A stretch of DNA of 64,000 nucleotides, from NCBI RefSeq assembly GCF_007954625.1, contig NZ_CP042420.1, positions 1,562,501-1,626,500 on the forward strand. Direction: 5' to 3'. Numbering within the stretch: position 1 is the first letter of the stretch; each line of letters opens with the position of its first letter. The DNA is from Leuconostoc lactis. Lineage in GTDB: Bacteria; Bacillota; Bacilli; Lactobacillales; Lactobacillaceae. Under the pieces are notes generated by a model. It had not been told where the DNA came from, made no database searches, and saw nothing but the letters and a program-made list of their open reading frames with translations. Positions 1 through 64,000 of this stretch are shown here, one piece after another. Both the position numbers and the translations under genes were made by a program.

Positions 1-31
1 GCAACTTTTTTAATTGTTCGTTTACGGTCAT
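1..31 (-). CDS. Start of a leftward phage gene (partial)
   Basis: The reverse strand opens with ATG at position 31 and reads MTVNEQLKKL before leaving the window. It follows the stop of the next gene by about 20 bases, and a GGAGA-type ribosome site lies about 13 bases upstream, which is rather far. Only ten codons are visible, so no function can be given. It fits the run of overlapping leftward prophage early genes. Confidence 0.35.
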   Translation of the reverse strand, partial: MTVNEQLKKL

Positions 32-50
32 ACTGCAAATTCTTTCTCCT

Positions 51-242
51 CTACACCTCCACTGGTGTTGCTCGACCCATCTTAAACACTTGCGTCTTCA
101 ACTTAGGCATGCGGAACATCTGCGTGTTCGCGTTAGCTACGGCATCTTCTAAGTTCCAGTAACTTGAACCCGACGTCTCCCATGGGTCGTTGTCTGAATA
201 ACGATAGCCAACTATGAATACCTGCTTGTCTACTACTTTCAT
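51..242 (-). CDS. Small phage protein, unknown function
   Basis: A 63-residue soluble protein with aromatic clusters (YRYSDNDPW) and no recognised domain. Its ATG overlaps the TGA of the upstream HTH gene, so translation is probably coupled. It belongs to the leftward prophage early operon, and its position after the recombination genes is typical of small accessory phage ORFs. No function is recognised. Confidence 0.6.
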   Translation of the reverse strand: MKVVDKQVFIVGYRYSDNDPWETSGSSYWNLEDAVANANTQMFRMPKLKTQVFKMGRATPVEV

Positions 243-520
243 TTCACACCATCCGTAAACCTATCTAGTGTAAAATCGAGTGCCATTGCAATCTTGGCAA
301 GCGAACTAAAGTACGGGTCGCGTCGTTGTCCGCTAACAATCACCCTGACGTTTGTTGGATCACTTAGACCTGCTCGTCTGGCTACTTCGCTATAAGTGTA
401 TTCATTGTCTATCATGGCCTGTGCGATAACTCGCCCATAATGGGTGTTGTATACAGAATTTGCGTAATAATACAATAATTCTTTCTTTGATGAGGTTCTG
501 AAAGCACGTTTTGTTACCAT
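239..520 (-). CDS. Phage helix-turn-helix protein
   Basis: About 93 residues. The central part (TYSEVARRAGLSDPTNVRVI followed by SLAKIAMALDF) has the spacing of a Cro/CI-type helix-turn-helix: helix 2 with AGLS, a DNA-contact helix, and a final AKIAMALD helix. I start it at ATG 520, which follows the TGA of the upstream gene by one base and has AAGGG/GGTG upstream; a GTG at 547 in frame is the alternative. It lies at the distal end of the early operon, where phages often place late-gene or copy-control regulators. Its specific role is unknown. Confidence 0.65.
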   Translation of the reverse strand: MVTKRAFRTSSKKELLYYYANSVYNTHYGRVIAQAMIDNEYTYSEVARRAGLSDPTNVRVIVSGQRRDPYFSSLAKIAMALDFTLDRFTDGVK

Positions 521-521
521 A

Positions 522-680
522 TCAATCACCAACCCTTCCGTAGTCACCGACCACGATCGCTTTCTTATCTGGCGCCGTGAGGGATAGTGTACCGTTCAGC
601 TTTTCAGCCTGTGCATTTGCTCCCTCAAACGTATCGAACGTTTCAATTGTGTGTCCGTCAATTCTCACGTCATATTTCAT
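522..680 (-). CDS. Small phage protein, unknown function
   Basis: About 52 residues starting MKYDVRIDGHTIETFDTF. I chose ATG 680 over an in-frame upstream ATG (707) because GGAGG sits six bases before it. It overlaps the end of the RusA-like gene by a few bases and ends one base before the next start, as in a tightly packed phage operon. No domain is recognised. Confidence 0.6.
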   Translation of the reverse strand: MKYDVRIDGHTIETFDTFEGANAQAEKLNGTLSLTAPDKKAIVVGDYGRVGD

Positions 681-1095
681 GTGTTGCCTCCATTTCATAA
701 ATTTCAAGTCGCGGATTCAACTTATCAAGATAGAAATCATGATCAAATCCGCCAACGTTTTTAACATTGTCATTTTCTAAAAATGCTTTTCCGCGTAGCT
801 TTGCTGTCTGCATGCCGTCAAAGATAAACTTTTGTGTAAATGCCCAGTTGTCGGGATCAATGCGCCGGTCTTCTAAGTACCAATCAAACTTCAGCTTAGC
901 TGGCCATGTGAATAACACGTCATCTACCATGGCTTGCAGAAACACACCGCGTGCATAAGCTGTACCAATACGTTTTAGTTTTGCAGCAATGTATTTGCTC
1001 TTGCGTTCTGCTTCAATATATTTATTCAAAGTTAGTGGCTTCAAATGCGTGAGATCAAGCGTGACTTTTTTATATCCGATTATTTGTTGACCCAA
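670..1095 (-). CDS. rusA: RusA-family Holliday junction resolvase
   Basis: A 141-residue protein. The segment RRIDPDNWAFTQKFIFDGMQ, roughly residues 76-95, carries the D-x-D-N acidic metal-binding signature of RusA endonucleases. These dimers cut four-way junctions and are common in phage recombination modules. The likely start is TTG at 1095, with GAGGA about eight bases upstream, overlapping the end of the HNHc gene. Neighbours ERF and SSB fit a recombination-dependent replication role. Confidence 0.8.
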   Translation of the reverse strand: MGQQIIGYKKVTLDLTHLKPLTLNKYIEAERKSKYIAAKLKRIGTAYARGVFLQAMVDDVLFTWPAKLKFDWYLEDRRIDPDNWAFTQKFIFDGMQTAKLRGKAFLENDNVKNVGGFDHDFYLDKLNPRLEIYEMEATHEI

Positions 1096-1771
1096 ATCGT
1101 CGTCCTCTGCTTTCTAGTTGCTGGATAATCTCGTCCGTGACGTGAACACCATTCACGTGGTACTTACTCTTGAATGCCGTTAACCCGATCTTGTGCAATT
1201 CCGTATGGTGTATATGGCTTAGACTGAATACCGTGTTATCGACATTGCTAATTTTGTTGCGGTCACGACCCATACCGACTGCATGCTCACCGTGAGCCAT
1301 CTCAACTGGTCGTGAACCGTCAATGACATCAAAGCCTTCCATCAATGCCCGATACTCCCAATGCGCTATCTCTTCTGGTTCTAGTGCATCCAGTGGCATA
1401 AAACTTAGTGGCACGTTATGATCAGCTACAAAGTCCAACATGAACGTGATCAATCCGGCCGCTACTGATTTCTCTACATCACGTAACGAAAACTCATCTA
1501 ATTCTTGCCAATATTCATACGATAGCTTGAACCATTGTTTGACAAATTCCGGTGCATCGCCTGACCACTTTGAAATGTCATTGAACATTGCGTAAATGAA
1601 CCGTCGTTGCTTAGCAGTGATTTCACGGTCATCTCTCACTTGTATTTCAATCAATGTCTGATTAAACAGATTGAATGTCGACTGAAATTTATTCGCGTCT
1701 TCTTCATCACGAAACCTGAATGTGATGTCTCGTCCATCTTTCTTGATCGGGTATGCCTGAAATTCTTTCAT
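1070..1771 (-). CDS. Putative HNHc-type phage nuclease
   Basis: A 233-residue protein resembling the putative HNHc nuclease family of Lactobacillales phages. It has an N-terminal beta-rich part, then ITAKQRRFIYAMFNDIS, and a His-rich C-terminal portion (SLSHIHHTELHKIGL, then KYHVNGVHV) where the HNH-like centre should lie. In these phages it sits between single-strand-annealing genes and rusA, as here. The assignment rests on family resemblance and context; the catalytic residues are not certain by eye. Confidence 0.65.
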   Translation of the reverse strand: MKEFQAYPIKKDGRDITFRFRDEEDANKFQSTFNLFNQTLIEIQVRDDREITAKQRRFIYAMFNDISKWSGDAPEFVKQWFKLSYEYWQELDEFSLRDVEKSVAAGLITFMLDFVADHNVPLSFMPLDALEPEEIAHWEYRALMEGFDVIDGSRPVEMAHGEHAVGMGRDRNKISNVDNTVFSLSHIHHTELHKIGLTAFKSKYHVNGVHVTDEIIQQLESRGRRFGSTNNRI

Positions 1772-1783
1772 GGCACTACCTTC

Positions 1784-2197
1784 TTAGAACGGTAGTTGTG
1801 AGTCATCAAATTCCATTTTGCCGTTGTCGCTATTTGCAAATGGATCAGCATTATTCATTTGGGTCGGTTGTTTAGTTGCCCCACCTTTCGGTTCCAATAG
1901 GTCAAAACTTGTGGCGTTTAATTCATTAACGTAGACACGTTGTCCGCTGTTGTTTTCATAATTTCGTGTCTGCCATTCGCCACCCATACCGACAAGTGAT
2001 CCCTTATGTGTAAAATTCGCAAAGTTTTCTGCAGGTTTCCCCCACATAACGAAGTTGATGAAGTCTGCATCTGGTTGACCTTCCGACTTAAACCGCCGAT
2101 TAACCGCAATAGATCCGCTGGCCACTGCTTTACCCGATTGTGTGTAACGCACTTCAACATCTTTTGCTAGTCGTCCTGTTAAATTAACTTGGTTCAT
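1784..2197 (-). CDS. ssb: Phage single-stranded DNA-binding protein
   Basis: A 137-residue SSB. The OB fold begins MNQVNLTGRLAKDVEVRYTQ and continues through NFVMWGKPAENFANF. A glycine/asparagine-rich linker leads to the acidic tip DDSQLPF, which in this family recruits other replication proteins. The start overlaps the end of the ERF gene and has GAGGA upstream. SSB beside ERF is a standard phage recombination pair; a chromosomal ssb would normally lie between rpsF and rpsR, so this is the phage copy. Confidence 0.93.
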   Translation of the reverse strand: MNQVNLTGRLAKDVEVRYTQSGKAVASGSIAVNRRFKSEGQPDADFINFVMWGKPAENFANFTHKGSLVGMGGEWQTRNYENNSGQRVYVNELNATSFDLLEPKGGATKQPTQMNNADPFANSDNGKMEFDDSQLPF

Positions 2198-2807
2198 TTG
2201 CTTTTTCCTCTGCTTTCTTATGCCACTCAGTGACTTTTGCTAGTAATGGTTTGTAGTTTTCTTCTGTCACAAACTTTAGTGCCGAAACGTTCGCTGCCTT
2301 TAGCGTAAATGTCATCATGTCTTGTCCGCTAAGTTGCGATGTATCTGCGATTAGTTTTTCAAGTAGTGTTACTTTTTCCTGTGAGATTGTCTTAGGTGTG
2401 GCTGGCTTGCGATTTGAGCCACTTGCACCGTTGCCATCGTCATCGACATCACTTGCTATCCCAAATGCCATAGACAAGCTATAACGCCTTGCATACGTCA
2501 AGGCTGATCCTTCTGCCTGCGCTGAGTTTGTCCCACGATTGCCAAGGTCGTCAGCGACTTTTGAACCTTTTAAGTCCAGCGTTGTATCATAACCAATAAT
2601 CCGAGTGATCATGTGGTCGTCTTCCACAACGTTTGTGAAAAAGAACTTTGCACCAGATGCTTTACGCGCTTTAACGATTGCATTGATAACTGCATCCAAT
2701 GTCACGTAGCTGGATTTGAACATTGGATTACTAGCATCTTTTTTTGGTTGCTCAATATTGTTCTGTGTTTCAGCGAGTGCTTCATACAGATTACTAAATT
2801 CAGTCAT
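2184..2807 (-). CDS. erf: ERF-family single-strand annealing recombinase
   Basis: A 207-residue protein of the ERF superfamily, which anneals complementary single strands during phage replication and circularisation. The start (MTEFSNLYEALAETQNNIEQ), the MFKSSYVTLDAVINAI block and the AEGSALTYARRYSLSMAFGI block near residue 100 are family hallmarks. It overlaps ssb downstream and the DUF1351 gene upstream by four bases (ATGA). The C-terminal third is a variable helical region. Confidence 0.88.
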   Translation of the reverse strand: MTEFSNLYEALAETQNNIEQPKKDASNPMFKSSYVTLDAVINAIVKARKASGAKFFFTNVVEDDHMITRIIGYDTTLDLKGSKVADDLGNRGTNSAQAEGSALTYARRYSLSMAFGIASDVDDDGNGASGSNRKPATPKTISQEKVTLLEKLIADTSQLSGQDMMTFTLKAANVSALKFVTEENYKPLLAKVTEWHKKAEEKANEPS

Positions 2808-3718
2808 TTCTCACCCCTGAACGCAATCCCGTTCGCCTTCATGTAGTCTGCCAAGCCGTTAAGTTGTCTACTGGTTGCACCCATAATATAGAGTGTGCGG
2901 TCGTATGTCTTTTCAGCAACTGGTTGCGGTGCCTGAATGACCTCACCGTTTTCATCAACTAGCTTGTCGCCGACTTGTTGTGCGTTTTCTTTACGTGTCT
3001 GTTCTGACTTTGCCAATGCTTCAATGTGGGCTTGTTCGGCATTGATGCGTGCCTCTTCTCGTGCTTTCTCGATTTCGTCATCACGATGCATCTGCGCTTT
3101 GATGTCTGCGAAGTCTCGCATACCCAACATTGAGATATAAGGCGTTGCATCTACACCGATACTAGTTGCTTCAATCTCGATTTGATTAGTCTGCAACGCT
3201 AACAATTCATCATCTTTTTTCAGCTGAACAATTTGAGCATCAACTTCTTTGATCATGTCATTTCGGCTATATGTCTTATTCAGCCACTTTTCATTGAATT
3301 GAATGCGTGCCCAATCAACACCTTGATCGTTAGCAAGTGCCGTTACATCATTCATCACAACTGCCTTGCGACGTTCCTTACGTTCATTCTCAACTGGCAG
3401 CATCTGATCCTTCATCAAGTCAGATGCTGCTTTACCAGCCTTTTCAATCAACATCATCTTTGGCTTAATCTCAGCCCAATTACCCAATAATTCCTTTTCA
3501 ATCTTTTTGCGTTGGTCAGCAATATCCTTGATCGTTGCATTCAACACTGATCGCTGTTGCTTTGCCGTATCGTAACTTTCTTCTGACACTGGAAATTCAC
3601 GATACTTGGCTAACATCTTGTCCGTGTTTGCAACTAAATCATCAAGATTTGGTGCTTCAATAACCGCTGGTGTTAACTTTGTTACTTGTAGGTTGCTAAC
3701 AACTACATCATTTGTCAT
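2804..3718 (-). CDS. DUF1351 phage protein
   Basis: A 304-residue, largely alpha-helical protein with a long charged coiled-coil stretch (residues about 60-110 and 200-240) that resembles the DUF1351 family of Firmicutes phages. DUF1351 genes nearly always precede erf/bet-type recombinases and ssb, as here, so a role in recombination or replication is inferred; the activity is unknown. The start has GGAGA nine bases upstream. A 9-bp inverted repeat lies just before the gene. Confidence 0.75.
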   Translation of the reverse strand: MTNDVVVSNLQVTKLTPAVIEAPNLDDLVANTDKMLAKYREFPVSEESYDTAKQQRSVLNATIKDIADQRKKIEKELLGNWAEIKPKMMLIEKAGKAASDLMKDQMLPVENERKERRKAVVMNDVTALANDQGVDWARIQFNEKWLNKTYSRNDMIKEVDAQIVQLKKDDELLALQTNQIEIEATSIGVDATPYISMLGMRDFADIKAQMHRDDEIEKAREEARINAEQAHIEALAKSEQTRKENAQQVGDKLVDENGEVIQAPQPVAEKTYDRTLYIMGATSRQLNGLADYMKANGIAFRGEK

Positions 3719-3750
3719 TTGCTATTCTCCGTTTTCCTTGTTAGAATTAC

Positions 3751-3781
3751 GGTATAAATTACCCTGATAAGTATTTATACC
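3751..3781. repeat. Inverted repeat before the recombination genes
   Basis: GGTATAAAT (3751-3759) and ATTTATACC (3773-3781) are perfect inverted arms separated by 13 bases. They lie in the only sizeable gap of the early operon, just upstream of the DUF1351 gene. No T-run follows on the minus strand, so this is more likely a protein-binding or RNA-processing site than a terminator. Confidence 0.45.
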
Positions 3782-3802
3782 TACGTCTGACGGTTGCACC
3801 CG

Positions 3803-4060
3803 TTAGGCGTTTTTTTCTGTTCTCATATCAATCAACGTCTGAATTGATACTGGTGACGCTTCCCATACTGACTTGATTGTAAAATCTGATGTTTGCTCTA
3901 CATACTTCATCATCTCTATAAGCCCACCATTTGCCTTTAGACGTGCGCCTAACTCTTGGACATCTATTTGTACATAACTACGTCCCTCGTCCGTTGTGCG
4001 AACTCCCAGTGCCTTTAAACTGATAGCTGACTTAACATACTCTCCTATCCATTTATCCAT
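3803..4060 (-). CDS. Small phage protein, unknown function
   Basis: An 85-residue protein (MDKWIGEYVKSAISLKALGV) of mixed helix/strand composition with no recognised motif. It starts three bases after the replication gene ends, so it is probably translated from the same transcript. Position immediately after a replication initiator suggests an accessory replication role, but nothing in the sequence proves it. Confidence 0.55.
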   Translation of the reverse strand: MDKWIGEYVKSAISLKALGVRTTDEGRSYVQIDVQELGARLKANGGLIEMMKYVEQTSDFTIKSVWEASPVSIQTLIDMRTEKNA

Positions 4061-4063
4061 GGC

Positions 4064-4858
4064 TTAGCCTTTCAGGAATTTAGGTACTACGGCTTCACGT
4101 TTCTGTCTACCATAGCCATTTGTCTGACGTGCTTCTGGTGTGAAGTCGTATTCATCTTCCCAGCCACATTGGTGGAACCAAGTCGAACCCTGCTTAATGA
4201 ATTGCTGTGGTGTTTGTTTAGCTTTGATCTGTTTCAAATACTCTTCAAGTTTTGATTTAATCAATTCAGGATCGATACCAGATTTAACTGCCTTATCAAA
4301 ATCTTTCTTGGCATTTGCTTTACCAGATTTCTTTGGATAGAGTTTCCAAATGGTTTCAAACATTTGATCACGTTCTGATTTTTGAATACTCTTGCTGTCG
4401 GGTTCGTCAGAATCGGACAATATATCTTTACTATCCTTACCTAACCTATCCTTACCTAACCTATCCTGTGCGGACATTTGGTTGTCAATTGGTTGCATGT
4501 TGGTTGTCATTTGGTTGTCAATGAAGTAACCTCCATCTATATCAACGTTTAGAAGACTTTTTTCAGAACGATAAATTGTTGGTTTCATTCGGTCTTTGCG
4601 AATTTTATTGTTTAAATTCCAGTCTTTTACAACACTGACACCGTTATCAAACATGATGATAAAACCTTTAGCACGAAGTAGTGATAAATCATCGCTGTTT
4701 GCACCGTATGCTCGACTCAACATTCTGGCATTACCGATAAATCCCTCATCATCCGCTTCCATTCCTAAGTGGAAGTAAAGCAATTGACTAGACATCGGCA
4801 TGTCTACGAACGTGTCGCTCGTTGTAATTTCCTTGCTGAACATTCTTCTCTGAGCCAC
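4064..4858 (-). CDS. Phage replication initiator (DnaD-like replisome organiser)
   Basis: A 264-residue protein. Residues 1-100 (MAQRRMFSKEITTSDTFVDM, then SSQLLYFHLGMEADDEGFIG) match the N-terminal winged-helix domain of lactic phage replisome organisers. A low-complexity linker with the repeat LGKDRLGKD follows. The C-terminal domain contains IWKLYPKKSGKANAKKDF and a helical segment ending in a Trp-rich stretch, as in DnaD-like proteins that load the host helicase. The linker DNA holds an iteron array, so the gene probably contains its own origin. It lies directly downstream of the 146-residue gene. Confidence 0.8.
   Translation of the reverse strand: MAQRRMFSKEITTSDTFVDMPMSSQLLYFHLGMEADDEGFIGNARMLSRAYGANSDDLSLLRAKGFIIMFDNGVSVVKDWNLNNKIRKDRMKPTIYRSEKSLLNVDIDGGYFIDNQMTTNMQPIDNQMSAQDRLGKDRLGKDSKDILSDSDEPDSKSIQKSERDQMFETIWKLYPKKSGKANAKKDFDKAVKSGIDPELIKSKLEEYLKQIKAKQTPQQFIKQGSTWFHQCGWEDEYDFTPEARQTNGYGRQKREAVVPKFLKG
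4431..4521. repeat. Iteron array, candidate phage replication origin
   Basis: Two sets of direct repeats lie inside the replication gene. CTATCCTTACCTAAC (15 bp) occurs at 4431-4445 and 4446-4460 with a partial third copy. TTGGTTG repeats then start at 4478, 4489, 4500 and 4511, exactly 11 bp apart, three of them reading TTGGTTGTCA. Eleven bases is close to one DNA turn and is not a multiple of three, so the spacing is not explained by repeated codons. Initiator-gene-internal iterons are known in lambdoid and lactic phages; origin function here is inferred. Confidence 0.6.
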
Positions 4859-5298
4859 TACTTAACTTCCTCCTTGTCAAAACGTTCTGGATCGTAGCCC
4901 CATTCGCGAATTTCTGTTTCAGTTAGTTTTTCTACTTCAAGAGCCCTTTCAGACTTTGCTTTTAAAACACCTGCGACGTCACCGCTTTGCGATCGGAACA
5001 AGCGCTTATGATAGTCAAAATCTTTATACGCCAATGTTTTCCTAGAGTTCCACACGTACTGCTTTTCTTTTTCAACAAACCGATCGTGCACCAATTCGCG
5101 TGTTACGATGTTCATCAATGCTACTGCTTGGTTTTCTAAGTCGAGGTCTTCAATGAAGCGGTACAACTCTAAATCATATTTTTTAAGCGCTTCGTCGATA
5201 TTGTTGTAATCGCTTTTCGAACTAGAATAGACGTTGTCTGGGTATTCTTTTTCCTGCAACCCGACCAACTTATTGAACTGTTCTTCAGTAAATTTCAT
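4858..5298 (-). CDS. Phage protein, unknown function
   Basis: A 146-residue acidic, mostly helical protein (FNKLVGLQEKEYPDNVYSSS; WNSRKTLAYKDFDYHKRLF). No catalytic motif is recognised. The start codon overlaps the end of the upstream 66-residue gene and the stop overlaps the start of the replication gene, so it is a member of the early operon. Its role is unknown. Confidence 0.55.
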   Translation of the reverse strand: MKFTEEQFNKLVGLQEKEYPDNVYSSSKSDYNNIDEALKKYDLELYRFIEDLDLENQAVALMNIVTRELVHDRFVEKEKQYVWNSRKTLAYKDFDYHKRLFRSQSGDVAGVLKAKSERALEVEKLTETEIREWGYDPERFDKEEVK

Positions 5299-5495
5299 GC
5301 TCTCATCTCCTTTTCTAAACTCTCAACACGTCGCTTAAGCGTTCGTGTCCAGTTTGTCATGTCACGGATTGCGTCTTTTCGTAACTTTCCGTTAATCGAC
5401 ATACTTGTGTTTGTCTTAAACAATTTCAGTTCAATTTCTGCTTTAGCAAGGTCGCCTTTGACGTTTGCTAACATTAGGTCGTAATTAACGTTCAT
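5295..5495 (-). CDS. Small coiled-coil phage protein
   Basis: A 66-residue, highly charged protein (LAKAEIELKLFKTNTSMSIN; RRVESLEKEMRA) predicted to be almost entirely helical and possibly coiled-coil. It overlaps both neighbours by a few bases. Function unknown. Confidence 0.5.
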   Translation of the reverse strand: MNVNYDLMLANVKGDLAKAEIELKLFKTNTSMSINGKLRKDAIRDMTNWTRTLKRRVESLEKEMRA

Positions 5496-5682
5496 CTGAT
5501 CTCCCTACAAGATAGTCAATTGATACATCGAAGTAATCGGCTATCGTAATTAATCGCTTTAGACTTGGCAAGACAACCCCACGTTCATACCTTGATATTT
5601 CTTGTGCGTCGAAGTCTAACTCAACGGATAGATCAAGCTGTGTCTCAGCGTTTTCAAGCCGTAGCTCTCTAAGTCTCTTCAT
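5485..5682 (-). CDS. Phage Cro/CI-type transcriptional regulator
   Basis: A 65-residue protein that is essentially one helix-turn-helix domain. RLENAETQLDLSVELDFDAQ is followed by EISRYERGVVLPSLKRLITI and ends with DYFDVSIDYLVGRSDER, the classic XRE layout. It is the third small HTH protein in the early operon. Its target is unknown; the absence of a peptidase or oligomerisation domain suggests a small Cro-like repressor or operon modulator. Confidence 0.75.
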   Translation of the reverse strand: MKRLRELRLENAETQLDLSVELDFDAQEISRYERGVVLPSLKRLITIADYFDVSIDYLVGRSDER

Positions 5683-5921
5683 CAGTCCACCACCGTTCTA
5701 ATTGGTTGTGAACTTACTTCATCCAGCATGGTTTGTAGTTGCTTAATCTTCAATTCAATCAGGTCGATGTTGTCTTGCCATGCGGACTGTGCATCTTCAT
5801 GTGAATCGAACTCACATGCTTCTTTCGTGAAGTCTAATTCACTCACCAGATCCAGATGCCAAGTCACATTTTGGTATGCTGCATCCGGCTTATAAAATTC
5901 TACTGCGTCGCTTACGCTCAT
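5682..5921 (-). CDS. Small phage protein, unknown function
   Basis: About 79 residues from ATG 5921 (MSVSDAVEFYKPDAAYQNVT). I prefer this start to an upstream in-frame ATG at 6008 because GAGGA lies seven bases before it. The C-terminal half is a charged helix (NIDLIELKIKQLQTMLDEV). Its 5' end overlaps the small membrane-protein gene by 32 bases in another frame. No domain is recognised. Confidence 0.55.
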   Translation of the reverse strand: MSVSDAVEFYKPDAAYQNVTWHLDLVSELDFTKEACEFDSHEDAQSAWQDNIDLIELKIKQLQTMLDEVSSQPIRTVVD

Positions 5922-6027
5922 GACGTTCCTCGTCTTTCCGCATTTGATAGCCAACACTGAAGCTAAGAAATGCCACTGCGATGGTAAAGAATACCAGTCC
6001 AAAAACATGAGTTACCCAAAGTCCCAT
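5890..6027 (-). CDS. 45-residue single-span phage membrane protein
   Basis: The reverse strand reads MGLWVTHVFGLVFFTIAVAF, then LSFSVGYQMRKDEERHERKR and a short basic end, stopping with TAA at 5890. It has one strong transmembrane segment (about residues 5-25) and a basic, presumably cytoplasmic tail. The ATG at 6027 is preceded by GGGAGGT with seven-base spacing, inside the stop region of the upstream gene. It overlaps the downstream gene in another frame. Function unknown; small membrane proteins are common in lysogeny or exclusion modules. Confidence 0.65.
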   Translation of the reverse strand: MGLWVTHVFGLVFFTIAVAFLSFSVGYQMRKDEERHERKRRSRIL

Positions 6028-6030
6028 GTG

Positions 6031-6228
6031 TTACCTCCCTGACTTCTTATCAAGCCAATACTGAATTGCTGTGCCGTCCCATTTCTTTCGGTTGCCACTC
6101 ACAAAGAATGGCTTTGGAAAGTTTTTCTCACGTTTGAGAAATTTATAGAACGTTGCTAGGTGCATGTCGAGATGATTCTTATCAATGATTTCTTTTTGCA
6201 GGTAGCTCCTGCTTTCAAACATTGGCAT
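6031..6228 (-). CDS. Excisionase/AlpA-like phage DNA-binding protein
   Basis: A 65-residue basic protein. The layout LQKEIIDKNHLDMHLATFYK, then FLKREKNFPKPFFVSGNRKK and a final WDGTAIQYWL, resembles small winged-helix proteins of the AlpA/excisionase group, where the second helix reads DNA and the W-x-x-x-x-I-x-x-W segment packs the wing. A very good GGAGG precedes ATG 6228. It is the first leftward gene after the rightward moron. Excisionase function is possible but not shown. Confidence 0.6.
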   Translation of the reverse strand: MPMFESRSYLQKEIIDKNHLDMHLATFYKFLKREKNFPKPFFVSGNRKKWDGTAIQYWLDKKSGR

Positions 6229-6319
6229 AAGCGCCTCCTTTTCTAATGCTTTATTATTTGTGCGGTGATATCCTTTAGTTACTGGCTCATTTGCCTAGTC
6301 TAGGAAAGGAGGTATTTTT

Positions 6320-6895
6320 ATGGAAAACATTTCCACGATTTATTCACCAAATGTTAATTTTGATTTTGAAAATATCAACGAAGCCCTGAAATCAATTGGT
6401 AGATTTCAAATTAGTATCGCAGATTCAATTGCTCAATTTCGTCGAACCTTTGAAACCATACAGCCTTCAATAGCAAATGTTTCAAAACAAATTGGTGAAA
6501 TAGTGGCTAGCGTAAGGCCATCATTTGTTACGGTTGTCAGTATTATTAATGAAATTAAGATACCGACGATAATTTTTCCGTCTGATTTGTTGGGTTGGCA
6601 AAGTATGAGCGATAATGTAGTTCAAAATTCTAATCAAACAATTCAGTCTCCTCTGTTTGTATTTGATAGCAACTTTTATGAGGAACGCTTCGATGATTTC
6701 AAGAGAAAATCCGACAAGCATTCCAACGCCGATCAATTCAAAATATTTACTCATTATCTGTTGCTACTCCTAACATTTTTAAAGCAAAAAATAGTTGATG
6801 AGTTTATGTCTTACCTTTTGTGGGCTCCTATCGTAGGCTTTTTATGGCAAGGATCTACTCACTTGTTTTACTGGCTAATGAAACTGTTGAATTAA
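6320..6895 (+). CDS. Rightward membrane protein in the early region (moron-like)
   Basis: A 191-residue protein opposite in direction to its neighbours, with its own AAAGGAGG ribosome site and its own terminator. Residues 1-140 are hydrophilic and helical (repeated serine/isoleucine-rich stretches). Two hydrophobic segments follow near the C terminus, around HYLLLLLTFL and LLWAPIVGFLWQGSTHLFYW. No family is recognised. An independent gene inserted between early-operon genes is the usual look of a moron expressed in the lysogen, for example for superinfection exclusion; that role is inference. Confidence 0.6.
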   Translation: MENISTIYSPNVNFDFENINEALKSIGRFQISIADSIAQFRRTFETIQPSIANVSKQIGEIVASVRPSFVTVVSIINEIKIPTIIFPSDLLGWQSMSDNVVQNSNQTIQSPLFVFDSNFYEERFDDFKRKSDKHSNADQFKIFTHYLLLLLTFLKQKIVDEFMSYLLWAPIVGFLWQGSTHLFYWLMKLLN

Positions 6896-6903
6896 AATCA
6901 ATA

Positions 6904-6925
6904 GACCGCTTCGGCGGTTTTTTTA
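6904..6925 (+). terminator. Terminator of the moron-like gene
   Basis: ACCGC-TTCG-GCGGT hairpin with a UUCG-type loop followed by a run of seven T. It begins about ten bases after the stop codon at 6895 and insulates the rightward gene from the leftward antirepressor gene. Confidence 0.85.
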
Positions 6926-6940
6926 TTTTCATAACCTCTC

Positions 6941-7711
6941 CTATGCTGCTTGCAAAAACTTGTTAATGAAGTACTGTTGACCTTTTCCAGTTACCTTTGG
7001 CGTTTTAGTAGTCACATTCACGCCATTGGAATTGATGTGGTTATGTTCCTTGATTTCAAACAACTCAAGTTCCATGCTGCGCTGTGTTGGCATGTTATAG
7101 TCTGTTCCCTTACGGCGAATTAGATACCCACTCTCACGTAGCCAAGTAAACAATCGATTAGCGCCGATTTCAACGCCGTTTTGCTTTAGCAACTTAGCTA
7201 ACTCGCCTACCAAAATGCTTGTTTGGCTTGCGCTTACGGCATCTGCGAATAGCGCCTTTGGTTTCATTTCTGAAATCTGAACGTCTTTCGCTTTCAATTG
7301 TTCGCCCGCTTGGATAAGTAAGTCCGCCAAGGTGTCGTTTGGGCGATTGATAAGTGCCTCCGCTTTTTCGTTGGTCATATAAGTGCCGTGCTTACGAATG
7401 GCTGGCAAGACTTCAGACGTGACCCACTTTTTAAATTGTTTAGCGCTTTCTAGCTTGCTACCAAAGATTAGCGAGTAGACACCTGATTCATTAACACCAA
7501 CAACTCCTCGATTAGGTAGATTTTCTAAGTGGGCGTTTTGCCCAGTTAGAGTTAAACGGTCATCAGAGTCAACGTGTTGCTTAATTGCTTTCGGTGTATC
7601 TTGATACCCTAAGGCTTGCGCTACGTCTTTACCTACGAACCACGCTTCATTATCAATAATTACTGTGCGAACCTCGTTCGCTTCAAAGTTAAATACTGTT
7701 ACTTCGTTCAT
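6941..7711 (-). CDS. ant: Phage antirepressor (BRO-N + KilAC)
   Basis: A 256-residue protein. Residues about 1-110 form a BRO-N domain (WFVGKDVAQALGYQDTPKAI; VNESGVYSLIFGSKLESAKQ; FKKWVTSEVLPAIRKHGTYM). Residues about 125-250 form a KilAC/ANT domain (LFADAVSASQTSILVGELAK; GANRLFTWLRESGYL). Such proteins counteract the CI repressor or otherwise tip the lysis/lysogeny choice. It is the second leftward gene after cro, typical for Siphoviridae of lactic acid bacteria. Confidence 0.88.
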   Translation of the reverse strand: MNEVTVFNFEANEVRTVIIDNEAWFVGKDVAQALGYQDTPKAIKQHVDSDDRLTLTGQNAHLENLPNRGVVGVNESGVYSLIFGSKLESAKQFKKWVTSEVLPAIRKHGTYMTNEKAEALINRPNDTLADLLIQAGEQLKAKDVQISEMKPKALFADAVSASQTSILVGELAKLLKQNGVEIGANRLFTWLRESGYLIRRKGTDYNMPTQRSMELELFEIKEHNHINSNGVNVTTKTPKVTGKGQQYFINKFLQAA

Positions 7712-7794
7712 GTTACTGTTCCTTTCTTGTTCTACGTGATAAAATGGAACTGTTATTGTTCCACAGCTCGGCTACTTCACTAGTCGGGCTTTTT

Positions 7795-8031
7795 CTATGC
7801 GGTTTGTTTCGGTTTTTCCGAAACGGTAGACAAAAAAATTTCATCCACTGATACACCGAGTGCGTTTGCGACTTTCTCAACATTTTTGTATCGTGCATTG
7901 CGTAAATTATCAATATCCGATTCGTAAGTGTTGATTGTTCGTTCAGACAATCCGGATGCAAGAGCTAAATCCTTTTGGGTTAAACGCTTTTGAATCCGAA
8001 TGTCGAAAAGTGCCTGTTTATTTGCTAACAT
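7795..8031 (-). CDS. cro: Cro-like repressor
   Basis: A 78-residue helix-turn-helix protein starting MLANKQALFDIRIQKRLTQK at ATG 8031. This start has a perfect AGGAGGTGA seven bases upstream; longer in-frame starts run into the operator region. The HTH continues DLALASGLSERTINTYESD. It is divergent from cI across a shared operator region, which identifies it as Cro. Its 3' end contains a fourth copy of the operator palindrome (7806-7824). Confidence 0.85.
   Translation of the reverse strand: MLANKQALFDIRIQKRLTQKDLALASGLSERTINTYESDIDNLRNARYKNVEKVANALGVSVDEIFLSTVSEKPKQTA
7806..7824. promoter_or_regulatory. Perfect operator palindrome inside cro
   Basis: GTTTCGG-TTTTT-CCGAAAC is a perfect 7-5-7 palindrome within the last codons of cro. 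It has the same core as the three sites between cro and cI and is the best-matching of the four. A distal site could support looping or act as a roadblock to early transcription. Confidence 0.7.
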
Positions 8032-8056
8032 CGAATCACCTCCTTTCGATAATCTT

Positions 8057-8085
8057 ATTATACAATTCGGTTTTTCCGAAGTCAA
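8057..8085 (-). promoter_or_regulatory. Early (cro) promoter
   Basis: On the minus strand TTGACT (8080-8085) and TATAAT (8057-8062) are separated by exactly 17 bp. An operator palindrome (8065-8081) lies between the two hexamers, so repressor binding would block RNA polymerase directly. Confidence 0.8.
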
Positions 8086-8145
8086 CAACAAATTTCAGTT
8101 TTTCCGAAATTATCTTCAAGAAATGTGTTTCATTTTTTCCGAAAC
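8065..8145. promoter_or_regulatory. Three operator sites of the cro/cI switch
   Basis: Three related palindromes with a TTTTT centre: 8065-8081 (TTCGG/CCGAA arms), 8092-8110 (TTTCAG/CCGAAA) and 8127-8145 (GTTTCAT/CCGAAAC). The first lies in the cro promoter spacer; the third overlaps the -35 region of the cI promoter. Degrees of symmetry differ, which would give graded affinity for CI and Cro. Confidence 0.8.
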
Positions 8146-8155
8146 GTTGTATAAT
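8128..8155 (+). promoter_or_regulatory. cI promoter
   Basis: TATAAT at 8150-8155 with a poor -35 (TTTCAT at 8128-8133, 16-bp spacing) that overlaps operator 3. A weak -35 covered by an operator is typical of an autoregulated repressor-maintenance promoter. The start codon of cI is about 30 bases downstream. Confidence 0.65.
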
Positions 8156-8184
8156 AATAGGTATAGAAAAACGGAGACAAAATT

Positions 8185-8877
8185 ATGTTTGCAAATAACC
8201 TACGATACCTACGCGAGAAAAACGGAATGGACCAAATCGACTTGGCTATCAAGCTAGGACGCAAGAGTTCATCATCTGTTAGCGAATGGGAAAAAGGAAA
8301 ATATACCCCAAAGATCGGCGTGCTTAACGATATTGCTGAAATATTCGGTGTTTCAATAACAGACTTGATGAATAAGGATTTAAGTGCTGACGACGGTAAT
8401 CGTGACAAGGTTATCAGTATGTACGATTCACTAGATGCCAACCGTCAACAAGCTGTTTACAATTTTACAAAGCAACAATACAATGAACAAAATAACGTCA
8501 TCGAGTTTCCTACACCAACACGTACACAAGTTAGCGTATACGGTGCTGTATCTGCTGGTACTGGTGAATATCTGCTTGATGGCACACCTGAATTAGTTGA
8601 CTATGACGGCGCTGTTCCTGAACACGACTTCGCTGTTGTTGTTAACGGTGACTCAATGGAACCAACATTTGAAGATAAGCAAATCATATTCGTTAAAAAG
8701 ACTAATGAAGCTCGTAATGGCCAGTTCGTTATTGCTGATTATGATCATCAGGCATTCGTCAAGAAGTTCATGCGAGATGAACACGGCGCACGCCTCGTAT
8801 CATTAAACAAAAAGTACCCAGACATGCTAATCGATGAAGACCACGAACTGTCAATCTTCGGCGTTGTCGTATTCTAA
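8185..8877 (+). CDS. cI: CI-type repressor with S24 peptidase domain
   Basis: A 230-residue repressor. Residues 1-62 are a helix-turn-helix domain (NNLRYLREKNGMDQIDLAIK; SVSEWEKGKYTPKI). The C-terminal S24/LexA-like domain contains the probable self-cleavage site Ala124-Gly125 (YGAVSAGTG), catalytic Ser157 in NGDSMEPT and a general-base Lys in FVKKF (193/194). RecA-stimulated self-cleavage after DNA damage would induce the prophage. It is divergent from cro, with three operators between them. Confidence 0.92.
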   Translation: MFANNLRYLREKNGMDQIDLAIKLGRKSSSSVSEWEKGKYTPKIGVLNDIAEIFGVSITDLMNKDLSADDGNRDKVISMYDSLDANRQQAVYNFTKQQYNEQNNVIEFPTPTRTQVSVYGAVSAGTGEYLLDGTPELVDYDGAVPEHDFAVVVNGDSMEPTFEDKQIIFVKKTNEARNGQFVIADYDHQAFVKKFMRDEHGARLVSLNKKYPDMLIDEDHELSIFGVVVF

Positions 8878-8878
8878 A

Positions 8879-8896
8879 CCGCAGATGCGGTGTACA
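8879..8896 (+). repeat. Trailer hairpin module after cI (variant)
   Basis: CCGC-AGAT-GCGG followed by TGTACATA, directly after the cI stop. It is a variant of the GCCC-N4-GGGCGTACATAY trailer found after several genes at 22-24.5 kb, and it runs straight into the pseudoknot-like leader of the next gene. Confidence 0.55.
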
Positions 8897-8899
8897 TAT

Positions 8900-8934
8900 A
8901 TGTGCCGAGCGTTCACATTAAAAAGCTTTAGGAG
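8900..8934 (+). ncRNA. Pseudoknot-like leader element A
   Basis: Stem ATGTG (8900-8904)/CACAT (8914-8918), then an A-rich stretch and GCTT (925-928 of the 8 kb block) that can pair with loop bases GAGC (8907-8910). The ribosome site GGAG follows immediately at 8931-8934. The layout matches the copies at 21.5-24 kb: P1 hairpin, TTAAAA tail, P2 with the loop, then Shine-Dalgarno. This topology is that of small H-type pseudoknot riboswitches; the ligand, if any, is unknown. Confidence 0.6.
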
Positions 8935-8944
8935 ATATCGAGAT

Positions 8945-9484
8945 ATGAGTAAGAAAATCGTTGGAGATGATGGGAAAACGTACGTGCAAAAGAAACCTTT
9001 TTATAAACGCGTTTGGTTCTGGTTGTTAGTGGTTATTGTTGTGATCGTTTTGGGAGGCGGTCAAGGTGGTGGTTCTGATAAAAAAGACACCTCAGCAACA
9101 TCATCAACCAAAGCGACTTCGGAATCCGCCTCATCAACTTCATCAACACAAAAACTATCGGAAGAAGACCAAGATAAACAAATACTTGCTGATTACACCA
9201 CGAAAATACAGGTTCAAACGCCGAAGTCGATTGCTTCATACAATGAAAAAGCTAAGTCGAATCAAGATGGCATGGAGGGTCTGGCAAAACTAAGCAATGC
9301 TGAAGTTTCTGTACTTGCCAAAATTTCTAACGAAGGTATAGAAAAAATGGCTAAAGTAATGATGACTACTGGTAACGGTAAACAAGATACCTATAACAGT
9401 TACGCAGCAAAGCTTCAAGATGTTTACATGGCTGAATCACAGAAAATTATGGATAACTATACCAGTTCTGCAACAGGTCAATAA
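8945..9484 (+). CDS. Membrane-anchored lysogeny-module protein
   Basis: About 179 residues from ATG 8945 (MSKKIVGDDGKTYVQKKPFY). A conserved cytoplasmic start with KRVWFW leads into one transmembrane segment (LLVVIVVIVLGGG), a Ser/Thr-rich linker and a helical extracellular part. The N-terminal 25 residues closely match the Ltp-like protein at 24008 (KKIVDENGNTYVQ, then KRVWFW), but the outer domain lacks the Ltp repeats. No lipobox cysteine is present. Lying between cI and integrase and bearing leader A, it is a good candidate for a lysogenic conversion or superinfection-exclusion protein; this is inferred. Confidence 0.65.
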   Translation: MSKKIVGDDGKTYVQKKPFYKRVWFWLLVVIVVIVLGGGQGGGSDKKDTSATSSTKATSESASSTSSTQKLSEEDQDKQILADYTTKIQVQTPKSIASYNEKAKSNQDGMEGLAKLSNAEVSVLAKISNEGIEKMAKVMMTTGNGKQDTYNSYAAKLQDVYMAESQKIMDNYTSSATGQ

Positions 9485-9489
9485 CTAAT

Positions 9490-9508
9490 GCCCTTATGGG
9501 CGTACATA
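9490..9508 (+). repeat. Trailer hairpin module
   Basis: GCCC-TTAT-GGGC followed by GTACATA, five bases after the stop of the membrane-anchored gene. It matches the trailers at 22174, 23709 and 24535 and leads into leader element B. Confidence 0.6.
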
Positions 9509-9510
9509 CA

Positions 9511-9541
9511 CGTGCACTATCCACGCTAAAATGGTTTGGAG
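9511..9541 (+). ncRNA. Pseudoknot-like leader element B
   Basis: Stem CGTG (9511-9514)/CACG (9522-9525) with loop CACTATC. Downstream TGGT (9532-9535) can pair with loop ACTA (9516-9519), followed directly by GGAG. Both helices differ in sequence from element A yet keep pairing, which supports a conserved structure. Confidence 0.55.
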
Positions 9542-9549
9542 ATTTAATA

Positions 9550-9927
9550 ATGGGAATGTTGAACGGATTGATTGGCAATGCTTCCGGTGTGTCAATTGAA
9601 AGTGTTAAAGAAGAAATATCACCGCTACTAATTGATGATGAAGTAATTGAACATGCCTTTAAATTAGTACGTGACTTAGTTGTCTTTACTAATAAAAGAT
9701 TGATTTTATCTGATAAACAAGGGTTAACTGCTAAAAAGGTTGAATACAAATCTATTGCCTATCGTTCTATTTCAAAATTTTCTACTGAAACAAGTGGTCA
9801 CTTTGATCTTGACGGAGAAGTAAAAATATGGATATCTGGTCAAGTTGAACCTTCTGAAAGAATAAATTTTAAAAAGGGTCAAGCCTTGACAGAAGTGCAA
9901 CAAATTTTAGCAAGTAAAACATTGTAA
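9550..9927 (+). CDS. bPH_1 (DUF1696) domain protein
   Basis: A 125-residue protein from ATG 9550, which has TTGGAG nine bases upstream. It is almost entirely one bacterial pleckstrin-homology domain of the bPH_1 type, recognisable from RDLVVFTNKRLILSDKQGLT, then AKKVEYKSIAYRSISKFSTE and FDLDGEVKIWISG. The family is small and cytosolic, forms oligomers, and its biochemical role is unclear. It is a common cargo gene in prophages and here sits between the membrane-anchored gene and the integrase. Confidence 0.82.
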   Translation: MGMLNGLIGNASGVSIESVKEEISPLLIDDEVIEHAFKLVRDLVVFTNKRLILSDKQGLTAKKVEYKSIAYRSISKFSTETSGHFDLDGEVKIWISGQVEPSERINFKKGQALTEVQQILASKTL

Positions 9928-9935
9928 ATAAAAAA

Positions 9936-9971
9936 AGCACACCCCATCGGACTAAGAACAGGGTGTGCTAT
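9936..9971. terminator. Hairpin after the bPH_1 gene
   Basis: AGCACACCC and GGGTGTGCT form a 9-bp stem. On the plus strand only TATATAACAT follows; on the minus strand a run of seven T follows, so it is a better terminator for leftward transcription. Confidence 0.6.
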
Positions 9972-10043
9972 ATAACATAAACGCACGGGGCGTTCTATTA
10001 GATTATAACAGATATAAGCCCCCTTTTAAAGGAGGTTTTTTAT

Positions 10044-11111
10044 ATGGCGTCAATATATAAACGTGGTAAGACTTGGACGGCGAACGTATCAATCATGAAT
10101 GGTAAAACTCGTATCCGTAAAACGATGTCTGGTTTCACAACTAAACGAGACGCTACCATTTGGGCAAATGATATTGAGTTTAAAAAACAAAATAAAGACC
10201 TAGTTGTCAAAGACCATCTATTTACTGAGGCATTTGAAGACTGGTACCACGTATTTAAAGAACCGCAATTGGAAACTGCTACAAAGCAGTGGTACAAAAG
10301 AACGCTATCATTATTAAAAGAAAAATGGGACGGAAAAAAGCTATCTGAATTAACTTCCAAAGATTTTCAAAAATTAATTAATGATTATGGTTCTGATCAC
10401 GTGCTGTCTTCTGTATCTCACATAAAAAATATCACAAGCGCGTTTATTAGATATGCTGTTGATGAAGATTTTATAAAGAAAGATTTTACTAGAAACGTCA
10501 AAACATATTCAGTAGTCAAAAGCAAAGATAAGCAATTAAAGTTTCTTGAAGCTGAAGAAATGGAAAACTTGATACTTTCAATAAAGGATAATGAAGCTGC
10601 GACGAGTAGAATGATATTAACAGCAATATATTCTGGAATGCGTTTTTCAGAGGTAGCCGGCTTGACGCTAGAAGATTTTGATTTTGAAAACAATGTGATA
10701 AACGTCAATAAATCGTGGCAGATACACGATAAAAAATTTAAAAATACAAAAACGCAAACTTCAAACCGCATCATCGTAATGCCAAAGGTATTTATGGATA
10801 TTGCAAAAAAATGGACGTTTGGGAATGAGTTTGCATTTGAGAGTGATAACGGTACTCCACCTACTGATAACGCTGCTAACAAACAGTTAAGACGCTATCT
10901 TGAAAAAATAAATAGCAAAATTATCACGTTCCACGGTCTTCGTCACACCCATGCTAGTTACCTTTTGGCTAATGACCTAGCAATTCAATTTGTTAGTGAA
11001 AGGCTAGGTCATGCTGATGTTAACATTACATTAAGCACCTATGCCCACCTACTGAACAAAAAACGTACCGAAGAAACAAACAAGATGCTTGATTTGTTAA
11101 ATAAGGTTTAA
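10044..11111 (+). CDS. int: Phage tyrosine-recombinase integrase
   Basis: A 355-residue integrase. It has an N-terminal arm-binding AP2-like domain (IYKRGKTWTANVSIMNGKTR), a SAM-like core-binding domain at about 60-150 and a C-terminal catalytic domain. Active-site residues are visible: Arg200 (SGMRFSE), His297 and Arg300 (HGLRHTH), His323 (LGHAD) and the Tyr333 nucleophile (STYAH). A GGAGG site precedes the ATG. It is the last prophage gene on this side, with repeats resembling arm-type binding sites just after it. Confidence 0.95.
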   Translation: MASIYKRGKTWTANVSIMNGKTRIRKTMSGFTTKRDATIWANDIEFKKQNKDLVVKDHLFTEAFEDWYHVFKEPQLETATKQWYKRTLSLLKEKWDGKKLSELTSKDFQKLINDYGSDHVLSSVSHIKNITSAFIRYAVDEDFIKKDFTRNVKTYSVVKSKDKQLKFLEAEEMENLILSIKDNEAATSRMILTAIYSGMRFSEVAGLTLEDFDFENNVINVNKSWQIHDKKFKNTKTQTSNRIIVMPKVFMDIAKKWTFGNEFAFESDNGTPPTDNAANKQLRRYLEKINSKIITFHGLRHTHASYLLANDLAIQFVSERLGHADVNITLSTYAHLLNKKRTEETNKMLDLLNKV

Positions 11112-11113
11112 AG

Positions 11114-11308
11114 GGCTACATTTTGGCTACAATAGACATTAAACCGTTGATATACCAGTGATTAACACTCCCCCCCAGCGCATTTTCACCGCTTTACCAC
11201 AATTGTTGGTAGAGCGGTTTTTTGTTGCATAAACCCTTGATACGTAAGGTTTTTTGGTTGTTGTGAGTTCGCGTCGGTTTTTGTTATTTTTGCTACAATT
11301 TGCTACAA
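11114..11308. repeat. Candidate integrase arm-type sites / attachment region
   Basis: Four related repeats follow the integrase stop: GGCTACA (11114), TTGGCTACAA (11123), TGCTACAA (11291) and TGCTACAA (11301). Paired short direct repeats flanking the crossover are characteristic of tyrosine-integrase attachment regions. The core itself cannot be named because the other prophage end lies outside the window; a C-rich stretch at about 11169-11180 is one candidate. Confidence 0.5.
11189..11226 (+). terminator. Terminator downstream of integrase
   Basis: ACCGCT...AGCGGT with inner TACCA/TGGTA pairing and a run of six T. It lies between the two pairs of candidate arm-type repeats. Confidence 0.75.
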
Positions 11309-11318
11309 ATTCTGATGT

Positions 11319-11349
11319 AAAAAACCAGCACATTTTATGCTGGTTTTTT
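11319..11349. terminator. Bidirectional terminator at the prophage boundary
   Basis: AAAACCAGCA-CATTTTA-TGCTGGTTTTTT is symmetric, with A and T runs on both sides, so it can act in either direction. It probably marks the junction between prophage and host sequence. Confidence 0.7.
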
Positions 11350-11423
11350 CTATATAAAGATGCGATTTTAGAAGCTACCTAAAACGACGGTTAACGTGAC
11401 TCACTTTTTAATGAATTGATTAC

Positions 11424-11616
11424 AAAAAAGCCATGATTTACATCAAAAGTAAATCATGGCTCGTCTCCCCTAACGTCCCAGCACTTACAATAATAATCTG
11501 GAGTATTTTTATAAAAATATATTATGTTAGCTTATAATTAAGAATGCAAAGAAGGACGATGGTTATGGTTGTTATGACCATCATTAAATATTATGTATGT
11601 GCTGGGATAACGTTAC
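11424..11616 (-). ncRNA. Small RNA gene, family copy 1
   Basis: On the minus strand TTGACA (11647-11652) and TAAATT (11623-11628), 18 bp apart, form a promoter. The predicted RNA of about 193 nt has a closing stem TCCCAGCAC (11476-11484)/GTGCTGGGA (11599-11607) and ends in a 13-bp terminator hairpin with six T (11424-11461). The central part holds the family motif UACUCC (minus strand, near 11500). No ORF of note is present. It shares all these parts with copies at 12233, 16206 and 17582. No known RNA family is recognised. Confidence 0.65.
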
Positions 11617-11646
11617 TAAAATAATTTAGCATATCAATAACCGAAT

Positions 11647-11669
11647 TGTCAAACCTTTATCAAGAATAA
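11647..11669 (-). promoter_or_regulatory. Conserved upstream box of the small-RNA promoters
   Basis: TTGATAAAGGTTTGACA (minus strand) is conserved in all four small-RNA genes at this position and includes the -35 hexamer. Conservation well upstream of -35 suggests binding of a shared regulator. Confidence 0.5.
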
Positions 11670-11713
11670 TCAGTGGTCAATTCAATCGAACTGTTAATGT
11701 TTTAAATGAAAAT

Positions 11714-11741
11714 AAAAAAAGCTCACCTTAGTGAGCTTTTT
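11714..11741 (-). terminator. Terminator of cold-shock gene 1
   Basis: AAGCTCAC-CTTA-GTGAGCTT hairpin with seven T on the minus strand, directly after the csp stop. Confidence 0.8.
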
Positions 11742-11747
11742 GCCTTA

Positions 11748-11948
11748 TTAAGCTTTAACGATGTTTGCTGCTTGCAAACCGCGATCGCCACTTTCAACAT
11801 CGAAAGTCACTGATTGACCTTCATCAAGTGTTTTGAAGCCATCGCTTTGAATAGCTGAGAAATGGGCGAAGACATCATCACCGTTTTCACGTGTGATAAA
11901 TCCAAAACCCTTGTCGCCATTAAACCATTTTACTGTGCCTGTTTCCAT
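11748..11948 (-). CDS. csp: Cold-shock protein, copy 1
   Basis: A 66-residue Csp ([20 protein letters not shown]) with the RNP1 motif KGFGFI and RNP2-type VFAHFSAI, a single OB fold that binds single-stranded RNA/DNA and melts mRNA structure. ATG 11948 has AAAGGAG nine bases upstream; an upstream in-frame start is excluded because it lies in the leader. It differs by only two residues from the copy at 24880. A leader of about 105 nt conserved between the copies suggests cold regulation at RNA level. Confidence 0.93.
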
Positions 11949-12059
11949 TATATGTTTCTCCTTTGGTGTACTCACCAATCTTTTTTGTAATTTAAATAAT
12001 TGGTACTGAGTGTCCTTCAAGAAAAGAGAAATCAAAATCAAAAACTTTATTACTCATTT

Positions 12060-12089
12060 ACTATAACACGTATCACAATGGAATAGCAA
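12060..12089 (-). promoter_or_regulatory. Promoter of cold-shock gene 1
   Basis: TTGCTA (12084-12089) and TATAGT (12060-12065) on the minus strand with 18-bp spacing. The resulting 5' leader of roughly 105 nt is nearly identical to the leader of the second csp gene. Confidence 0.6.
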
Positions 12090-12232
12090 GCAAATAAACA
12101 AATCAATATATTTTTGTCACTTCATCTTGATTATTTTAGCGCGGTTTTTGTTGTGTAAACGTTGTTATATTAATGTTTTAAGTTGGCAATTTTTTTAGCG
12201 CTTATCCCTAAAAAATGCCAACAAAAAAGCCA

Positions 12233-12426
12233 TGATTGTCGTTTGATGGCAATCATAGCTCGCGTCTCCCAGCATCCCAGCATCCCAGCACCTATAATAA
12301 TCAGGAGTATTATTTATAAAAAAATATATTATGTCAGTCTACGCTTAAATATGCAAAGAAGTACGCTGGTTGTTGTGAACAATGCAAATATTATAACGTG
12401 CTGGGATGACGTAACTGATACGTTAC
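12233..12426 (-). ncRNA. Small RNA gene, family copy 2
   Basis: Promoter TTGACA (12457-12462)/TAAATT (12433-12438), spacing 18. The predicted RNA of about 194 nt starts with a small GTAAC/GTTAC hairpin. Its closing arm GTGCTGGGA (12398-12406) can pair with any of three tandem TCCCAGCA units (12266-12291). It ends in an ATGATTG/CAATCAT terminator with six T (12233-12260). The plus-strand text AGGAGTATTATTT near 12303 means the RNA is complementary, over 13 nt, to the ribosome site of the Ltp-like gene at 24008. Confidence 0.65.
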
Positions 12427-12476
12427 TAGAATAATTTATCATATGCGTTATTGAATTGTCAAACCTTTATCAAAAT

Positions 12477-12505
12477 AAAAAAAGACGTACTTATTCGCGT
12501 CTTTT
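12477..12505 (-). terminator. Terminator of the coiled-coil protein gene
   Basis: AAAAGACG...CGTCTTTTTTT on the minus strand, downstream of the gene ending at 12578. Confidence 0.7.
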
Positions 12506-12577
12506 ATCCCCGTTGTTAACCCCATATGTATCGAGAAACCATCGTGATTTCTCGATGCTGTGCGTGCAATCCCGCTA

Positions 12578-13156
12578 TTAGTTCTGGTGCTTGTTCAAAA
12601 CGTTTTGCGCATACTGATCAAGTTGCTGCACATCTTGGATTGCGTTATCAAGTTGACCCTGTAACTGATTCCCCTTGGTATTTGCATCACGCAAATCGTT
12701 TTGTGCAGTTTGTAGTTGTGCCTGAGTTTGGTTCGCCTTCTGGTTAGCATCATTCAGCTGAGACTGAATACCATCTAATTCTTTTTGTTTATCCGCCACT
12801 CTCTGGTTGCCTTCCGCAATTTTTTGATTAATTTCGTCAATCTTTTGTTGAATTTCTCTTTGTTTATCATCATTTGCTCTTTGCAAGTCGCCTTGCAACT
12901 GCACCACTTGCGTTTTGTAATTTGACACATCGTTCTGAGCAGACGTCAGTTGATTCTGGAATTCATTATTTTGGTGTGTCAAACTTGAGATTGCTTGAGA
13001 TTGCACGGTTAACTTACTATCCAACTGATCAATAATGCCTTTGATCTGATTCATCGAGGCGCTTCCTGTCCACCCCGCATAATCTGCCAATATTTTCCCA
13101 CCCATAAGGGTCATTGCTGTAACTGCCAGGACAATCACTAATTTGTTGATTTTCAT
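12578..13156 (-). CDS. Membrane-anchored coiled-coil protein
   Basis: A 192-residue protein with an N-terminal signal/anchor (MKINKLVIVLAVTAMTLMGG, then KILADYAG). The rest, from about residue 45, is a long Gln/Asn/Asp-rich coiled coil with heptads (QKIDEINQKIAEGNQRVADK). No enzymatic or LPxTG motif is visible. It probably sits on the outer membrane face as a rod or spacer. AGAAGG lies only four bases before the ATG. It has no operon partners; its function is unknown. Confidence 0.65.
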   Translation of the reverse strand: MKINKLVIVLAVTAMTLMGGKILADYAGWTGSASMNQIKGIIDQLDSKLTVQSQAISSLTHQNNEFQNQLTSAQNDVSNYKTQVVQLQGDLQRANDDKQREIQQKIDEINQKIAEGNQRVADKQKELDGIQSQLNDANQKANQTQAQLQTAQNDLRDANTKGNQLQGQLDNAIQDVQQLDQYAQNVLNKHQN

Positions 13157-13285
13157 ATAACCTTCTTTTCTATTTTATGTTATTACATTCACACAGCTTT
13201 AATAATGTAGCGTCCTTTCCCTATATAGTCAATTGAATCTTATTCATTGCCAATAGGCATAAAATGACTTTCACTCACTTAATGT

Positions 13286-13429
13286 AAGTGTTAACAAATG
13301 GTGGTATACCAATATTTGTACGAATAAATTTCCAATTTTTATAAATCAAACACAGATGAAATATCACAATAGAAATGTTTTTATATACTATTTTTTCTTG
13401 TGATTTTAAGTGTTAAGTATACCAATATT
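13286..13429 (+). repeat. Direct repeat pair in an intergenic gap
   Basis: AAGTGTTAA followed by GTATACCAATATT occurs contiguously at 13408-13429. The same two blocks occur at 13286-13294 and 13304-13316, separated by nine extra bases. The gap between 13160 and 13530 otherwise holds only AT-rich sequence with no gene that I can support. The palindromic GTATAC core could be a regulator site or a footprint of an excised element. Confidence 0.45.
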
Positions 13430-13531
13430 GACAAAATTAAACCCCACCATTGCAACTAATTTGACTAAGAAATAGTTGGATTATTTTGAGCTTTTATTAT
13501 TTACCACACTTTTTACTAAAAAATAGACACC

Positions 13532-13570
13532 AAAAAAGCGCAACCAGATTATCCAGTTGCGCCTTTTTAG
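13532..13570 (-). terminator. Terminator of dld
   Basis: GGCGCAACTGG...CCAGTTGCGC stem followed by six T on the minus strand, just after the dld stop region. Confidence 0.8.
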
Positions 13571-13575
13571 CATTA

Positions 13576-15255
13576 TTAATATTCGCCCCAATACTTAGAC
13601 ATTGATTGTTGCCCAATGCCGGGATTAAAGCTGTTAGTTGGATCGTTTTTACGATAGTGATCCACCAATGCAGGTGCTGCGAGATACAAGTGGCCGACAT
13701 TATGTTCGGCCGGATATACCGCATGGCGGGCATCCAAAATTTTTAACATGTCCTGTTTGAGTGCATGGGCATCGACCCCAGACTTCAAGATATAATCCTG
13801 ATGCATCACATGATCGAGCAAGTGACCATAGTAGATTTTATAGGCAATTTTCTCTTCGATTTCAGCTGGTAACTGTTCAAACCAATGATATTCATTGCTG
13901 GCAAAAGCAATATCTAACGGCAAAATGTCGATCGCATCTTGCTTGAGTTCTTGATAGCGAATCGCCACGCCGGCCGTCACGTAGCGGTGCGTTTCTGCCT
14001 TACTGGTTTCATTCGCATCCGCTTCAAAATAATCCCCGTCCTGAGTTGGGAAGAATGACGCCAAATACTCACGTGCTTCAGCAATCCCATCCCCAGCCAT
14101 TTTAAGTTGCAAATAGTGGTCATACTTATCATGGTACGCTTCTAACCGTTCTGGTAACTGATTAGGGAAAAGATGACTCAAGGTTTGCAATAACCGATCT
14201 GGGAAATAAGGCTTGAAGAATGGGATATGCTTCAATAAACGTTCACCCCAAGCCTTCATAGCAAACATCTGTGGTAAGTGGCCAGTCCCGATTTTTTCAA
14301 TCACAATCAGCGAGTCTTTCCCGTATTGCTTCGCGAGTTCATAAGCCGTTTTATGCATATACTCACCAGACACTGGCAAAGACTTGAAGTGCGTCATAAT
14401 GTGACGCCGAATATCTTCTAGTTCATCTGGGTTATTGGTCCCAATGTAAAAGACCTGAGTGGTCTCATCTTTGGGAAAGGTATCTAGGCGCACCGCTAAT
14501 GCGGCAACGTGACCGGCAGACCCAGAAACTTCAAATAATTCTTTTGGATTAGCATTGTAACGAATCGGTTGATCAGAATCGACATCACGAACGACCTGTT
14601 CATGATTGTGCATGGAGCCGTGGTGTTCAGTCGCTGGCACTTGGTTTAAATCGAAGTTACGATTTTCCAAATTGGTAATAATTTCTTCAGGTGTATCACC
14701 CAAATCAATACCAAGATGGTTCACTAAGTGCATCTCATCGTTTTCATCAATCCAGACATAAAGTGACAATTCAGTATAGGCTGGGCCACGACGAATCAGG
14801 GCACCACCAGAATTGTTGTTAATGCCGCCAATGACTGAGGCACCGAGATTTGATGAGCCGATAACCGAATGCGGTTCACGATCTAACGGCCGCAAGGCAT
14901 TCTCTAACTGGAAAAGCGTTGTGCCTGGAAAGGCCAAAACTTGTTCCCCATGATTAATCAGTTCCAAATCCTTAATTTTCATGCCGTTGACAACCACAGC
15001 TGGGCGATCATAACCAGGTGCTGGTACCGATCCTTCGGTCAAACTCGTATTGGCTGCTTGCATAATAATCACAATGTTATGCTCATGCAAAACATTCAAT
15101 ACACGCCACATGGCCATGAGACTGGTTGGGAAAACCACTGCTATGGCATCACCATGTCCTGAACGATAGCCTTTGCGAAAACGTAACGTCTTCCCGGCAT
15201 TCGTGATGACATTTTTCTTGCCAACAACCTCAACCAATTCATCAACTAAACTCAT
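13576..15255 (-). CDS. dld: Quinone-dependent D-lactate dehydrogenase
   Basis: About 559 residues from ATG 15255. It is a membrane-associated FAD flavoprotein that oxidises D-lactate to pyruvate and passes electrons to quinone. The FAD-binding PCMH-type domain is seen in MQAANTSLTEGSVPAPGYDR and IGSSNLGASVIGGINNNSGG; the membrane-binding and C-terminal cap domains follow with EYMHKTAYELAKQYGKDSLI and AEHNVGHLY. Length is close to the E. coli enzyme (571). GGAGG lies 12 bases before ATG, so the exact start is uncertain. Monocistronic, with its own terminator. Confidence 0.9.
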   Translation of the reverse strand: MSLVDELVEVVGKKNVITNAGKTLRFRKGYRSGHGDAIAVVFPTSLMAMWRVLNVLHEHNIVIIMQAANTSLTEGSVPAPGYDRPAVVVNGMKIKDLELINHGEQVLAFPGTTLFQLENALRPLDREPHSVIGSSNLGASVIGGINNNSGGALIRRGPAYTELSLYVWIDENDEMHLVNHLGIDLGDTPEEIITNLENRNFDLNQVPATEHHGSMHNHEQVVRDVDSDQPIRYNANPKELFEVSGSAGHVAALAVRLDTFPKDETTQVFYIGTNNPDELEDIRRHIMTHFKSLPVSGEYMHKTAYELAKQYGKDSLIVIEKIGTGHLPQMFAMKAWGERLLKHIPFFKPYFPDRLLQTLSHLFPNQLPERLEAYHDKYDHYLQLKMAGDGIAEAREYLASFFPTQDGDYFEADANETSKAETHRYVTAGVAIRYQELKQDAIDILPLDIAFASNEYHWFEQLPAEIEEKIAYKIYYGHLLDHVMHQDYILKSGVDAHALKQDMLKILDARHAVYPAEHNVGHLYLAAPALVDHYRKNDPTNSFNPGIGQQSMSKYWGEY

Positions 15256-15539
15256 ACTTCTTGCAATCCTCCGAAATTCTGTAATATATAGACTAACATT
15301 CCCTTTCATCATACGCCCTTTTTAGTCAAATGGGCACATAAATGTCTATTTTTCAGGAAAATATTACCAATATGTTTTTGAAATTCCGAACAATTGTACT
15401 TATCAGGCTTTTTCATCTCAATTGCAATATAATTTGATGCATTATTGGCCGATCAGAATCACCAACTCGCTCACTTTCCTACTGCGTTATCAGGTATAAT
15501 GACTTAACCTGCTCACACCACTAATGGTCAATATAAGAT

Positions 15540-16172
15540 ATGGAAATTACAATGATGAAAACAAAAGTTGTTATTGCTGGTGGCACAGGATTTGTCGGTC
15601 AAGGCATCATCCAACAACTTGATCCAACACAATATGACGTCCATAGTTTGTCCCGCCATGTACACCAGTCCACTGCTGACGACAAAACAACTTATCACGT
15701 CATTGACTTGTCCGATACACCAAGCTTGTCAGTAATCATTCAAGATGCTGATTGGGTGATTGATGCGGTCGGCATCTTGTTGCCCAACCCAATCAAAAAA
15801 CAAAATTATCAAAACAGCAGTTATGCGCCAGCCAAATATCTCATTGATGCATTGCTTACCGCACCAAACACGAAATTACTTTTTATCTCTGCAAATGGTG
15901 GGCCATTTTTCATGTCACCCTACCTCAATACAAAAAAAGCCGTCGAGGCACGGATGCGCACACTGTTACCCGAACGCACTTATATTGTTTATCCAGGGAT
16001 TATTTTTGACAAAACGCGCTTGAGTTCATATTTCCCCGGACGCATTTTGTCACGCTTAGGCGGCATTCAGTATTTTAAAAAATTACGACCAATCAGTCGA
16101 CAAGCCTTTGCCATTGAGATTGCACAGATACTATCTGGCACAAGTAGTGCATTAGAAAAAAGACTAGATTGA
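15540..16172 (+). CDS. NAD(P)-binding epimerase/SDR-like protein
   Basis: A 210-residue atypical short-chain dehydrogenase. The dinucleotide motif GGTGFVGQG is near residue 16, then DADWVIDAVGILLPNP at the usual NNAG position and a YLNTKK stretch where the active-site Tyr/Lys would lie. Proteins of this type resemble NmrA-like or ubiquinone-assembly NDUFA9-like sensors. Starts at 15552 or 15555 are also possible (GGAAA seven to ten bases upstream); no strong ribosome site marks 15540. Substrate unknown. Confidence 0.7.
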   Translation: MEITMMKTKVVIAGGTGFVGQGIIQQLDPTQYDVHSLSRHVHQSTADDKTTYHVIDLSDTPSLSVIIQDADWVIDAVGILLPNPIKKQNYQNSSYAPAKYLIDALLTAPNTKLLFISANGGPFFMSPYLNTKKAVEARMRTLLPERTYIVYPGIIFDKTRLSSYFPGRILSRLGGIQYFKKLRPISRQAFAIEIAQILSGTSSALEKRLD

Positions 16173-16185
16173 ATCTAGTCTTTTT
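16155..16185 (+). terminator. Terminator of the epimerase-like gene
   Basis: AAGACTAGATT-GA-ATCTAGTCTTTTT hairpin overlapping the stop codon, with T5 on the plus strand and A5 on the other side. Confidence 0.85.
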
Positions 16186-16205
16186 AGTTTGAAATAGTGA
16201 TTAAC

Positions 16206-16411
16206 AAAAAAGTCATGACCTACATGCGCTGTAAATCATGACTTGCCTTCTCTCCCTATCCCAACACTTACATTAATTTGGAGTATGCATTTTACAAAAA
16301 ACATTATGTTAGTCTACGCTTAAATATTGCAAAGAAGTACGCTGGTTGTTTTCAACAATGATCAATAATAAATATTATGTATGTGTTGGGATACCGTAAC
16401 TGATAAGTTAC
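16206..16411 (-). ncRNA. Small RNA gene, family copy 3
   Basis: Promoter TTGACA (16442-16447)/TAAATT (16418-16423), spacing 18. The closing stem is TCCCAACAC (16259-16267)/GTGTTGGGA (16383-16391). Compared with copies 1 and 2 one G-C pair has become A-T on both arms, a compensatory change that argues for a functional helix. A GTAAC/GTTAC 5' hairpin, the UACUCC motif and a terminator (16206-16243) are all present. Predicted length about 206 nt. Confidence 0.68.
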
Positions 16412-16635
16412 TAGAATAATTTATCATATCAACCCACAAATTGTCAAACCTTTATCAAAATTATAAAAAGATACCCTTATGTCAAGCTGGGTAAAGCTTT
16501 TCCCTGCAATTCAGCCGGATAAATGTTATGCTTTAATGACAACATATCGGTTAAATGATCACGTGATTTCTCTCGACGTGTTTGTTGACGTCAACACAGC
16601 ATGTTAACGCATGTGTCATCATTGAAAGGATGATT

Positions 16636-16761
16636 ATGAACTACTTTTTCAAATACGGTGTCCACCAAGTCCAATGGCTATTTATGCTGATTTACGGGGT
16701 GGCAGCTGTTGTTGTTATTCTCGGGCTGCTGTATTTTTTATGGTTAAAGTTCTATAAATAA
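16636..16761 (+). CDS. 41-residue membrane protein
   Basis: ATG 16636 opens a short frame, MNYFFKYGVHQVQWLFMLIY, continuing through a strongly hydrophobic stretch (about residues 14-36) to LWLKFYK and TAA at 16761. AAAGGA lies six bases upstream. One transmembrane helix with a basic end is predicted. No family is recognised. It lies just upstream of another small membrane protein gene that has its own promoter. Confidence 0.6.
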   Translation: MNYFFKYGVHQVQWLFMLIYGVAAVVVILGLLYFLWLKFYK

Positions 16762-16811
16762 TACTAGTTTAATTCAAACCTATCGCGCTGCTAACTTCTG
16801 TTCCTTTAGCA

Positions 16812-16851
16812 ATGTTAAGCGTTTGACTAAAACGCTTAACATGATTATACT
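16812..16851 (+). promoter_or_regulatory. Promoter with overlapping palindromic operator
   Basis: TTGACT (16823-16828) and TATACT (16846-16851) with 17-bp spacing make a near-consensus promoter for the gene at 16877. The -35 sits in the middle of a perfect 13-bp inverted repeat (ATGTTAAGCGTTT at 16812-16824 and its complement at 16830-16842). Binding of a dimeric repressor there would block the promoter. Followed by no T-run, it is not a terminator. Confidence 0.7.
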
Positions 16852-16876
16852 TTTAAATAAGTACTTAGGGGGAATT

Positions 16877-17098
16877 ATGTTAGAATTTACACTTGGTTTT
16901 ATTAGCCTTGTCATTATCGTCAGTGCCATTGGGTCATTTATCACCCTTCGGCCAATCTTTCATACGCTAACGCGTAAACAACAGACCTGGTTAACGATAC
17001 TATTTGTAGCCATCGTGGTATCATTTTTATTCAATGAAATTCCGGATTTTATCCATGGCTTTAAAATCGGTGTCGAAACCGGTCATTCAGCCTTGTAG
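16877..17098 (+). CDS. Small two-span membrane protein
   Basis: A 73-residue protein from ATG 16877, with GGGGG just upstream. Two hydrophobic helices (LGFISLVIIVSAIGSFITL; TWLTILFVAIVVSFLF) are linked by a basic loop, RPIFHTLTRKQQ. No motif is recognised. Its promoter is overlapped by a long palindrome, so expression is probably tightly repressed until a signal arrives. Confidence 0.65.
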   Translation: MLEFTLGFISLVIIVSAIGSFITLRPIFHTLTRKQQTWLTILFVAIVVSFLFNEIPDFIHGFKIGVETGHSAL

Positions 17099-17103
17099 GC
17101 TAC

Positions 17104-17134
17104 AAGCATCATCAATTCAGATGATGCTTTTTTT
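17104..17134 (+). terminator. Terminator
   Basis: GCATCATC-AATTCA-GATGATGC stem followed by seven T, five bases after the stop of the two-span protein gene. Confidence 0.9.
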
Positions 17135-17193
17135 ATCGCAAAATAAAAAGCGCTGAAATTTGCGCTATCATTTCAATACTGGTACACCCGTTC

Positions 17194-17469
17194 TCAACGT
17201 AAATTACCAAGCCACATCGACCACATCACCGCGTTGTCTCGAGCAAAATCAGGCTTTTGAAGTTCGGTGAAAAATGCCAGCCCTTGTTCTGACAGTTTTT
17301 TCTGTAATGCCAGTCCCCTAAAACCACTTTGTAACGATCCTAACACACGCGCTTCACTTTCATGAGTTGTTTTGAGCTGATTAATTGCACGGTCTACAAC
17401 TACTTGTTCCGCTATATTAAGTGATAATTGTTCCAATACTGTTAGTAGATCATTCCTATTTTTTGCCAT
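17194..17469 (-). CDS. Helical protein, possible bacteriocin immunity protein
   Basis: A 91-residue, entirely helical protein. The start ATG 17469 has GGGGGAG six bases upstream; an ATG at 17475 would sit on top of the ribosome site. The segment FRGLALQKKLSEQGLAFFTEL resembles the third and fourth helices of EntA/MesI-type immunity proteins (about 90-100 residues, four-helix bundle). No bacteriocin gene lies beside it, so it would be an orphan immunity gene. Identification is tentative. Confidence 0.45.
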   Translation of the reverse strand: MAKNRNDLLTVLEQLSLNIAEQVVVDRAINQLKTTHESEARVLGSLQSGFRGLALQKKLSEQGLAFFTELQKPDFARDNAVMWSMWLGNLR

Positions 17470-17581
17470 TGTCATCTCCCCCTTCGCTCAAGTATACCAC
17501 AGGCACAACGTCAACACGTAATATATGGCATTATGATGTGGGTTTCTAACTTACGCGCTTAAAATATCTCATAATTTTTAT

Positions 17582-17785
17582 AAAAAAAGCGCCGCAACTA
17601 GTATCATACTAATCACGGCGCTTTTTAATATGGAAAATAAAACCCAGCACACTATCCGAATTGAGTAGACTAAAAGTATAGCGTTTGTTCTCGGGAAAAT
17701 ATTGCTAATTTTATGTTAAAGTGTGTGTTATGTGTTTCAACAGACGTGGACGTCATGTACTGGGCTAACGTAACCAATACGTTAC
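17582..17785 (-). ncRNA. Small RNA gene, family copy 4 (divergent)
   Basis: Promoter TTGACA (17816-17821)/TAAATT (17792-17797), spacing 18, with the same upstream box as the other copies. The 5' GTAAC/GTTAC hairpin is present. The closing stem CCCAGCACA (17643-17651)/TGTACTGGG (17756-17764) has one mismatch. The interior is diverged and lacks the UACUCC motif. The terminator is different: a GC-rich AGCGCCG/CGGCGCT stem with seven T (17582-17621). It may be an older or decaying member. Confidence 0.5.
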
Positions 17786-17874
17786 AAGAATAATTTATCA
17801 CATTTCCACTGAAATTGTCAAACCTTTATCAAAATTTTATATCAAATTGATATCAGTTTATCGTATGCCGACTT

Positions 17875-18384
17875 TTAATGATTTTCCAGCGTCACAATGT
17901 GTGATATTGGATGCGCCTGTTTCAACCTGTTAAACAGTTTTAAAGTGATCGGACGAACGATAAAAAAGTATAGCGGTATCGCAACAAAAAAGGTTTTGGC
18001 CCAATTCCCGACATAACCCGAAATGAAATGCGGGTATAATTGTCGATGTATTTCCGTAAACCACACCATCATAACCGAAACATTAAAAGTAATGACAAGT
18101 ACCGTAACACTAACATGTTTTGGGACGTTTTTGGTCAGGATTGTTGGAAAATATTGATGTAACTTCATGGCAATTGGTAACGATACATAAGTCCGCAAAC
18201 AGTAGATAAACATCACAACAAATGGATAAATAATCGCCACACGCAACAACATTTTTTCTGAAAAACCATAACGAATGATTGTATTATAACTGGACATCAC
18301 TGCTACCATGATCCCGACAAACACCCACGGCAGGGTATTTGGATGATGTAATAACTTGTGTAAAATCTGTTTGATTGGTAACAT
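17875..18384 (-). CDS. DUF2798-like four-span membrane protein
   Basis: A 169-residue protein with four hydrophobic segments (FVGIMVAVMSSYNTIIRYG; AIIYPFVVMFIYCL; VSVTVLVITFNVSVMMVWF; TFFVAIPLYFFIVRPI). The first segment ending in a polar Ser-Tyr-Asn and the third segment fit the DUF2798 family, which consists of paired two-helix repeats. Function is unknown. Monocistronic; roughly 200 bases on either side hold no other gene. Confidence 0.6.
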   Translation of the reverse strand: MLPIKQILHKLLHHPNTLPWVFVGIMVAVMSSYNTIIRYGFSEKMLLRVAIIYPFVVMFIYCLRTYVSLPIAMKLHQYFPTILTKNVPKHVSVTVLVITFNVSVMMVWFTEIHRQLYPHFISGYVGNWAKTFFVAIPLYFFIVRPITLKLFNRLKQAHPISHIVTLENH

Positions 18385-18582
18385 ATATCCGCCTTTTTTA
18401 TTTTACCTATACTACACGCGTATAACGCCCCTCACGGGTGGCTACCTGGCGATAGATTTGATAGGTGTTCCTACTAAATATTATGCATTTTTATCATAAT
18501 AAGCGCTATATCTATACTAGCCCTTTTTTCAATGAGATACAAGTCACTTGCGCCATGTCACCACGTCAGTTTCATCCCAAAA

Positions 18583-18607
18583 CAAAAAGCGCCGAACGGC
18601 GCTTTCA
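18583..18607 (-). terminator. Terminator of the DUF805 gene
   Basis: AAAGCGCCG-TTCGGCGCTTTTTG on the minus strand, a compact GC-rich stem with T5 next to the stop codon at 18609. The 18385-18580 stretch beyond it holds nothing that I recognise. Confidence 0.85.
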
Positions 18608-18608
18608 T

Positions 18609-18995
18609 TTAAACACGTGATTGATTAATGACCCAACGTGATTCTGGTGTCGTTGGTAACACCATGAGTACAAAGAACCAAATCGTGCCAATAATTGGTA
18701 CGAACTGAATCAAAATCCACCCTGCGCTATGATTGGTATCGTGTAAACGACGAACCTTTAACGTTAATGTGGCGACCCAAACCAATAAATAGATGACTTG
18801 CGCGGTCGTATTTGTCGTTAAATCAGCAATATTATAAATATCGCCAAGCTCGTGACCTTGCAATTTTTCAATCACATTGACTAAAAGGCCACCCAAGAAA
18901 TAGTTAATAATCACTGGGATCCAGTATTGTGCCCTGGTTGCCGTCGCATTCCAAGTCAAAATTTTCGTCCAAAACTCTTTATAACTCGTTAACAT
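18609..18995 (-). CDS. DUF805 membrane protein
   Basis: A 128-residue inner-membrane protein. The family signs are the amphipathic start FWTKILTWNATATRAQYW, two central membrane spans, and the conserved RRLHDTNHSAGWILIQFVP before the last spans. DUF805 proteins are common in bacteria and phages, and no activity is established. It is a single gene with its own terminator. Confidence 0.85.
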   Translation of the reverse strand: MLTSYKEFWTKILTWNATATRAQYWIPVIINYFLGGLLVNVIEKLQGHELGDIYNIADLTTNTTAQVIYLLVWVATLTLKVRRLHDTNHSAGWILIQFVPIIGTIWFFVLMVLPTTPESRWVINQSRV

Positions 18996-19088
18996 CGTCT
19001 TCCCTCCCGTTGCTTACTCTATATCTTGACACTGAATAAAATGATTGTCAAACAAAATACAATGCCTATTTACCATCATGATACAATT

Positions 19089-19126
19089 AAAACCACGATT
19101 TTGCGCAACGCGCATCGTGGTTTTTA
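19089..19126 (-). terminator. Terminator
   Basis: AAAACCACGAT...ATCGTGG stem with A/T runs on both sides, lying right after the stop at 19128. It may work in both directions. Confidence 0.75.
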
Positions 19127-19127
19127 G

Positions 19128-19757
19128 TTATGCTTGAAAGTCGACCACTGTCGGACTAGTCTTGAATGATTCAACTAGTGCTGAGCGGAGCGTTAATTGA
19201 ATAATGGCGTTATGATTGAAATCTTCAGATAACGCTTTAATTTCTGGATGGGCAGCAACCACCTGTTTAACATCTTCATCAGCAATCACCAACGCATCCA
19301 CGGCATTTGAACTCACGCGAGTACCTGTTTGCTTGTCAAACCATGTCGTGATAGCAGCTGTGTGCGTCGCTTTGATATTTTGCACACGTGCGGTTGTCTT
19401 ATCCGTCACAATATAAAATACATTCTCAGCTGTGCTTGATTGCTTAAACGTAATCACACTAGCACTGATAGTCTTATCAGCCGAAACCGTTGATAAAACA
19501 AGAATATTGTCCAGCATGTTGAGCGCATTTTGAAACACATTGTCGGCTGTTGCATTAGTGTTCGTGCTAAACTTCTTGCGTTGCTTCATAATCGTTAATG
19601 CTGTGAGCGGAATCACCAAGATAATATAGCCCACAACTGTTAGCACGAGTGCCTGCGCCAAATAACCTTGAATCCCAAAGAAAACAACAACAAACAGGGC
19701 GATAAATATTGCGACTAAAAACATCACAAAAAGTTGAATAAAGCGTTTTGCGTACAT
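19128..19757 (-). CDS. Membrane-anchored split-barrel flavin-binding-like protein
   Basis: A 209-residue protein. Two transmembrane helices at the N terminus (about residues 8-30 and 36-56) are followed by a domain resembling pyridoxamine-phosphate-oxidase-like split barrels: NILVLSTVSADKTISASVIT, then VFYIVTDKTTARVQNIKATH and AAITTWFDKQTGTRVSS. Soluble relatives bind FMN or F420. A membrane-tethered version is less common, and the cofactor and substrate here are unknown. Confidence 0.65.
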   Translation of the reverse strand: MYAKRFIQLFVMFLVAIFIALFVVVFFGIQGYLAQALVLTVVGYIILVIPLTALTIMKQRKKFSTNTNATADNVFQNALNMLDNILVLSTVSADKTISASVITFKQSSTAENVFYIVTDKTTARVQNIKATHTAAITTWFDKQTGTRVSSNAVDALVIADEDVKQVVAAHPEIKALSEDFNHNAIIQLTLRSALVESFKTSPTVVDFQA

Positions 19758-19950
19758 AATGACGGTTAAAATCCTTTCAATTAAAAAAATTTTTTACAGC
19801 GTTATCGCTGTTTTTTACTAACGCCTCCATTATACTATTTTCTCATTTAACTCGAAATAGATAAGTATTATTCAGCCCGATACTAGCAGAACATCATTTT
19901 AATGTTAGCCGTTGTGGCTTGTTGTACACATTGGAACGCCCCTTATCGAC

Positions 19951-19979
19951 TTATACAGATGTTTGTTGTGTGATATAAT
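19951..19979 (+). promoter_or_regulatory. mscL promoter
   Basis: TTATAC (19951-19956) and TATAAT (19974-19979) with 17-bp spacing and a TG extension before the -10. The mscL ribosome site follows about eight bases later. Confidence 0.65.
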
Positions 19980-20001
19980 AGAAAAAAGGAGATAATATAT
20001 T

Positions 20002-20382
20002 ATGTGGAAAGAATTTAAAGAGTTCGCTTTTAAAGGGAACGTTGTTGACCTTGCCGTTGCCGTTGTTATCGGTGGTGCTTTCGGTTTGATCGTGAAGTCA
20101 CTGGTTAACGATATCATCATGCCCCTTGTTGGTATTTTGATTGGTGGGATTGATGTCTCAAATCTTGCGATTAAAGTTGGCACAGCAACTGTTGCTTATG
20201 GTTTGTTCTTGCAATCTATCATCAACTTCTTGATCATTGCAGCCGCAATCTTCATGATGGTTAAAGTCTTCAACACAATGAACAAGAAGTCTGCTAAAGA
20301 AGCAGAAGTTCTTGAAGTTGAAGATACAAAGACTGAAAAGTATTTACAAGACATCGTTAAGCTTTTGTCAGAAAAGAAGTAA
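20002..20382 (+). CDS. mscL: Large-conductance mechanosensitive channel
   Basis: A 126-residue MscL. The amphipathic N helix [20 protein letters not shown] leads into the pore-lining first span with [19 protein letters not shown], a periplasmic loop ([10 protein letters not shown]) and a second span. A charged C-terminal helix ([17 protein letters not shown]) forms the cytosolic bundle. The pentamer opens under extreme membrane tension and releases solutes on osmotic downshock. GGAG precedes the ATG, and promoter and terminator are visible, so it is a single-gene unit. Confidence 0.97.
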
Positions 20383-20419
20383 TATCACGTCTTGGTTAAG
20401 CGATAGCTTAACTTGAGCT

Positions 20420-20459
20420 AAAAAAGCGTCGGCCTCTTATTGAGACCAACGCTTTTTTG
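20420..20459 (+). terminator. mscL terminator
   Basis: AGCGTCGG...CCAACGCTTTTTT hairpin with one C-A mismatch and a run of T. Between here and 20679 there is only non-coding, moderately AT-rich sequence in which I see no gene. Confidence 0.75.
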
Positions 20460-20678
20460 TTTGTTCACTTATTTTGCCATTATGGCAAAATAAAAACGCC
20501 AAAATCGGCGTTTAACTGTTGTATTACTATGTACATCAGCCCCTGGAATACATTTCAATCTAGATAAAAGAAATATGGTGATCGCAAAATCACTGAGCTA
20601 ACTTAATAAGAATACCATAGTTAGCCAGACAACGCAAATAATATATGCCTTGTCAGGCGCCAAGTATCATCTTAATTC

Positions 20679-20714
20679 AAAAAGCGTCAATCTTACTAGT
20701 AAGATTGGCGCTTT
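20679..20714 (-). terminator. Terminator
   Basis: AAAAGCGCCAATCTTACTAG pairs with the following TAAGATTGACGCTTTTT on the minus strand. It serves the gene ending at 20739. Confidence 0.8.
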
Positions 20715-20738
20715 TACTGTTATCACGCTGCTATTTGA

Positions 20739-21356
20739 TTACTTGTTGAAGTAGAATGTGCCGCCAGTATAAGATTCGTTTTGTGACCCATCTTTAGCAA
20801 CGTCTGGTAGTGCAATTTTAATGCCATCAGACTTGAAATCATCTTTGTCACTCAAAACGACAAATTTCACCTTTGTTTTTGACTTTGCTGGGAATAGTTC
20901 AATTGCTGCTGGTCGGACATTCGTATAGGAATCTAACGTTTCCCCTGCTGCTGATCTCGCATTCCCGTTACCGTCAATAAAAGTATACTTCCCATTTAAT
21001 TGACTCCCATGGATATCTTGATCCGTTTTATTTTCTAGTGTTGCTTCAACTGTTGTCTTATAGAACTTTTCTGGCAACAAGTCTTTGATTGCAGAACTGA
21101 CATCAAACATATCACGATCATATGCTGACCGCTTCACCTTTTCAGTCTTAACACGGTTAAGTGTGACATTCCAGTTGTCATTACTCTGTGTTTGGTTAAT
21201 GTTTTTCACGACTGCCTTATCTGATCGACTAGCGTGTCTCACGACGTGCTTGTCAGCATCGTTATCCAAACGATGTGTCATCATTTTTGCCCCGATAAAC
21301 ACACCGATTGCGAGTGATACAATCGCTGTTATGGCGATTACGATAATCTTCTTCAT
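20739..21356 (-). CDS. Secreted/anchored protein with DUF4352-like Ig domain
   Basis: About 205 residues from ATG 21356 (GGGGAG seven bases upstream). An N-terminal membrane anchor (KKIIVIAITAIVSLAIGVFI) has no lipobox cysteine. It is followed by a linker and a beta-sandwich region: NWNVTLNRVKTEKVKRSAYD, TTVEATLENKTDQDIHGSQL, then FPAKSKTKVKFVV. That order resembles DUF4352/MPT63-type immunoglobulin-like domains of Firmicutes lipoproteins. Function unknown. Monocistronic. Confidence 0.6.
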   Translation of the reverse strand: MKKIIVIAITAIVSLAIGVFIGAKMMTHRLDNDADKHVVRHASRSDKAVVKNINQTQSNDNWNVTLNRVKTEKVKRSAYDRDMFDVSSAIKDLLPEKFYKTTVEATLENKTDQDIHGSQLNGKYTFIDGNGNARSAAGETLDSYTNVRPAAIELFPAKSKTKVKFVVLSDKDDFKSDGIKIALPDVAKDGSQNESYTGGTFYFNK

Positions 21357-21507
21357 AAAACTTCTCCCCATCGTTTTATTTACAAAAACGATAATATCAT
21401 CAAATACGCTGTCTGACAATACATTCACGCATTAGAACAATGATTTTCGGCTAAAATATTGACCGTTTTTTCAATAATTATAAAATTAATATGTGGCGAA
21501 TAAAAAA

Positions 21508-21545
21508 GTGATATGATCAGCAATCACAATAAAAAAGCTTGGGGG
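21508..21545 (+). ncRNA. Pseudoknot-like leader element C
   Basis: Stem GTGAT (21508-21512)/ATCAC (21523-21527), then an A-rich tail and GCT (21537-21539) that can pair with loop AGC (21519-21521). GGGGGAG follows. The stem sequence is unrelated to the ATGTG/CACAT of other copies, but the layout is the same. Confidence 0.5.
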
Positions 21546-21550
21546 AGCAT

Positions 21551-22168
21551 ATGATTTCAACACTTTCAGGACTAATCTTTATTATTTCAGTTGTCGCCTT
21601 TATCGTTTTTCTGATTTGGGGATTCGTGAAAAACCAGCACATTAATCAAAAAACGTGGCTTTGGTTGTTACTGGCAGTTGTCGCAATCGTTGTCTATGTG
21701 ACAACCGCTAAAACACCAGAAACGGCTAATAGCGCGCAAAACGTGCATAAAACAGCAAAATCAAACACATCAAAGCAACCGGTTGACGACGCTGTCGTTG
21801 CAAAATTAAAAGCGGCGCTAAAGTCTGGTGATATGGTGACCTTTTTGAAAACGTTCTATGCGCAAGATAAACAAAAGCACTTAGCCTATTATCAAAAAGC
21901 CGACGTTGCGACAACAAAGACAACAATCAAGGGTCAAGTGATTGAACCAGTAGCTGAAGAAACAGACCTCTACCTGTATGTCCCAGTTGAGGAAATGCCA
22001 GCCAACGTTCGGAACACAAAGCAAAAAGCCTACGTTGTTGTCATCAATGATCCAAACAATGATCTCAAGAATTATAGTGTTGGTCAAACTGCTGAAGTCA
22101 CGGGCTACTTGGTCGGTCACGGCGACAAAAAGCACGGCTACAGTTGGGAATTAAACGTTGCGAAATAA
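21551..22168 (+). CDS. Two-span membrane protein with extracytoplasmic domain
   Basis: About 205 residues from ATG 21551, placed six bases after GGGGGAG. Two transmembrane helices (LSGLIFIISVVAFIVFLIWG; WLWLLLAVVAIVVYV) are followed by a Ser/Thr/Lys linker. The C-terminal domain has a helix (VVAKLKAALKSGDMVTFLK) and a beta-rich part (TTIKGQVIEPVAEETDLYLY; AEVTGYLVGHGDKK) that could be an OB-like fold. No family is recognised. It is the first of the leader-bearing cassettes at 21.5-24.5 kb. Confidence 0.6.
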   Translation: MISTLSGLIFIISVVAFIVFLIWGFVKNQHINQKTWLWLLLAVVAIVVYVTTAKTPETANSAQNVHKTAKSNTSKQPVDDAVVAKLKAALKSGDMVTFLKTFYAQDKQKHLAYYQKADVATTKTTIKGQVIEPVAEETDLYLYVPVEEMPANVRNTKQKAYVVVINDPNNDLKNYSVGQTAEVTGYLVGHGDKKHGYSWELNVAK

Positions 22169-22173
22169 TACAT

Positions 22174-22191
22174 GCCCGTTTGGGCGTACAT
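22174..22191 (+). repeat. Trailer hairpin module
   Basis: GCCC-GTTT-GGGC followed by GTACAT, six bases after the stop codon. It is one of five near-identical trailers in the window. The 22200-22470 stretch after it is AT-rich; it shares a block around TACTTGCTCATTTAGTAACA with the gap at 23850 and presumably holds the next promoter. Confidence 0.6.
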
Positions 22192-22478
22192 ATCAAACAC
22201 CGTAATCTGTAAAATCAATATAGATTACACATATCCTCTTTCATGTCAGTGTGCGTGTATAAAATAACTAGATATGTAAATTTTAACAATTTTTTCAATA
22301 AAGCTGTTGTGTGATACATATTTTGCAAATCATAATTTTAATACACAACGATAGAAAACCACTTTATGTTTTTTTGAAAGATTCATTCTTCATCTACTTG
22401 CTCATTTAGTAACATTTTGTCAAAAATTTGCTGACATGAGTATTCCCCTGCAGTATTGACTACTTTTTAACAGTAACG

Positions 22479-22554
22479 CGTGCTGAGCAACACGTTAAAA
22501 GGCTCTTTGTAGACGAAATATGTGCTGAGTAACCACATTAAAAGGCTTTGGGAG
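22479..22554 (+). ncRNA. Tandem pseudoknot-like leader elements D1 and D2
   Basis: D1: stem CGTG (22479-22482)/CACG (22491-22494), loop GAGC (22485-22488) perfectly complementary to GCTC (22502-22505). D2: stem ATGTG (22520-22524)/CACAT (22534-22538), loop GAGT (22527-22530) pairing with GCTT (22545-22548) through two wobbles, then GGGAG. Two copies in series 40 bases apart precede one gene, like tandem riboswitch aptamers. Confidence 0.6.
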
Positions 22555-22564
22555 AATACATGCA

Positions 22565-23253
22565 ATGAAAAACAAAAAGGTACGCCACAAACACGGAATT
22601 ATCGTGATGGCTTTAATCTTACTGGCTTGATCATTTTTGTAAGTCTTGTTACAAAAAACTCATCTGATTACACGCCAGAAACAACTACTGAAGAGACTAG
22701 TTCGTCCGACAGTTATAATAGTTATGATGATTCCCCAAAAATTGCCTCATCTGGGGTATATTCATCATCATCATCGATTAGTAATTTTAGCACCGATAGT
22801 CAAACTTCGTTAGCTAATCTTAAAGCAGATGTTTCTACTATGCCGAAAGAAAATTATGAAAATATTGAAAATGAAGTTTTAAAAAAAGCTGATTTTGACC
22901 CAACAAGTAATAATCCAAGCGCCTCATATCAAATCGACGGAATAATGAATGCGTTAAAAAACGTCCAAAAATTAGCTGATGATGCCAAACAGTTAGCTTA
23001 CAAGCCAGATAGGGATTACACCAAAGAGGATAAAGACAAACTAGTAGTATACTCGAATGCTTTAAATAGTTACTTGATAGCTTTTAAAGACTATGCAACG
23101 ACTATATATCATGATAAATATACATCAGAAGATCCTACTACATCAGAATCTGACAAACAACTTCTAATTGACGAAATGAATTCTGCCAAAAACACTTGGC
23201 TCGAAGAAAAAAGTAAATGGTTAGAGCAGTATAACACGATATTGACACAATAA
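22565..23253 (+). pseudogene. Membrane-anchored protein with frameshifted signal anchor
   Basis: ATG 22565 gives a perfect anchor start (MKNKKVRHKHGIIVMALILL) but meets TGA at 22628. The adjacent frame continues LIIFVSLVTKNSSDYTPETT for about 210 codons to 23253. Joining the two frames restores one continuous hydrophobic segment, so one base has been lost near 22625, or a -1 shift is used. The outer part is Ser/Thr-rich, then helical (KNVQKLADDAKQLAYKPDRD). Leaders D1/D2 and the ribosome site are intact. No family is recognised. Confidence 0.6.
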
Positions 23254-23269
23254 AACTCATAATTATAAA

Positions 23270-23287
23270 CCCATTTGGGCGTACATA
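23270..23287 (+). repeat. Trailer hairpin module
   Basis: CCC-ATTT-GGG followed by CGTACATA, about 17 bases after the stop. A degenerate pseudoknot-like copy follows at about 23288-23314 (it retains CGTTAAAAAGCTTC but not a good stem). Confidence 0.55.
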
Positions 23288-23326
23288 TATGCCAATCGCC
23301 CGTTAAAAAGCTTCAGCAAAAACAAC

Positions 23327-23364
23327 ATGTGCTGAACATCCACATTAAAAGGTTCTTAGGGGAG
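23327..23364 (+). ncRNA. Pseudoknot-like leader element E
   Basis: Stem ATGTG (23327-23331)/CACAT (23341-23345). Loop GAAC (23334-23337) is perfectly complementary to GTTC (23352-23355). In other copies these positions are GAGC/GCTC or GGGT/GCCC, so both partners have changed together. GGGGAG follows. Confidence 0.62.
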
Positions 23365-23369
23365 TTTTT

Positions 23370-23704
23370 ATGAAGTTAAAGAAATTAACGGAATTGTTGG
23401 TTTGGCCGGCGGTATCATCCTGCTATTGGGGGGCTGGATCGTTTTGAGCGCTTCGGCTATAAGTGATAATACGTTGAACGTTATGATTGCGCTATTTTTA
23501 GCTTTGAAGGTCGCAATTTTTGTGCTCGGTATTGTCGGATTGGTGCAATTCAACAATACACCAATCCTCACAAAATCACCCAGTGTTTTATTGATTGTTG
23601 GCGGTGCCATTGCCCTCGTCCCCTTCATGGGTTGGGTCGGCGGCATTGTCGCGATCGTTGGTGGTTCATTATATCTAGCTGGATTAAAGAAGTTCCACGA
23701 CTAA
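23370..23704 (+). pseudogene. Small multispan membrane protein, frameshifted near its start
   Basis: ATG 23370, with GGGGAG upstream, reads MKLKKLTELLVW and stops soon after. The neighbouring frame reads EINGIVGLAGGIILLLGGWI and continues through three or four hydrophobic, glycine-rich spans to 23704 (VGGIVAIVGGSLYLAGLKKF). One extra A in the run at 23377-23380 would give MKLKEINGIVGLAGG, a natural start. It may be a real loss, an A-run phase-variable site, or recoding at AAG. Hypothetical tetraspan-like protein; function unknown. Confidence 0.55.
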
Positions 23705-23708
23705 AAAA

Positions 23709-23727
23709 GCCCGTTTGGGCGTACATA
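23709..23727 (+). repeat. Trailer hairpin module
   Basis: GCCC-GTTT-GGGC followed by GTACATA right after the stop codon at 23704. The gap up to 23920 is AT-rich and repeats the TACTTGCTCACTTAATAACA block seen at 22400. Confidence 0.6.
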
Positions 23728-23924
23728 TGGGTTGATAAAGACTCTAACATAACCTAACCGGAAATAACCATAGGATTATTTAAAAATAAACAACTAGCCG
23801 CAAGCAAAATCATTTAAAATAATCACTTTGCTTTTTTAAAGATTCAATATTTCCCTACTTGCTCACTTAATAACATTTAAGACAACAATTAAAACCACGA
23901 CAACACACTACTATTTGAAATAGC

Positions 23925-23998
23925 ACGTGCTGGGTAACACGTTAAAAGGCCCTTTTAAACGAATATGTGCTGAGCAACCACATTAAAAGGCTAAGGAG
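23925..23998 (+). ncRNA. Tandem pseudoknot-like leader elements F1 and F2
   Basis: F1: stem ACGTG (23925-23929)/CACGT (23938-23942), loop GGGT (23932-23935) pairing with GCCC (23949-23952). F2: stem ATGTG (23965-23969)/CACAT (23979-23983), loop AGC (23973-23975) pairing with GCT (23990-23992), then AAGGAG. The 40-base pitch equals that of D1/D2. Confidence 0.62.
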
Positions 23999-24007
23999 TA
24001 TTATTTT

Positions 24008-24529
24008 ATGGCAAAGAAGATTGTCGACGAGAACGGAAACACATACGTGCAAGTAAAGCCACTTTATAAACGCGTTTGGTTCTGGGGGATTGCTGCAGCA
24101 GTAATTATTTTTGCTGTTATCAGTGTATCTGATAGTAAGACTTCTGAATCAAATAACACTACTTCATCAACTTCAGTAGCTCAATCATCCACAAGTAGCA
24201 GCGTTGCCGAAAAACCAAAGGTATCAGCTGAATATTTAGCAGCCTTAGGTAGCGCTAAGACATACTCTGATTCGTTGCACATGTCTAAAGCTGGTATTTA
24301 TGACCAATTAACTTCTGATGACGGCGAAAAATTCCCGGCAGATGCAGCTCAATATGCCGTTGATAACCTAAAGGCTGATTATAACAAAAACGCTTTAGAG
24401 ACAGCAAAAAACTACCAAAAGAATCTGAACATGTCTACAGAAGCTATTAGAGACCAATTAACTTCTGATGACGGCGAAAAATTCACACCAGAAGAAGCAG
24501 ACTACGCTGCACAACACTTGAATGACTAA
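24008..24529 (+). CDS. Ltp-like membrane-anchored protein (superinfection-exclusion family)
   Basis: A 173-residue protein. The conserved start (KKIVDENGNTYVQ, KRVWFW) is followed by one membrane span (about residues 25-42) and a Ser/Thr linker. Two copies of the host-cell-surface Ltp repeat follow: AKTYSDSLHMSKAGIYDQLT with SDDGEKFPADAAQYAV, and AKNYQKNLNMSTEAIRDQLT with SDDGEKFTPEEADYAA. In phage TP-J34 the founding Ltp lipoprotein blocks DNA injection of related phages. Here there is no lipobox cysteine, so anchoring is by a helix. Exclusion activity is inferred. Confidence 0.8.
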   Translation: MAKKIVDENGNTYVQVKPLYKRVWFWGIAAAVIIFAVISVSDSKTSESNNTTSSTSVAQSSTSSSVAEKPKVSAEYLAALGSAKTYSDSLHMSKAGIYDQLTSDDGEKFPADAAQYAVDNLKADYNKNALETAKNYQKNLNMSTEAIRDQLTSDDGEKFTPEEADYAAQHLND

Positions 24530-24534
24530 TATAA

Positions 24535-24553
24535 GCCCTTTTGGGCGTACATA
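24535..24553 (+). repeat. Trailer hairpin module
   Basis: GCCC-TTTT-GGGC followed by GTACATA, five bases after the Ltp-like stop. A lone GGCGTACATATA without the left arm recurs at 24693, so one more cassette end may once have been present. Confidence 0.6.
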
Positions 24554-24708
24554 CTAGACAATGAAGTCTCCAAAATAAGACAAATAAAAAACACCCCTAT
24601 CCCCTAACCCCTTGGTATACTTACACTTTTTACCCCTTAAAAACACTGCTGGCTCCTAACTTGGCTCCAGATAAAAAACTGCAAATCACATAGGCGTACA
24701 TATAAAAA

Positions 24709-24747
24709 ATAACTCGATAAATGTGTAACTAATCGAGTTATTTTTAT
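24709..24747 (+). terminator. Terminator after the cassette cluster
   Basis: AATAACTCGAT and ATCGAGTTATT form an 11-bp stem followed by TTTATTTTTT. It would end rightward transcription from the Ltp-like gene. Confidence 0.75.
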
Positions 24748-24834
24748 TTTTTCTTCCTATTATATAGATGTTTTTAGAAGCCAGTAAAACCGATAATAAT
24801 ATGGCCTATCTTTTACTTCACTATTTCCAACAAA

Positions 24835-24868
24835 AAAGACCGACTAGAACCTAATCTAGTCGGTCTTT
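24835..24868 (-). terminator. Terminator of cold-shock gene 2
   Basis: AAAGACCGACTAGATTAGG pairs with the following TCTAGTCGGTCTTTTTT on the minus strand, next to the csp stop. Confidence 0.8.
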
Positions 24869-24879
24869 ACTATCTATTA

Positions 24880-25080
24880 TTAAGCTTTAACGATGTTTGC
24901 AGCTTGCAAACCACGGTCGCTATTCTCAACATCAAAAGTCACTGATTGACCTTCATCAAGTGTTTTGAAACCGTCGCTTTGAATAGCTGAAAAGTGAGCA
25001 AAGACATCATCACCATTTTCACGTGTGATAAATCCAAAACCCTTGTCGCCGTTAAACCACTTTACTGTGCCTGTTTCCAT
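24880..25080 (-). CDS. csp: Cold-shock protein, copy 2
   Basis: 66 residues, identical to the copy at 11748 except for Asn-Ser in place of Ser-Gly near residue 53. The RNP1 motif KGFGFI is intact. ATG 25080 has AAAGGAG upstream. About 110 bases of leader and promoter are also nearly identical to copy 1, so the two genes arose by a recent duplication that included the control region. Confidence 0.93.
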
Positions 25081-25192
25081 TATATGTTTCTCCTTTGGTG
25101 CATTCACCAATCTTTATTTGTAATTTAAATAATTGGTACTGAATGTCCTTCAAGAAAAGAGAAATCAAAATCAAAAACTTTATTACTCATTA

Positions 25193-25221
25193 ACTGTAAC
25201 ACGTATCACAGCGAATAGCAA
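25193..25221 (-). promoter_or_regulatory. Promoter of cold-shock gene 2
   Basis: TTGCTA (25216-25221) and TACAGT (25193-25198), spacing 17, at the same relative place as the copy 1 promoter. Confidence 0.55.
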
Positions 25222-25284
25222 ATAAAAAAAGAATCCGATCAGAATTTAATCAAGTCGGACTTTTTATCAGTCACTTACCAATTT

Positions 25285-25851
25285 TCAAAGTTCATGCGAG
25301 TTACTGTTCAGAATGCCAAACGCATCTAATACTAGCTCTGCACCACTATGTTGATGTGTTTTATATTCCTCCGTGTGGAATTTGCTGTTGTCAATTGGAA
25401 TAATAACAGCATAGGTTATTTTTTCATTCACATCAGAGACCAATTCATTTTTTTCATCATAATGAGCAATAATTGCCTTTGCGGTAGGATTTGAATTTTT
25501 CGTTGAATAAGGTCTATATAAATCGCCTAAATTGTATTTTTCAGAGGAATCTATACTCCCCTCAACACGACGTGTGTCCCAAAATGATGTTTTCCCAACT
25601 ACAGCAACTTTTCCATCTTCGATAATTGAAACAAAGACATATTGATAGTTTAGCTGAGCTTCTGGAAATCCATCTCTATAAATGGTACCAAATCCATCAA
25701 ATGGACCACCGATTTTCAAAAAGGATGCTTTTGTTTTTTCAATCTCGTCATTTGTAAATTTCTGTGACAATTCCTCTACTATAGGTGAATAATTTTTTTC
25801 TTTGAGAAGATATTTAATTTTCTCAGCTGTATCCTTATCAAGTAATTCCAT
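25285..25851 (-). CDS. Unknown 188-residue protein in the accessory island
   Basis: A soluble, acidic alpha/beta protein (LKIGGPFDGFGTIYRDGFPE; KVAVVGKTSFWDTRRVEGSI). The start has AGAGG nine bases upstream. No recognised domain, signal or membrane span. Being alone beside terminase remnants it may be a moron or defence-related gene, but nothing in the sequence shows this. Confidence 0.5.
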   Translation of the reverse strand: MELLDKDTAEKIKYLLKEKNYSPIVEELSQKFTNDEIEKTKASFLKIGGPFDGFGTIYRDGFPEAQLNYQYVFVSIIEDGKVAVVGKTSFWDTRRVEGSIDSSEKYNLGDLYRPYSTKNSNPTAKAIIAHYDEKNELVSDVNEKITYAVIIPIDNSKFHTEEYKTHQHSGAELVLDAFGILNSNSHEL

Positions 25852-25964
25852 CTGATGCGCCTCTTATTTTCTAGTTTTGTCTTGAAACAAATCATATACC
25901 TTATTATTCAACATATCAATAAATTTTGTTCTACTCAGACATTTACTGTAATCTTAGACCAGTC

Positions 25965-26001
25965 ATAAAAAAACGACCAGAAATCAATCTGATCGGGTCT
26001 T
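25965..26001 (-). terminator. Possible terminator
   Basis: AAAAGACCCGATCAGATTG can fold with the following ATTTCTGGTCGTTTTTTT on the minus strand, with mismatches. It may have ended the leftward terminase transcript. Confidence 0.45.
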
Positions 26002-26047
26002 TTAATGAATTCAATTTTTAGTCTTACTATAGCCATTAGCAAAACTA

Positions 26048-26242
26048 TTAATAATGGCCGTGATTGACTTCGTTACTGCAACGTCTTAACCACAACCTTT
26101 TGCACAACACCGTGTGACTTGCCAGATGCAGCACTACCGTACCATGATCAATACGCGAACCGTAGTCGGTCAAGTTATCAAATATCTGCTTATTGAACAC
26201 CTTTTCTGTCTTTGGAAATTCTAACGTGACTGATTTATTCAT
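26048..26242 (-). pseudogene. terL: Terminase large subunit fragment
   Basis: The start MNKSVTLEFPKTEKVFNKQI with FDNLTDY matches the N terminus of PBSX-type phage large terminases. Near 26130 the frame breaks: the neighbouring frame then reads YGSAASGKSHGVVQKVVVKT, which is the expected Walker A ATPase motif (GSAASGKS), and stops at 26073. So the gene carries a frameshift and is cut off before the nuclease domain. The start overlaps the terS end, as in intact phages. Confidence 0.75.
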
Positions 26243-26726
26243 CGTTATACTCCCCGATCACAATCTTGGTTTCAAGCGATACGCGGTCATCATTCATCAG
26301 CTTAACCCTTGCTTCCGCCATGTCAGCATCAGCTTTCATCTTGCGTACTTGCTGTTCAACCAGCTTATCGTTGTCTGGATAACGTTTGAATATTTCTTTC
26401 AACGCTACAATGCGCGTCTTGATATCAGCTTCTTTTTTGACTGTTTCCGCGCCATTCATGGTGCCGACAACAACCGTTTCCATTAACTCACCTCTAGCTA
26501 TACTAGTTAGCAGTTCAACAGCTTCTGCATATCCCATGACATGGTTTGATGCAATCCGTTCCATGTGTTCGGCTATGTACGATTTAATATTAAGTTTTAT
26601 TAGGTTTTCAGCTGTAATAACCGCTGCTGTCTTCTTGCTATAACCCGCTTCAATCACTGACTACGTTGCGTTTCCAGTCTTGATATACTCATCCGCAAAC
26701 TTCTGCTATTTCGGTGTTAATTTCAT
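26235..26726 (-). pseudogene. terS: Terminase small subunit with two internal TAG codons
   Basis: From ATG 26726, with GGAGGTG upstream, the frame reads MKLTPK, TAG (26706-26708), QKFADEYIKTGNAT, TAG (26661-26663), then SVIEAGYSKKTAAVITAENL to 26235. This is a terminase_2-type DNA-recognition protein with an N-terminal helix-turn-helix. Both stops stand where relatives have Gln, as expected from CAG-to-TAG changes. A shorter open frame without stops runs from 26657. Together with the broken terL this is a dead packaging module. Confidence 0.75.
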
Positions 26727-26795
26727 GTCGTTTCGGCACCTCCTTTCATGGGTTCAATGAAACCTCACATAACCATACTTTGATCAACATATAAT

Positions 26796-27551
26796 TCATG
26801 ATTGTTTTTCTCTAATTTCCTCTTTTTCCAGATCGTTAAACACTATCTCGAGAGGCTCCGGTTCATATGAATGCCAAACTTTATCTTTATCCATGAATAA
26901 ATGAGAGACCGTATTGTTTCTAGCTTTGATTTTTACTACTCTACCATCAATCAATCTTCCATAAAAGATTAATTCAACGAATTTGAAATCATCAGAATTT
27001 TCATCAAACATAAAAGTTACAGGTGTCCACTCCTCGATTCCTGGCATAATGTCTCCTAAATAAACACTGTCTTTAACACCAGGTTCTTTGTCTTCATCCG
27101 TATTCATATATATAAACGCTGTAACAGATCGTATTGGATAAAAATTATTATATGCCGAAAATTTTATAAAATAAGGAATACGATATTGAAAAACTTTGTC
27201 TTGCTTAATACAATGAAACGTTTGTTCTATATGAAACATTAGATACGGTAAATTTTTTTGCTCAGCTTCAATTTTTTTATTGTCTTTCTCCGTTTCTATT
27301 TGATACCTAGAGACTGCATACGCTATCAATCCTGAAGGAATGATACCTAAATAACTCCCCCAAAATCCTAACCAATCGGAAGGAAAATAAAATTTCAAAT
27401 CCGTATGTGAGTTCTCAAATATTTGATTCAGCACTTTAAATAATATTTGAATCAAAAAAGGGCCTAGAACAAAAAATAAAATAATTATAGTTTTATATTT
27501 ACCCCACACATATTTCAGTTCTCGTGCTAAAAAGTCTTCGATTTTTTTCAT
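26796..27551 (-). CDS. Two-span membrane protein with cytoplasmic domain, unknown
   Basis: A 251-residue protein. Span 1 is at about residues 20-42 and span 2 at about 65-85 (FWGSYLGIIPSGLIAYAVSR), followed by a charged helix (IETEKDNKKIEAEQ) and a beta-rich domain. The FWGSYLG motif after a short amphipathic stretch is frequent in orphan membrane proteins of phage and defence islands. No catalytic site is seen. A defence or immunity role is possible from context only. Confidence 0.55.
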   Translation of the reverse strand: MKKIEDFLARELKYVWGKYKTIIILFFVLGPFLIQILFKVLNQIFENSHTDLKFYFPSDWLGFWGSYLGIIPSGLIAYAVSRYQIETEKDNKKIEAEQKNLPYLMFHIEQTFHCIKQDKVFQYRIPYFIKFSAYNNFYPIRSVTAFIYMNTDEDKEPGVKDSVYLGDIMPGIEEWTPVTFMFDENSDDFKFVELIFYGRLIDGRVVKIKARNNTVSHLFMDKDKVWHSYEPEPLEIVFNDLEKEEIREKQS

Positions 27552-27610
27552 CTTTTAATCCTCCAATAGCAACAATCATACCATCGAAAGAACGCAAGTT
27601 GGATTAGAAG

Positions 27611-27804
27611 TCACAAACCGATATGTTTACGATAATCAATATTCGTGTTCCCGTAAAACTCATCCTTAACTTTCTGACGTTAGCACTCATGCCATTCATT
27701 ACGCCGTTGCTTTTGTTCTGCTAAATGTTGCTTATTAACTTTTATCACATCTCGAATATGTTTTAGTGATATTTTAGTTTCTTCAACAATGATTTTGTCC
27801 AAAT
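27611..27804 (-). pseudogene. Phage gene remnant with internal stop
   Basis: A leftward frame reads LKHIRDVIKVNKQHLAEQKQ, RRNEWHEC, then TAA, then RQKVKDEFYGNTNIDYRKHI and a TGA at 27611. The basic helical pattern resembles small phage proteins encoded near terminase genes. The TAA is again one C-to-T change from a Gln codon (CAA). No clean start is visible. It confirms that the surrounding island is a decayed prophage. Confidence 0.5.
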
Positions 27805-27826
27805 AAAAAGCACCCGAAGGTGTTGT
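27805..27826 (-). terminator. Terminator of the Kiwa-like operon
   Basis: AACACC-TTCG-GGTGCTTTTTATTT on the minus strand: a UUCG-type loop and T5, about 60 bases past the KwaA-like stop. Confidence 0.75.
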
Positions 27827-27887
27827 TACTTACACTAAAAACCGAAAGATGTTACTGTTGTCAGTTTCACTTGCGATTATAAGACAT

Positions 27888-28493
27888 TTATTCATCATTT
27901 TCAAATTCTTGATTAACTATTTCTTTGATGATATTAATTTCTGAGGAACCTAGGATCGAAACTGTAATTTGATTCAAATTACTCTTCCCTGCTTCATGTA
28001 ATTGACTTATTGAATACTTGCTTAGCATAATTTTCTTTGTGTTTTTATCTCTAAGAATATGAAAACCAAATATCGTGAACACTGGGTTTAAATATAAAAG
28101 GTCTCCCATAGTATAAAGTTTCCCCAACAATATGAATAAAAAAAGATTTGCAATCATGGTATTGCCATCATTTATTTTCAACGAGATAAGCGGCACGATA
28201 AACGTAGCCAGATAATTTAAGGTCCCTTCACCCGCATCTTCATAAGTACCAATTTTGGTATTCCTAGAAACTTTATTCGAATATATATTTTTCCACGTGA
28301 TCAGTGCCCAAAGTACCAAAATAATAATAAACCAAAATACAAAAAATTCGAGCGCATTATCATGAAATGAATACTTAGACTGGCTTATATTTTTTAGCAT
28401 GTTGATAAAATCAGTCATATTTTGTAAAAGAATTAGTATGTACAATGGTAAATATGACATCACATACATCGACCATTTCATCCAACCACTCAT
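27888..28493 (-). CDS. kwaA: KwaA-like membrane component of a Kiwa defence system
   Basis: A 201-residue protein with about four hydrophobic segments (MYVMSYLPLYILILLQNMTD; FFVFWFIIILVLWALITW; ATFIVPLISLKI; LFLFILLGKLYTMGDLLYL) and a soluble tail ending in EFENDE. Size and topology match KwaA, the membrane sensor that partners the DUF4868 protein KwaB. It starts 19 bases after the KwaB-like stop, so the two form one operon. Gene order (B then A) is the reverse of the E. coli Kiwa operon. Identification depends partly on the neighbour. Confidence 0.55.
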   Translation of the reverse strand: MSGWMKWSMYVMSYLPLYILILLQNMTDFINMLKNISQSKYSFHDNALEFFVFWFIIILVLWALITWKNIYSNKVSRNTKIGTYEDAGEGTLNYLATFIVPLISLKINDGNTMIANLFLFILLGKLYTMGDLLYLNPVFTIFGFHILRDKNTKKIMLSKYSISQLHEAGKSNLNQITVSILGSSEINIIKEIVNQEFENDE

Positions 28494-28512
28494 CGTGAAC
28501 CCTCTTTTTCAA

Positions 28513-29508
28513 TTAAAAATTTTCACTACTTGTTTGCTTTGAGGCTATACCCCTTTTAGCTGTATCCGCAATAAAGTTGAGATACTCATGAATATTTTTT
28601 AAATCAGAATTATCAACCATTGTCAGTTTACCATTCTCATACTTGACTAATTCGTATTTATCTTTCAAGACAGAATCATTTGTAATTTCATCAAAAATAT
28701 CTTGATTTAAGTTTTCGTAAATACTCTTAATTCGGTCTTCTCTAAACTTAAGTTTCATTACTTTTTTAGCTATTCTGGAATCATCTTTACATTTATTATT
28801 AATGGCAATGATATCATCATCCATAACGCAATCAGATTTCACAATTGTATTTAATACTTCTTCTGCTTTTTCCTTATAATAACGAGACATTTGGAATACA
28901 GATTCAAATTTATTTGCGTTTGCTATATACAAATCATTATCGTACCAAAACATATTTACGTAAAAATCAAAACCTATGGTATCATTCATATCAAACTTTT
29001 TTAATTTACTTTTATTTATTGATTTGTGAAGCACAACACTTTTCTTTTGTAACTGTGAATAATTTTTAATGCTTCCAAAAAAATACAAATCGTCATCATT
29101 GCCAAACGATAGTCTAACAATATATGCCTTGATTCTTGCCAAATTAAGTTGAGACATATCATCCAAAACATTGGATCCTTGTTTTAAATCTCCTATAAAT
29201 TTTGTAACATTTTCGAAATCATTCTCATGTACAACAGCGACACCGTCCTCTTGAGACCCGTTCACACTATAATCATATGTTAAATCAGAGTAGTATGAGC
29301 TGGAATTTAGAAATAATTTAACAAATTCTTCCTGCAAATCATTGTCTAACTTCGCATCGTAAAAAGACGGAAATGTAATAACTTTGCTATTTTTCTCTGC
29401 TTTAATTGTCTTTTGTCTATAACGCATTAAGTAGAGTGTGACATTCCCATGACTTTTTGATCCAGAAATTGCCTGTGTTTTATCAAATATATCCTTAACT
29501 ATTGCCAT
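28513..29508 (-). CDS. kwaB: KwaB-like DUF4868 protein
   Basis: A 331-residue soluble protein. The central and C-terminal parts fit DUF4868: ARIKAYIVRLSFGNDDDLYF with FGSIKNYSQLQKK, then GFDFYVNMFWYDNDLYIANA, NKFESVFQMSRYYKEKAEEV and CKDDSRIAKKVMKLKFRED. KwaB binds DNA and works with membrane-bound KwaA against phage infection in Kiwa systems. Length is close to the family's usual of about 315. It is the first gene of a two-gene operon in a phage-remnant island, next to an IS. Confidence 0.62.
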   Translation of the reverse strand: MAIVKDIFDKTQAISGSKSHGNVTLYLMRYRQKTIKAEKNSKVITFPSFYDAKLDNDLQEEFVKLFLNSSSYYSDLTYDYSVNGSQEDGVAVVHENDFENVTKFIGDLKQGSNVLDDMSQLNLARIKAYIVRLSFGNDDDLYFFGSIKNYSQLQKKSVVLHKSINKSKLKKFDMNDTIGFDFYVNMFWYDNDLYIANANKFESVFQMSRYYKEKAEEVLNTIVKSDCVMDDDIIAINNKCKDDSRIAKKVMKLKFREDRIKSIYENLNQDIFDEITNDSVLKDKYELVKYENGKLTMVDNSDLKNIHEYLNFIADTAKRGIASKQTSSENF

Positions 29509-29614
29509 ACTAGTCTCTTTTCTCTTTTATATGTATGGTGCTTATGCTAGTTTCATGGAGTGGTTTTTAGAACCATTTCCTGTAAAATGAAACCAGCAGG
29601 AGCGTCTTTTTATT

Positions 29615-29920
29615 ATGACTACACGAAATTATTATTCCCCTGAACAGAAGGCAGCTATCGCTGCCCTACATTGGGATGAAAAACAAACATTAAGCCAAAT
29701 TTCACGTGAAAATAAAATCTCAATAAGCGCCGTTCGGCGCTGGGTCCGTGAGTATTCACCTGCGGTGAGTGACAATGGCGAAAAAATTACCAAGAAAACA
29801 GTCTCTGAACTTGAAGCGAGAATTGCCGAACTCGAACAAGATAACCAAATTTTGCGTGAAGCAGTCACTTTAATGGACAAATACTCACGTGAACAGATAA
29901 AAAAATCCAACCGACGATGA
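29615..29920 (+). CDS. IS3-family transposase OrfA
   Basis: A 101-residue protein. The helix-turn-helix SQISRENKISISAVRRWVRE is followed by a leucine-zipper-like coiled coil (VSELEARIAELEQDNQILRE), the standard OrfA layout. It overlaps orfB by four bases. This half of the transposase is intact. Confidence 0.88.
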   Translation: MTTRNYYSPEQKAAIAALHWDEKQTLSQISRENKISISAVRRWVREYSPAVSDNGEKITKKTVSELEARIAELEQDNQILREAVTLMDKYSREQIKKSNRR

Positions 29921-30799
29921 GTTTAGCGGAGCGCGCCGTCGTCGATATGTCTGAAAATGCGAAATATTCTCAAACCAAGTTGCTTGCGGTCATGAATGTG
30001 CCCTCAAGCACTTTTTATTCGCACAAAGCTCCAAAATCGCCCACAGAACACGATTTACAAGACGCTCTGATAATCGAGAAAATTCAAGAAATCGTTGACG
30101 CGCACGAGTTCAATAATTCCTACGGAATTAAGCGTATGGTGCAGGAATTGGCCGATCAATATGACATACATACCGGTGAACACCGTGTTCATCGCTTGAT
30201 GCAGAAGATTGAATATAAGTCTGTTATCACTCAGTCTTATAAAGGAAATCGCGGCCGTCCAGTTGTTGAACGCGACAATCTGGTTAAAGACATTATCATT
30301 GAACGACCATACCAAGTTCTCACAACTGATGTAACTTACCTGGTGATGCCAGATAAGCAGAAACTCTATAAAGCCAGCGTTCTAGACTGGTTTACCGGTG
30401 ATGTCATTGGTGCCGTCGTTGGCTATGATATGACATCTGATTTAACTAAACGAGCACTTCAAACAGCTATGCGTCAAATTCCTAAATCGATTCTCAACGC
30501 CGAAACATCAATCATTTTGCACTCAGATAACGGTTCCCACTTCATCAGTGAGGAATACGAAGATACCGTCTCATTTTATGGCCTCATGCACTCATTCAGC
30601 TCACCGGGCATCCCGAGCACAACACAATCATCGAAAACTATCACTCATTTTTCAAATCAGAATTCTTCAACCCACGTCGCTTAAGTTGGTCAATCAATGC
30701 GATTATTGCAGGAGCGCACCGCTATGACTACTGGTGGAACACCACCAGAATATCTACAAAGACCCGTCCGGCAGCTATACCACTTGCTGCTTAACATAA
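29917..30799 (+). pseudogene. IS3-family transposase OrfB (two frameshifts)
   Basis: The rve integrase-like domain is visible: TTDVTYLVMPDKQKLYKASV contains the first Asp and ILHSDNGSHFISEEY the second. After SSPGIP (about 30614) one base is missing. The next frame holds EHNTIIENYHSFFKSEFFNP with the catalytic Glu, and a second shift near 30755 is needed to reach YKDPSGSYTTCCLT and the TAA at 30797-30799. The protein cannot be made whole, so the element cannot move on its own. Confidence 0.85.
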
Positions 30800-31036
30800 T
30801 GCCGGTTATCGGCACTAGCCGGTACGACGCCGTTTATAAGCCGTCACTTGTGAATTTCAAAAATTCGCCTTGTGAAGGCTTATTTGTTGCACGATACAAC
30901 TTGTGAAATCCGGCTGGTTCACAATCTATACCACCTGTTTTCTCTCACTGGTAGGGCTCGGCCCTGTTCCACCTACAAAAACACCCAGAAATCACGCCGT
31001 TTTAAGCTGAAATCCGGGTTTTGAAAAATTTTCGGA

Positions 31037-31258
31037 GTGCGGTACCTCTCGGTGCCAAAAAAGCCTGTCCATAATCTTGACATCAGCGCCGTGTTCGAAG
31101 ACGACCCGACTACCATTCCAGCCCGTAAAGACATTCTAGGCGAAGCAATTAATACGCTTAACGAAAAGGTAAAAGAAATTGTTGATGCCCGTGATTATTT
31201 ACAGTGGAAAATTGACAACTATGATTCTTACATGATTGAATCCGAAAATAAATTATAG
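31037..31258 (+). pseudogene. C-terminal fragment of a MerR-type regulator
   Basis: The readable part, DISAVFEDDPTTIPARKDIL, GEAINTLNEKVKEIVDARDY and LQWKIDNYDSYM, matches the effector-side coiled coil of MerR-family regulators, in which a TIPAR-x-x-x-L segment is followed by a long helix ending in YLxxKIxxY. The N-terminal DNA-binding winged helix is absent and no ribosome site precedes the frame. It was probably captured inside the IS. Confidence 0.5.
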
Positions 31259-31263
31259 AAAAC

Positions 31264-31306
31264 AAACGAGGTCCGGGCGATGATTGCCTGGACCTCGTTT
31301 ATTCTT
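31264..31306 (+). terminator. Strong terminator inside the IS tail
   Basis: AACGAGGTCC and GGACCTCGTT form a 10-bp stem followed by TATTCTTTTT, just after the MerR-like fragment. Confidence 0.8.
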
Positions 31307-31540
31307 TTTGATTAAACTTTCGGGGTAGCTCCGGCCCCTCGCGGGGCTATCTAAAAACCACTCCAAAGTATTGACATTATTCCCAAGTATCACTTCAAGA
31401 AGCAGACAAAGTTAAGAGTATTTGGGGCTAATTCCTAGCACCATAAAAGGTTGAGCGATTAGGTTAAGAAAATTTGAACGCGGCTCCAATTTGGCTCCGC
31501 GTGAGATGTTTTCTTCCGTTATTTAACGTAATGGAAAATA

Positions 31541-31571
31541 AAAAAAACGTTGATATATCAACGTTTTTTTA
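31541..31571. terminator. Bidirectional terminator next to tRNA-Ser
   Basis: AAAAAAACGTTGATA-TATCAACGTTTTTTT is perfectly symmetric, with A and T runs on both sides. It lies about 30 bases beyond the tRNA 3' end and would terminate its leftward transcript. Confidence 0.85.
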
Positions 31572-31600
31572 TATTCTGACGGTATATGGCATACCCTTAA

Positions 31601-31688
31601 GGAGATAGCGGGATTTGAACCCGCACACCGCGAAACGCGGCTCGACGGATTTCGAGTCCGTTGCAGTACCAGATTGTGCCATATCTCC
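31601..31688 (-). tRNA. tRNA-Ser (anticodon CGA)
   Basis: On the minus strand the acceptor arms GGAGATA/TATCTCC pair over 7 bp. The anticodon arm is ACGGA-CTCGAAA-TCCGT, giving anticodon CGA (Ser, codon UCG). A long variable arm (GAGCCGCGTTTCGCGGTGTG region) is of class II type, and the T arm is GCGGG-TTCAAAT-CCCGC. CCA is not encoded. It sits between typA and the accessory island, whose right edge is about 100 bases past its 3' end. Confidence 0.95.
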
Positions 31689-31693
31689 ATGAA

Positions 31694-31715
31694 CAAGAAC
31701 CACAAGTGGTTCTTA
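31694..31715 (-). terminator. Hairpin between typA and tRNA-Ser
   Basis: AAGAACCACTTGTGGTTCTT is a perfect 10-bp palindrome just after the typA stop, with a weak T-run. It may act as a terminator or as a processing site between the typA transcript and the tRNA. Confidence 0.5.
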
Positions 31716-31725
31716 ATCAATTAAA

Positions 31726-33564
31726 TTACTTTGACGCCTTACGACGCTTAGCAGCCTTTTCACGTTCAGCCGTATTCAAGATTGCCTTACGGATACGAAC
31801 GTTTTCAGGTGTTACTTCAACGTATTCATCATCGTTCAAGAATTCCAAGCTAGCTTCCAAGTTCATGACACGTGGTGTCTTGATTGAGGCTGTTTGGTCC
31901 TTGTTTGATGAACGGACGTTTGATTGTGGCTTCAACTTTGTCACGTTGACAGAAATATCGTTGTCACGTGAGTTCATACCAACGATCATACCTTCATAAA
32001 CGTCAACACCGGCACCAACGAACATTTGGCCACGGTCTTCAACACCCATGATGGCATAGTTAGAAGTTGTGCCTTGTGTGATTGAAACCAAGGCACCGTT
32101 ACGACGGCCTGGTTCCCAGTTACGAACTACTGGACGGTATTCAGCATATGTGTGGTTGAAGATACCGTAACCACGTGTTGCTGACATGAATTCAGTTGAG
32201 TAACCAATCAAACCACGTGAAGGTGCCATATAAGTCAAACGTGTTTGACCGTTACCAACAGATTCCATGTTGATCATTTCACCCTTACGTTGGTTCAATG
32301 CATCGATAACTGCTGAGGCATATTCATCAGGTGTGTCAATTTGAACTGATTCGTATGGTTCTGATTGCACGCCATCAATGTCACGATAGATAACTTGTGG
32401 ACGTGAAGCTTGCAATTCGAAGCCTTCACGACGCATTGTTTCGATCAAGATTGCCAAATGCAATTCACCACGTCCTGAAACTAACCATGCACCAGCTTGG
32501 TCAGTATCTTCAACACGCAAAGAAACGTCAGTGTGCAATTCGCGACGCAAACGGTCTTCGATTTGACGTGCTGTCACGAACTTACCTTCACGACCAGCAA
32601 ATGGGCTGTCGTTTTGACGGAAAGTCATTTGCAAAGTTGGTTCATCAATACGCAAGATTGGCAAAGCTTCTGGGTGAGCAGGATCAGCAACAGTTTCACC
32701 AACTGAGATGTCTTCCATACCTGAAACCGCGATCAAATCACCGGCCTTAGCTTCTTCGATTTCAACTTGGTCAAGACCAATGAAACCAGCAAGCTTTGTG
32801 ACACGGAATGATTGTTTTGAACCGTCAAGCTTCAACACTTCAACGTTATCACCCATCTTGATCGTACCGCGCTTAACACGGCCGATACCAATACGACCAA
32901 CGAAGTCGTTATAATCCAACATCGCAACTTGGAATTGCAAAGGTTCGTCAGAGTTATCAACAGGTGCTGGAATTGTTTCAAACACCTTGTCAAAGATTGG
33001 CTTCATTGTGTGTTCTTGATCAGCGACATCTGGTGACAATGATGATGTCCCGTTCATTGCTGAAGCAAAGATCACTGGGAAGTCCAAATCTTCTTCGTCG
33101 GCACCAAGTTCAATGAACAAATCCAACACTTCATCAACAACTTCTTCTGGACGTGCGCCTGGACGATCAACCTTGTTGACAACAACGATTGGTGTCAAGT
33201 TTTGTTCGAAGGCCTTCTTCAACACGAAACGTGTTTGTGGCATTGTGCCTTCAAAGGCATCAACAACCAACAAAACGCCATCAACCATACCCATGATACG
33301 TTCAACTTCACCACCGAAGTCCGCGTGTCCTGGTGTATCCAAGATGTTGATCTGCTTGTCCCCAACCTTAACGGCTGTGTTCTTTGACAAGATCGTGATC
33401 CCACGTTCCTTTTCGATGTCGTTTGTATCCATTGCACGATCACCCAATTCCTTGCGTGAGTCCAATGTATCTGATTGCTTCAAAAGTTCGTTAACCAACG
33501 TCGTCTTTCCGTGATCGACGTGGGCGATGATAGCGATGTTACGAATATCTTCGCGATTTGCCAA
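31726..33564 (-). CDS. typA: Translational GTPase TypA/BipA
   Basis: A 612-residue ribosome-associated GTPase needed for 50S assembly and stress or cold growth. The G domain shows G1 [11 protein letters not shown]2 with RGITI, G3 DTPGHADF and G4 NKVD. Domain II, EF-G-like domains III/V and the TypA-specific C-terminal domain (TRGYGIFNHTYAEYRP; ASLEFLNDDEYVEVTPENVR) follow. Length is normal. ATG 33564 lies after a TAAAGGAGC site. Single-gene unit. Confidence 0.97.
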   Translation of the reverse strand: MANREDIRNIAIIAHVDHGKTTLVNELLKQSDTLDSRKELGDRAMDTNDIEKERGITILSKNTAVKVGDKQINILDTPGHADFGGEVERIMGMVDGVLLVVDAFEGTMPQTRFVLKKAFEQNLTPIVVVNKVDRPGARPEEVVDEVLDLFIELGADEEDLDFPVIFASAMNGTSSLSPDVADQEHTMKPIFDKVFETIPAPVDNSDEPLQFQVAMLDYNDFVGRIGIGRVKRGTIKMGDNVEVLKLDGSKQSFRVTKLAGFIGLDQVEIEEAKAGDLIAVSGMEDISVGETVADPAHPEALPILRIDEPTLQMTFRQNDSPFAGREGKFVTARQIEDRLRRELHTDVSLRVEDTDQAGAWLVSGRGELHLAILIETMRREGFELQASRPQVIYRDIDGVQSEPYESVQIDTPDEYASAVIDALNQRKGEMINMESVGNGQTRLTYMAPSRGLIGYSTEFMSATRGYGIFNHTYAEYRPVVRNWEPGRRNGALVSITQGTTSNYAIMGVEDRGQMFVGAGVDVYEGMIVGMNSRDNDISVNVTKLKPQSNVRSSNKDQTASIKTPRVMNLEASLEFLNDDEYVEVTPENVRIRKAILNTAEREKAAKRRKASK

Positions 33565-33609
33565 TTTCCTAGTGCTCCTTTAATTTAAATGCTACTCTTC
33601 TCATAGTAA

Positions 33610-33635
33610 AAGCTAGGGACTGGTGTGCCCTAGCT
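33610..33635 (-). terminator. Terminator of the IMPase operon
   Basis: AGCTAGGG-CACACCAGT-CCCTAGCTTTT on the minus strand. The stem begins at the IMPase stop codon itself. Confidence 0.75.
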
Positions 33636-34415
33636 TTGATGCAACGCTAAAATATCACGATGCGCACGATTTGTAGCCACTAATACTATGTTAGATGATA
33701 ACATATCGAGGGGCTTACCGTCAATATCTGAAACTGACAATCCAAGTGTTTGTGCCAAAACTTGGCCAGCCGCAAAGTCCCATGGCATCATTTTAGAGGA
33801 ATAACCGACCGCCTGACCTAAAATAACGCGAATAAATGATGGCCCGGCAGCCCCGATAATCCGAAAGCCTAGGGCTGCTTTGGCAATGTCATCATAACCA
33901 AACATGCCATACAGTAAGCGCGCACCACTTAATAGGACTAGGCCTTCAGATAAAGGCTCATTTTTAGGGGCGCTAACGCGTAATTGATTAGCATAGACCC
34001 CAATTTCCGGTCCGCCGTGATAAACAACATTATTCATCACATCAAGAATCCACCCCAAAACGGGCTGATTATCGATATAGAGACCAATCATAATCGCAAA
34101 GTCCGATTTTTCTTTGATGAAGTTCATCGTGCCATCAATGGGATCCACAAACCACACATGCCCTTGCATATCCAGTTGCTGATCGCCAAAGCCCTCTTCA
34201 CTGACAATATGCGCTTCCGGATCAAAGGCGCGAATTTTAGTATTTAAAAACGTTTCATTTGCTCGGTCAACATTGGTCACCAAATCACGTGGATTATTTT
34301 TGGTGCCGACGTTTAATTCTTGTGTCATTGCCGCTAAGGTTTGTTGACGCACGTCATCGAGCCATAACAGGACAGTTTGGTCAATTTCTTGAATTTCGAA
34401 TTGGCTCAGTGTCAT
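33630..34415 (-). CDS. Inositol monophosphatase family protein
   Basis: A 261-residue metal-dependent sugar phosphatase. Motif A is WFVDPIDGTMNFIKE (metal-binding Asp pair), the upstream acidic site is VSEEGFGD, and motif B is MPWDFAAGQVLA. Physiological substrate is uncertain in this group (inositol phosphates, NADP or nucleotide by-products). It overlaps the UPF0223 gene by four bases, and that pairing is common in lactobacilli. Confidence 0.92.
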   Translation of the reverse strand: MTLSQFEIQEIDQTVLLWLDDVRQQTLAAMTQELNVGTKNNPRDLVTNVDRANETFLNTKIRAFDPEAHIVSEEGFGDQQLDMQGHVWFVDPIDGTMNFIKEKSDFAIMIGLYIDNQPVLGWILDVMNNVVYHGGPEIGVYANQLRVSAPKNEPLSEGLVLLSGARLLYGMFGYDDIAKAALGFRIIGAAGPSFIRVILGQAVGYSSKMMPWDFAAGQVLAQTLGLSVSDIDGKPLDMLSSNIVLVATNRAHRDILALHQS

Positions 34416-34684
34416 CCGCGTACCCGATCTTTGGTCGTGTTTTGCGCCAGTTTCATGGTTTGATAAATGCTGTGACCTGTTTGGCGTTCAAAATCACGAT
34501 CGAACCGCTTTTGTTCACTTTTCGCTGGCATCACCTCACGAAATGCGTCATAACGTGCCAGTAACGTGGCTTTAGCGACACCCGTTTCATAAACAGCTAA
34601 CACGCTGTCAATAAAATGAGATACCGCCACAATATCTTCAACTGTCCAACTACCATCGATTGGTAACGTATAATTTTCACTCAT
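34412..34684 (-). CDS. UPF0223 family protein
   Basis: A 90-residue helical protein recognised from DGSWTVEDIVAVSHFIDSVL, VLAVYETGVAKATLLARYDA and the C-terminal AKSEQKRFDRDFERQTGHSI. Family members are small four-helix proteins of unknown function. It is the first gene of a two-gene unit with the IMPase. Confidence 0.88.
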   Translation of the reverse strand: MSENYTLPIDGSWTVEDIVAVSHFIDSVLAVYETGVAKATLLARYDAFREVMPAKSEQKRFDRDFERQTGHSIYQTMKLAQNTTKDRVRG

Positions 34685-34956
34685 TACTCTATTTTCTACA
34701 ATCTTTCAAATTTTTCATCAATTATCTCTATTTTACCGCTTCAGCCACTATTTTAGCGATCCTTAGCTAAAATTATTGTAACATACATCCCCTTGCAATC
34801 GATTTACCGGCTAACCAATTAGTGGCGTCGCGACCGAGTATCGTCGTGTGAAAACCTATGAAATCAATGCGCTTCTTTGTATAATGATTTGGAGGTGTTG
34901 AACGACACGATGACAAGTTTTAACACCTAGTCAAATTAATCATGAGGGCACAACAG

Positions 34957-35910
34957 ATGATACAAGGTCTTTTAAATATTTTGAATTGGCATCCACTATA
35001 CTTGGCGGGTCTCACATTTGGACTTGTGATGTTGCTTGTTTTTGGGTTAGCTTACTTGCGACATCGTCCTAAAAAACAATACTTGCGGTGGTTTTATCAA
35101 GCACTCATGATGGCGAGTTTGGTCACCAGCATCACCTTGGGGCTAGACTATCTCTACCAAAATAATGTTGGCCAATTCAAAGACCACACGCTCAATACGC
35201 TCCAAAAACAGCGGCAAAAGGCACAAGCGCGCCAAGCAAAAAACGATGCGACTTCGCGCGATCAGATTGCCAAAATGGTCATGCGCCAAGCACAAAAGGG
35301 CTTAGAAAAACAAGGTTTTGTCGCCATCCCCAGCCGCTTTATTCTCCTCCCTATTTATAACGATGCCTATTCAAATAAAGGTTTAGATGCTGGTGCCAAT
35401 TACGCCAATCGGTCAGCAGTCGATCCGCTCGGTACCCAAAAACCTATTATGGGTCAAGGTAACTACGGCTTGGCTGGCCATAATTTCAACGATGGCCAAT
35501 CTGGCTTTAGTGCTTTGCAAGAATCTAATAATCACGATTGGCCCTACGTTCAAAACGGCCAATTGAAGGGATCCAACTGGTTGAATGGTGAGCCGGTTAT
35601 TTTAGCTAATGCAACAGGCCTCTTTGTTTATGAGATTACAGGCCAAACTACCGTGAATAAAAATGACATTGCGGTCCTTAATCCAACCAAAGCGCCAACA
35701 CTCACGATTATTAGTTGTCTCTTTCCATCAACACAATACCGCATTATCACCCACGCAACATTGAAAACCCACTACACTTGGCAACAAGCACCGCAACGGC
35801 TCGTTGATTTGTTTAATTTACGTACCCAACGTACCAACGCCCACGTTGATTGGTGGAATCCAGGTACCGAAGAAGGCGTTAACGGCGACGCTGGTGGCAC
35901 GAAAAAATAA
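34957..35910 (+). CDS. srtA: Class A sortase
   Basis: About 317 residues. From ATG 34957, preceded by GAGGG, two N-terminal spans (about residues 12-35 and 47-66) and a charged helix lead to the sortase barrel. The catalytic triad is visible: His175 in YGLAGHNF, Cys254 in LTIISCL (variant of TLxTC) and Arg262 in QYRII. It joins LPxTG-type surface proteins to peptidoglycan. ATG 34942 is an alternative start. Two spans and the length are greater than in a typical SrtA. Upstream, AGGTGTT and AACACCT (34893-34928) form a hairpin near a short open frame. Confidence 0.92.
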   Translation: MIQGLLNILNWHPLYLAGLTFGLVMLLVFGLAYLRHRPKKQYLRWFYQALMMASLVTSITLGLDYLYQNNVGQFKDHTLNTLQKQRQKAQARQAKNDATSRDQIAKMVMRQAQKGLEKQGFVAIPSRFILLPIYNDAYSNKGLDAGANYANRSAVDPLGTQKPIMGQGNYGLAGHNFNDGQSGFSALQESNNHDWPYVQNGQLKGSNWLNGEPVILANATGLFVYEITGQTTVNKNDIAVLNPTKAPTLTIISCLFPSTQYRIITHATLKTHYTWQQAPQRLVDLFNLRTQRTNAHVDWWNPGTEEGVNGDAGGTKK

Positions 35911-35997
35911 AAATAGGTATAAAACTGCGCTGCCTAACGCGTTTAGGAGTTTTAACCTGTTGGCCAGTTTGATATACTATTATGGAGGTGAAAAGAC

Positions 35998-36576
35998 ATG
36001 ACAATTCGATTTACAATGGATAAAATCACACGTGATGGGGAGCCGGTTCTCAGACAAGTCGCTGAGAAAGTACCTTTCCCACTCAGTGAAGAACACGCGC
36101 AACTAGCGGAAGATATGATGACCTACTTGGTGATCTCACAAGATGAGGAGCAAAACGAAAAATACGGTTTGCGTCCAGGGGTTGGTTTAGCCGCCCCACA
36201 AGTTGGCGAATCACTCCAAATGGCGGCCGTGCTGATCCCATCACAGGATCCCCATGAACGCGATGCGGAACCTTATTTCAAAGGCACGATCTTCAATCCC
36301 GTCATTATTTCAGAATCTGTTAAGCGGGCTGCCCTAGATGTTGGTGAAGGCTGCTTATCTGTTGATGAAGATGTCCCTGGTTTCGTCCCCCGCGCTAACC
36401 GTATCACGGTCCGCTATCAAAACGAACAAGGTGAAACCAAGACGCTTAAGTTGCGTGATTATCCCGCTATCGTTTTCCAACATGAAATCGATCACTTACA
36501 TGGTCACTTATACTACGACCATATTAATATGACAGCCCCTTGGGAAGTCAATGACGACACAAAATATGTTGATTAA
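35998..36576 (+). CDS. def: Peptide deformylase
   Basis: A 192-residue type 2 enzyme that removes the formyl group from nascent proteins. The three metal-site motifs are intact: GVGLAAPQ, EGCLS (Cys ligand) and QHEIDHLHG (two His ligands and catalytic Glu). ATG 35998 has GGAGGTG upstream. The longer loop between motifs 1 and 2 (DPHERDAEPYFKGT) is typical of Gram-positive type 2 deformylases. Single gene with a terminator. Confidence 0.97.
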   Translation: MTIRFTMDKITRDGEPVLRQVAEKVPFPLSEEHAQLAEDMMTYLVISQDEEQNEKYGLRPGVGLAAPQVGESLQMAAVLIPSQDPHERDAEPYFKGTIFNPVIISESVKRAALDVGEGCLSVDEDVPGFVPRANRITVRYQNEQGETKTLKLRDYPAIVFQHEIDHLHGHLYYDHINMTAPWEVNDDTKYVD

Positions 36577-36578
36577 CC

Positions 36579-36614
36579 AAAAAAAGCCAGTCCGCATCGG
36601 GACTGGCTTTTTTT
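36579..36614. terminator. Bidirectional terminator between def and the GNAT gene
   Basis: AAAAAAGCCAGTCC-GCATC-GGGACTGGCTTTTTTT serves the convergent def and acetyltransferase genes. Confidence 0.9.
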
Positions 36615-37174
36615 TAATGTTGTTGGGTTCGGTACTGTTCATCTGTGATGCCATATCTCACCATGTCAACGGCCTCGCCTTTGATAATTTGTGCTTTTAA
36701 GGCAACGCCTTCTTTGTGCATGCCAATTTTTGCCATCACGCGCCCCGATTTCGGATTACGGGTGTCATGCTCAGAAAAGATACGAACCAAGTGTAACTGG
36801 TCAAACCCAATCGCTAAAAGAGCGGCCGCTGCTTCCGGCATGATGCCTTGTCCCCAATAGTTTTTATTCAAGACATAACCAATTTCTGCTTGTTGATGCG
36901 CTTCGTTTAAACGTAAATCAATGGTCCCCACCATTTTTTTGTTATAGACAATTGCCCATTTCCCAATCGGATCCAGCATGAAATAACTTTGAATGCTGTT
37001 TTCAATGACTTCCTTGAGTGTTTTCACGGGTGGTATCGAAATATAGCGCATCGTGTCGGCATCTTGTAAATAATCAAACATAGCTGGGGCATCCGCCAGC
37101 TGAACCGGCCGCAACAGCAAACGGTCGGTATGAATAGTTGTAAACTGTGCCAATTGTGCTTTTAATGACATCAT
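36614..37174 (-). CDS. RimJ/RimL-type GNAT acetyltransferase
   Basis: A 186-residue N-acetyltransferase. The start is of the RimL type (HTDRLLLRPVQLADAPAMFD). The acetyl-CoA motif area reads AEIGYVLNKNYWGQGIMPEA, followed by HLVRIFSEHDTRNPKSGRVM and AKIGMHKEG. Such enzymes acetylate protein N termini or small amines; the substrate here is unknown. GAGGTG precedes the ATG. Confidence 0.85.
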   Translation of the reverse strand: MMSLKAQLAQFTTIHTDRLLLRPVQLADAPAMFDYLQDADTMRYISIPPVKTLKEVIENSIQSYFMLDPIGKWAIVYNKKMVGTIDLRLNEAHQQAEIGYVLNKNYWGQGIMPEAAAALLAIGFDQLHLVRIFSEHDTRNPKSGRVMAKIGMHKEGVALKAQIIKGEAVDMVRYGITDEQYRTQQH

Positions 37175-37239
37175 ATGCTCACCTCGTTAATTTTGTCATC
37201 TATTTTAACATAAAACCTCATTTTTTTATCATCAATAAA

Positions 37240-37268
37240 AAACGCACGTGTTCACCCGTGCGTTTTAT
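37240..37268 (-). terminator. Terminator of the hrcA-dnaJ operon
   Basis: AAAACGCACGGGTGAACACG pairs with the following TGCGTTTTTT on the minus strand, right after the dnaJ stop. Confidence 0.8.
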
Positions 37269-37273
37269 CGTCT

Positions 37274-38185
37274 TCATTCTGTTAATTCTTCTAACTTATC
37301 AAAGAAACTTTTCTTCTTTTTACCAGTCATGGCTTCTTGGAAGGCTTCCAAGGCCTTCTTTTGATCCTTAGTCATTGACGTTGGCACTTCAACAAAGATT
37401 GTGACATATTGGTCACCATTGCCTGTACCACGTAGACGCGGCGCACCCTTACCGCGCAAACGGAATTGCTTACCTGTTTGCGTACCAGCAGGAATCTTCA
37501 ACTTCACGTCACCTTGCACTGTCTTAACTTGGATTTCATCCCCTAAGGCAGCACTCGTGAAACTAATCTTTTGTTCAAGGAAGACATCAGCACCATCACG
37601 TTCAAATCCGTCCTTTGAAGGCGCAACTTGGAAGACCACGAACAAATCACCACGTGGGCCACCGTTAACGCCTTCTTCACCTTGGCCAGCCAGACGCATT
37701 TGTTGCCCAGTTTCGACACCAGCTGGAACCGTCACCTTAATTTCATGAGGGCCATCACCACGATTAAACTTGATGATTTCTTCCTTACCAGTAATGGCTT
37801 CTTCGAAGCTTAAGCGCATCCGGTATTGCAAATCTTGTCCCTTGCGTGGTCGGTTCGGATCAAAGCCGCCGCCAAACATTTGACTGAAAATATCACCCAA
37901 ATCAGAGAAGTCGCCGAAACCACCTTGTTGGTAACCACCAAAGCCTTGGCCACCAAAGCCACCATTGGCGCCAGCTGGACCAAATTGGTCGTATTGGGCA
38001 CGCTTTTGGGGATCGCCTAACGTTTCAAAGGCTTCTTGAACCTCTTTGTACTTTTCTTCGGCACCTGGTTCTTGGTTTAAGTCAGGATGATACTTTTTTG
38101 ATAACTTTCGGTATGCTTTTTTAATATCATCTTGGCTAGCATTCTTATCAACGCCAAGACGGTCATAGTATTCTGTATTATTCAA
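37274..38185 (-). CDS. dnaJ: DnaJ-type co-chaperone lacking the zinc finger
   Basis: About 303 residues from a TTG at 38185, with AAAGGAG seven bases upstream. It has a J domain with the HPD motif ([20 protein letters not shown]), a G/F-rich region ([19 protein letters not shown]) and then directly the substrate-binding C-terminal domains ([20 protein letters not shown]). The four CxxCxGxG zinc motifs of normal DnaJ are absent; FNRGDGP links the parts. It is therefore a type B (CbpA-like) J protein, although it occupies the dnaJ place in the heat-shock operon. It stimulates DnaK ATPase and delivers clients. Confidence 0.9.
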
Positions 38186-38210
38186 CAGCCCGCTCCTTTT
38201 CCATATTATG

Positions 38211-38245
38211 TACACGAACCGCATCCAACTGGATGCGGTTCGTTT
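38211..38245 (-). promoter_or_regulatory. dnaK-dnaJ intercistronic hairpin
   Basis: ACGAACCGCATCC-AGTT-GGATGCGGTTCGT is a perfect 13-bp stem between dnaK and dnaJ, without a T-run. It may be a processing site or stabiliser that sets different levels of the two mRNA parts. Confidence 0.6.
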
Positions 38246-38286
38246 ATGATTAAGTGATTGTCACGAATTGATTTGTCGTCAAAGGA

Positions 38287-40128
38287 TTACTTCTTTGATG
38301 GGTCAACTTCTTCGAAGTCACCATCAACTGTGTTATCATCCTTTGGCTTTGCTTCACCTTCAGCACCTTCTTGTGGCGCAGCTTGTTGGTAAAGCTTCAT
38401 TGCTAATTCTTGTGCAGCCTTAGCCAATGCTTCTGACTTTTCCTTCAATTCAGTCAAGTCAGCTTCAACATCATCGCCGACCTTTTCCTTAGCTTGCTTC
38501 AATGCTTCAAGGGCATCCTTTGTTGCCTTCTTAGCATCTTCTTCCAACTTGTCACCCACTTCTTCAAGTGTCGCTTCTGTTGAGAAGATCAATTGGTCAG
38601 CTTCGTTGCGTGTATCAACGGCTGCCTTCTTCTTTGCATCGGCTTCTTCGTTAGCCTTTGCATCATTCATCATTTGTTCGATTTCTTCATCAGTCAAACC
38701 ACCAGCGGCTTGGATCGTAATCTTTTGTTCCTTTTGCGTACCCAAATCCTTGGCAGATACAGAAACGATACCGTTACGGTCAATGTCAAATGTCACTTCG
38801 ATTTGTGGCACACCACGCTTTGCAGCAGGAATGTCTGACAATTGGAAACGACCCAAAGTCTTGTTGTCAGCCGCCATTGAGCGTTCACCTTGCAAGACAT
38901 GGATGTCAACAGCTGGTTGGTTGTCGGCAGCTGTTGAGAAGACTTGTGACTTTGATGTTGGGATTGTCGTGTTACGATCGATCAACTTTGTGAAGACACC
39001 ACCCATTGTTTCGATACCCAATGACAAAGGTGTCACGTCCAACAAGACAACGTCCTTCACGTCACCAGTAATCACACCACCTTGAACAGCTGCACCAAGA
39101 GCAACCGCTTCATCAGGGTTGATTGAGTGGTTAGGTTCCTTACCAGTCAACTTCTTAACAGATTCTTGTACGGCAGGAATACGTGTCGAACCACCGTTCA
39201 AGATCACTTCATCGATGTCTGAGAATGACAAACCGGCATCCTTCAAGGCGTTCAAAACTGGTTGTTCAGCCTTCTTAATCAAGTCGGCTGTCAATTCGTT
39301 GAACTTTGCACGTGTCAATGATGTTTGCAAGTGCAATGGGCCTTGGTCACCTGAAGCAATAAATGGCAAGTCGATTTGTGCTTCAGTTGCTGAAGACAAT
39401 GTCTTCTTAGCTGATTCTGCGGCATCCTTCAAACGTTGCAAAGCTAACTTGTCTTCCTTCAAATCAATGCCATTTTCAGCCTTGAATTGTTCAGCTAAGT
39501 AATCGATGATCTTGTTATCGAAGTCATCACCACCAAGGTGTGTGTCACCGTTTGTTGACAAAACTTCAAAGACACCATCACCTAATTCAAGGATAGACAC
39601 ATCGAATGTACCACCACCCAAGTCGTAGACAAGGATCTTTTCATCCTTATCCAACTTGTCCAAACCATATGCCAACGCTGCGGCTGTTGGTTCGTTAATG
39701 ATACGTTCAACTTCAAGACCGGCAATCTTACCAGCATCCTTAGTTGCTTGACGTTGTGCATCGTTGAAGTAAGCAGGTACTGTGATAACAGCCTTTTCAA
39801 CCTTTTCACCCAAGTAATCTTCAGCATAACCCTTGATGTATTGCAAAATCATGGCTGAGATTTCTTGTGGTGTGTAGTCCTTACCGTCAACGTTAACCTT
39901 GTAGCCAGCTTCACCCATGTGTGACTTAATTGAGATAATTGTATCAGGGTTTGTGATGGCTTGACGCTTAGCCACGTCACCAACTTGTGTTTCGCCATTC
40001 TTAAATGACACAACAGATGGTGTTGTACGACCACCGTCTGGGTTTGTGATGATCTTTGGTTCGCCACCTTCAAGGACGGCAACTGCTGAGTTTGTTGTTC
40101 CTAAATCAATACCGATAATCTTTGACAT
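38287..40128 (-). CDS. dnaK: Chaperone DnaK (Hsp70)
   Basis: A 613-residue Hsp70. The ATPase domain is recognised from [20 protein letters not shown], the phosphate motif [20 protein letters not shown] and the conserved [20 protein letters not shown] linker region. The peptide-binding domain and helical lid follow, and the C terminus is acidic ([12 protein letters not shown]). It is third in hrcA-grpE-dnaK-dnaJ, under CIRCE control. Confidence 0.98.
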
Positions 40129-40217
40129 GAATTAATTCTTCCTTTACTTTTTTAATCTTTTTATTTTTTAACTTTTTAAGGTGTGGTGCACACGCTGAAT
40201 CACCATGACAATCGTCG

Positions 40218-40814
40218 TTATTTCGCCACGGCAACCATTGCTGGTCGAAGGACGCGATCTTGAATCATATAGCCTTTTTGCAAAACAGCGGCAATTTCAT
40301 CAGACGCAACATCCTCTGACTCAACACTTTGAATGGCTTGGTGCTTCGTTGGGTCAAATGCTTCTCCGACTTCACCTGTTGCTGAAATACCATTATCAGC
40401 TAAGGCTTGCACCAATGTCTTCAGTGTCATTTCAACACCTGTTTTAATTTGCTTTGTTACTGCATCATCTGCTTTTACTTGCAATGCGCGTTCAAGATTG
40501 TCAACCGCTGGCAAAACTGCGCCGGCCAATTTCTGACCATCATATTTGCGCACATTTTGTACTTCGCGGGCATGACGTTGTTGAATATTTTGAATTTCCG
40601 CTTGTGAACGCAACAGCTTGTCTTCTAATTCTGCAACCTTAGCTTCAAGGTCTGCAATCTGACTCGCTTCTGAGTTTTCTACTGGTGCCTCATCTTCTTG
40701 CAAAACATCAGTTTCTGCTTCGATTTGTTCCGTTACAGCTTCATCATCAACTGCGACGTCTTCTACAACGATTTCTTCGTCGTTCTTCATTGCTTCTTTC
40801 GCTTCATCTGCCAC
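40218..40814 (-). CDS. grpE: GrpE nucleotide exchange factor
   Basis: A 198-residue GrpE. It has an acidic N-terminal tail, a long coiled coil (DLEAKVAELEDKLLRSQAEI, QNIQQRHAREVQNVRKYD) and a C-terminal beta domain (VGEAFDPTKHQAIQSVESED; LQKGYMIQDRVLRPAMVAVA). It opens DnaK to release ADP. It lies 17 bases after hrcA in the same transcript. Confidence 0.97.
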   Translation of the reverse strand: MADEAKEAMKNDEEIVVEDVAVDDEAVTEQIEAETDVLQEDEAPVENSEASQIADLEAKVAELEDKLLRSQAEIQNIQQRHAREVQNVRKYDGQKLAGAVLPAVDNLERALQVKADDAVTKQIKTGVEMTLKTLVQALADNGISATGEVGEAFDPTKHQAIQSVESEDVASDEIAAVLQKGYMIQDRVLRPAMVAVAK

Positions 40815-40831
40815 GTAAGTGACCTCCTAAT

Positions 40832-41860
40832 TTATGTATATTCGAGCATCTTTTGGCTTAGCGCTTCACCAAAGGCATCCATCAACAAAACGTTGCGCGC
40901 ATAAGGCATCCGAATTGGTCCAAGCAATGCAATCACCCCATCTCCCTGATTTGGTACCTGAAAGGCACTCGTAATCAAACTAAAGGATTGTAATAAGGGT
41001 TCATCGATTTCTTGCCCAATCTTAACTGTCACCTGATGTGGGACAGCCGTCGCCACACGTCGGATATCAGGTGCTGATGACAGAAATTCTAGCAAATGCT
41101 TTACTTTCTGTGTTTCATCAACATTTTCACCAAAATCCAACACGTTCAGTCGACCACCAATATGCACATTATCGCCAATCGATCGCGCTAAGACGTCGCC
41201 AAACAATTGCAAGAAGGCAGCTGATGTCTTAATCACCCGATTCATTTGCGTTGGCAACTCATCTGATTGCATGAGTTGCAACACTTCCAGAATCGGATGG
41301 CCAATCATCTGATCATTGATATACTTGACCATACTATCTAACGATGATATCGCTAACTCGCGTGGTAATTTGAATGTCTGACTTGTCACCTTACCGTCAC
41401 TGGTTACCAGCACGGCAATTAATTGATGATTCTCCAACGGCACCAAACGGAACCCCGACACTTTGATGTTTAACCCTTTTGGCTTCAAAATCAAAGCGGT
41501 TGCGCCGGTTAATTCTGATAGTGTCCGCGCAGCTTCATCAAGCAAGTCATCAATTTCATGAAAAATCCCACGAAATGAATGCATCACCATCGCCACATCT
41601 TGCTGTGTTGCGGGGCGTGTCGCCATGAGATGATCGAGATAATAACGATAGCCAGCACTTGACGGTATCCGTCCCGCTGAAGTATGCAGTTTTTTAATCA
41701 GATCAGCTGACTCTAATGCAGCCATTTCATTACGAATTGTTGCGGAACTTACTTTAATATCAAGCTGTTCCTGCAAACTTTTCGACCCGACTGCTCGCGC
41801 AGTGTGTGTGTACTCGTAAATGATGGCGCTTAAAATTAATTTTTGTCTTTCCGTTAGCAT
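40832..41860 (-). CDS. hrcA: Heat-inducible repressor HrcA
   Basis: A 342-residue repressor. The winged-helix N terminus [40 protein letters not shown] and IRNEMAALE precedes the GAF-like dimerisation domain. The protein binds CIRCE and represses chaperone genes; GroESL assists its folding. ATG 41860 has GGAGGTGATG upstream. It is the first gene of the operon and is controlled by its own product. Confidence 0.97.
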
Positions 41861-41875
41861 GCCATCACCTCCGTT

Positions 41876-41971
41876 TTAGCACTCATAGATACCAACTGCT
41901 AACATCTATTATAATACACCCTTTTCGAAAAAAATGCAAGCATTTTAGCACTCTTTTTATTCGAGTGCCAA
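41876..41971 (-). promoter_or_regulatory. CIRCE operators and heat-shock promoter
   Basis: A nearly perfect CIRCE, TTAGCACTC-N9-GAGTGCCAA, lies at 41945-41971. A second, weaker one (TTAGCACTC-N9-AACTGCTAA, 7 of 9 in the right arm) lies at 41876-41902. Between them on the minus strand are TTGCAT (41934-41939) and TATTAT (41911-41916) with 17-bp spacing. Two operators bracket the promoter. Confidence 0.9.
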
Positions 41972-42006
41972 ATAAAAAGCACTTAACCTTTGTTAAGTGC
42001 TTTAAA
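41972..42006 (-). terminator. Terminator of the ribF operon
   Basis: AAAGCACTTAAC-AAAG-GTTAAGTGCTTTTTATTT on the minus strand; the ribF stop codon lies within the stem. It abuts the CIRCE element. Confidence 0.85.
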
Positions 42007-42933
42007 ATACTGTCGTGTCGCTTGTTCATCGTGTTGTAACTGCGTGATTAAGTCAGGTACCGACGTGAATTTGACTTCGCCGCGTAAGTAATGGTACCAA
42101 GCAACCGTCACCGCTTCACCATAGATTTGTTGCTTGAAATCTAAAATATTGATTTCAACAGTGATTGGTCGGGCATCACCAAATGTGACGTTTCGGCCGA
42201 TACTTGCCATTCCTTGATACCACTGGCCAGCAATTTCAATCCCAACCACATAAACGCCAATACCAGGCAGCCATTCTAATTCCGGCGTTTGAATATTGGC
42301 TGTAGGGAAACCTAATTCACGTCCTCGCGCTTCACCATGGACTACCGTGCCAGTCGTTTGATAAACACGACCTAACTGATGATTAACCGTTTGCATATCA
42401 CCAGCGTCTAATGCGCGTCGAATCGCCGAAGAGCCCACTTTTTGGTTTGCCTCTTCAAAAGGCGGTACCGTAATCACGTCAAAGCGATTAGCAGCGTATT
42501 GATCTAATACCTGCATATTGGCCGTCTGTCGATCACCACCATAGAGATGATCAAACCCTGCAACCACAGTCGTTGGCTGTAAAGGCAATAGGACTTCATC
42601 AACGAACTGTTGGGGCGCAAGTTGTGCCAATTGCGAGGTAAAGCGCATCACATACACGCGATCAACACCCAGTGCTTCAAATAACGCCACCTTTTGGTCA
42701 AGCGGCGTTAAATAATGCAAGGGATGCGTCAGTGTCTTAAACACCACAACCGGATGCGGGTCATAGGTCAGGACTGCTAGTGGCACCCCTAATCGATCAG
42801 CTTCGGCTTTGGCTGCTTGTATCACTGCTTGATGTCCCAAATGGACCCCATCAAAAAAGCCCATCGTCACCACTTGGGGTTGCGATGATTGAAAGTTTTG
42901 CATTGGATAATGTAACTGAACAGTTTCTATCAT
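41983..42933 (-). CDS. ribF: Riboflavin kinase / FAD synthetase
   Basis: A 316-residue bifunctional enzyme making FMN and FAD. The N-terminal nucleotidyltransferase has VTMGFFDGVHLGHQAVIQAA and FDHLYGGDRQTANM with SSAIRRALDAG. The C-terminal kinase has GRVYQTTGTVVHGEARGREL with GFPTANIQ. The start is ATG 42933, one base after the truB stop (TAAATATG), so translation is coupled; longer upstream frames are the truB overlap. Last gene of its operon. Confidence 0.96.
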   Translation of the reverse strand: MIETVQLHYPMQNFQSSQPQVVTMGFFDGVHLGHQAVIQAAKAEADRLGVPLAVLTYDPHPVVVFKTLTHPLHYLTPLDQKVALFEALGVDRVYVMRFTSQLAQLAPQQFVDEVLLPLQPTTVVAGFDHLYGGDRQTANMQVLDQYAANRFDVITVPPFEEANQKVGSSAIRRALDAGDMQTVNHQLGRVYQTTGTVVHGEARGRELGFPTANIQTPELEWLPGIGVYVVGIEIAGQWYQGMASIGRNVTFGDARPITVEINILDFKQQIYGEAVTVAWYHYLRGEVKFTSVPDLITQLQHDEQATRQYFKALNKG

Positions 42934-42935
42934 AT

Positions 42936-43844
42936 TTATTCGTTTGTAAACACATAGCGTGATTGCCAGTGGTGTTCGGCAGCTTGATATGCATAGACTG
43001 CCTTTAATTCCCCTTGATAAGTTAACTGCAAATAAGTGTCGGCCGCTGGCCAGGTGGTGATTTTTTGCCCATTTTTGACCGCAAACCACTCGTCATCCGT
43101 CAAAGCTTTCACCGGCCATGTCAACACCGTTTGAATGGGGACGACTAGCTTTAAGACATCTTCTCGTGGTAACGATGTGATTGTTTCTAATGGCGTTGCC
43201 GCCGACAAAGGCATTCCGCTTCCCATCGTTCGCGTTAAGCTGGTCATGGTTGCTGGGACTTCTAATTGTTTGCCAGTGTCAACGGCCAGTGTTCGAATAT
43301 ACGTGCCTTTTGACACAGTTGCTTCAAAGTTAAATTTTTGTTGTTGTTGCTGATAACGCACCGCAGATGTGCGATGAAAATCATAAATCATCGCATCACG
43401 AACTGGTCGCGTTACAGTTTCACCGGCACGCGCGTATTCATATAAGCGCTTACCGGCGACTTTAACAGCCGAAAACATCGGTGGCACTTGTTGAATCGGC
43501 CCGTTCAATTGCTGGATGGCCTGATCAATTGCCGTGTCGGTATAAGGCGTTGTAATCGGTTGTTCGGCTACCACGGCCCCGTCAAGATCTTCGGTTTCCG
43601 TTGCAAAACCTAACGTGATTTCACCGATATAACGTTTTGGTCGTGCTTGTAATTCATCGATTAATTTTGTTGCTTTTCCCAAAGCGACGACTAAGACACC
43701 ATCAACATTAGGATCTAAAGTCCCGGCATGGCCGACCTTTTTTTGACCTACTGCTCGCCGTACCTTGGCCACGACATCAAATGACGTGACCCCTTTTGGT
43801 TTATTGACGACCAAGATGCCGTCAACTGGATTATTCTTTTGCAT
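42936..43844 (-). CDS. truB: tRNA pseudouridine(55) synthase
   Basis: A 302-residue TruB, which makes pseudouridine 55 in the T loop of tRNAs. Motifs: GILVVNKPKGVTSFDVVAKV, the catalytic Asp in VGHAGTLDPNVDGVLVVALG, and later KGTYIRTLAVDTGKQL. ATG 43844 has AGAGGA upstream and overlaps the end of the EIIA-like gene. truB-ribF is a common pair. Confidence 0.96.
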   Translation of the reverse strand: MQKNNPVDGILVVNKPKGVTSFDVVAKVRRAVGQKKVGHAGTLDPNVDGVLVVALGKATKLIDELQARPKRYIGEITLGFATETEDLDGAVVAEQPITTPYTDTAIDQAIQQLNGPIQQVPPMFSAVKVAGKRLYEYARAGETVTRPVRDAMIYDFHRTSAVRYQQQQQKFNFEATVSKGTYIRTLAVDTGKQLEVPATMTSLTRTMGSGMPLSAATPLETITSLPREDVLKLVVPIQTVLTWPVKALTDDEWFAVKNGQKITTWPAADTYLQLTYQGELKAVYAYQAAEHHWQSRYVFTNE

Positions 43845-44346
43845 CGATTTCCTCTTGCGGCCGCCAGATATTTTGTCCAGCATAAACTGCACCATAGCTG
43901 ACAAATGGCGTCGCCTGCGCTTCAAATAAGACATACACGCGAACAGACTGATCATGCTGACGAACTGAACCAATCAAATCGCCTGCGTGTAATTGTTGTC
44001 CAGTACGATAAGATGCCAATCTGACATCCTGATCCTTTTCACACATCACTTGCACCGTGACAGTCCCATAGCGTTCACTGCGAATTGTGATTGCCTGTGG
44101 TACCGCATCTGTGACAATCCCTGCCACTGGTGACATGATATCACGTCCGTTTGGAATCATCATAAAGCCATGACGACTACTTAACTGATCATTGTCGAGC
44201 GTAATTCTCTGTAACTGTCCTGTGACTGGTGCCACAATGACAGGTAATTCAGATTTACGCGAAATCTGAGTCGCATTTAACTGTCCGGTTGATGCCACTG
44301 TTGTGTGCTTGCTAGATGATATGAATAAATTTTGCCACCAGTTCAT
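43831..44346 (-). CDS. EIIA-Glc-like protein without active-site histidines
   Basis: A 171-residue protein whose 40-165 region follows the PTS glucose-type EIIA fold: PVIVAPVTGQLQRITLDNDQ, GFMMIPNGRDIMSPVAGIVT and the barrel-closing GQQLHAGDLIGSV. In true EIIA two histidines (HAIGL and LIHxGxDTV positions) form the phosphorylation site; here they read AITIRSERYG and VTVQVMCEKDQDV. It thus cannot be phosphorylated in the usual way and is probably a structural or regulatory relative. It is co-transcribed with the aminotransferase, truB and ribF. Confidence 0.75.
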   Translation of the reverse strand: MNWWQNLFISSSKHTTVASTGQLNATQISRKSELPVIVAPVTGQLQRITLDNDQLSSRHGFMMIPNGRDIMSPVAGIVTDAVPQAITIRSERYGTVTVQVMCEKDQDVRLASYRTGQQLHAGDLIGSVRQHDQSVRVYVLFEAQATPFVSYGAVYAGQNIWRPQEEIDAKE

Positions 44347-44360
44347 AGACTACCTCTCAC

Positions 44361-45539
44361 TTACTTTCCGCGACGTTGATTAATATAAGCTGTCAGCCGT
44401 CGCATACCCTCATCCAAATCTTCATCGGATGCTGCATAAGAGATCCGGATATAAGCTTTGGCCGCCGCACTAAAACCAGACCCTGGAATCACGGCAACTT
44501 TACCTTCTTGTGCTAATCGTAATGCAAATTCATCGCCATCATCGCCTAAATCAGCTGGTAACTTGGCAAACAAATAAAACGCGCCTTCTGGTGACACCAC
44601 ATCAAAGCCCAACGCGATTAACTGTGGCAAAATACGATCACGTCGCTTTTTGTATACATCACGCATTTCTTGTGGCGCTGTAGTCACATCGCGCAAAGCA
44701 ACTAATGCGGCATCTTGAATAAACGTGGGGATCGCAAACGTCAATGCCCCGTGGACTTTTTGCATTTGCGCAATCACTTCTGCTGCGCCCAAGATAAAGC
44801 CGACACGATAACCTGTCATCGCATGTGACTTTGATAAACCATTAATATAGATGGTTTGATCGGGAATAATTTCCGCAAATGACACGTGTTCTTGATCGTA
44901 AGTCAGCACCGCATAAATTTCATCAGAAATCACCCAAATCCCATGCTTTTTGAACGTGGCTGCCAATGCCATAATCTCATCCCGTGAATAAGTTACGCCT
45001 GTTGGATTTGTCGGGTAATTCATCAAAATAGCCCGTACTGGCACCGTTGCCTTTGCAATAGCCGCTTCAACCATTTCTGGCGTTAGTTTAAAGCGATTAG
45101 CCGTGGTGTCAATGGTAATACGTGTCCCACGCGCCAATTCCAATGATGTAAAGTATGGCCCGTAAGCTGGTTCAGGCATTAGTAACCCGTCGCCATCTGC
45201 CAACAAGGTATGAAAAACCACGTTGATTGCCTCACTGACACCCAGTGTGACAATCACATTTTCTTCACCAGCATAATTTAAATGATAGGCTTGATTAAAA
45301 TAATCGACCGCTGCCAAGCGCAATGCCCGTTCACCTTGGCTCTCGGCGTAATGTGAACGGTCACCCTCAATTGCCGCAACCGCTGCCTGTTTGATGCGAT
45401 CATCAACAGCAAAACCAGGCTCACCAAACGTCAGCTTTAACACACCTGGAATATCACGCACTTTCTCTTGAAAGCCCAATAACCGATCAGGTGCCATATC
45501 GGCAATGATTGGGTTTAAAGATTGTGGCAAGCTTGTCAT
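44361..45539 (-). CDS. PLP-dependent class I/II aminotransferase
   Basis: A 392-residue fold-type I aminotransferase. Landmarks are VIVTLGVSEAINVVFHTLLA, NYPTNPTGVTYSRDEI (Asn contact), ISDEIYAVLTYD (Asp-x-x-Tyr), the PLP Lys in INGLSKSHAMTGYRVGF and the carboxylate Arg in AYIRISYA. It resembles PatA/aromatic or broad-specificity aminotransferases used for branched-chain and aromatic amino acids or N-acetyl-L,L-diaminopimelate. ATG 45539 has GAGGA upstream; ATG 45554 includes that site and is unlikely. Confidence 0.9.
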   Translation of the reverse strand: MTSLPQSLNPIIADMAPDRLLGFQEKVRDIPGVLKLTFGEPGFAVDDRIKQAAVAAIEGDRSHYAESQGERALRLAAVDYFNQAYHLNYAGEENVIVTLGVSEAINVVFHTLLADGDGLLMPEPAYGPYFTSLELARGTRITIDTTANRFKLTPEMVEAAIAKATVPVRAILMNYPTNPTGVTYSRDEIMALAATFKKHGIWVISDEIYAVLTYDQEHVSFAEIIPDQTIYINGLSKSHAMTGYRVGFILGAAEVIAQMQKVHGALTFAIPTFIQDAALVALRDVTTAPQEMRDVYKKRRDRILPQLIALGFDVVSPEGAFYLFAKLPADLGDDGDEFALRLAQEGKVAVIPGSGFSAAAKAYIRISYAASDEDLDEGMRRLTAYINQRRGK

Positions 45540-45591
45540 TTTCGAAGTCCTCATTTTTTAGTCAAATTAATATAAGTCTATTCTAACACAA

Positions 45592-45617
45592 AAAACGCTA
45601 CCCCTTTTAGAGTAGCG
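45592..45617 (-). terminator. Terminator of the rimP-rbfA operon
   Basis: AACGCTACTCTAAAAGGGGT pairs with the following AGCGTTTTTT on the minus strand, about 20 bases after the rbfA stop; it separates this operon from the aminotransferase operon. Confidence 0.8.
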
Positions 45618-45635
45618 TTGAGATGTTATCATTTA

Positions 45636-45989
45636 TTAATTTTCAGCATGTAGCTTGCGAATCAAATCTTCAATATGATTACCATATTGAACAGATTGAT
45701 CACGAACAAAGCGTAATTCAGGTGTCTTGTAAACCGTCAAGCGTGCCCCTAATTCCTTACGGATCAAGCCACTTGCTGCTTCCAAGCCAGCTTGCGCTTT
45801 TTGCCCATCACTTGCCAAATCAGACAAGATTGAATAATAAATTGTTGCAATTTGCAAATCACCAGACAATTCAACACTCGTTACCGTCACGTCTTTTACG
45901 CGTGGATCATTGATCCGCTTAAGCAAAAGATCCGTCACGTCACGTTGGATTTCTTGTGCGAGGCGACCTGCACGTTGTGGATTAGCCAT
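45636..45989 (-). CDS. rbfA: Ribosome-binding factor A
   Basis: A 117-residue KH-fold protein (RAGRLAQEIQRDVTDLLLKR; VKDVTVTSVELSGDLQIATI) that helps 16S 5'-end maturation and cold adaptation. It is the last gene of the rimP-nusA-infB operon, its usual place. Confidence 0.96.
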   Translation of the reverse strand: MANPQRAGRLAQEIQRDVTDLLLKRINDPRVKDVTVTSVELSGDLQIATIYYSILSDLASDGQKAQAGLEAASGLIRKELGARLTVYKTPELRFVRDQSVQYGNHIEDLIRKLHAEN

Positions 45990-46039
45990 AACTTGTGCCC
46001 CCTTTTTCTTTTAATACAAGCGATAAAGTGCTAGTTGGC

Positions 46040-48526
46040 TTACTTTATCTTAACTTCTTCCATGATATATGATTCAACAACATCACCGACGCGAATATCG
46101 TTGAACTTTGATACTGTAAATCCGAACTCGTAGCCCATCTTCACTTCGTTCACAGCGTCTTTACCACGTTGCAACGAGGCCACTTCGCCATCATAAACAA
46201 CAACGCTATCACGCATGATACGAACCTTTGAATCCTTGGTAATCTTACCTTCTTCAACCATCGCACCGGCAATAATACCAACCTTAGAGAACTTGAACAG
46301 TTCTTTAACGAGAACAGTTCCAATAACCTTCTCTTCATAAACAGGTTCAAGTTGACCCTTCATGGCTGCTTCAACATCATCAATTGCATTATAGATGACG
46401 TTGTAGAAGCGAATGTCAACCTTATCAGAGTCAGCTTGCGCCTTGGCCAATGGTGTTGCACGAACGTTAAAGCCAATAATAATAGCACCTGATGCTGATG
46501 CCAAAGTGACATCAGATTCATTAATCGCACCAGCAGCCGTATGGATGATATCCACACGTACGCCATCGACTTCAATCTTCTTCAATGAACCAGAAAGTGC
46601 TTCAACAGAACCTTGCACATCCGCCTTCACGATAACCGGCACTGTCTTCATCGCCTTTTCAGACATTGTACTAAACAATGTATCCAAAGTCACGACAGAA
46701 CCCGAGTTACGGACTGCTTCTTGCGCACGCTTGGCACGTTCTTCACCTGCGGCACGCGCTGTCTTTTCATCCGCCATGACGATGAAACGATCACCAGCTT
46801 GTGGCACATCATTCAACCCAGTAATTTGTACTGGTGTGGCTGGCAAAGCTTCTTCAAGTTCAACGCCACGTTCGTTGGTCATTGTCCGGACACGACCGTA
46901 AGTGTTACCCACAACAATTGGGTCACCAACACGCATTGTACCTTGTTGTACCAAGACTGTAGCCACTGGACCACGACCCTTGTCCAAACGTGCTTCAACA
47001 ACTGAACCACGGGCTGGCATATCAGGATCAGCCTTTAATTCAAGCACTTCAGCTTGCAACAAGATCATTTCCAACAATTCATCAACGTTTTGACCAAACT
47101 TTGCTGAAATCTTAACAAAGATTGTGTCACCACCATATTCTTCAGGGATCAAATCATAGGCCATCAATTGGTTCATGACATCATCAGGGTTAGCACCTGG
47201 CTTATCAATCTTGTTAACGGCAACGATGATTGGTGTTTCAGCCGCCTTGGCGTGGTTGATCGCTTCAATTGTTTGTGGCATCACGCCGTCATCGGCAGCC
47301 ACAACCAAAATTGTCAAATCAGTTACGTTAGCACCACGGGCACGCATTTCCGTAAAGGCCGCGTGACCAGGTGTATCCAAGAAGGTAATTGTCTTACCAT
47401 TAAGTTGTGTCTGGTAAGCACCAATATGTTGTGTGATACCGCCGGCTTCGCCTTCCGTCACGTTTGAGTTACGCAAGTAATCCAACAAAGTTGTCTTACC
47501 ATGATCGACGTGTCCCATGATTGTGACAACTGGCGGACGTGGTACCAACTTATCTTCATCGATGTTGTCTTCATCAAAGAACTTATCGATATCAGCAACG
47601 TCTTCTTCTTCTTTAACTTTGGCATCAATACCATAATCGGCTGCCAAAATTTCGATCGTGTCTGAATCCAATGATTGGTTTTGGTTCGTCACAATACCCA
47701 AAAGGAACAACTTCTTGATGATTTCGGCCGCATCACGATGCAACAACTTTGACAAGTCTTGCACGTTCATGCCAATACGGTATTCCAATACTTGTGGTAG
47801 TGGCTGTTCCTTACGTTCAGTAACTGGTGTTACTGGCCCCTTCTTGGCGGCAATACGACGTGACTTCTTTGAGCCACGTGGCTTATCGTTACGACGTGGT
47901 GTTTGTTGCCCAGTACCCGTAATGTTACGCTTACGTGAGTTGTTACGTGCTGAATTGTTGCCTGATGCCAAAGCACCACCAAACTTACCTGCGCCCGCAG
48001 CTGGTGCGGCTGGTGTTGTTGCTGCCTTAGCAGCCGGCTTCTTAGCATCAGTTGGCTTTGCAGCAGCCTTTGCTGGTGCGGCTGGCTTCTTAGGCGCCTT
48101 GGCCGCAGCGGCAGCTTGCTTACGCTTTTCGTTTTCACTCACGTATTGCTTCAAGCTGTTATCTGTTTGCTTTGAGTAATCCACTTGGCCTTCACGTGGC
48201 TTAGTTGACCAGTTCTTCTTTTCGCGAATTTCTGGGCGACCACCAGTTGGTTGTAAGCGTGAGCCAGGACGACTATTACGGTTACCACCATTGTTAGGAC
48301 GACTAGCTGCTGCACCATTTGGGCGTGCGGCGTTGCGTGTTTGTCCTTGACCATTATTTGGCCGTGCAGGACGACTTGACCGTGAACCAGCACCTGCTTG
48401 TGATGCTGATCCTTCTGTCAATTTTGCCGCATGGCGACGTTGTGATGCGGGCAATTCCTTACGTTCTGGGACTGCCTGTTTTCGTGCAGGACGGTTTGAG
48501 CCTGAGAATTTCTTTTCTTCTGCCAT
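46040..48526 (-). CDS. infB: Translation initiation factor IF-2
   Basis: An 828-residue IF-2. The first 230 residues are a basic, Ala/Pro/Asn/Arg-rich low-complexity region. An IF2_N domain follows ([20 protein letters not shown]). The G domain near residue 340 has [18 protein letters not shown] and NKID. Domains II, III and the fMet-tRNA-binding C2 ([20 protein letters not shown]) are complete. It brings initiator tRNA to the 30S subunit. Coupled to ylxQ upstream and rbfA downstream. Confidence 0.98.
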
Positions 48527-48847
48527 TTAGTTCCGCTCCTTTTCTGAAATTAATTGTTTAATTTTGCGACTAAAACCGCGATCCGCAATCGCAAATACAC
48601 TGCGATTTACGCCGATAGCATCGGTTAATTGCGCTTTGGTATAGTCTTGAATCAGTGTGACATGATAAAACGCTGCTTTATCAGCGAATTTTTTTGCTTG
48701 ACTTTGGCCACCATCACTTGGAAAAAAGGCCAGTTGTACTTTATTACCACGAATGGCGGTTAACGTGGGATCAGAACCCAACACTAACTTACCGGCACGC
48801 ATGGCTAAGCCAAGGAGATTTAAAATTTGGTCGTCTTTACTTATCAC
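48527..48847 (-). CDS. ylxQ: L7Ae-family protein YlxQ
   Basis: A 106-residue RNA-binding protein of the L7Ae/L30e fold (KDDQILNLLGLAMRAGKLVL; FADKAAFYHVTLIQDYTKAQ). The start is GTG 48847, seven bases after GGGAG and overlapping the end of ylxR by 11 bases. In the family the protein recognises kink-turn RNA. Its exact role in this operon is not settled. Confidence 0.9.
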   Translation of the reverse strand: MISKDDQILNLLGLAMRAGKLVLGSDPTLTAIRGNKVQLAFFPSDGGQSQAKKFADKAAFYHVTLIQDYTKAQLTDAIGVNRSVFAIADRGFSRKIKQLISEKERN

Positions 48848-49133
48848 CAAACAACTCCCGTCGCGCTTGTTGATGGTCAACATAAGCGATAAGTTCGTCA
48901 TAAAACTCATCGGGAATCTTCACCTCAAATGCTCTATCAAAAATGCGCTTCTTCTTTGCAATGGCTGCAATCTCACGATCTAAACCAATATAAGCACCGC
49001 GACCATTGGCTTTTGATGTGGGGTCTAAGCTCACATGTCCTTCTTTGTCGCGCACAACACGAACAAGTTCTTTTTTAGGAAACATTTCACCGGTAACGAT
49101 GTCTTTTCGCATAGGTATTTTTCTAGGTTTCAT
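48837..49133 (-). CDS. ylxR: YlxR (DUF448) nucleic-acid-binding protein
   Basis: A 98-residue protein. The family core is KPRKIPMRKDIVTGEMFPKK, ELVRVVRDKEGHVSLDPTSK and ANGRGAYIGLDREI (GRGAY motif). It is found between nusA and infB in most Firmicutes and has been implicated in nucleoid or RNase P-related functions. The usual first Cys of the motif is Met here. Confidence 0.93.
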   Translation of the reverse strand: MKPRKIPMRKDIVTGEMFPKKELVRVVRDKEGHVSLDPTSKANGRGAYIGLDREIAAIAKKKRIFDRAFEVKIPDEFYDELIAYVDHQQARRELFGDK

Positions 49134-49190
49134 AATATCTAGCGTGTCTTTGTGCTCGTTTGAGCAGAAACACGTTTCCTTTCTATCAGA

Positions 49191-50288
49191 TTACTCGTTT
49201 GTTTCGTCTTCGACAACAACTGGTGCTTCCGCAACAAGACTGTTAGCGGCTTCAGATTCAGATTTGATATCAATCTTAAAGCCAGTCAAGCGGGCTGCCA
49301 AACGGGCATTTTGGCCCTTCTTACCAATTGCTAATGACAATTGGTTGTCTGGTACAATGACCGTTACGGCACGGTCGTTTTCTGGATCAAAAATCACATC
49401 TGTGACTTCTGATGGGTTCAAGGCGTTAGCAATGTATTGCGCTTCGTCTTCCACCCATTCCACAATGTCCATGTTTTCGCCGCCAAGTTCGTTAACAACG
49501 GCTTGTACACGGGCACCACGTTGACCAACCATGGCCCCAACTGGGTCAAGGTCAGCATCATGCGTATAAACCGCAATCTTTGAGCGATCGCCCGCTTCAC
49601 GTGAAATGCTCATGATTTCAACCGTACCGTCATACACTTCTGGTACTTCTTGTTCAAACAAACGCTTAACCAAGTCAGGCGCTGTCCGTGACACAAAGAT
49701 TTGTGGTCCCTTGGCATTATTTTCAACCTTGTTGACCAAAACCTTGATACGATCACCCATTCGGTAATGTTCGTTTGGCATTTGATCAGCTGGTGCCATG
49801 GCTGCTTCTTGATTACCTGGCAAAGTCAAGTACAAGAAACGTGTGTCTTGACGATCAACTTCACCCGTGATGATTTCATCTTGATAGTCCGCAAACTTAT
49901 TATAAATCGCTTCGCGGCTAGCTTCACGCATTTTTTGCACAATCACTTGTTTTGCTGCTTGTGCGGCCATCCGACCAAAGTCTTTTGGTGTGACATCAAA
50001 ACGAATTTCATCGCCTGGTTCATAAGCACGATTAATTGCCAAAGCATCTTCCAAAGGAATTTCCGTGTCTTCGTTTTCAAAATCTTCGTCTAAGACAACG
50101 ACTTTGACTTGCTTAATGGCAACATTCCCTTTTTTAGTATCAAAAACGGCTTCAACGTTCTGTTCTGCATTGTATTGCTTCTTGTAAGCCGCTCTTAAGG
50201 CGTCTTCCAAGGCTTCAATCACAACCGCGCGTTCAATCCCGCGTTCAGCTTCAAGGGCATCGAGCGCGTCGACTAATTCTTTACTCAT
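49191..50288 (-). CDS. nusA: Transcription factor NusA
   Basis: A 365-residue NusA with an N-terminal RNA-polymerase-binding domain, an S1 domain (ITGEVDRQDTRFLYLTLPGN), and KH1/KH2 (PVGAMVGQRGARVQAVVNEL; LAIGKKGQNARLAARLTGFK). It stimulates pausing and termination. Gram-positive length, without the C-terminal acidic repeats of the E. coli form. Second gene of the operon. Confidence 0.97.
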   Translation of the reverse strand: MSKELVDALDALEAERGIERAVVIEALEDALRAAYKKQYNAEQNVEAVFDTKKGNVAIKQVKVVVLDEDFENEDTEIPLEDALAINRAYEPGDEIRFDVTPKDFGRMAAQAAKQVIVQKMREASREAIYNKFADYQDEIITGEVDRQDTRFLYLTLPGNQEAAMAPADQMPNEHYRMGDRIKVLVNKVENNAKGPQIFVSRTAPDLVKRLFEQEVPEVYDGTVEIMSISREAGDRSKIAVYTHDADLDPVGAMVGQRGARVQAVVNELGGENMDIVEWVEDEAQYIANALNPSEVTDVIFDPENDRAVTVIVPDNQLSLAIGKKGQNARLAARLTGFKIDIKSESEAANSLVAEAPVVVEDETNE

Positions 50289-50395
50289 TCGCCTATCCTC
50301 ATTTAATTAATAGTGTGCTTTCTTCCGGCAACGATTGCCAGTTTTGTATTGATACAATAATCAAAACCATTTAACAACAGGACTAACCTGTTGCG

Positions 50396-50872
50396 TTAAA
50401 ACTGGATATCCAGCACTGCTTTAGCAATTTCATCAAATTGAAGTGATAAGTCACCCTGCGCTGTTGACAAAACAATGCCATCATCCGTCACGGATTTCAC
50501 TTTCCCTTGCCACTTCTTTTGACCTTCTTTGGCCGCAAAGAGCGCAACTAGGATTGTTTCGTCAGCTTCCTGAGCCCACTTATAATGCCATGGTTGCTTT
50601 AATGGCCGGTCGGCACCAGGTGATGAAATATCCAATAAATATGCTTCTGGAATTGGATCTGGCTCAACCGTATCCAAAAGGTCGTTAACAGCTTGGGTAA
50701 AGTCCGTAATATCCGCCATGGTGATAAAGGCATGATCAGGTTTATCAACCATGATCCGCAAAACCTTTTGGCCACCTTCTTTTGTATAGGTTAAATCCCA
50801 CAATAAATCGTTTTGTTCAACTAAGATCGGTGTGATCAATGCCGTGATTTCTTGTTCGACTTTATTTGCCAT
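50396..50872 (-). CDS. rimP: Ribosome maturation factor RimP
   Basis: A 158-residue protein needed for 30S maturation. The N-terminal domain reads LLWDLTYTKEGGQKVLRIMV, then SSPGADRPLKQPWHY, and an Sm-like C-terminal domain follows. AGGAGG precedes ATG 50872. First gene of the rimP-nusA-ylxR-ylxQ-infB-rbfA operon. Confidence 0.95.
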   Translation of the reverse strand: MANKVEQEITALITPILVEQNDLLWDLTYTKEGGQKVLRIMVDKPDHAFITMADITDFTQAVNDLLDTVEPDPIPEAYLLDISSPGADRPLKQPWHYKWAQEADETILVALFAAKEGQKKWQGKVKSVTDDGIVLSTAQGDLSLQFDEIAKAVLDIQF

Positions 50873-50929
50873 TTACCTACCCTCCTTTGATGAATTTGTA
50901 TCTGTATTGCAAGCAAGTGCCAATTTCAT

Positions 50930-50970
50930 AAAAAATGAGCCGGCCCCATATACTGTGACCCGCTCATTTA
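50930..50970 (-). terminator. Terminator-like hairpin in the rimP operon leader
   Basis: On the minus strand AAATGAGC pairs with GCTCATTT, with extra pairing inside, followed by six T. It lies between the promoter (50998-51026) and rimP, within a leader of about 120 nt, so it can act as an attenuator for the nusA operon. Confidence 0.6.
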
Positions 50971-50997
50971 CAATATCTATGTAAATTAACACTCTCT

Positions 50998-51026
50998 AGT
51001 ATAGCGCAATTTTTAAGAAAGTGCAA
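50998..51026 (-). promoter_or_regulatory. Promoter of the rimP-nusA-infB operon
   Basis: TTGCAC (51021-51026) and TATACT (50998-51003) on the minus strand with 17-bp spacing, a near-consensus vegetative promoter. Confidence 0.75.
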
Positions 51027-51045
51027 ACAACATGCTATTTTTGAC

Positions 51046-51074
51046 CAAACAAAAAACCACATTGCTGTGGTTTT
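51046..51074 (-). terminator. Terminator of rpmG-rpsN
   Basis: AAAACCACAGCAATGTGGTT followed by TTTTG on the minus strand. The 51075-51215 gap before rpsN holds no gene that I can see. Confidence 0.7.
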
Positions 51075-51218
51075 ACTTGTGTGTGAACCTTTATGACCCC
51101 ATTCGCTATGCTCATTGAGGCAGTCACTGTATTTAGCTGATGCTATAATAATTGACTTTTAACGCGCCCACGTAATGCTTACCGGTGTAAGTTACGCAAT
51201 TTCAACGAAAACTTGATC

Positions 51219-51488
51219 TTACCAAGAAGCCTTACGCACACCAGGAATTTGACCCTTGTGTGCCAATTGACGGAAGTTCAAACGTGACATACCGAATTCA
51301 CGCATGTAAGCGTGTGGACGACCATCAATCAAATCGCGGTTGTGTACGCGTACTGGAGATGAATCCTTTGGCAATGCAGCCAAACCGATGTAATCGCCAG
51401 CCGCCTTCAATGCTGCACGCTTTTCAGCATACTTTGCAACCAAAGCTTCACGCTTTTGTGCCTTAGCAATCTTTGACTTCTTTGCCAT
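51219..51488 (-). CDS. rpsN: 30S ribosomal protein S14, zinc-free type
   Basis: An 89-residue S14 ([60 protein letters not shown]). It lacks the two CxxC pairs of the short zinc-binding S14 and is of the longer C-minus type. Its ribosome site AAGGAG lies in the last codons of rpmG, so the two are coupled. In B. subtilis the C-minus S14 is induced under zinc starvation. Confidence 0.95.
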
Positions 51489-51489
51489 A

Positions 51490-51639
51490 TTACTTAATCT
51501 CCTTAAATGTTACAACTTTGCGAAGTTTTGGTGAGTACTTCTTCAACTCAAGACGATCTGGTGTATTACGACGGTTTTTAGACGTCAAGTAAATACGTTC
51601 ACCAGTTTCATCATTTCCTAGAATCACGTGAATACGCAT
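51490..51639 (-). CDS. rpmG: 50S ribosomal protein L33, zinc-free type
   Basis: A 49-residue L33: [40 protein letters not shown] and the end KVVTFKEIK. It has no Cys at the positions that bind zinc in C-plus L33. ATG 51639 has AAGGAG upstream. It is the first gene of a two-gene operon with zinc-free rpsN. Confidence 0.93.
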
Positions 51640-51695
51640 ATCCTTACTCCTTAATGTGGTTTGTTAAAATTATTTGCTTGTCAATACAATTAGTT

Positions 51696-51724
51696 ATTAT
51701 ACATGAACCGCCCATCAGTGTAAA
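51696..51724 (-). promoter_or_regulatory. rpmG-rpsN promoter
   Basis: TTTACA (51719-51724) and TATAAT (51696-51701), spacing 17. I see no convincing Zur box (TCGTAAT-type palindrome) around it. Confidence 0.75.
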
Positions 51725-51801
51725 GCGTTTTTATCAATTTTGACGAAAACCTGTTCGTCAAAATTAAATAATCCCTACCCAACAACTCACGGTATCACGA
51801 C

Positions 51802-52707
51802 TTAAAATTGTGCTTCAAGTGGTGGGACAACTTGCTTCTTACGTGAGACAACACCTGGCAAGTCGATCACATTGTCAACCAATTGACCATCAAACGCAGC
51901 TTCTACAGCGGCAGTTGCTTCACCCAAGAAAATCGCCTTTGAATTTGAATTCAAAATATCTGTAATCACAAACAAGAAGTTGTCATAGCCTTCTTCAGTC
52001 ATCGCCGCTTCAATACCAGCTTGACGTGACAACACATCTTCAATGGCTACTGTGTTAACTTGACCAATGCGGAATTGGTGACCACCCATGTCAAATGACT
52101 TGGCGTCGCCATCAATCAATTCCTTATCTGTGCGTGATGACAAATCTGTCCCCGCCTTCAACAAGGCCAAACCATAAGCTTCGTAGTCTTCAAGACCAGC
52201 AATGTCAGCCAAATCCTTCAAAGCTGTGACATCAAAGTCCGTCGTTGTTGGACTCTTTAACAACAATGTATCTGAAATAATCGCTGAAGCTAACAAACCA
52301 GCAACGTCTGCCGGAATAGCCATTTGCGCTTGCTTAAATTCGTAGTACAAGATTGTTGCGACTGAGCCCCATGGCTTAGCAATGATATAAAGTGGTGTTG
52401 CATTTGTAAAGGCAAACTTATGATGGTCATAAATACCAGTCACAGTCACATCTGCCAAGTTATCCACTGATTGCGCCGCTTCGTTATGATCAACCAAAAC
52501 GACTGTGTCTGTATCAGCTGACGTCACTACGCGTGGTGCAGCAACCTTGAAGTAGTCCAAAGCAAATTGCGTTTCCGCATTAGGTGTGCCTTGCGCAACT
52601 GCTTCTGTTTCTTCACCAATTTGGTTTAAGAAGTAACTGGCAGCAATTGCTGAAGCGATTGTATCTGTATCTGGATTTTTATGTCCGAAAACTAAAGTTT
52701 TAGCCAT
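51802..52707 (-). CDS. ppaC: Manganese-dependent inorganic pyrophosphatase
   Basis: A 301-residue family II pyrophosphatase of the DHH superfamily, which pulls biosynthetic reactions forward by hydrolysing PPi. Metal motifs: GHKNPDTDTIASAI, LVDHNEAAQS, YDHHKFAF. The C-terminal DHHA2 domain ends with SRKKQVVPPL, the substrate-binding lysine loop. No CBS insert. Monocistronic. Confidence 0.97.
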   Translation of the reverse strand: MAKTLVFGHKNPDTDTIASAIAASYFLNQIGEETEAVAQGTPNAETQFALDYFKVAAPRVVTSADTDTVVLVDHNEAAQSVDNLADVTVTGIYDHHKFAFTNATPLYIIAKPWGSVATILYYEFKQAQMAIPADVAGLLASAIISDTLLLKSPTTTDFDVTALKDLADIAGLEDYEAYGLALLKAGTDLSSRTDKELIDGDAKSFDMGGHQFRIGQVNTVAIEDVLSRQAGIEAAMTEEGYDNFLFVITDILNSNSKAIFLGEATAAVEAAFDGQLVDNVIDLPGVVSRKKQVVPPLEAQF

Positions 52708-52755
52708 GCGTGAATGTCTCCTCGTTCAATATACGTTTATTTTAGCAGAAAAAAA

Positions 52756-55194
52756 TTATTTTGTCCCAGCAATCGCCAAAGGCCGAACCAGCCAAGGCGT
52801 GCCGTTTTTCTTCACGTCCACAACATATTGGCCGTTACCAACACGTTGTGAAGGACTATAATCACTCAACTGCAAATCTTGTACTTGCCAACGACTTGTC
52901 AAAATCTCCAATGCAGTCACATCTTGATCAAACAATGTCGCAGCAGCCACATGATAAGGCACCGTCTTCTTTTGCGTAAAGATCAACAAGCCTTTATTGG
53001 CACGCTTTGAATGATTAATTTCAGCGACTGGCATGTATTTGAAGGCGCCGTTTTCTGCCACAATGGCAACCTGTTGGTCTGGTGACGTTACCATTAAGGC
53101 AGCCTGAATGGTATCATCCCCGCGAAGATCCATCGCCTTGACACCCGCCGTACGGGCACCAATTTCTGGCACATCACTTAGGCCAAAGCGCAACCCAACA
53201 CCATTGTGTGACAGCAAGAGTACATCTTGATCCGTGACAGTTGGCGTATAAGCCACATTGACAACCTGGCTATCATCAGTCTTGAGCTTAATGGCCATTG
53301 AGGTCTTCTTCTTATAAGCTTTAGGTACCATATCAGCTAAGGCCGTTTGCTTGATGAAACCGTCATTTGTCACGATGGTGAACGCCCCACCTTGTGCCAA
53401 ATTATCAACCGCCACTACTTGGATTACATATTCGTCTGGTCGCCAGTTAGCTAACTGCTGTGAGAAATGTTCCCCAGTGTCTTTCCACTTGAAATCTGGT
53501 AATTCATGTACTGGACGGTAAATGACACTCCCCTTATTCGTAAACATAAACAAATGCTGGGTGGTATTTAACTGACCAACAAAGACTGGCAAATCATCGT
53601 CAGCCAACCCGTTATCAGCATCTGATGCCTTATAAGAACGCAATGATGCCCGCTTATAATACCCATTACGAGAAACCAACACTTGGACATCTTCTTCGGC
53701 AATCGTCACAGCCGTATCAATGACCAAATCTTCCACTTCAGCTTCAATTTGTGAGCGACGTGGGGTGGTATACGTTTTCGTAATGGCTGTCAATTCATCA
53801 CGAATCACATCTTTTAAGGCTGATTCTTCCGTTAGAATCAAATTCAAATGATTAATCTTAGCTGTTAATGTCGCAAATTCGGCTTCTAATTGCGTAACGT
53901 CTGTATTAGTCAAACGATAAAGCTGCAAAGTCACAATCGCTTCTGCTTGTGGTTGTGTAAATTGGAACTGGTCAATCAAGTTTTGCGTGGCATCCTTACG
54001 GTTCTGAGAAGCGCGAATAGTGGCCACGACCTCATCCAAAATTGACAACATTCGAATTAAGCCTTCAACAATGTGTTGCCGAGCTTGTGCCTTCGCTAAT
54101 TCGAAGGCTGAACGCTTCAACACGACTTCTTTTCGAAAATCCAAAAATGCTTGTAGGCCTTGCTTTAAATTAACCGTGACTGGCCGTTGGTTGTGAATGG
54201 CCACCATGTTGAAGTTGTAAGAAATTTGAAGATCTGTCTTCTTGAACAAATAAGTCAGAATACCTTCGGCATTCGTTCCCTTATTGAGTTCAATGACAAT
54301 TGACATCCCCTCACGGTCCGATTCATCACGGACTTCCGCAATGCCCGCAACTTCCTTATTCAAACGAATGGCATCAATTTTTGACACCAAGTTTGACTTG
54401 ACAACTTCATAAGGTAATTCGGTAATTTCAATCTTTTTCTTCCCACCTTTAAGGTCAGAAATTTCCGTTTTTGCACGGACGACAATCTTACCACGCCCTG
54501 TCTTATACGCTTTTTTAATCCCATCAAGGCCTTGAATAATCCCACCAGTTGGGAAATCAGGCCCTTTGATATAGCGCATCAACGCTGATAACGGTGCTTC
54601 AGGATGGTCCAACAAGTAAATTAATGCGGCATTGATTTCTTTTAAGTTATGCGGTGGAATTTCGGTCGCGTAACCCGCAGAAATCCCCGTTGCCCCATTA
54701 ATAAACAAACTTGGGATTCGTGATGGCAAAACGGTCGGTTCATAGGTCGTATCATCAAAGTTCAACACCATATCAACCGTTTCTTGTCCTAAATCAGCCA
54801 TCATTTCGCCAGCAATCTTTGACAAGCGCGCTTCGGTATAACGCATTGCCGCCGCTGGATCATTATCGACCGACCCGTTGTTCCCGTTCATGTCAATTAA
54901 CGGTTCGCGTACTTTCCAGTCCTGTGATAGTCGCACCATCGCTTCATAGATCGATGAATCACCATGCGGATGGAAGTTACCCATGACGTTTCCAACAGAT
55001 TTAGCTGATTTACGATAAGGATGGTCATACGTATTACCATCTTGGTCCATCGCAAAAAGAATCCGTCGTTGCACAGGCTTAAGCCCATCCCGAATATCCG
55101 GTAACGCACGTTCTTGAATAATATATTTTGAGTAGCGCCCAAAGCGCTCCCCCATCACTGCTTCCAGTGAGAGTTCAGTTATACGATCTGCCAT
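52756..55194 (-). CDS. parC: DNA topoisomerase IV subunit A
   Basis: An 812-residue ParC. The winged-helix region has NFHPHGDSSIYEAMVRLSQD, where Ser80 and Glu84 are the residues normally linked to quinolone susceptibility. The catalytic Tyr119 is in AAAMRYTEARLS. The C-terminal beta-pinwheel (blades such as KGSVIYRPVHELPDF) is complete. It decatenates replicated chromosomes. Downstream of parE with a 140-base gap. Confidence 0.97.
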   Translation of the reverse strand: MADRITELSLEAVMGERFGRYSKYIIQERALPDIRDGLKPVQRRILFAMDQDGNTYDHPYRKSAKSVGNVMGNFHPHGDSSIYEAMVRLSQDWKVREPLIDMNGNNGSVDNDPAAAMRYTEARLSKIAGEMMADLGQETVDMVLNFDDTTYEPTVLPSRIPSLFINGATGISAGYATEIPPHNLKEINAALIYLLDHPEAPLSALMRYIKGPDFPTGGIIQGLDGIKKAYKTGRGKIVVRAKTEISDLKGGKKKIEITELPYEVVKSNLVSKIDAIRLNKEVAGIAEVRDESDREGMSIVIELNKGTNAEGILTYLFKKTDLQISYNFNMVAIHNQRPVTVNLKQGLQAFLDFRKEVVLKRSAFELAKAQARQHIVEGLIRMLSILDEVVATIRASQNRKDATQNLIDQFQFTQPQAEAIVTLQLYRLTNTDVTQLEAEFATLTAKINHLNLILTEESALKDVIRDELTAITKTYTTPRRSQIEAEVEDLVIDTAVTIAEEDVQVLVSRNGYYKRASLRSYKASDADNGLADDDLPVFVGQLNTTQHLFMFTNKGSVIYRPVHELPDFKWKDTGEHFSQQLANWRPDEYVIQVVAVDNLAQGGAFTIVTNDGFIKQTALADMVPKAYKKKTSMAIKLKTDDSQVVNVAYTPTVTDQDVLLLSHNGVGLRFGLSDVPEIGARTAGVKAMDLRGDDTIQAALMVTSPDQQVAIVAENGAFKYMPVAEINHSKRANKGLLIFTQKKTVPYHVAAATLFDQDVTALEILTSRWQVQDLQLSDYSPSQRVGNGQYVVDVKKNGTPWLVRPLAIAGTK

Positions 55195-55335
55195 ATATAC
55201 GAGTGTCTAACAGACGTCACACGGTTAGACACATTTCCTTTCAAATAGAATGCATGCAAAGTCAGATGTAAAGGCCGCGCACAAACGTACGCGGCGACTA
55301 AGACTTTCGTCAAATTAATACTAACAACGCAAAAA

Positions 55336-57417
55336 TCAAGCGCCGTTGTCTTGTCCATTTTGCCAGTTCGTAATCACTGGTCCCGCTGATGTTGCTGACT
55401 TCGTCGCGACGACTGGTTTATTTTCATGCTGACGGGCTTTTTCAAACACGTCGCTCGCATTGATCGGGTCACCATCAACCGTATCCAAAATTGAACCCGC
55501 TTCATCTAATGTAAAGTGAACATTGGCTTCAATCCAGTCACGACGTGGTTCAACCTTATCGCCCATCAATGTTGTCACGCGCTTTTCAGCCAACACAGCA
55601 TCATCGATTTTCACACGAATCAAAGTCCGTGTTTCAGGATTCATGGTCGTTTCCCAAAGGAGAGGTGCATTCATTTCACCCAGACCCTTAAAGCGTGTTA
55701 ATTCATAACGCGCGTCACTTTGGCTCGTAATTGCTTCCAATTCGTCATTCGTCCAAGCAAATTTGTCAGCCATTTTCTTTGACGCATATTTCACACGGTA
55801 GAGCGGTGGTAAGGCAATATAAACCCGACCAGCCTCAATCAATGGCCGCATATACTTATAAAAGAACGTCAACAAGAGTGTCTGGATGTGCGCCCCATCA
55901 TCATCGGCATCCGTCATGATGATGATTTTATCAAAGGCTGTATCAGATACTTTAAAGTCATTCCCAACGCCGCCACCAATGGCGTAGATCAACGTTGAAA
56001 TTTCTTCATTCTTTAAAATGTCGACCAGCTTGGCCTTTTCGGTATTCAACACCTTACCACGCAAAGGCAAAATCGCTTGGAACTTTCGATCACGGCCTTG
56101 CTTAGCGGAACCACCGGCTGAATCACCCTCGACCAAAAATAGTTCATTGCGCGTCGCATCTTTTGACTGCGCAGGGGCTAACTTACCGGATAGTAACCGT
56201 TCTTTTTGCCCCTTTGACTTCCCTGTTCGGCTTTCATCACGGGCTTTACGCGCTGCTTCACGCGCTTCTCGTGCCCGAATGGCTTTACGAATCAAGTTTT
56301 GACCAAAATCACCGTTTTCCATCAAGAAACGCCCAAGCGTTTCATTGACGATTGACTCCACAATCCCACGGGCTTCTGGTGTGCCTAACTTATCTTTGGT
56401 TTGGCCTTCAAACTGTAAGAATTGTTCCGGCACACGTAACGAAATAACGGCAGCCAAGCCTTCACGCACGTCAGTCCCTTCGAGATTTTTATCTTTATCT
56501 TTTAACAAATTGACCTTACGGGCATATTCGTTAAAGGCTTTTGTCCAAGCCGTCCGGAAGCCTACTTCATGCGTTCCCCCGTCTTGCGTCCGCACATTGT
56601 TAACAAATGATAGGAGCGTTTCAGAATAGCCATCATTGTATTGCGCCGCCACTTCAACCACAATCCCTGATTGTTCGCCCTCAAATGTCATAACTGGGCC
56701 AATTGTGGCCTTATCTTCATTCAAGAAACCAACAAATGATTCTAACCCTTTTTCATAATGGTACGTTTCTACCCGTGCAGGTTGCACGCGTTCGTCCGTT
56801 AAAGTAAACTTCACACCTGACATCAAAAAGGCTGATTCACGCAAGCGCTCAGATAACGTGTCGTACTTATAGACTGTCGCACTAAATAATGATGGATCTG
56901 GCTTGAATTTGACCGTTGTCCCTGAATGCTCAGTCGTTGGTCCAAGATCACGCAGCGTATCAACGGGATGTCCCCCGTTCACAAAGTCTTCTTGCCATTT
57001 GTGACCATCACGCACAATCGTCACTTGCAAACTTTCGGATAAGGCGTTAACAACCGATGATCCCACGCCGTGGAGGCCACCAGAAGTGGCATAGCCGCCT
57101 TGACCAAACTTTCCACCAGCATGTAACACTGTTAAAATAACTTCAGGCGTTGGTTTACCTGATTCGTGCATGCCAACTGGCATACCACGGCCAAAATCCT
57201 GCACTGTTATGGCATTATTTTCATGGATTGTGACCCGAATATCATTACCAAAGCCACCTAAGGCTTCATCCACTGCATTATCAACAATTTCATAAACTAA
57301 ATGATGCAAACCACGGCCGTCAGTTGAACCAATGTACATCCCTGGACGCTTACGAACCGCCTCTAAACCTTCAAGAATTTTTATTGAATCTGAATCATAG
57401 TGATTTTTTTCTGCCAT
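55336..57417 (-). CDS. parE: DNA topoisomerase IV subunit B
   Basis: A 693-residue ParE. The GHKL ATPase shows VYEIVDNAVDEALGGFGNDI, QDFGRGMPVG and GLHGVGSSVVNALSE. TOPRIM metal motifs are VEGDSAGGSAKQGRDRKFQA, LPLRGKVLN and DADDDGAHIQTLLL. Its place with parC and lack of gyrB-type neighbours (recF, dnaN) favour ParE over GyrB. Confidence 0.96.
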   Translation of the reverse strand: MAEKNHYDSDSIKILEGLEAVRKRPGMYIGSTDGRGLHHLVYEIVDNAVDEALGGFGNDIRVTIHENNAITVQDFGRGMPVGMHESGKPTPEVILTVLHAGGKFGQGGYATSGGLHGVGSSVVNALSESLQVTIVRDGHKWQEDFVNGGHPVDTLRDLGPTTEHSGTTVKFKPDPSLFSATVYKYDTLSERLRESAFLMSGVKFTLTDERVQPARVETYHYEKGLESFVGFLNEDKATIGPVMTFEGEQSGIVVEVAAQYNDGYSETLLSFVNNVRTQDGGTHEVGFRTAWTKAFNEYARKVNLLKDKDKNLEGTDVREGLAAVISLRVPEQFLQFEGQTKDKLGTPEARGIVESIVNETLGRFLMENGDFGQNLIRKAIRAREAREAARKARDESRTGKSKGQKERLLSGKLAPAQSKDATRNELFLVEGDSAGGSAKQGRDRKFQAILPLRGKVLNTEKAKLVDILKNEEISTLIYAIGGGVGNDFKVSDTAFDKIIIMTDADDDGAHIQTLLLTFFYKYMRPLIEAGRVYIALPPLYRVKYASKKMADKFAWTNDELEAITSQSDARYELTRFKGLGEMNAPLLWETTMNPETRTLIRVKIDDAVLAEKRVTTLMGDKVEPRRDWIEANVHFTLDEAGSILDTVDGDPINASDVFEKARQHENKPVVATKSATSAGPVITNWQNGQDNGA

Positions 57418-57619
57418 GAATACTCATATCTTTCTTATTTTAAAACATTGTCATGATTGAACAACTGTTCGTGATCATGCGTCAATCTATATTATCATAG
57501 ATTAAAAAACTTATTCTGACAAGACTCAAAATAACATTTTCAATATGTCTCCCCCTTTACGATGACTTTTTATGATAGAATTAACTTTGTGTTTATTCAC
57601 AATATTGAGGAGTTAAACT

Positions 57620-58237
57620 ATGTTTTCAACCATACTAATGTTCGTCTGTGCCTACTTTCTCGGGTCATTACTACCGGGATATTGGATTGGCCTCATTTTT
57701 TATCACAAGGATATTCGTGATGAAGGTTCCGGTAATATCGGCACGACCAACTCCTTTCGCGTCCTTGGTCCAGTCGCCGGTACTGTCACGCTCGTCCTTG
57801 ATCTCTTAAAAGGGACAGCCGCAGGCTTGTTACCCCATCTTTTCCACAGTTCAATCAACCCCATGTTGGTTGGTATTGCAGCCATCATTGGGCATACCTT
57901 CTCAATTTGGATTAAATTCAAGGGGGGTAAAGCGGTGGCTACCTCAGCTGGTGTCTTACTCGCCTACAACCCACAATTTTTCATCCTAGTCTCGGCAGTC
58001 TTTATTATCATGTTACTGCTCACGTCAATGGTGTCATTGAGTTCAATGGTTGGCTTCAGTTTTGCCCTGATCACGTCATTTTTCTATCACGATCTCATTT
58101 TGACCTTAGTAGCGGCCGCGTTAACTTGCTTCGTCTTTTACCGTCACCGCTCAAATATCCAACGTATTAAAAACGGGACTGAAAGTCTGGTACCCTTTGG
58201 TTGGTACTATCACTATCGACAAACACATCAAAAATAA
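57620..58237 (+). CDS. plsY: Acyl-phosphate glycerol-3-phosphate acyltransferase
   Basis: A 205-residue membrane enzyme that starts phospholipid synthesis from acyl phosphate. Family motifs: YFLGSLLPGYWIG, DEGSGNIGTTNSFRVLG (substrate motif), then GHTFSIWIKFKGGKAVATSA and a late NIQRIKNGTE. Five or more spans. It is divergent from parE, as in many Firmicutes. GAGGAG precedes the ATG. Confidence 0.95.
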   Translation: MFSTILMFVCAYFLGSLLPGYWIGLIFYHKDIRDEGSGNIGTTNSFRVLGPVAGTVTLVLDLLKGTAAGLLPHLFHSSINPMLVGIAAIIGHTFSIWIKFKGGKAVATSAGVLLAYNPQFFILVSAVFIIMLLLTSMVSLSSMVGFSFALITSFFYHDLILTLVAAALTCFVFYRHRSNIQRIKNGTESLVPFGWYYHYRQTHQK

Positions 58238-58265
58238 AAAGGTTCGGCTAAGCCGAACCTTTTTT
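58238..58265. terminator. Bidirectional terminator between plsY and dtd
   Basis: AAAAAGGTTCGGC-TAA-GCCGAACCTTTTTT serves the convergent genes. Confidence 0.9.
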
Positions 58266-58710
58266 AGTTGTCTTTTGTATCAAATAGAATGGTTACTGGC
58301 CCATCATTTACCAATGACACTGCCATATCGGCACCAAATTGTCCCGTTTCGACCGGTAACCCGGTACGCCGTAGCGCAGCATTAAACTGGTCATACATCA
58401 TGCTGGCAAAGGCGGGTTGACCAGCTTTGGTAAAGCTTGGCCGATTGCCCTTCTTGGTATCCGCAAACAATGTAAATTGCGAGATAGACAAAATTTCACC
58501 AGCAATCGCTTGGATGCTTAAATTCATCCGCCCGTCCGCATCTTCAAAGACCCGTAACTGACTAATCTTTCGGACCAGATAATCAATATCAGCCGTTGTG
58601 TCATCATCAGCAACACCCACTAATAACACAAAGCCAGCTTTAATTTGCCCAACAACTTGGTCATCAATCGTAACTTGTGCCGATTTGACACGTTGTAACA
58701 CAACTTTCAT
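58264..58710 (-). CDS. dtd: D-aminoacyl-tRNA deacylase
   Basis: A 148-residue DTD that removes D-amino acids (and Gly from tRNA-Ala) by RNA-assisted catalysis. Signatures: [40 protein letters not shown] (SQFTL) and [15 protein letters not shown] (GP dipeptide that excludes L-amino acids). The ATG at 58710 overlaps the stop of the upstream membrane-protein gene. The usual neighbour relA lies one gene upstream. Confidence 0.95.
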
Positions 58711-59291
58711 TTTCTCCACTCCTCAATATCACGTTTAGATACCATAATACGAGAAAAGGCGTGCGGAATCAAACGCCGCATAAATAGTGTCGCATGAACC
58801 GTAATCAATAAAGCATCTAATGGATCACGTTTAATCATATAAAGTACTAAAAACAAGACAGATGTCGGTGGTAACAACAACAAGACTGTCGCTACCCATA
58901 ACCGTTCAAACCACCAGTATTTTAGCGCTTGGTCTAAGGTACCTTGATCCACGGCTAAGGGTTGCACTTGCTGAAAGTCATAGTGGACCTTTTGCCGACC
59001 CACATACCAAGCGATAATTGGAATGCCTAGTGTGATAACTAAGACAACCCACCACATGATGGGCTGGTTAATTGGAAAATGTGGTAAGTGCAGCAACTTA
59101 TCAAACAACCAATAAGGTGTCACTAAGACACTACTAATAATCAGTAGCCAGAGTAACCATTTTTGGGACTTGGGTTCCGGTAATTGTTGTGCCGTAAAGT
59201 ACACTTTTTTTGCCTGTTTATCGACTAGCAACATCCCTGATTGCTGTGCCTGGGTAATGGGGGCAATGGCCATTAAAATTGGGGTCTTCAT
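58707..59291 (-). CDS. Multispan membrane protein, unknown function
   Basis: A 194-residue protein with a hydrophilic start (about 40 residues) and four hydrophobic segments ([73 protein letters not shown]). The N-terminal [19 protein letters not shown] hints at a small cytoplasmic domain. Located between relA and dtd and coupled to dtd. No family is recognised. Confidence 0.65.
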
Positions 59292-59383
59292 TTTGCGCTC
59301 ATTTCAAATTAAAAAGTAATACTTAAAAATATAGCATGAAAAGACGCCTAATCGTTTGATAAAAAAATCACGTTGCCCGTTTT

Positions 59384-61621
59384 TTAATGGAATGTGCGCT
59401 CAACATCATAGACGGCTGGGAGATTATTAAGGGCATCCATAATATTGCCAAGCTGTTCACTATTTTTCACACCAATCGATAATGACACTTGGGCCATCCC
59501 GTTTTTGGTCACATGGCCGTTCACTGAGTTGACAAACTTTGTCCGACCGTTGACAGCCCGTAAGACATCATTCAATAACCCATTACGATTTTCACCATGA
59601 ACCGTTAAATCAGCGTCATAGTTAGGCTTGAGCCCCTTTTCGTCTTCCCACTGCACATCCACCAAACGTTGGCCTTGTGTCTCGGCCGCGCGGATGTTTG
59701 GGCACCCGACACGATGCACCGAAATACCACGACCTTTGGTAATGTAGCCAGTGACGTCATCTCCTGGCACTGGTGTACAACAACGACCTAAACGCACCAG
59801 CAAATTATCAACACCGGCAATCACAATATCATCGGCAGTCGCCTTTTGTCGTTGGGTGAGCGCTGTTTCAACCCGTTTAATTTCGTGACCTTCTTCAAGC
59901 AGTTCCCGTTGTAATTCCGCCGTTTCCGCTGCTTGCTGGGCTTCACGAATGGCTTCAGTTAATTTGTTAGCCACACCTGGTACGGCAACGTCACCATAAC
60001 CAAGCGCTGCCAACATATCTTCATACGTATGATAATGGAGGGCTTCAGCCGCTTTAGCCAACCGATCCGCTGTTAAAATAACTGCCGGATCAAAACCAGT
60101 GTCTTGTAAGAGCCGGGCTAACAAGTCACGACCCGCTTCGATGTTATCCTCGCGATCGAGTTGCTTAAAATATTGCTTAATTTTATTGCGTGCCCGACGG
60201 GTTGAGACAATATCTAACCAGTCGCGACTTGGCTTAGCCGTTGAGCTCGTGATAATTTCAATAATATCACCAGTTTTGATTTTATAATCGAGTGGCACAA
60301 TGCGGCCGTTGACTTTGGCCCCCGTTGTTTTAATCCCCACATTGGTATGAATAGAGAAAGCCATGTCAAGCGGTCCAGCACCTTTTGCCAATTCAAAGAC
60401 ATCCCCACGCGGCGTGAATGCATAAACACGATCACTAAAGAGGTCCCCTTGTACGCCAGCCATGAAATCTTCGGCGTTTTTGGCATCTTCCTGTAATTCT
60501 AAAATCCCTTGAATGACAGTCAATGCTTGTTGGTTTTGGTCATTGACTTTTGCTTCTTTGTTTGAGCCCTTATTTTTCTTATAGGCCCAGTGTGCTGCCA
60601 CACCAAATTCGGCGACTTCATGCATAGTATGGGTGCGAATCTGCACTTCCAAAGGTCGACCACTTGGGCCAATCACTGTGGTATGCAAACTTTGATACCC
60701 ATTGGCTTTGGGTAACGCAATATAATCTTTGAAACGACCAGGTAATGGCATCCACTTAGAATGAATGGCACCCAGAACCGCATACGTATCTGGAATCGTG
60801 TCAGTGAGGACACGAACTGCTGACAAATCATAAATTTCTTCAAAAGCCTTATGCTTGTCCGTCATCTTGCGATAAATAGAATAGATATGCTTTGGTCGCC
60901 CGTAAACACTCACATTTTCCAATTCAAGATCTTGAATTGCTTGCGTAATCTCCGTCACCGCTTCTTGGACATATTGAATCCGTTCGTCACGCTTCATGTT
61001 CATTTGCGACGCGATCATGTAGTATTTTTCGGGATCTAAATAGCTCAAAGCTAAGTCTTCAAGCTCCCATTTAATCGTACTGATTCCTAAGCGATCGGCC
61101 AATGGTGCATAAATATCCAATGTTTCACTCGCAATACGGCGCTGCTTTTCTTCCCGTAACGCGCCTAACGTGCGCATATTGTGCAAACGATCGGCGAGTT
61201 TGACAATAATCACACGAATATCTTTGGACATTGCTAAAAGCAGCTTTCGGTGGTTTTCCGCAAGCTGTTCTCGTGAGTTTTTGTATTCGATTTTACTAAT
61301 CTTTGTGACACCGTCAATAATTTGGGCAATCGTTGCACCAAACTTCTCTTCGATGTCTTGGATGCTGGCTGGTGTATCTTCCACCACATCATGCAAGTAG
61401 CCGGAAATAACCGTTGCCGTATCCATCTTAAGTTCGGCTAAAATCCCTGCCACCTGAATGGGGTGAATAATGTAAGGTTCACCAGATTTTCTGAACTGAT
61501 TGTGGTGGAGCTCTGACGCCCAGTCATAAGCCAATTTGACTTTTTCGGCATCTGCTGGCGCCATATATTGCCCAACCATATCAAGGACTTCCTGCCCTGA
61601 ATAACTCTTAGTTCTTGCCAT
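59384..61621 (-). CDS. relA: Bifunctional (p)ppGpp synthetase/hydrolase
   Basis: About 745 residues, controlling the stringent response. An intact HD hydrolase domain is visible: HHNQFRKSGEPYIIHPIQVA, YLHDVVEDT and RLHNMRTLGALREEKQ. The synthetase domain (YGRPKHIYSIYRKMTDK; ALPKANGYQSLHTTVIGPSG), TGS domain (VYAFTPRGDVFELAKGAGPL) and ACT domain (LTVHGENRNGLLNDVLRAVN) follow. I start at ATG 61621 (MARTKSYSGQEVLDMVGQYM); a GTG at 61645 is also open, and neither has a clear ribosome site. Confidence 0.95.
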   Translation of the reverse strand: MARTKSYSGQEVLDMVGQYMAPADAEKVKLAYDWASELHHNQFRKSGEPYIIHPIQVAGILAELKMDTATVISGYLHDVVEDTPASIQDIEEKFGATIAQIIDGVTKISKIEYKNSREQLAENHRKLLLAMSKDIRVIIVKLADRLHNMRTLGALREEKQRRIASETLDIYAPLADRLGISTIKWELEDLALSYLDPEKYYMIASQMNMKRDERIQYVQEAVTEITQAIQDLELENVSVYGRPKHIYSIYRKMTDKHKAFEEIYDLSAVRVLTDTIPDTYAVLGAIHSKWMPLPGRFKDYIALPKANGYQSLHTTVIGPSGRPLEVQIRTHTMHEVAEFGVAAHWAYKKNKGSNKEAKVNDQNQQALTVIQGILELQEDAKNAEDFMAGVQGDLFSDRVYAFTPRGDVFELAKGAGPLDMAFSIHTNVGIKTTGAKVNGRIVPLDYKIKTGDIIEIITSSTAKPSRDWLDIVSTRRARNKIKQYFKQLDREDNIEAGRDLLARLLQDTGFDPAVILTADRLAKAAEALHYHTYEDMLAALGYGDVAVPGVANKLTEAIREAQQAAETAELQRELLEEGHEIKRVETALTQRQKATADDIVIAGVDNLLVRLGRCCTPVPGDDVTGYITKGRGISVHRVGCPNIRAAETQGQRLVDVQWEDEKGLKPNYDADLTVHGENRNGLLNDVLRAVNGRTKFVNSVNGHVTKNGMAQVSLSIGVKNSEQLGNIMDALNNLPAVYDVERTFH

Positions 61622-61898
61622 ATTGTTTTGCGCGCTACTAGACACACAGTCGTTTGATCGATCACCAAATCTGGTCGATGTACTTCAAACAAGTGTATGC
61701 AAGAAAGCACATTCCCTTCATTTAATTCCGGAAGACACATCACTATTTTAAAAACCGCAACATGCCTTGATACGTTTTCAAACGTAGTTTCATTATAATA
61801 AAAATTTAATACATTCACAAGCTAAGTCTTATAACGTGCATATTTTGACAAAGAAGCATACACTAAGACTATCAATTTTTTCTCGGAGGAAGATCTAT

Positions 61899-63143
61899 AT
61901 GCCTGAAAACACGCAAGAATCTCAGTCGGATGGCGAGCCATTGTGGCAAAGAAATGTCTTTGTCCTCTGGTTTGGCGTCTTTATGACTGGGGTTGCATTG
62001 AGTGAGGTCATGCCGTTCTTGTCCCTTTACATTGACACATTAGGGACATTTAATAAAGACCAATTAAGTTTTTATTCTGGTGCTGTCTTTGCGGTTTCCT
62101 TTTTGGTAACAGCGATTGTGTCACCATTTTGGGGTAAACTAGCCGACCGCAAAGGTCGCAAGCTCATGTTGTTACGTGCCGCCTTTGGTATGTCAATTGT
62201 CTTATTTTTAATGGGTAATGTGACCAATGTGTGGCAATTATTTATCCTACGCGCACTGCAAGGTGCTATGGGTGGGTTCATTTCAAATGCGAATGCCTTA
62301 GTGGCGACCCAAACACCGAAAAAACATGCCGGAAAAGCCCTGGGTATTTTAGTGACGGGGATGACTGCTGGTAATTTAGTTGGGCCACTGTTTGGTGGTA
62401 TCTTGGCAACTTTTTTCAGTTACCGCACCTCATTTCATATTACCGGCATCATCCTGTTTCTCGTGTTTATATTAACGTTGTTCCTGGTCAAGGAATCACC
62501 CCGGCCCGCTGCCCTACGCGTGTCACGTGTTTCCACCAAAACACTTTGGCAAAATATCCCCAATAAACCACTCATTGTCGGCTTGTTTGTGACCACCATG
62601 CTAGTCCAAACCGTTAACACCGCGATTAATCCGATTGTGAGTTTATTTGTTCGAGAAATCTTACATCATGGTGCCGACACCACGTTTATCGCCGGTATTG
62701 TAGCTGCCATGCCAGGTATCGCAACCGTGATTGCGGCCCCACGTTTTGGCCGAATTGGTGATCGCGTCGGGACTCATCGCATGATTAAAATTGGTTTTAT
62801 GATTGGCGTCATTGCTTTTATTCCCACCGCTTTTGTGACCAGTATCAGTATGTTAATGTTCTTTAGATTCTTGGTCGGCATTAGTGATGCGACCATGTTA
62901 CCAGCCGTTCAAACCTTACTCTCTAAAAACTCACCCACTGAAATGACCAGTCGTATTTTCAGTTATAATCAAAGTTTTCAGTCATTAGGTTCTGTGATTG
63001 GCCCCATGATGGGAGCCATTGTCGCTAGCCTATATGATTATCGGGCCATTTTCATTTTCAGCGGACTCATTATTATCCTCAATGCCACGCTCTTTCACTT
63101 TACAAGCAAGCATATTAAACCAGCCCCCATACAAAAAACCTGA
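61899..63143 (+). CDS. MFS multidrug efflux transporter
   Basis: A 414-residue, 12-span drug:proton antiporter. The start ATG 61899 has GGAGG upstream; the longer frame from 61836 has none. The loop 2-3 motif A is WGKLADRKGRKLMLLRAAFG, and the antiporter motif in span 5 is GILVTGMTAGNLVGPLFGGI; a second motif A-like copy is FGRIGDRVGTHRMIKIG. It resembles PmrA/MdtG-type exporters of lactic acid bacteria. Substrate unknown. Monocistronic, with its own terminator. Confidence 0.88.
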   Translation: MPENTQESQSDGEPLWQRNVFVLWFGVFMTGVALSEVMPFLSLYIDTLGTFNKDQLSFYSGAVFAVSFLVTAIVSPFWGKLADRKGRKLMLLRAAFGMSIVLFLMGNVTNVWQLFILRALQGAMGGFISNANALVATQTPKKHAGKALGILVTGMTAGNLVGPLFGGILATFFSYRTSFHITGIILFLVFILTLFLVKESPRPAALRVSRVSTKTLWQNIPNKPLIVGLFVTTMLVQTVNTAINPIVSLFVREILHHGADTTFIAGIVAAMPGIATVIAAPRFGRIGDRVGTHRMIKIGFMIGVIAFIPTAFVTSISMLMFFRFLVGISDATMLPAVQTLLSKNSPTEMTSRIFSYNQSFQSLGSVIGPMMGAIVASLYDYRAIFIFSGLIIILNATLFHFTSKHIKPAPIQKT

Positions 63144-63165
63144 ACATGATGTTCAGGTTTTTTTA
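63138..63165. terminator. Terminator after the MFS gene
   Basis: AAAAAACCTGAACAT-GATGTTCAGGTTTTTTT overlaps the MFS stop and may also end the converging leftward gene. Confidence 0.88.
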
Positions 63166-63456
63166 TAACCACTTGGTCAATAAGTCAAGTGGTACATATT
63201 CTGAGGTCCACCGTTGTAAGGGTGTAAAATCGTGGCGCTGATTAAAAGCTAATTTATCCTGCTGTAACACCGCCACTGATTGGCCATTCTCTGTTAAGAA
63301 AATTTGCCCAATTTGTTTAAATTGCCCCTTGGTGTGTTTTCCCGTACGCCACAAATGCGGCACCGCATCAGCTTTTGGTTCAAAGCGTCCCGATGCGTTT
63401 TGCGTCACGAGAATCCCCTTAAAGAGATGCGTCTCATACTTCTTCCGATCGCCCAT
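63163..63456 (-). CDS. Small protein of unknown function
   Basis: About 97 residues from ATG 63456 (a GTG at 63462 is also possible). It reads KYETHLFKGILVTQNASGRF, then VPHLWRTGKHTKGQFKQIGQ. Beta-rich, basic, no recognised domain. It overlaps the end of the upstream gene in another frame, so the two probably form an operon. Confidence 0.5.
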   Translation of the reverse strand: MGDRKKYETHLFKGILVTQNASGRFEPKADAVPHLWRTGKHTKGQFKQIGQIFLTENGQSVAVLQQDKLAFNQRHDFTPLQRWTSEYVPLDLLTKWL

Positions 63457-64000
63457 AATCACTCACGCCAACTCCCATTTCAAATCTTGTGCCATCAATC
63501 ACTTCACTCGGTTGCAAATGCAAACGATAATTCACGTCAGCGGCCACCAATGCCAACGGTTGTGACTTGGCATGATGCGCAATATCAGCTAGTAGTCGCA
63601 AATCTAGTTCAGTCATTTCATGTAAAGCGGCCCGAATGGTCAAGCGTAACCATTCGATCTGCGTCACTTTGGTCAAGAAAGCGATTTGCCCAAATGGCAT
63701 TGGCCGTAACCAAGTGCCATCATCAATCGGTGCTAAATCAACTGCTCGACGCCACTGAACCGTTTTCTCATACCAAATTACTTGGTAAACACCAGGATTT
63801 TCTAGTGTTTTTGTTGTTGTCAGTAAACGACTTGGGACATCGTCAGCAGGTGCAATAACTCGCATCTCGCCAGCCATATGTTGCGTAACATTGATTGGAT
63901 AAACTTTTTCACCATCAAAAAAGACGTTTAGCGCAAATTCCGACTCATTTTCATCTGGACCGCTAGGGGTATGCTTTTCTTTTGGTAAAATAATCACCCG
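63434..64000 (-). CDS. Unknown protein, cut by the window end
   Basis: The frame is open to the right edge. A GTG at 63997 could start it, but no ribosome site can be seen because the sequence ends. The readable 187 residues are beta-rich, then helical (FALNVFFDGEKVYPINVTQH; LTIRAALHEMTELDLRLLAD). No family is recognised. Confidence 0.5.
   Translation of the reverse strand, partial: RVIILPKEKHTPSGPDENESEFALNVFFDGEKVYPINVTQHMAGEMRVIAPADDVPSRLLTTTKTLENPGVYQVIWYEKTVQWRRAVDLAPIDDGTWLRPMPFGQIAFLTKVTQIEWLRLTIRAALHEMTELDLRLLADIAHHAKSQPLALVAADVNYRLHLQPSEVIDGTRFEMGVGVSDYGRSEEV

Follow-up and report, generated by a model that had tools for sequence, protein, structure and literature searches.

A compact H-type pseudoknot between cistrons, mostly of phages and prophages, and its possible role at gene ends

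Nearest described RNAs

GP20-a (RF02991) and GP20-b (RF03003), both classed as Cis-regulatory in Rfam, are the described RNAs nearest to the small pseudoknot considered here (the knot), and in some phages they share the capsid-scaffold junction with it. By eye, the 5' part of GP20-a in loci L479 and L480 looks like an H-type pseudoknot built on the same plan, with CCAUGC/GCAUGG and CCUUGC/GCAAGG around UUUAAC or UUAAAA; the Rfam model of GP20-a marks only P1. We regard the knot as distinct from the GP20 RNAs because the two are separate neighbours in L480, L482, and L488 (the last two being one genome), where the knot is followed by the GP20 match after 14, 17, and 18 nt. The phiIPLA7 copy of the knot scores 14.0 bits against RF02991 (cut-off, 47.2) and 13.8 against RF03003 (cut-off, 36.2). 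At E ≤ 0.1, six of the 10 GP20 loci have no knot, and L481 has only a weak one. GP20 matches occur in 2 and 7 of 299 genomes of the phylum. The knot precedes the scaffold (GP20) gene in a subset, not most, of the copies seen and, unlike the GP20 RNAs, reaches far beyond scaffold genes.

Other compact knots with an A-rich linker include the luteovirus frameshift knots and tmRNA PK1. The former differ from the present case, in which no continued frame lies at the knot, as does the latter, the knot lying outside any tmRNA. The leader of T4 gene 32 also has a compact knot with an A-rich linker (PMC3014915). It differs in serving one gene via that gene's own protein. In the table rows of a 2010 survey (PMC2864571), neither Lacto-int, from Lactobacillales and phages, nor GUCCY-hairpin carries an Rfam number, and the knot consensus includes GUCCU; the two are possible earlier sightings of the knot. 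The same survey describes the STAXI motif (RF01728), tandem pseudoknots near phage-like genes, which differs in its UUCG tetraloops and its occurrence in Enterobacteriales and has no Rfam match in the window (the whole 64,000-nt stretch of Leuconostoc lactis DNA analyzed).

At gathering score, Rfam 15 returned only tRNAs from the window and 20 loci, with no family at the knot, in line with the earlier note on this DNA, which knew of no matching motif. At E ≤ 10, it gave nothing at the five copies in 22100-24100; for copies 8900 and 9510, the comparison covers matches at gathering score. We met no description of the knot in the literature searched, which left out most subscription papers and a 2017 study of 224 motifs, and we do not claim its absence from print.

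Copies in the window and their covariation

Two covariance models were applied to the window: R1, which includes window copies, and R2, whose 31 rows include none. R1 finds seven copies, all on the plus strand, at E 1.3e-8 to 1.5e-3. These copies, the genes behind them, and one nonmember are as follows.

8900-8929, plus strand: pseudoknot copy, P1 ATGTG/CACAT, P2 GAGC/GCTT, Shine-Dalgarno AGGAG directly 3' (R1; R2 at E 0.017)
8945..9484, plus strand: gene 3' of copy 8900, small protein with a membrane segment (by eye), sole Pfam match PF21827, below cut-off
9510-9537, plus strand: weak pseudoknot copy, P1 CGTG/CACG, P2 ACTA/TGGT (R1 at E 0.0015; missed by R2)
9550..9927, plus strand: gene 3' of copy 9510, bacterial PH domain protein (PF08000)
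22478-22506, plus strand: pseudoknot copy, first of a tandem, P1 GCGTG/CACGT, P2 GAGC/GCTC, no Shine-Dalgarno 3' (R1, R2)
22520-22549, plus strand: pseudoknot copy, second of the tandem, P1 ATGTG/CACAT, P2 GAGT/GCTT, Shine-Dalgarno GGGAG directly 3' (R1, R2)
22565..23253, plus strand: gene 3' of the 22478/22520 tandem, in this assembly with a frame break close to the start (by eye)
23327-23356, plus strand: pseudoknot copy, P1 ATGTG/CACAT, P2 GAAC/GTTC (R1, R2)
23370..23704, plus strand: gene 3' of copy 23327, encoding a small membrane protein, in this assembly with a frame break close to the start (by eye)
23925-23953, plus strand: pseudoknot copy, first of a tandem, P1 ACGTG/CACGT, P2 GGGT/GCCC (R1, R2)
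23965-23994, plus strand: pseudoknot copy, second of the tandem, P1 ATGTG/CACAT, P2 AGC/GCT, Shine-Dalgarno AGGAG directly 3' (R1, R2)
24008..24529, plus strand: gene 3' of the 23925/23965 tandem, Ltp-type surface lipoprotein (PF07553)
21508..21546, plus strand: candidate of the earlier note, GTGAT/ATCAC, not a member

Five of the copies are found by R2 at E 4e-8 to 1.6e-6. Copy 9510 is also absent from the whole-genome match list and is weak in structure, with four P1 pairs and one G-U in P2. The earlier note had counted eight elements before six genes. Seven of these are true H-type pseudoknots by R1, but the element at 21508 has no R1 or R2 match at E ≤ 1 and was dropped from the family; the genes preceded are five, two of which carry tandem copies (42 and 40 nt from start to start). 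A Shine-Dalgarno sequence, which the note had placed after each element, does stand directly behind copies 8900, 22520, and 23965, but the first copy of each tandem is not beside one.

Tandem copies ~41 nt apart in the window, several copies per phage, and a small H-type knot would suit a decoy or antitoxin RNA that captures a protein of the host or the phage. ToxI, an antitoxin RNA, is a pseudoknot (PMC12373285), and both it and abiF resemble the two tandem pairs of the window in consisting of short repeated RNA units. We consider a ToxI-like role improbable all the same, as most copies of the knot are single and no toxin gene was noticed in passing beside knot copies, including those of the window. 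The Rfam antitoxin family abiF (RF03085) was rejected as a relative, having no match in the window's own genome and an unrelated consensus.

The knot is an H-type pseudoknot of 28 to 30 nt, with P1 of 4 to 5 bp, L1 of C, P2 of 4 to 5 bp, and L3 of UUAAAAG; its conserved unpaired positions are C, A, and UUAAAAG. Among the six window copies compared for pairing (all but 9510), all had five of five standard pairs in P1, and five had the inner four pairs of P2; copy 23965 had three of these four and was alone in having the outermost P2 pair. When only the window copies are compared, both sides vary in 4 of 10 pairs, and the covariation score is 0.395 versus 0.230 ± 0.035 for shuffled and at most 0.161 for slid alignments; the eight pair types do not exceed those of shuffles (7.5). 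A loose scan of the window gave seven places on the plus strand, a bare count rather than a match to the individual copies, and two on the minus strand; 200 Markov shuffles averaged 0.58 per strand and never exceeded 4.

Across the wider family, P1 and P2 both covary in sets that leave the tested helix free, which bears out the claim of a covarying pseudoknot family. One of four counts was not above all shuffles in each of two such sets (P1, 12/38 with a shuffle maximum of 13, and P1, 6/8 with a shuffle maximum of 6), and the shuffles leave relatedness in place. These sets are fairer tests than alignment A1, whose 44 rows comprise 39 from a scan that demanded pairing (40 representatives, one dropped) and five window copies; its 93.2% paired cells are circular, as the rows were chosen by pairing. 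We rejected a DNA operator because the loop-to-tail covariation of P2 would have no reason in DNA. That the knot family is real is nearly certain: it is a real RNA element, a compact H-type pseudoknot that separates one cistron from the next or from a tRNA and occurs mainly in phages and prophages.

The earlier note had likened the topology to that of small riboswitches such as preQ1-I, a small H-type knot with an A-rich linker near the Shine-Dalgarno sequence. The conserved unpaired C, A, and UUAAAAG and the position of the knot at the Shine-Dalgarno sequence in Lactobacillaceae would suit a riboswitch. The likeness, however, ends at topology. The knot loops differ, no Rfam riboswitch or other family matches, P2 is free to change by covariation, and no queuosine genes were noticed; the genes behind the knot (capsid, lysogeny, tRNA, and others) share no pathway. 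A riboswitch thus appears very unlikely.

Spread of the knot and its surroundings

Models and pattern scans place the knot in phages, prophages, or genomes of Lactobacillaceae, Streptococcus, Staphylococcus, Clostridia, Vibrio, Stenotrophomonas, Pelagibacter, cyanobacteria, and Bacteroides and in crAss-like phages. Laboratory phages with copies include Leuconostoc phage LLC-1, Staphylococcus epidermidis phage phiIPLA7, and Synechococcus phage S-EIVl. One search gave at least 120 loci; one scan pattern gave 72 loci, mostly chance-like matches. A further model, R3, recovers 16 of 23 sources and misses L209, L210, L355, L356, L359, L361, and L364, although L209, L210, L355, L359, and L361 have full-length R1 copies. 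L079, L082, and L083 keep P1 and UUAAAAGG, but no more than two P2 pairs are seen on inspection (R1, 28.0, 32.6, and 20.2 bits).

Weak BLAST matches in Geobacillus phage GR1 and Mycobacterium phage Labelle were only partial by R1 (15.0 and 16.2 bits) and were not counted. A second match in Vibrio phage D456 (55529, E 4.5e-4) overlaps an annotated coding sequence on the opposite strand and is likely false. Christensenellales phage NatCom_6392 has a full-length match (E 2.2e-5) antisense to an annotated coding sequence.

Of 141 distinct copies, from a scan that demands pairing, 116 are intergenic; genes around metagenomic copies are our own open reading frame calls. Among these intergenic copies, the distance from the upstream stop to P1 is 3 to 5 nt in 27, with 14 at exactly 4 nt, and >60 nt in 36. 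For copies between same-strand genes, it is 3 to 5 nt in 21 of 82, versus 3.8 expected and a maximum of 12 among 5,000. GenBank annotation gives similar values: 4 nt in phiIPLA7, 3 in D456, 4 in CV244, and 4 in Vibrio 1.238.A, while in Synechococcus phage S-EIVl four of five copies lie 4 to 5 nt past a stop and end 20 to 26 nt before the next start. This closeness to a stop codon, together with a luteovirus-like plan, might point to a stimulator of stop-codon readthrough or frameshifting upstream of the knot. We found no conserved continued frame across the knot, readthrough extensions are mostly short and divergent past the element, and 19 of 27 stops within 16 nt of the knot are TAA; recoding was rejected as highly improbable.

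Genes near the knot encode scaffold and capsid proteins, single-stranded DNA-binding protein, repressor and superinfection proteins, small early proteins, and tRNAs. Leaders of small membrane-protein genes, as first proposed, are thus the local Lactobacillaceae form of an element that elsewhere adjoins varied phage genes and some tRNAs. A tRNA begins 3 to 5 nt behind P2 in five loci (L017, L109, L180, L418, and NMeng1). tRNAs are not commoner near the knot, with 3 in 116 downstream stretches (2 of the 3, L017 and L180, added by hand) versus 2 in 102 control stretches.

It is possible, although doubtful, that the knot is a translational leader that, itself or via a factor, controls how ribosomes reach the Shine-Dalgarno sequence behind it, or that links initiation to, or frees it from, the ribosome terminating upstream. 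In 37 of 116 copies the next start follows the knot at 10 to 39 nt, and the 4-nt stop spacing fits ribosome contact. Of 24 copies with a G-C-closed P1 (16 bear the Lactobacillales P1, the rest being mostly pelagiphage), 13 are followed within ~16 nt by a Shine-Dalgarno sequence. However, only 2 of 92 C-G-type copies have one at the same place, some copies precede tRNAs, and in the window the first copy of each tandem has none adjacent.

Where Lactobacillaceae copies have the Shine-Dalgarno sequence, a U-tract is frequent in the other copies. Four or more consecutive T's fall within 12 nt behind 39 of 116 copies, versus 14 of 115 over the following 12 nt and 1 to 6 of 113 to 116 at other offsets. 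Alternatively, then, knot and U-tract together could form a transcriptional signal (an RNA polymerase pause, attenuator, or antitermination signal), and hosts this diverse have only core machinery in common. We find this unlikely, since two thirds of copies have no U-tract, many lie deep within operons, and downstream capsid and scaffold genes require high expression. As a test for an intrinsic terminator (a G+C-rich hairpin with a U-tract), the hairpin before the U-tract has only 4 to 5 bp.

A possible barrier between cistrons

Our best guess from position, with a rough probability of 0.37, is that the knot is an intercistronic barrier that protects the upstream mRNA end and insulates cistrons. 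It would stay folded while ribosomes complete the upstream gene and would then halt 3'-to-5' exonucleases, and perhaps sliding ribosomes too, so that each operon segment keeps its own lifetime and output. The plan of the knot (L1 of C and an A-rich L3) is that of stiff luteovirus-type knots. Before a tRNA at 3 to 5 nt, RNase P cleavage would leave a tail behind the knot, and a tail of that length is too short for most 3' exonucleases. In the Lactobacillaceae lysogeny genes, the knot is fitted directly before the Shine-Dalgarno sequence and probably must also shape downstream translation.

Gene content is unrelated from locus to locus, as a barrier would allow. Against it stand the many long stop distances, the absence of tRNA enrichment near the knot, and the antisense copy in NatCom_6392; the U-tract points equally to transcription, and the Lactobacillaceae Shine-Dalgarno sequence points to translation.

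Because the knot occurs in such distant hosts, it must act via a shared component: the ribosome, RNA polymerase, or RNA decay. More tentatively, again from position, the knot may define a phage-wide class of intercistronic pseudoknots, spanning at least four host phyla, that guards gene ends and the 5' ends of tRNAs as an RNA barrier sufficient in itself. If true, this would be a prokaryotic counterpart of the exonuclease-resistant RNAs found in eukaryotic RNA viruses, but turned toward 3'-to-5' nucleases and toward ribosomes. If it does act as a barrier, the knot would be a very small insulator part.

Taken together, a 29-nt knot is common to phages of Lactobacillaceae, Vibrio, cyanobacteria, and Bacteroides hosts. 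It marks many sites where phage annotation overlooks a functional RNA and provides a direct way to test how expression along operons is set by phages.

Copies of the element in the window and its genome

Seven copies of the element, an H-type pseudoknot of ~29 nt, were found in the window by reading and with R1, a model of the element that includes the window copies. Outside the window, the same genome holds four further copies (R1, E<=4.6e-4; R2, E<=0.003).

Copies of the element (G000:C1 is the window's own genome contig)
window 8900-8929: copy
window 9510-9537: copy
window 22478-22506: copy
window 22520-22549: copy
window 23327-23356: copy
window 23925-23953: copy
window 23965-23994: copy
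G000:C1 39599: further copy
G000:C1 209189: further copy
G000:C1 1234997: further copy
G000:C1 1235339: further copy

The plan, 5' to 3', is P1 (4-5 bp), L1 (C), P2a (4-5 nt), L2 (as a rule A plus 0-2 nt), P1', UUAAAAG, and P2b. Window copies precede five genes, with tandem copies at two of them; an earlier note had counted eight copies before six genes, and its candidate at 21508 is not a member of the family. Rfam 15 gave no match at the copies in 22100-24100 even at E<=10, and across the window, at gathering score, it found tRNA and no other RNA family. Placement before small membrane-protein genes, also proposed in that note, holds for some copies of this genome, including G000:C1 39599 and 209189 by ORF reading, but many other gene contexts occur elsewhere. 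Pfam identified an Ltp lipoprotein (PF07553) and a bacterial PH domain (PF08000) among the window genes, and no family above its cut-off for the remaining genes behind copies.

The ATG frames behind copies 22520 and 23327 (genes 22565-23253 and 23370-23704) stop early and the protein goes on in another frame; these are either broken genes or assembly errors. Also, a short GCCC-N4-GGGC hairpin (with variants), followed by GTACATA and no T-run, lies 3' of the window small genes and of the repressor before copy 8900. It is possibly a processing site or an unusual terminator, and this arrangement, or a CTACATA version, recurs in L055, L072, L083, and L206 (loci found in our searches, as are all L numbers below).

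Approximate starts of GCCC-N4-GGGC hairpins
window 8882
window 9493
window 22172
window 23270
window 23708
window 24535

Fold, spread, and related RNAs

Judging by its sequences, the element is a folded RNA, and the covariation noted earlier for both helices was supported in sets that left the tested helix free. Where the pattern prescribed P2 and left P1 open, P1 showed four pairs in 9/37, 10/22, 16/25, and 6/8 distinct combinations of four sets (shuffle means, 1.4, 3.5, 3.0, and 1.5; maxima, 6, 9, 9, and 6). In the converse test, with P1 prescribed and P2 open, four or more of the five P2 pairs formed in 33 of 59 distinct cases; 5000 shuffles gave 15.2 on average and 25 at most. P2 types include UGAGC/GCUCA, UAAGC/GCUUA, UGAAC/GUUCA, UAGAC/GUCUA, UAGAU/GUCUA, UUGGC/GCCAG, and GGGU/GCCC. 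Among 44 representatives, 9/10 pairs vary on both sides (score 0.655 versus 0.221 shuffled and <=0.160 slid), an illustration and not a test because most rows were picked by pairing.

The element is not local to the window. By pattern scanning, its arrangement also turned up in IMG/VR contigs, in annotated phages, and at 45 loci in species genomes of bacteria and archaea; a few of these 45 lack P1 and are thus probably chance. R1 found full-length copies in phages of Leuconostoc, Streptococcus, Staphylococcus epidermidis, Lactobacillus, Stenotrophomonas, Vibrio, Pelagibacter, Nostoc, Microcystis, Synechococcus, and Bacteroides, in one crAss-like phage, and in one Streptomyces plasmid; an Escherichia phage copy was weak (21.4 bits). 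With R2, built from 31 rows that exclude Lactobacillales-type P1 (TG/CA) and window copies, E is 4e-8 to 1.6e-6 for five of the window copies and 0.017 for one more; copy 9510 is missed. Conversely, R3, built from the seven window copies only, found a copy in 16/23 phage or prophage sources (E<=0.1). Matches occur in 59/301 Lactobacillaceae genomes at E<=0.01, including 14/15 same-genus genomes among those listed, and phylum-wide in 8/299 genomes at E<=0.001, own genome counted.

A full-length match in a Christensenellales phage (L210 2500-2528) lies opposite an annotated CDS. In nine mostly Clostridia loci (L213, L222, L226, L228, L230, L232, L240, L242, and L251), a conserved, self-complementary stretch of greater length (GCTATAGCCGTTCACC...) comes after the knot, a predicted larger structured RNA. 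Another leader, GTGCGGAGATGCACGTTAAAAAGCGC, is common to viral contigs L014, L016, L019, L021, L026, L033, L036, L051, L068, and L077, some of Microviridae-like size, where it lies downstream of tRNAs or terminators and ahead of phage genes.

The nearest described RNAs are the phage RNAs GP20-a (RF02991) and GP20-b (RF03003), which share the capsid-scaffold junction with a subset of the element's copies. By eye, GP20-a of L479 and L480 itself contains an H-type knot with the element's plan. Since the knot and GP20 adjoin as separate RNAs in L480, L482, and L488 (GP20 match 14, 17, and 18 nt behind the knot), and no knot was found in 6/10 GP20 loci, the element is a sister design of wider range and not a GP20 member. 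The knot within GP20-a (GP20-a at L479 1253-1346 and L480 1501-1587, minus strand) is unmarked in the Rfam model; its P2 is CCAUGC/GCAUGG in L479 and CCUUGC/GCAAGG in L480. Lacto-int and GUCCY-hairpin, as they appear in table rows of PMC2864571, may be partial earlier sightings of the element.

Gene contexts, spacing, and possible role

The element is a covarying, intercistronic knot, frequently spaced relative to stop codons and, at some loci, relative to tRNAs. Its contexts include the capsid-scaffold junction, ssDNA-binding protein, repressor and superinfection immunity protein, tRNAs, and small early genes; a riboswitch is a highly improbable reading of this range. In three Deltaproteobacteria loci (L212, L217, and L224), read by eye, it lies between cytochrome-assembly and metal-ATPase genes, and it is therefore not strictly phage-borne. 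Two Lactobacillaceae lysogeny modules hold repeated copies: one at each of four successive genes after an ImmA-like gene and integrase in L465, with two genes between lacking it, and five among genes preceding the integrase in L466. That the element serves as a decoy seems quite improbable.

Intergenic positions account for 116 of the 141 distinct copies, and in 27 of these 116 P1 starts 3-5 nt behind the upstream stop (exactly 4 nt in 14). For same-strand gene pairs, 21/82 copies lie at 3-5 nt, versus 3.8 expected under uniform placement (maximum 12 of 5000). By GenBank annotation, stop-to-P1 distances are 4, 5, 4, 4, and 198 nt for the five copies of Synechococcus phage S-EIVl, 3 nt in Vibrio phage D456, and 4 nt in phiIPLA7, Lactobacillus phage CV244, and Vibrio phage 1.238.A; others are 14 (crAss-like cr52_1), 22, 25, and 32 (LLC-1), 65 (BO1), 84 (BUCT702), 98 (NMeng1), 122 (Kolga), and 172 nt (Mwe-JY13). 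At a 4-nt spacer the knot would presumably sit about at the ribosomal helicase with the stop codon in the A site, which, on the same assumed geometry, is the nearest it can be to the stop while still folded. A recoding signal at these stops is scarcely credible.

A tRNA starts 3 nt behind P2 in L017, L109, L418, and NMeng1 (the last an annotated pseudo-tRNA not called by ARAGORN); in L180 this gap is 5 nt. The next tRNA of Vibrio phage CHOED starts 275 nt off. tRNAs as such were not enriched (3/116 stretches versus 2/102 control stretches), L017 and L180 having been added by hand.

A run of at least four T within 12 nt behind the knot occurs in 39/116 copies (34/92 with a C-G pair closing P1 and 5/24 with G-C). 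An action of the element on transcription is unlikely. A Shine-Dalgarno sequence within about 16 nt behind the knot occurs in 13/24 G-C copies, mostly of Lactobacillales, versus 2/92 C-G copies; an action on translation is a doubtful possibility. We tentatively favor, at a probability of a little over one in three, a barrier at the ends of RNA segments as the common denominator of the element. The U-tract and Shine-Dalgarno forms would then be lineage-specific additions to this barrier.
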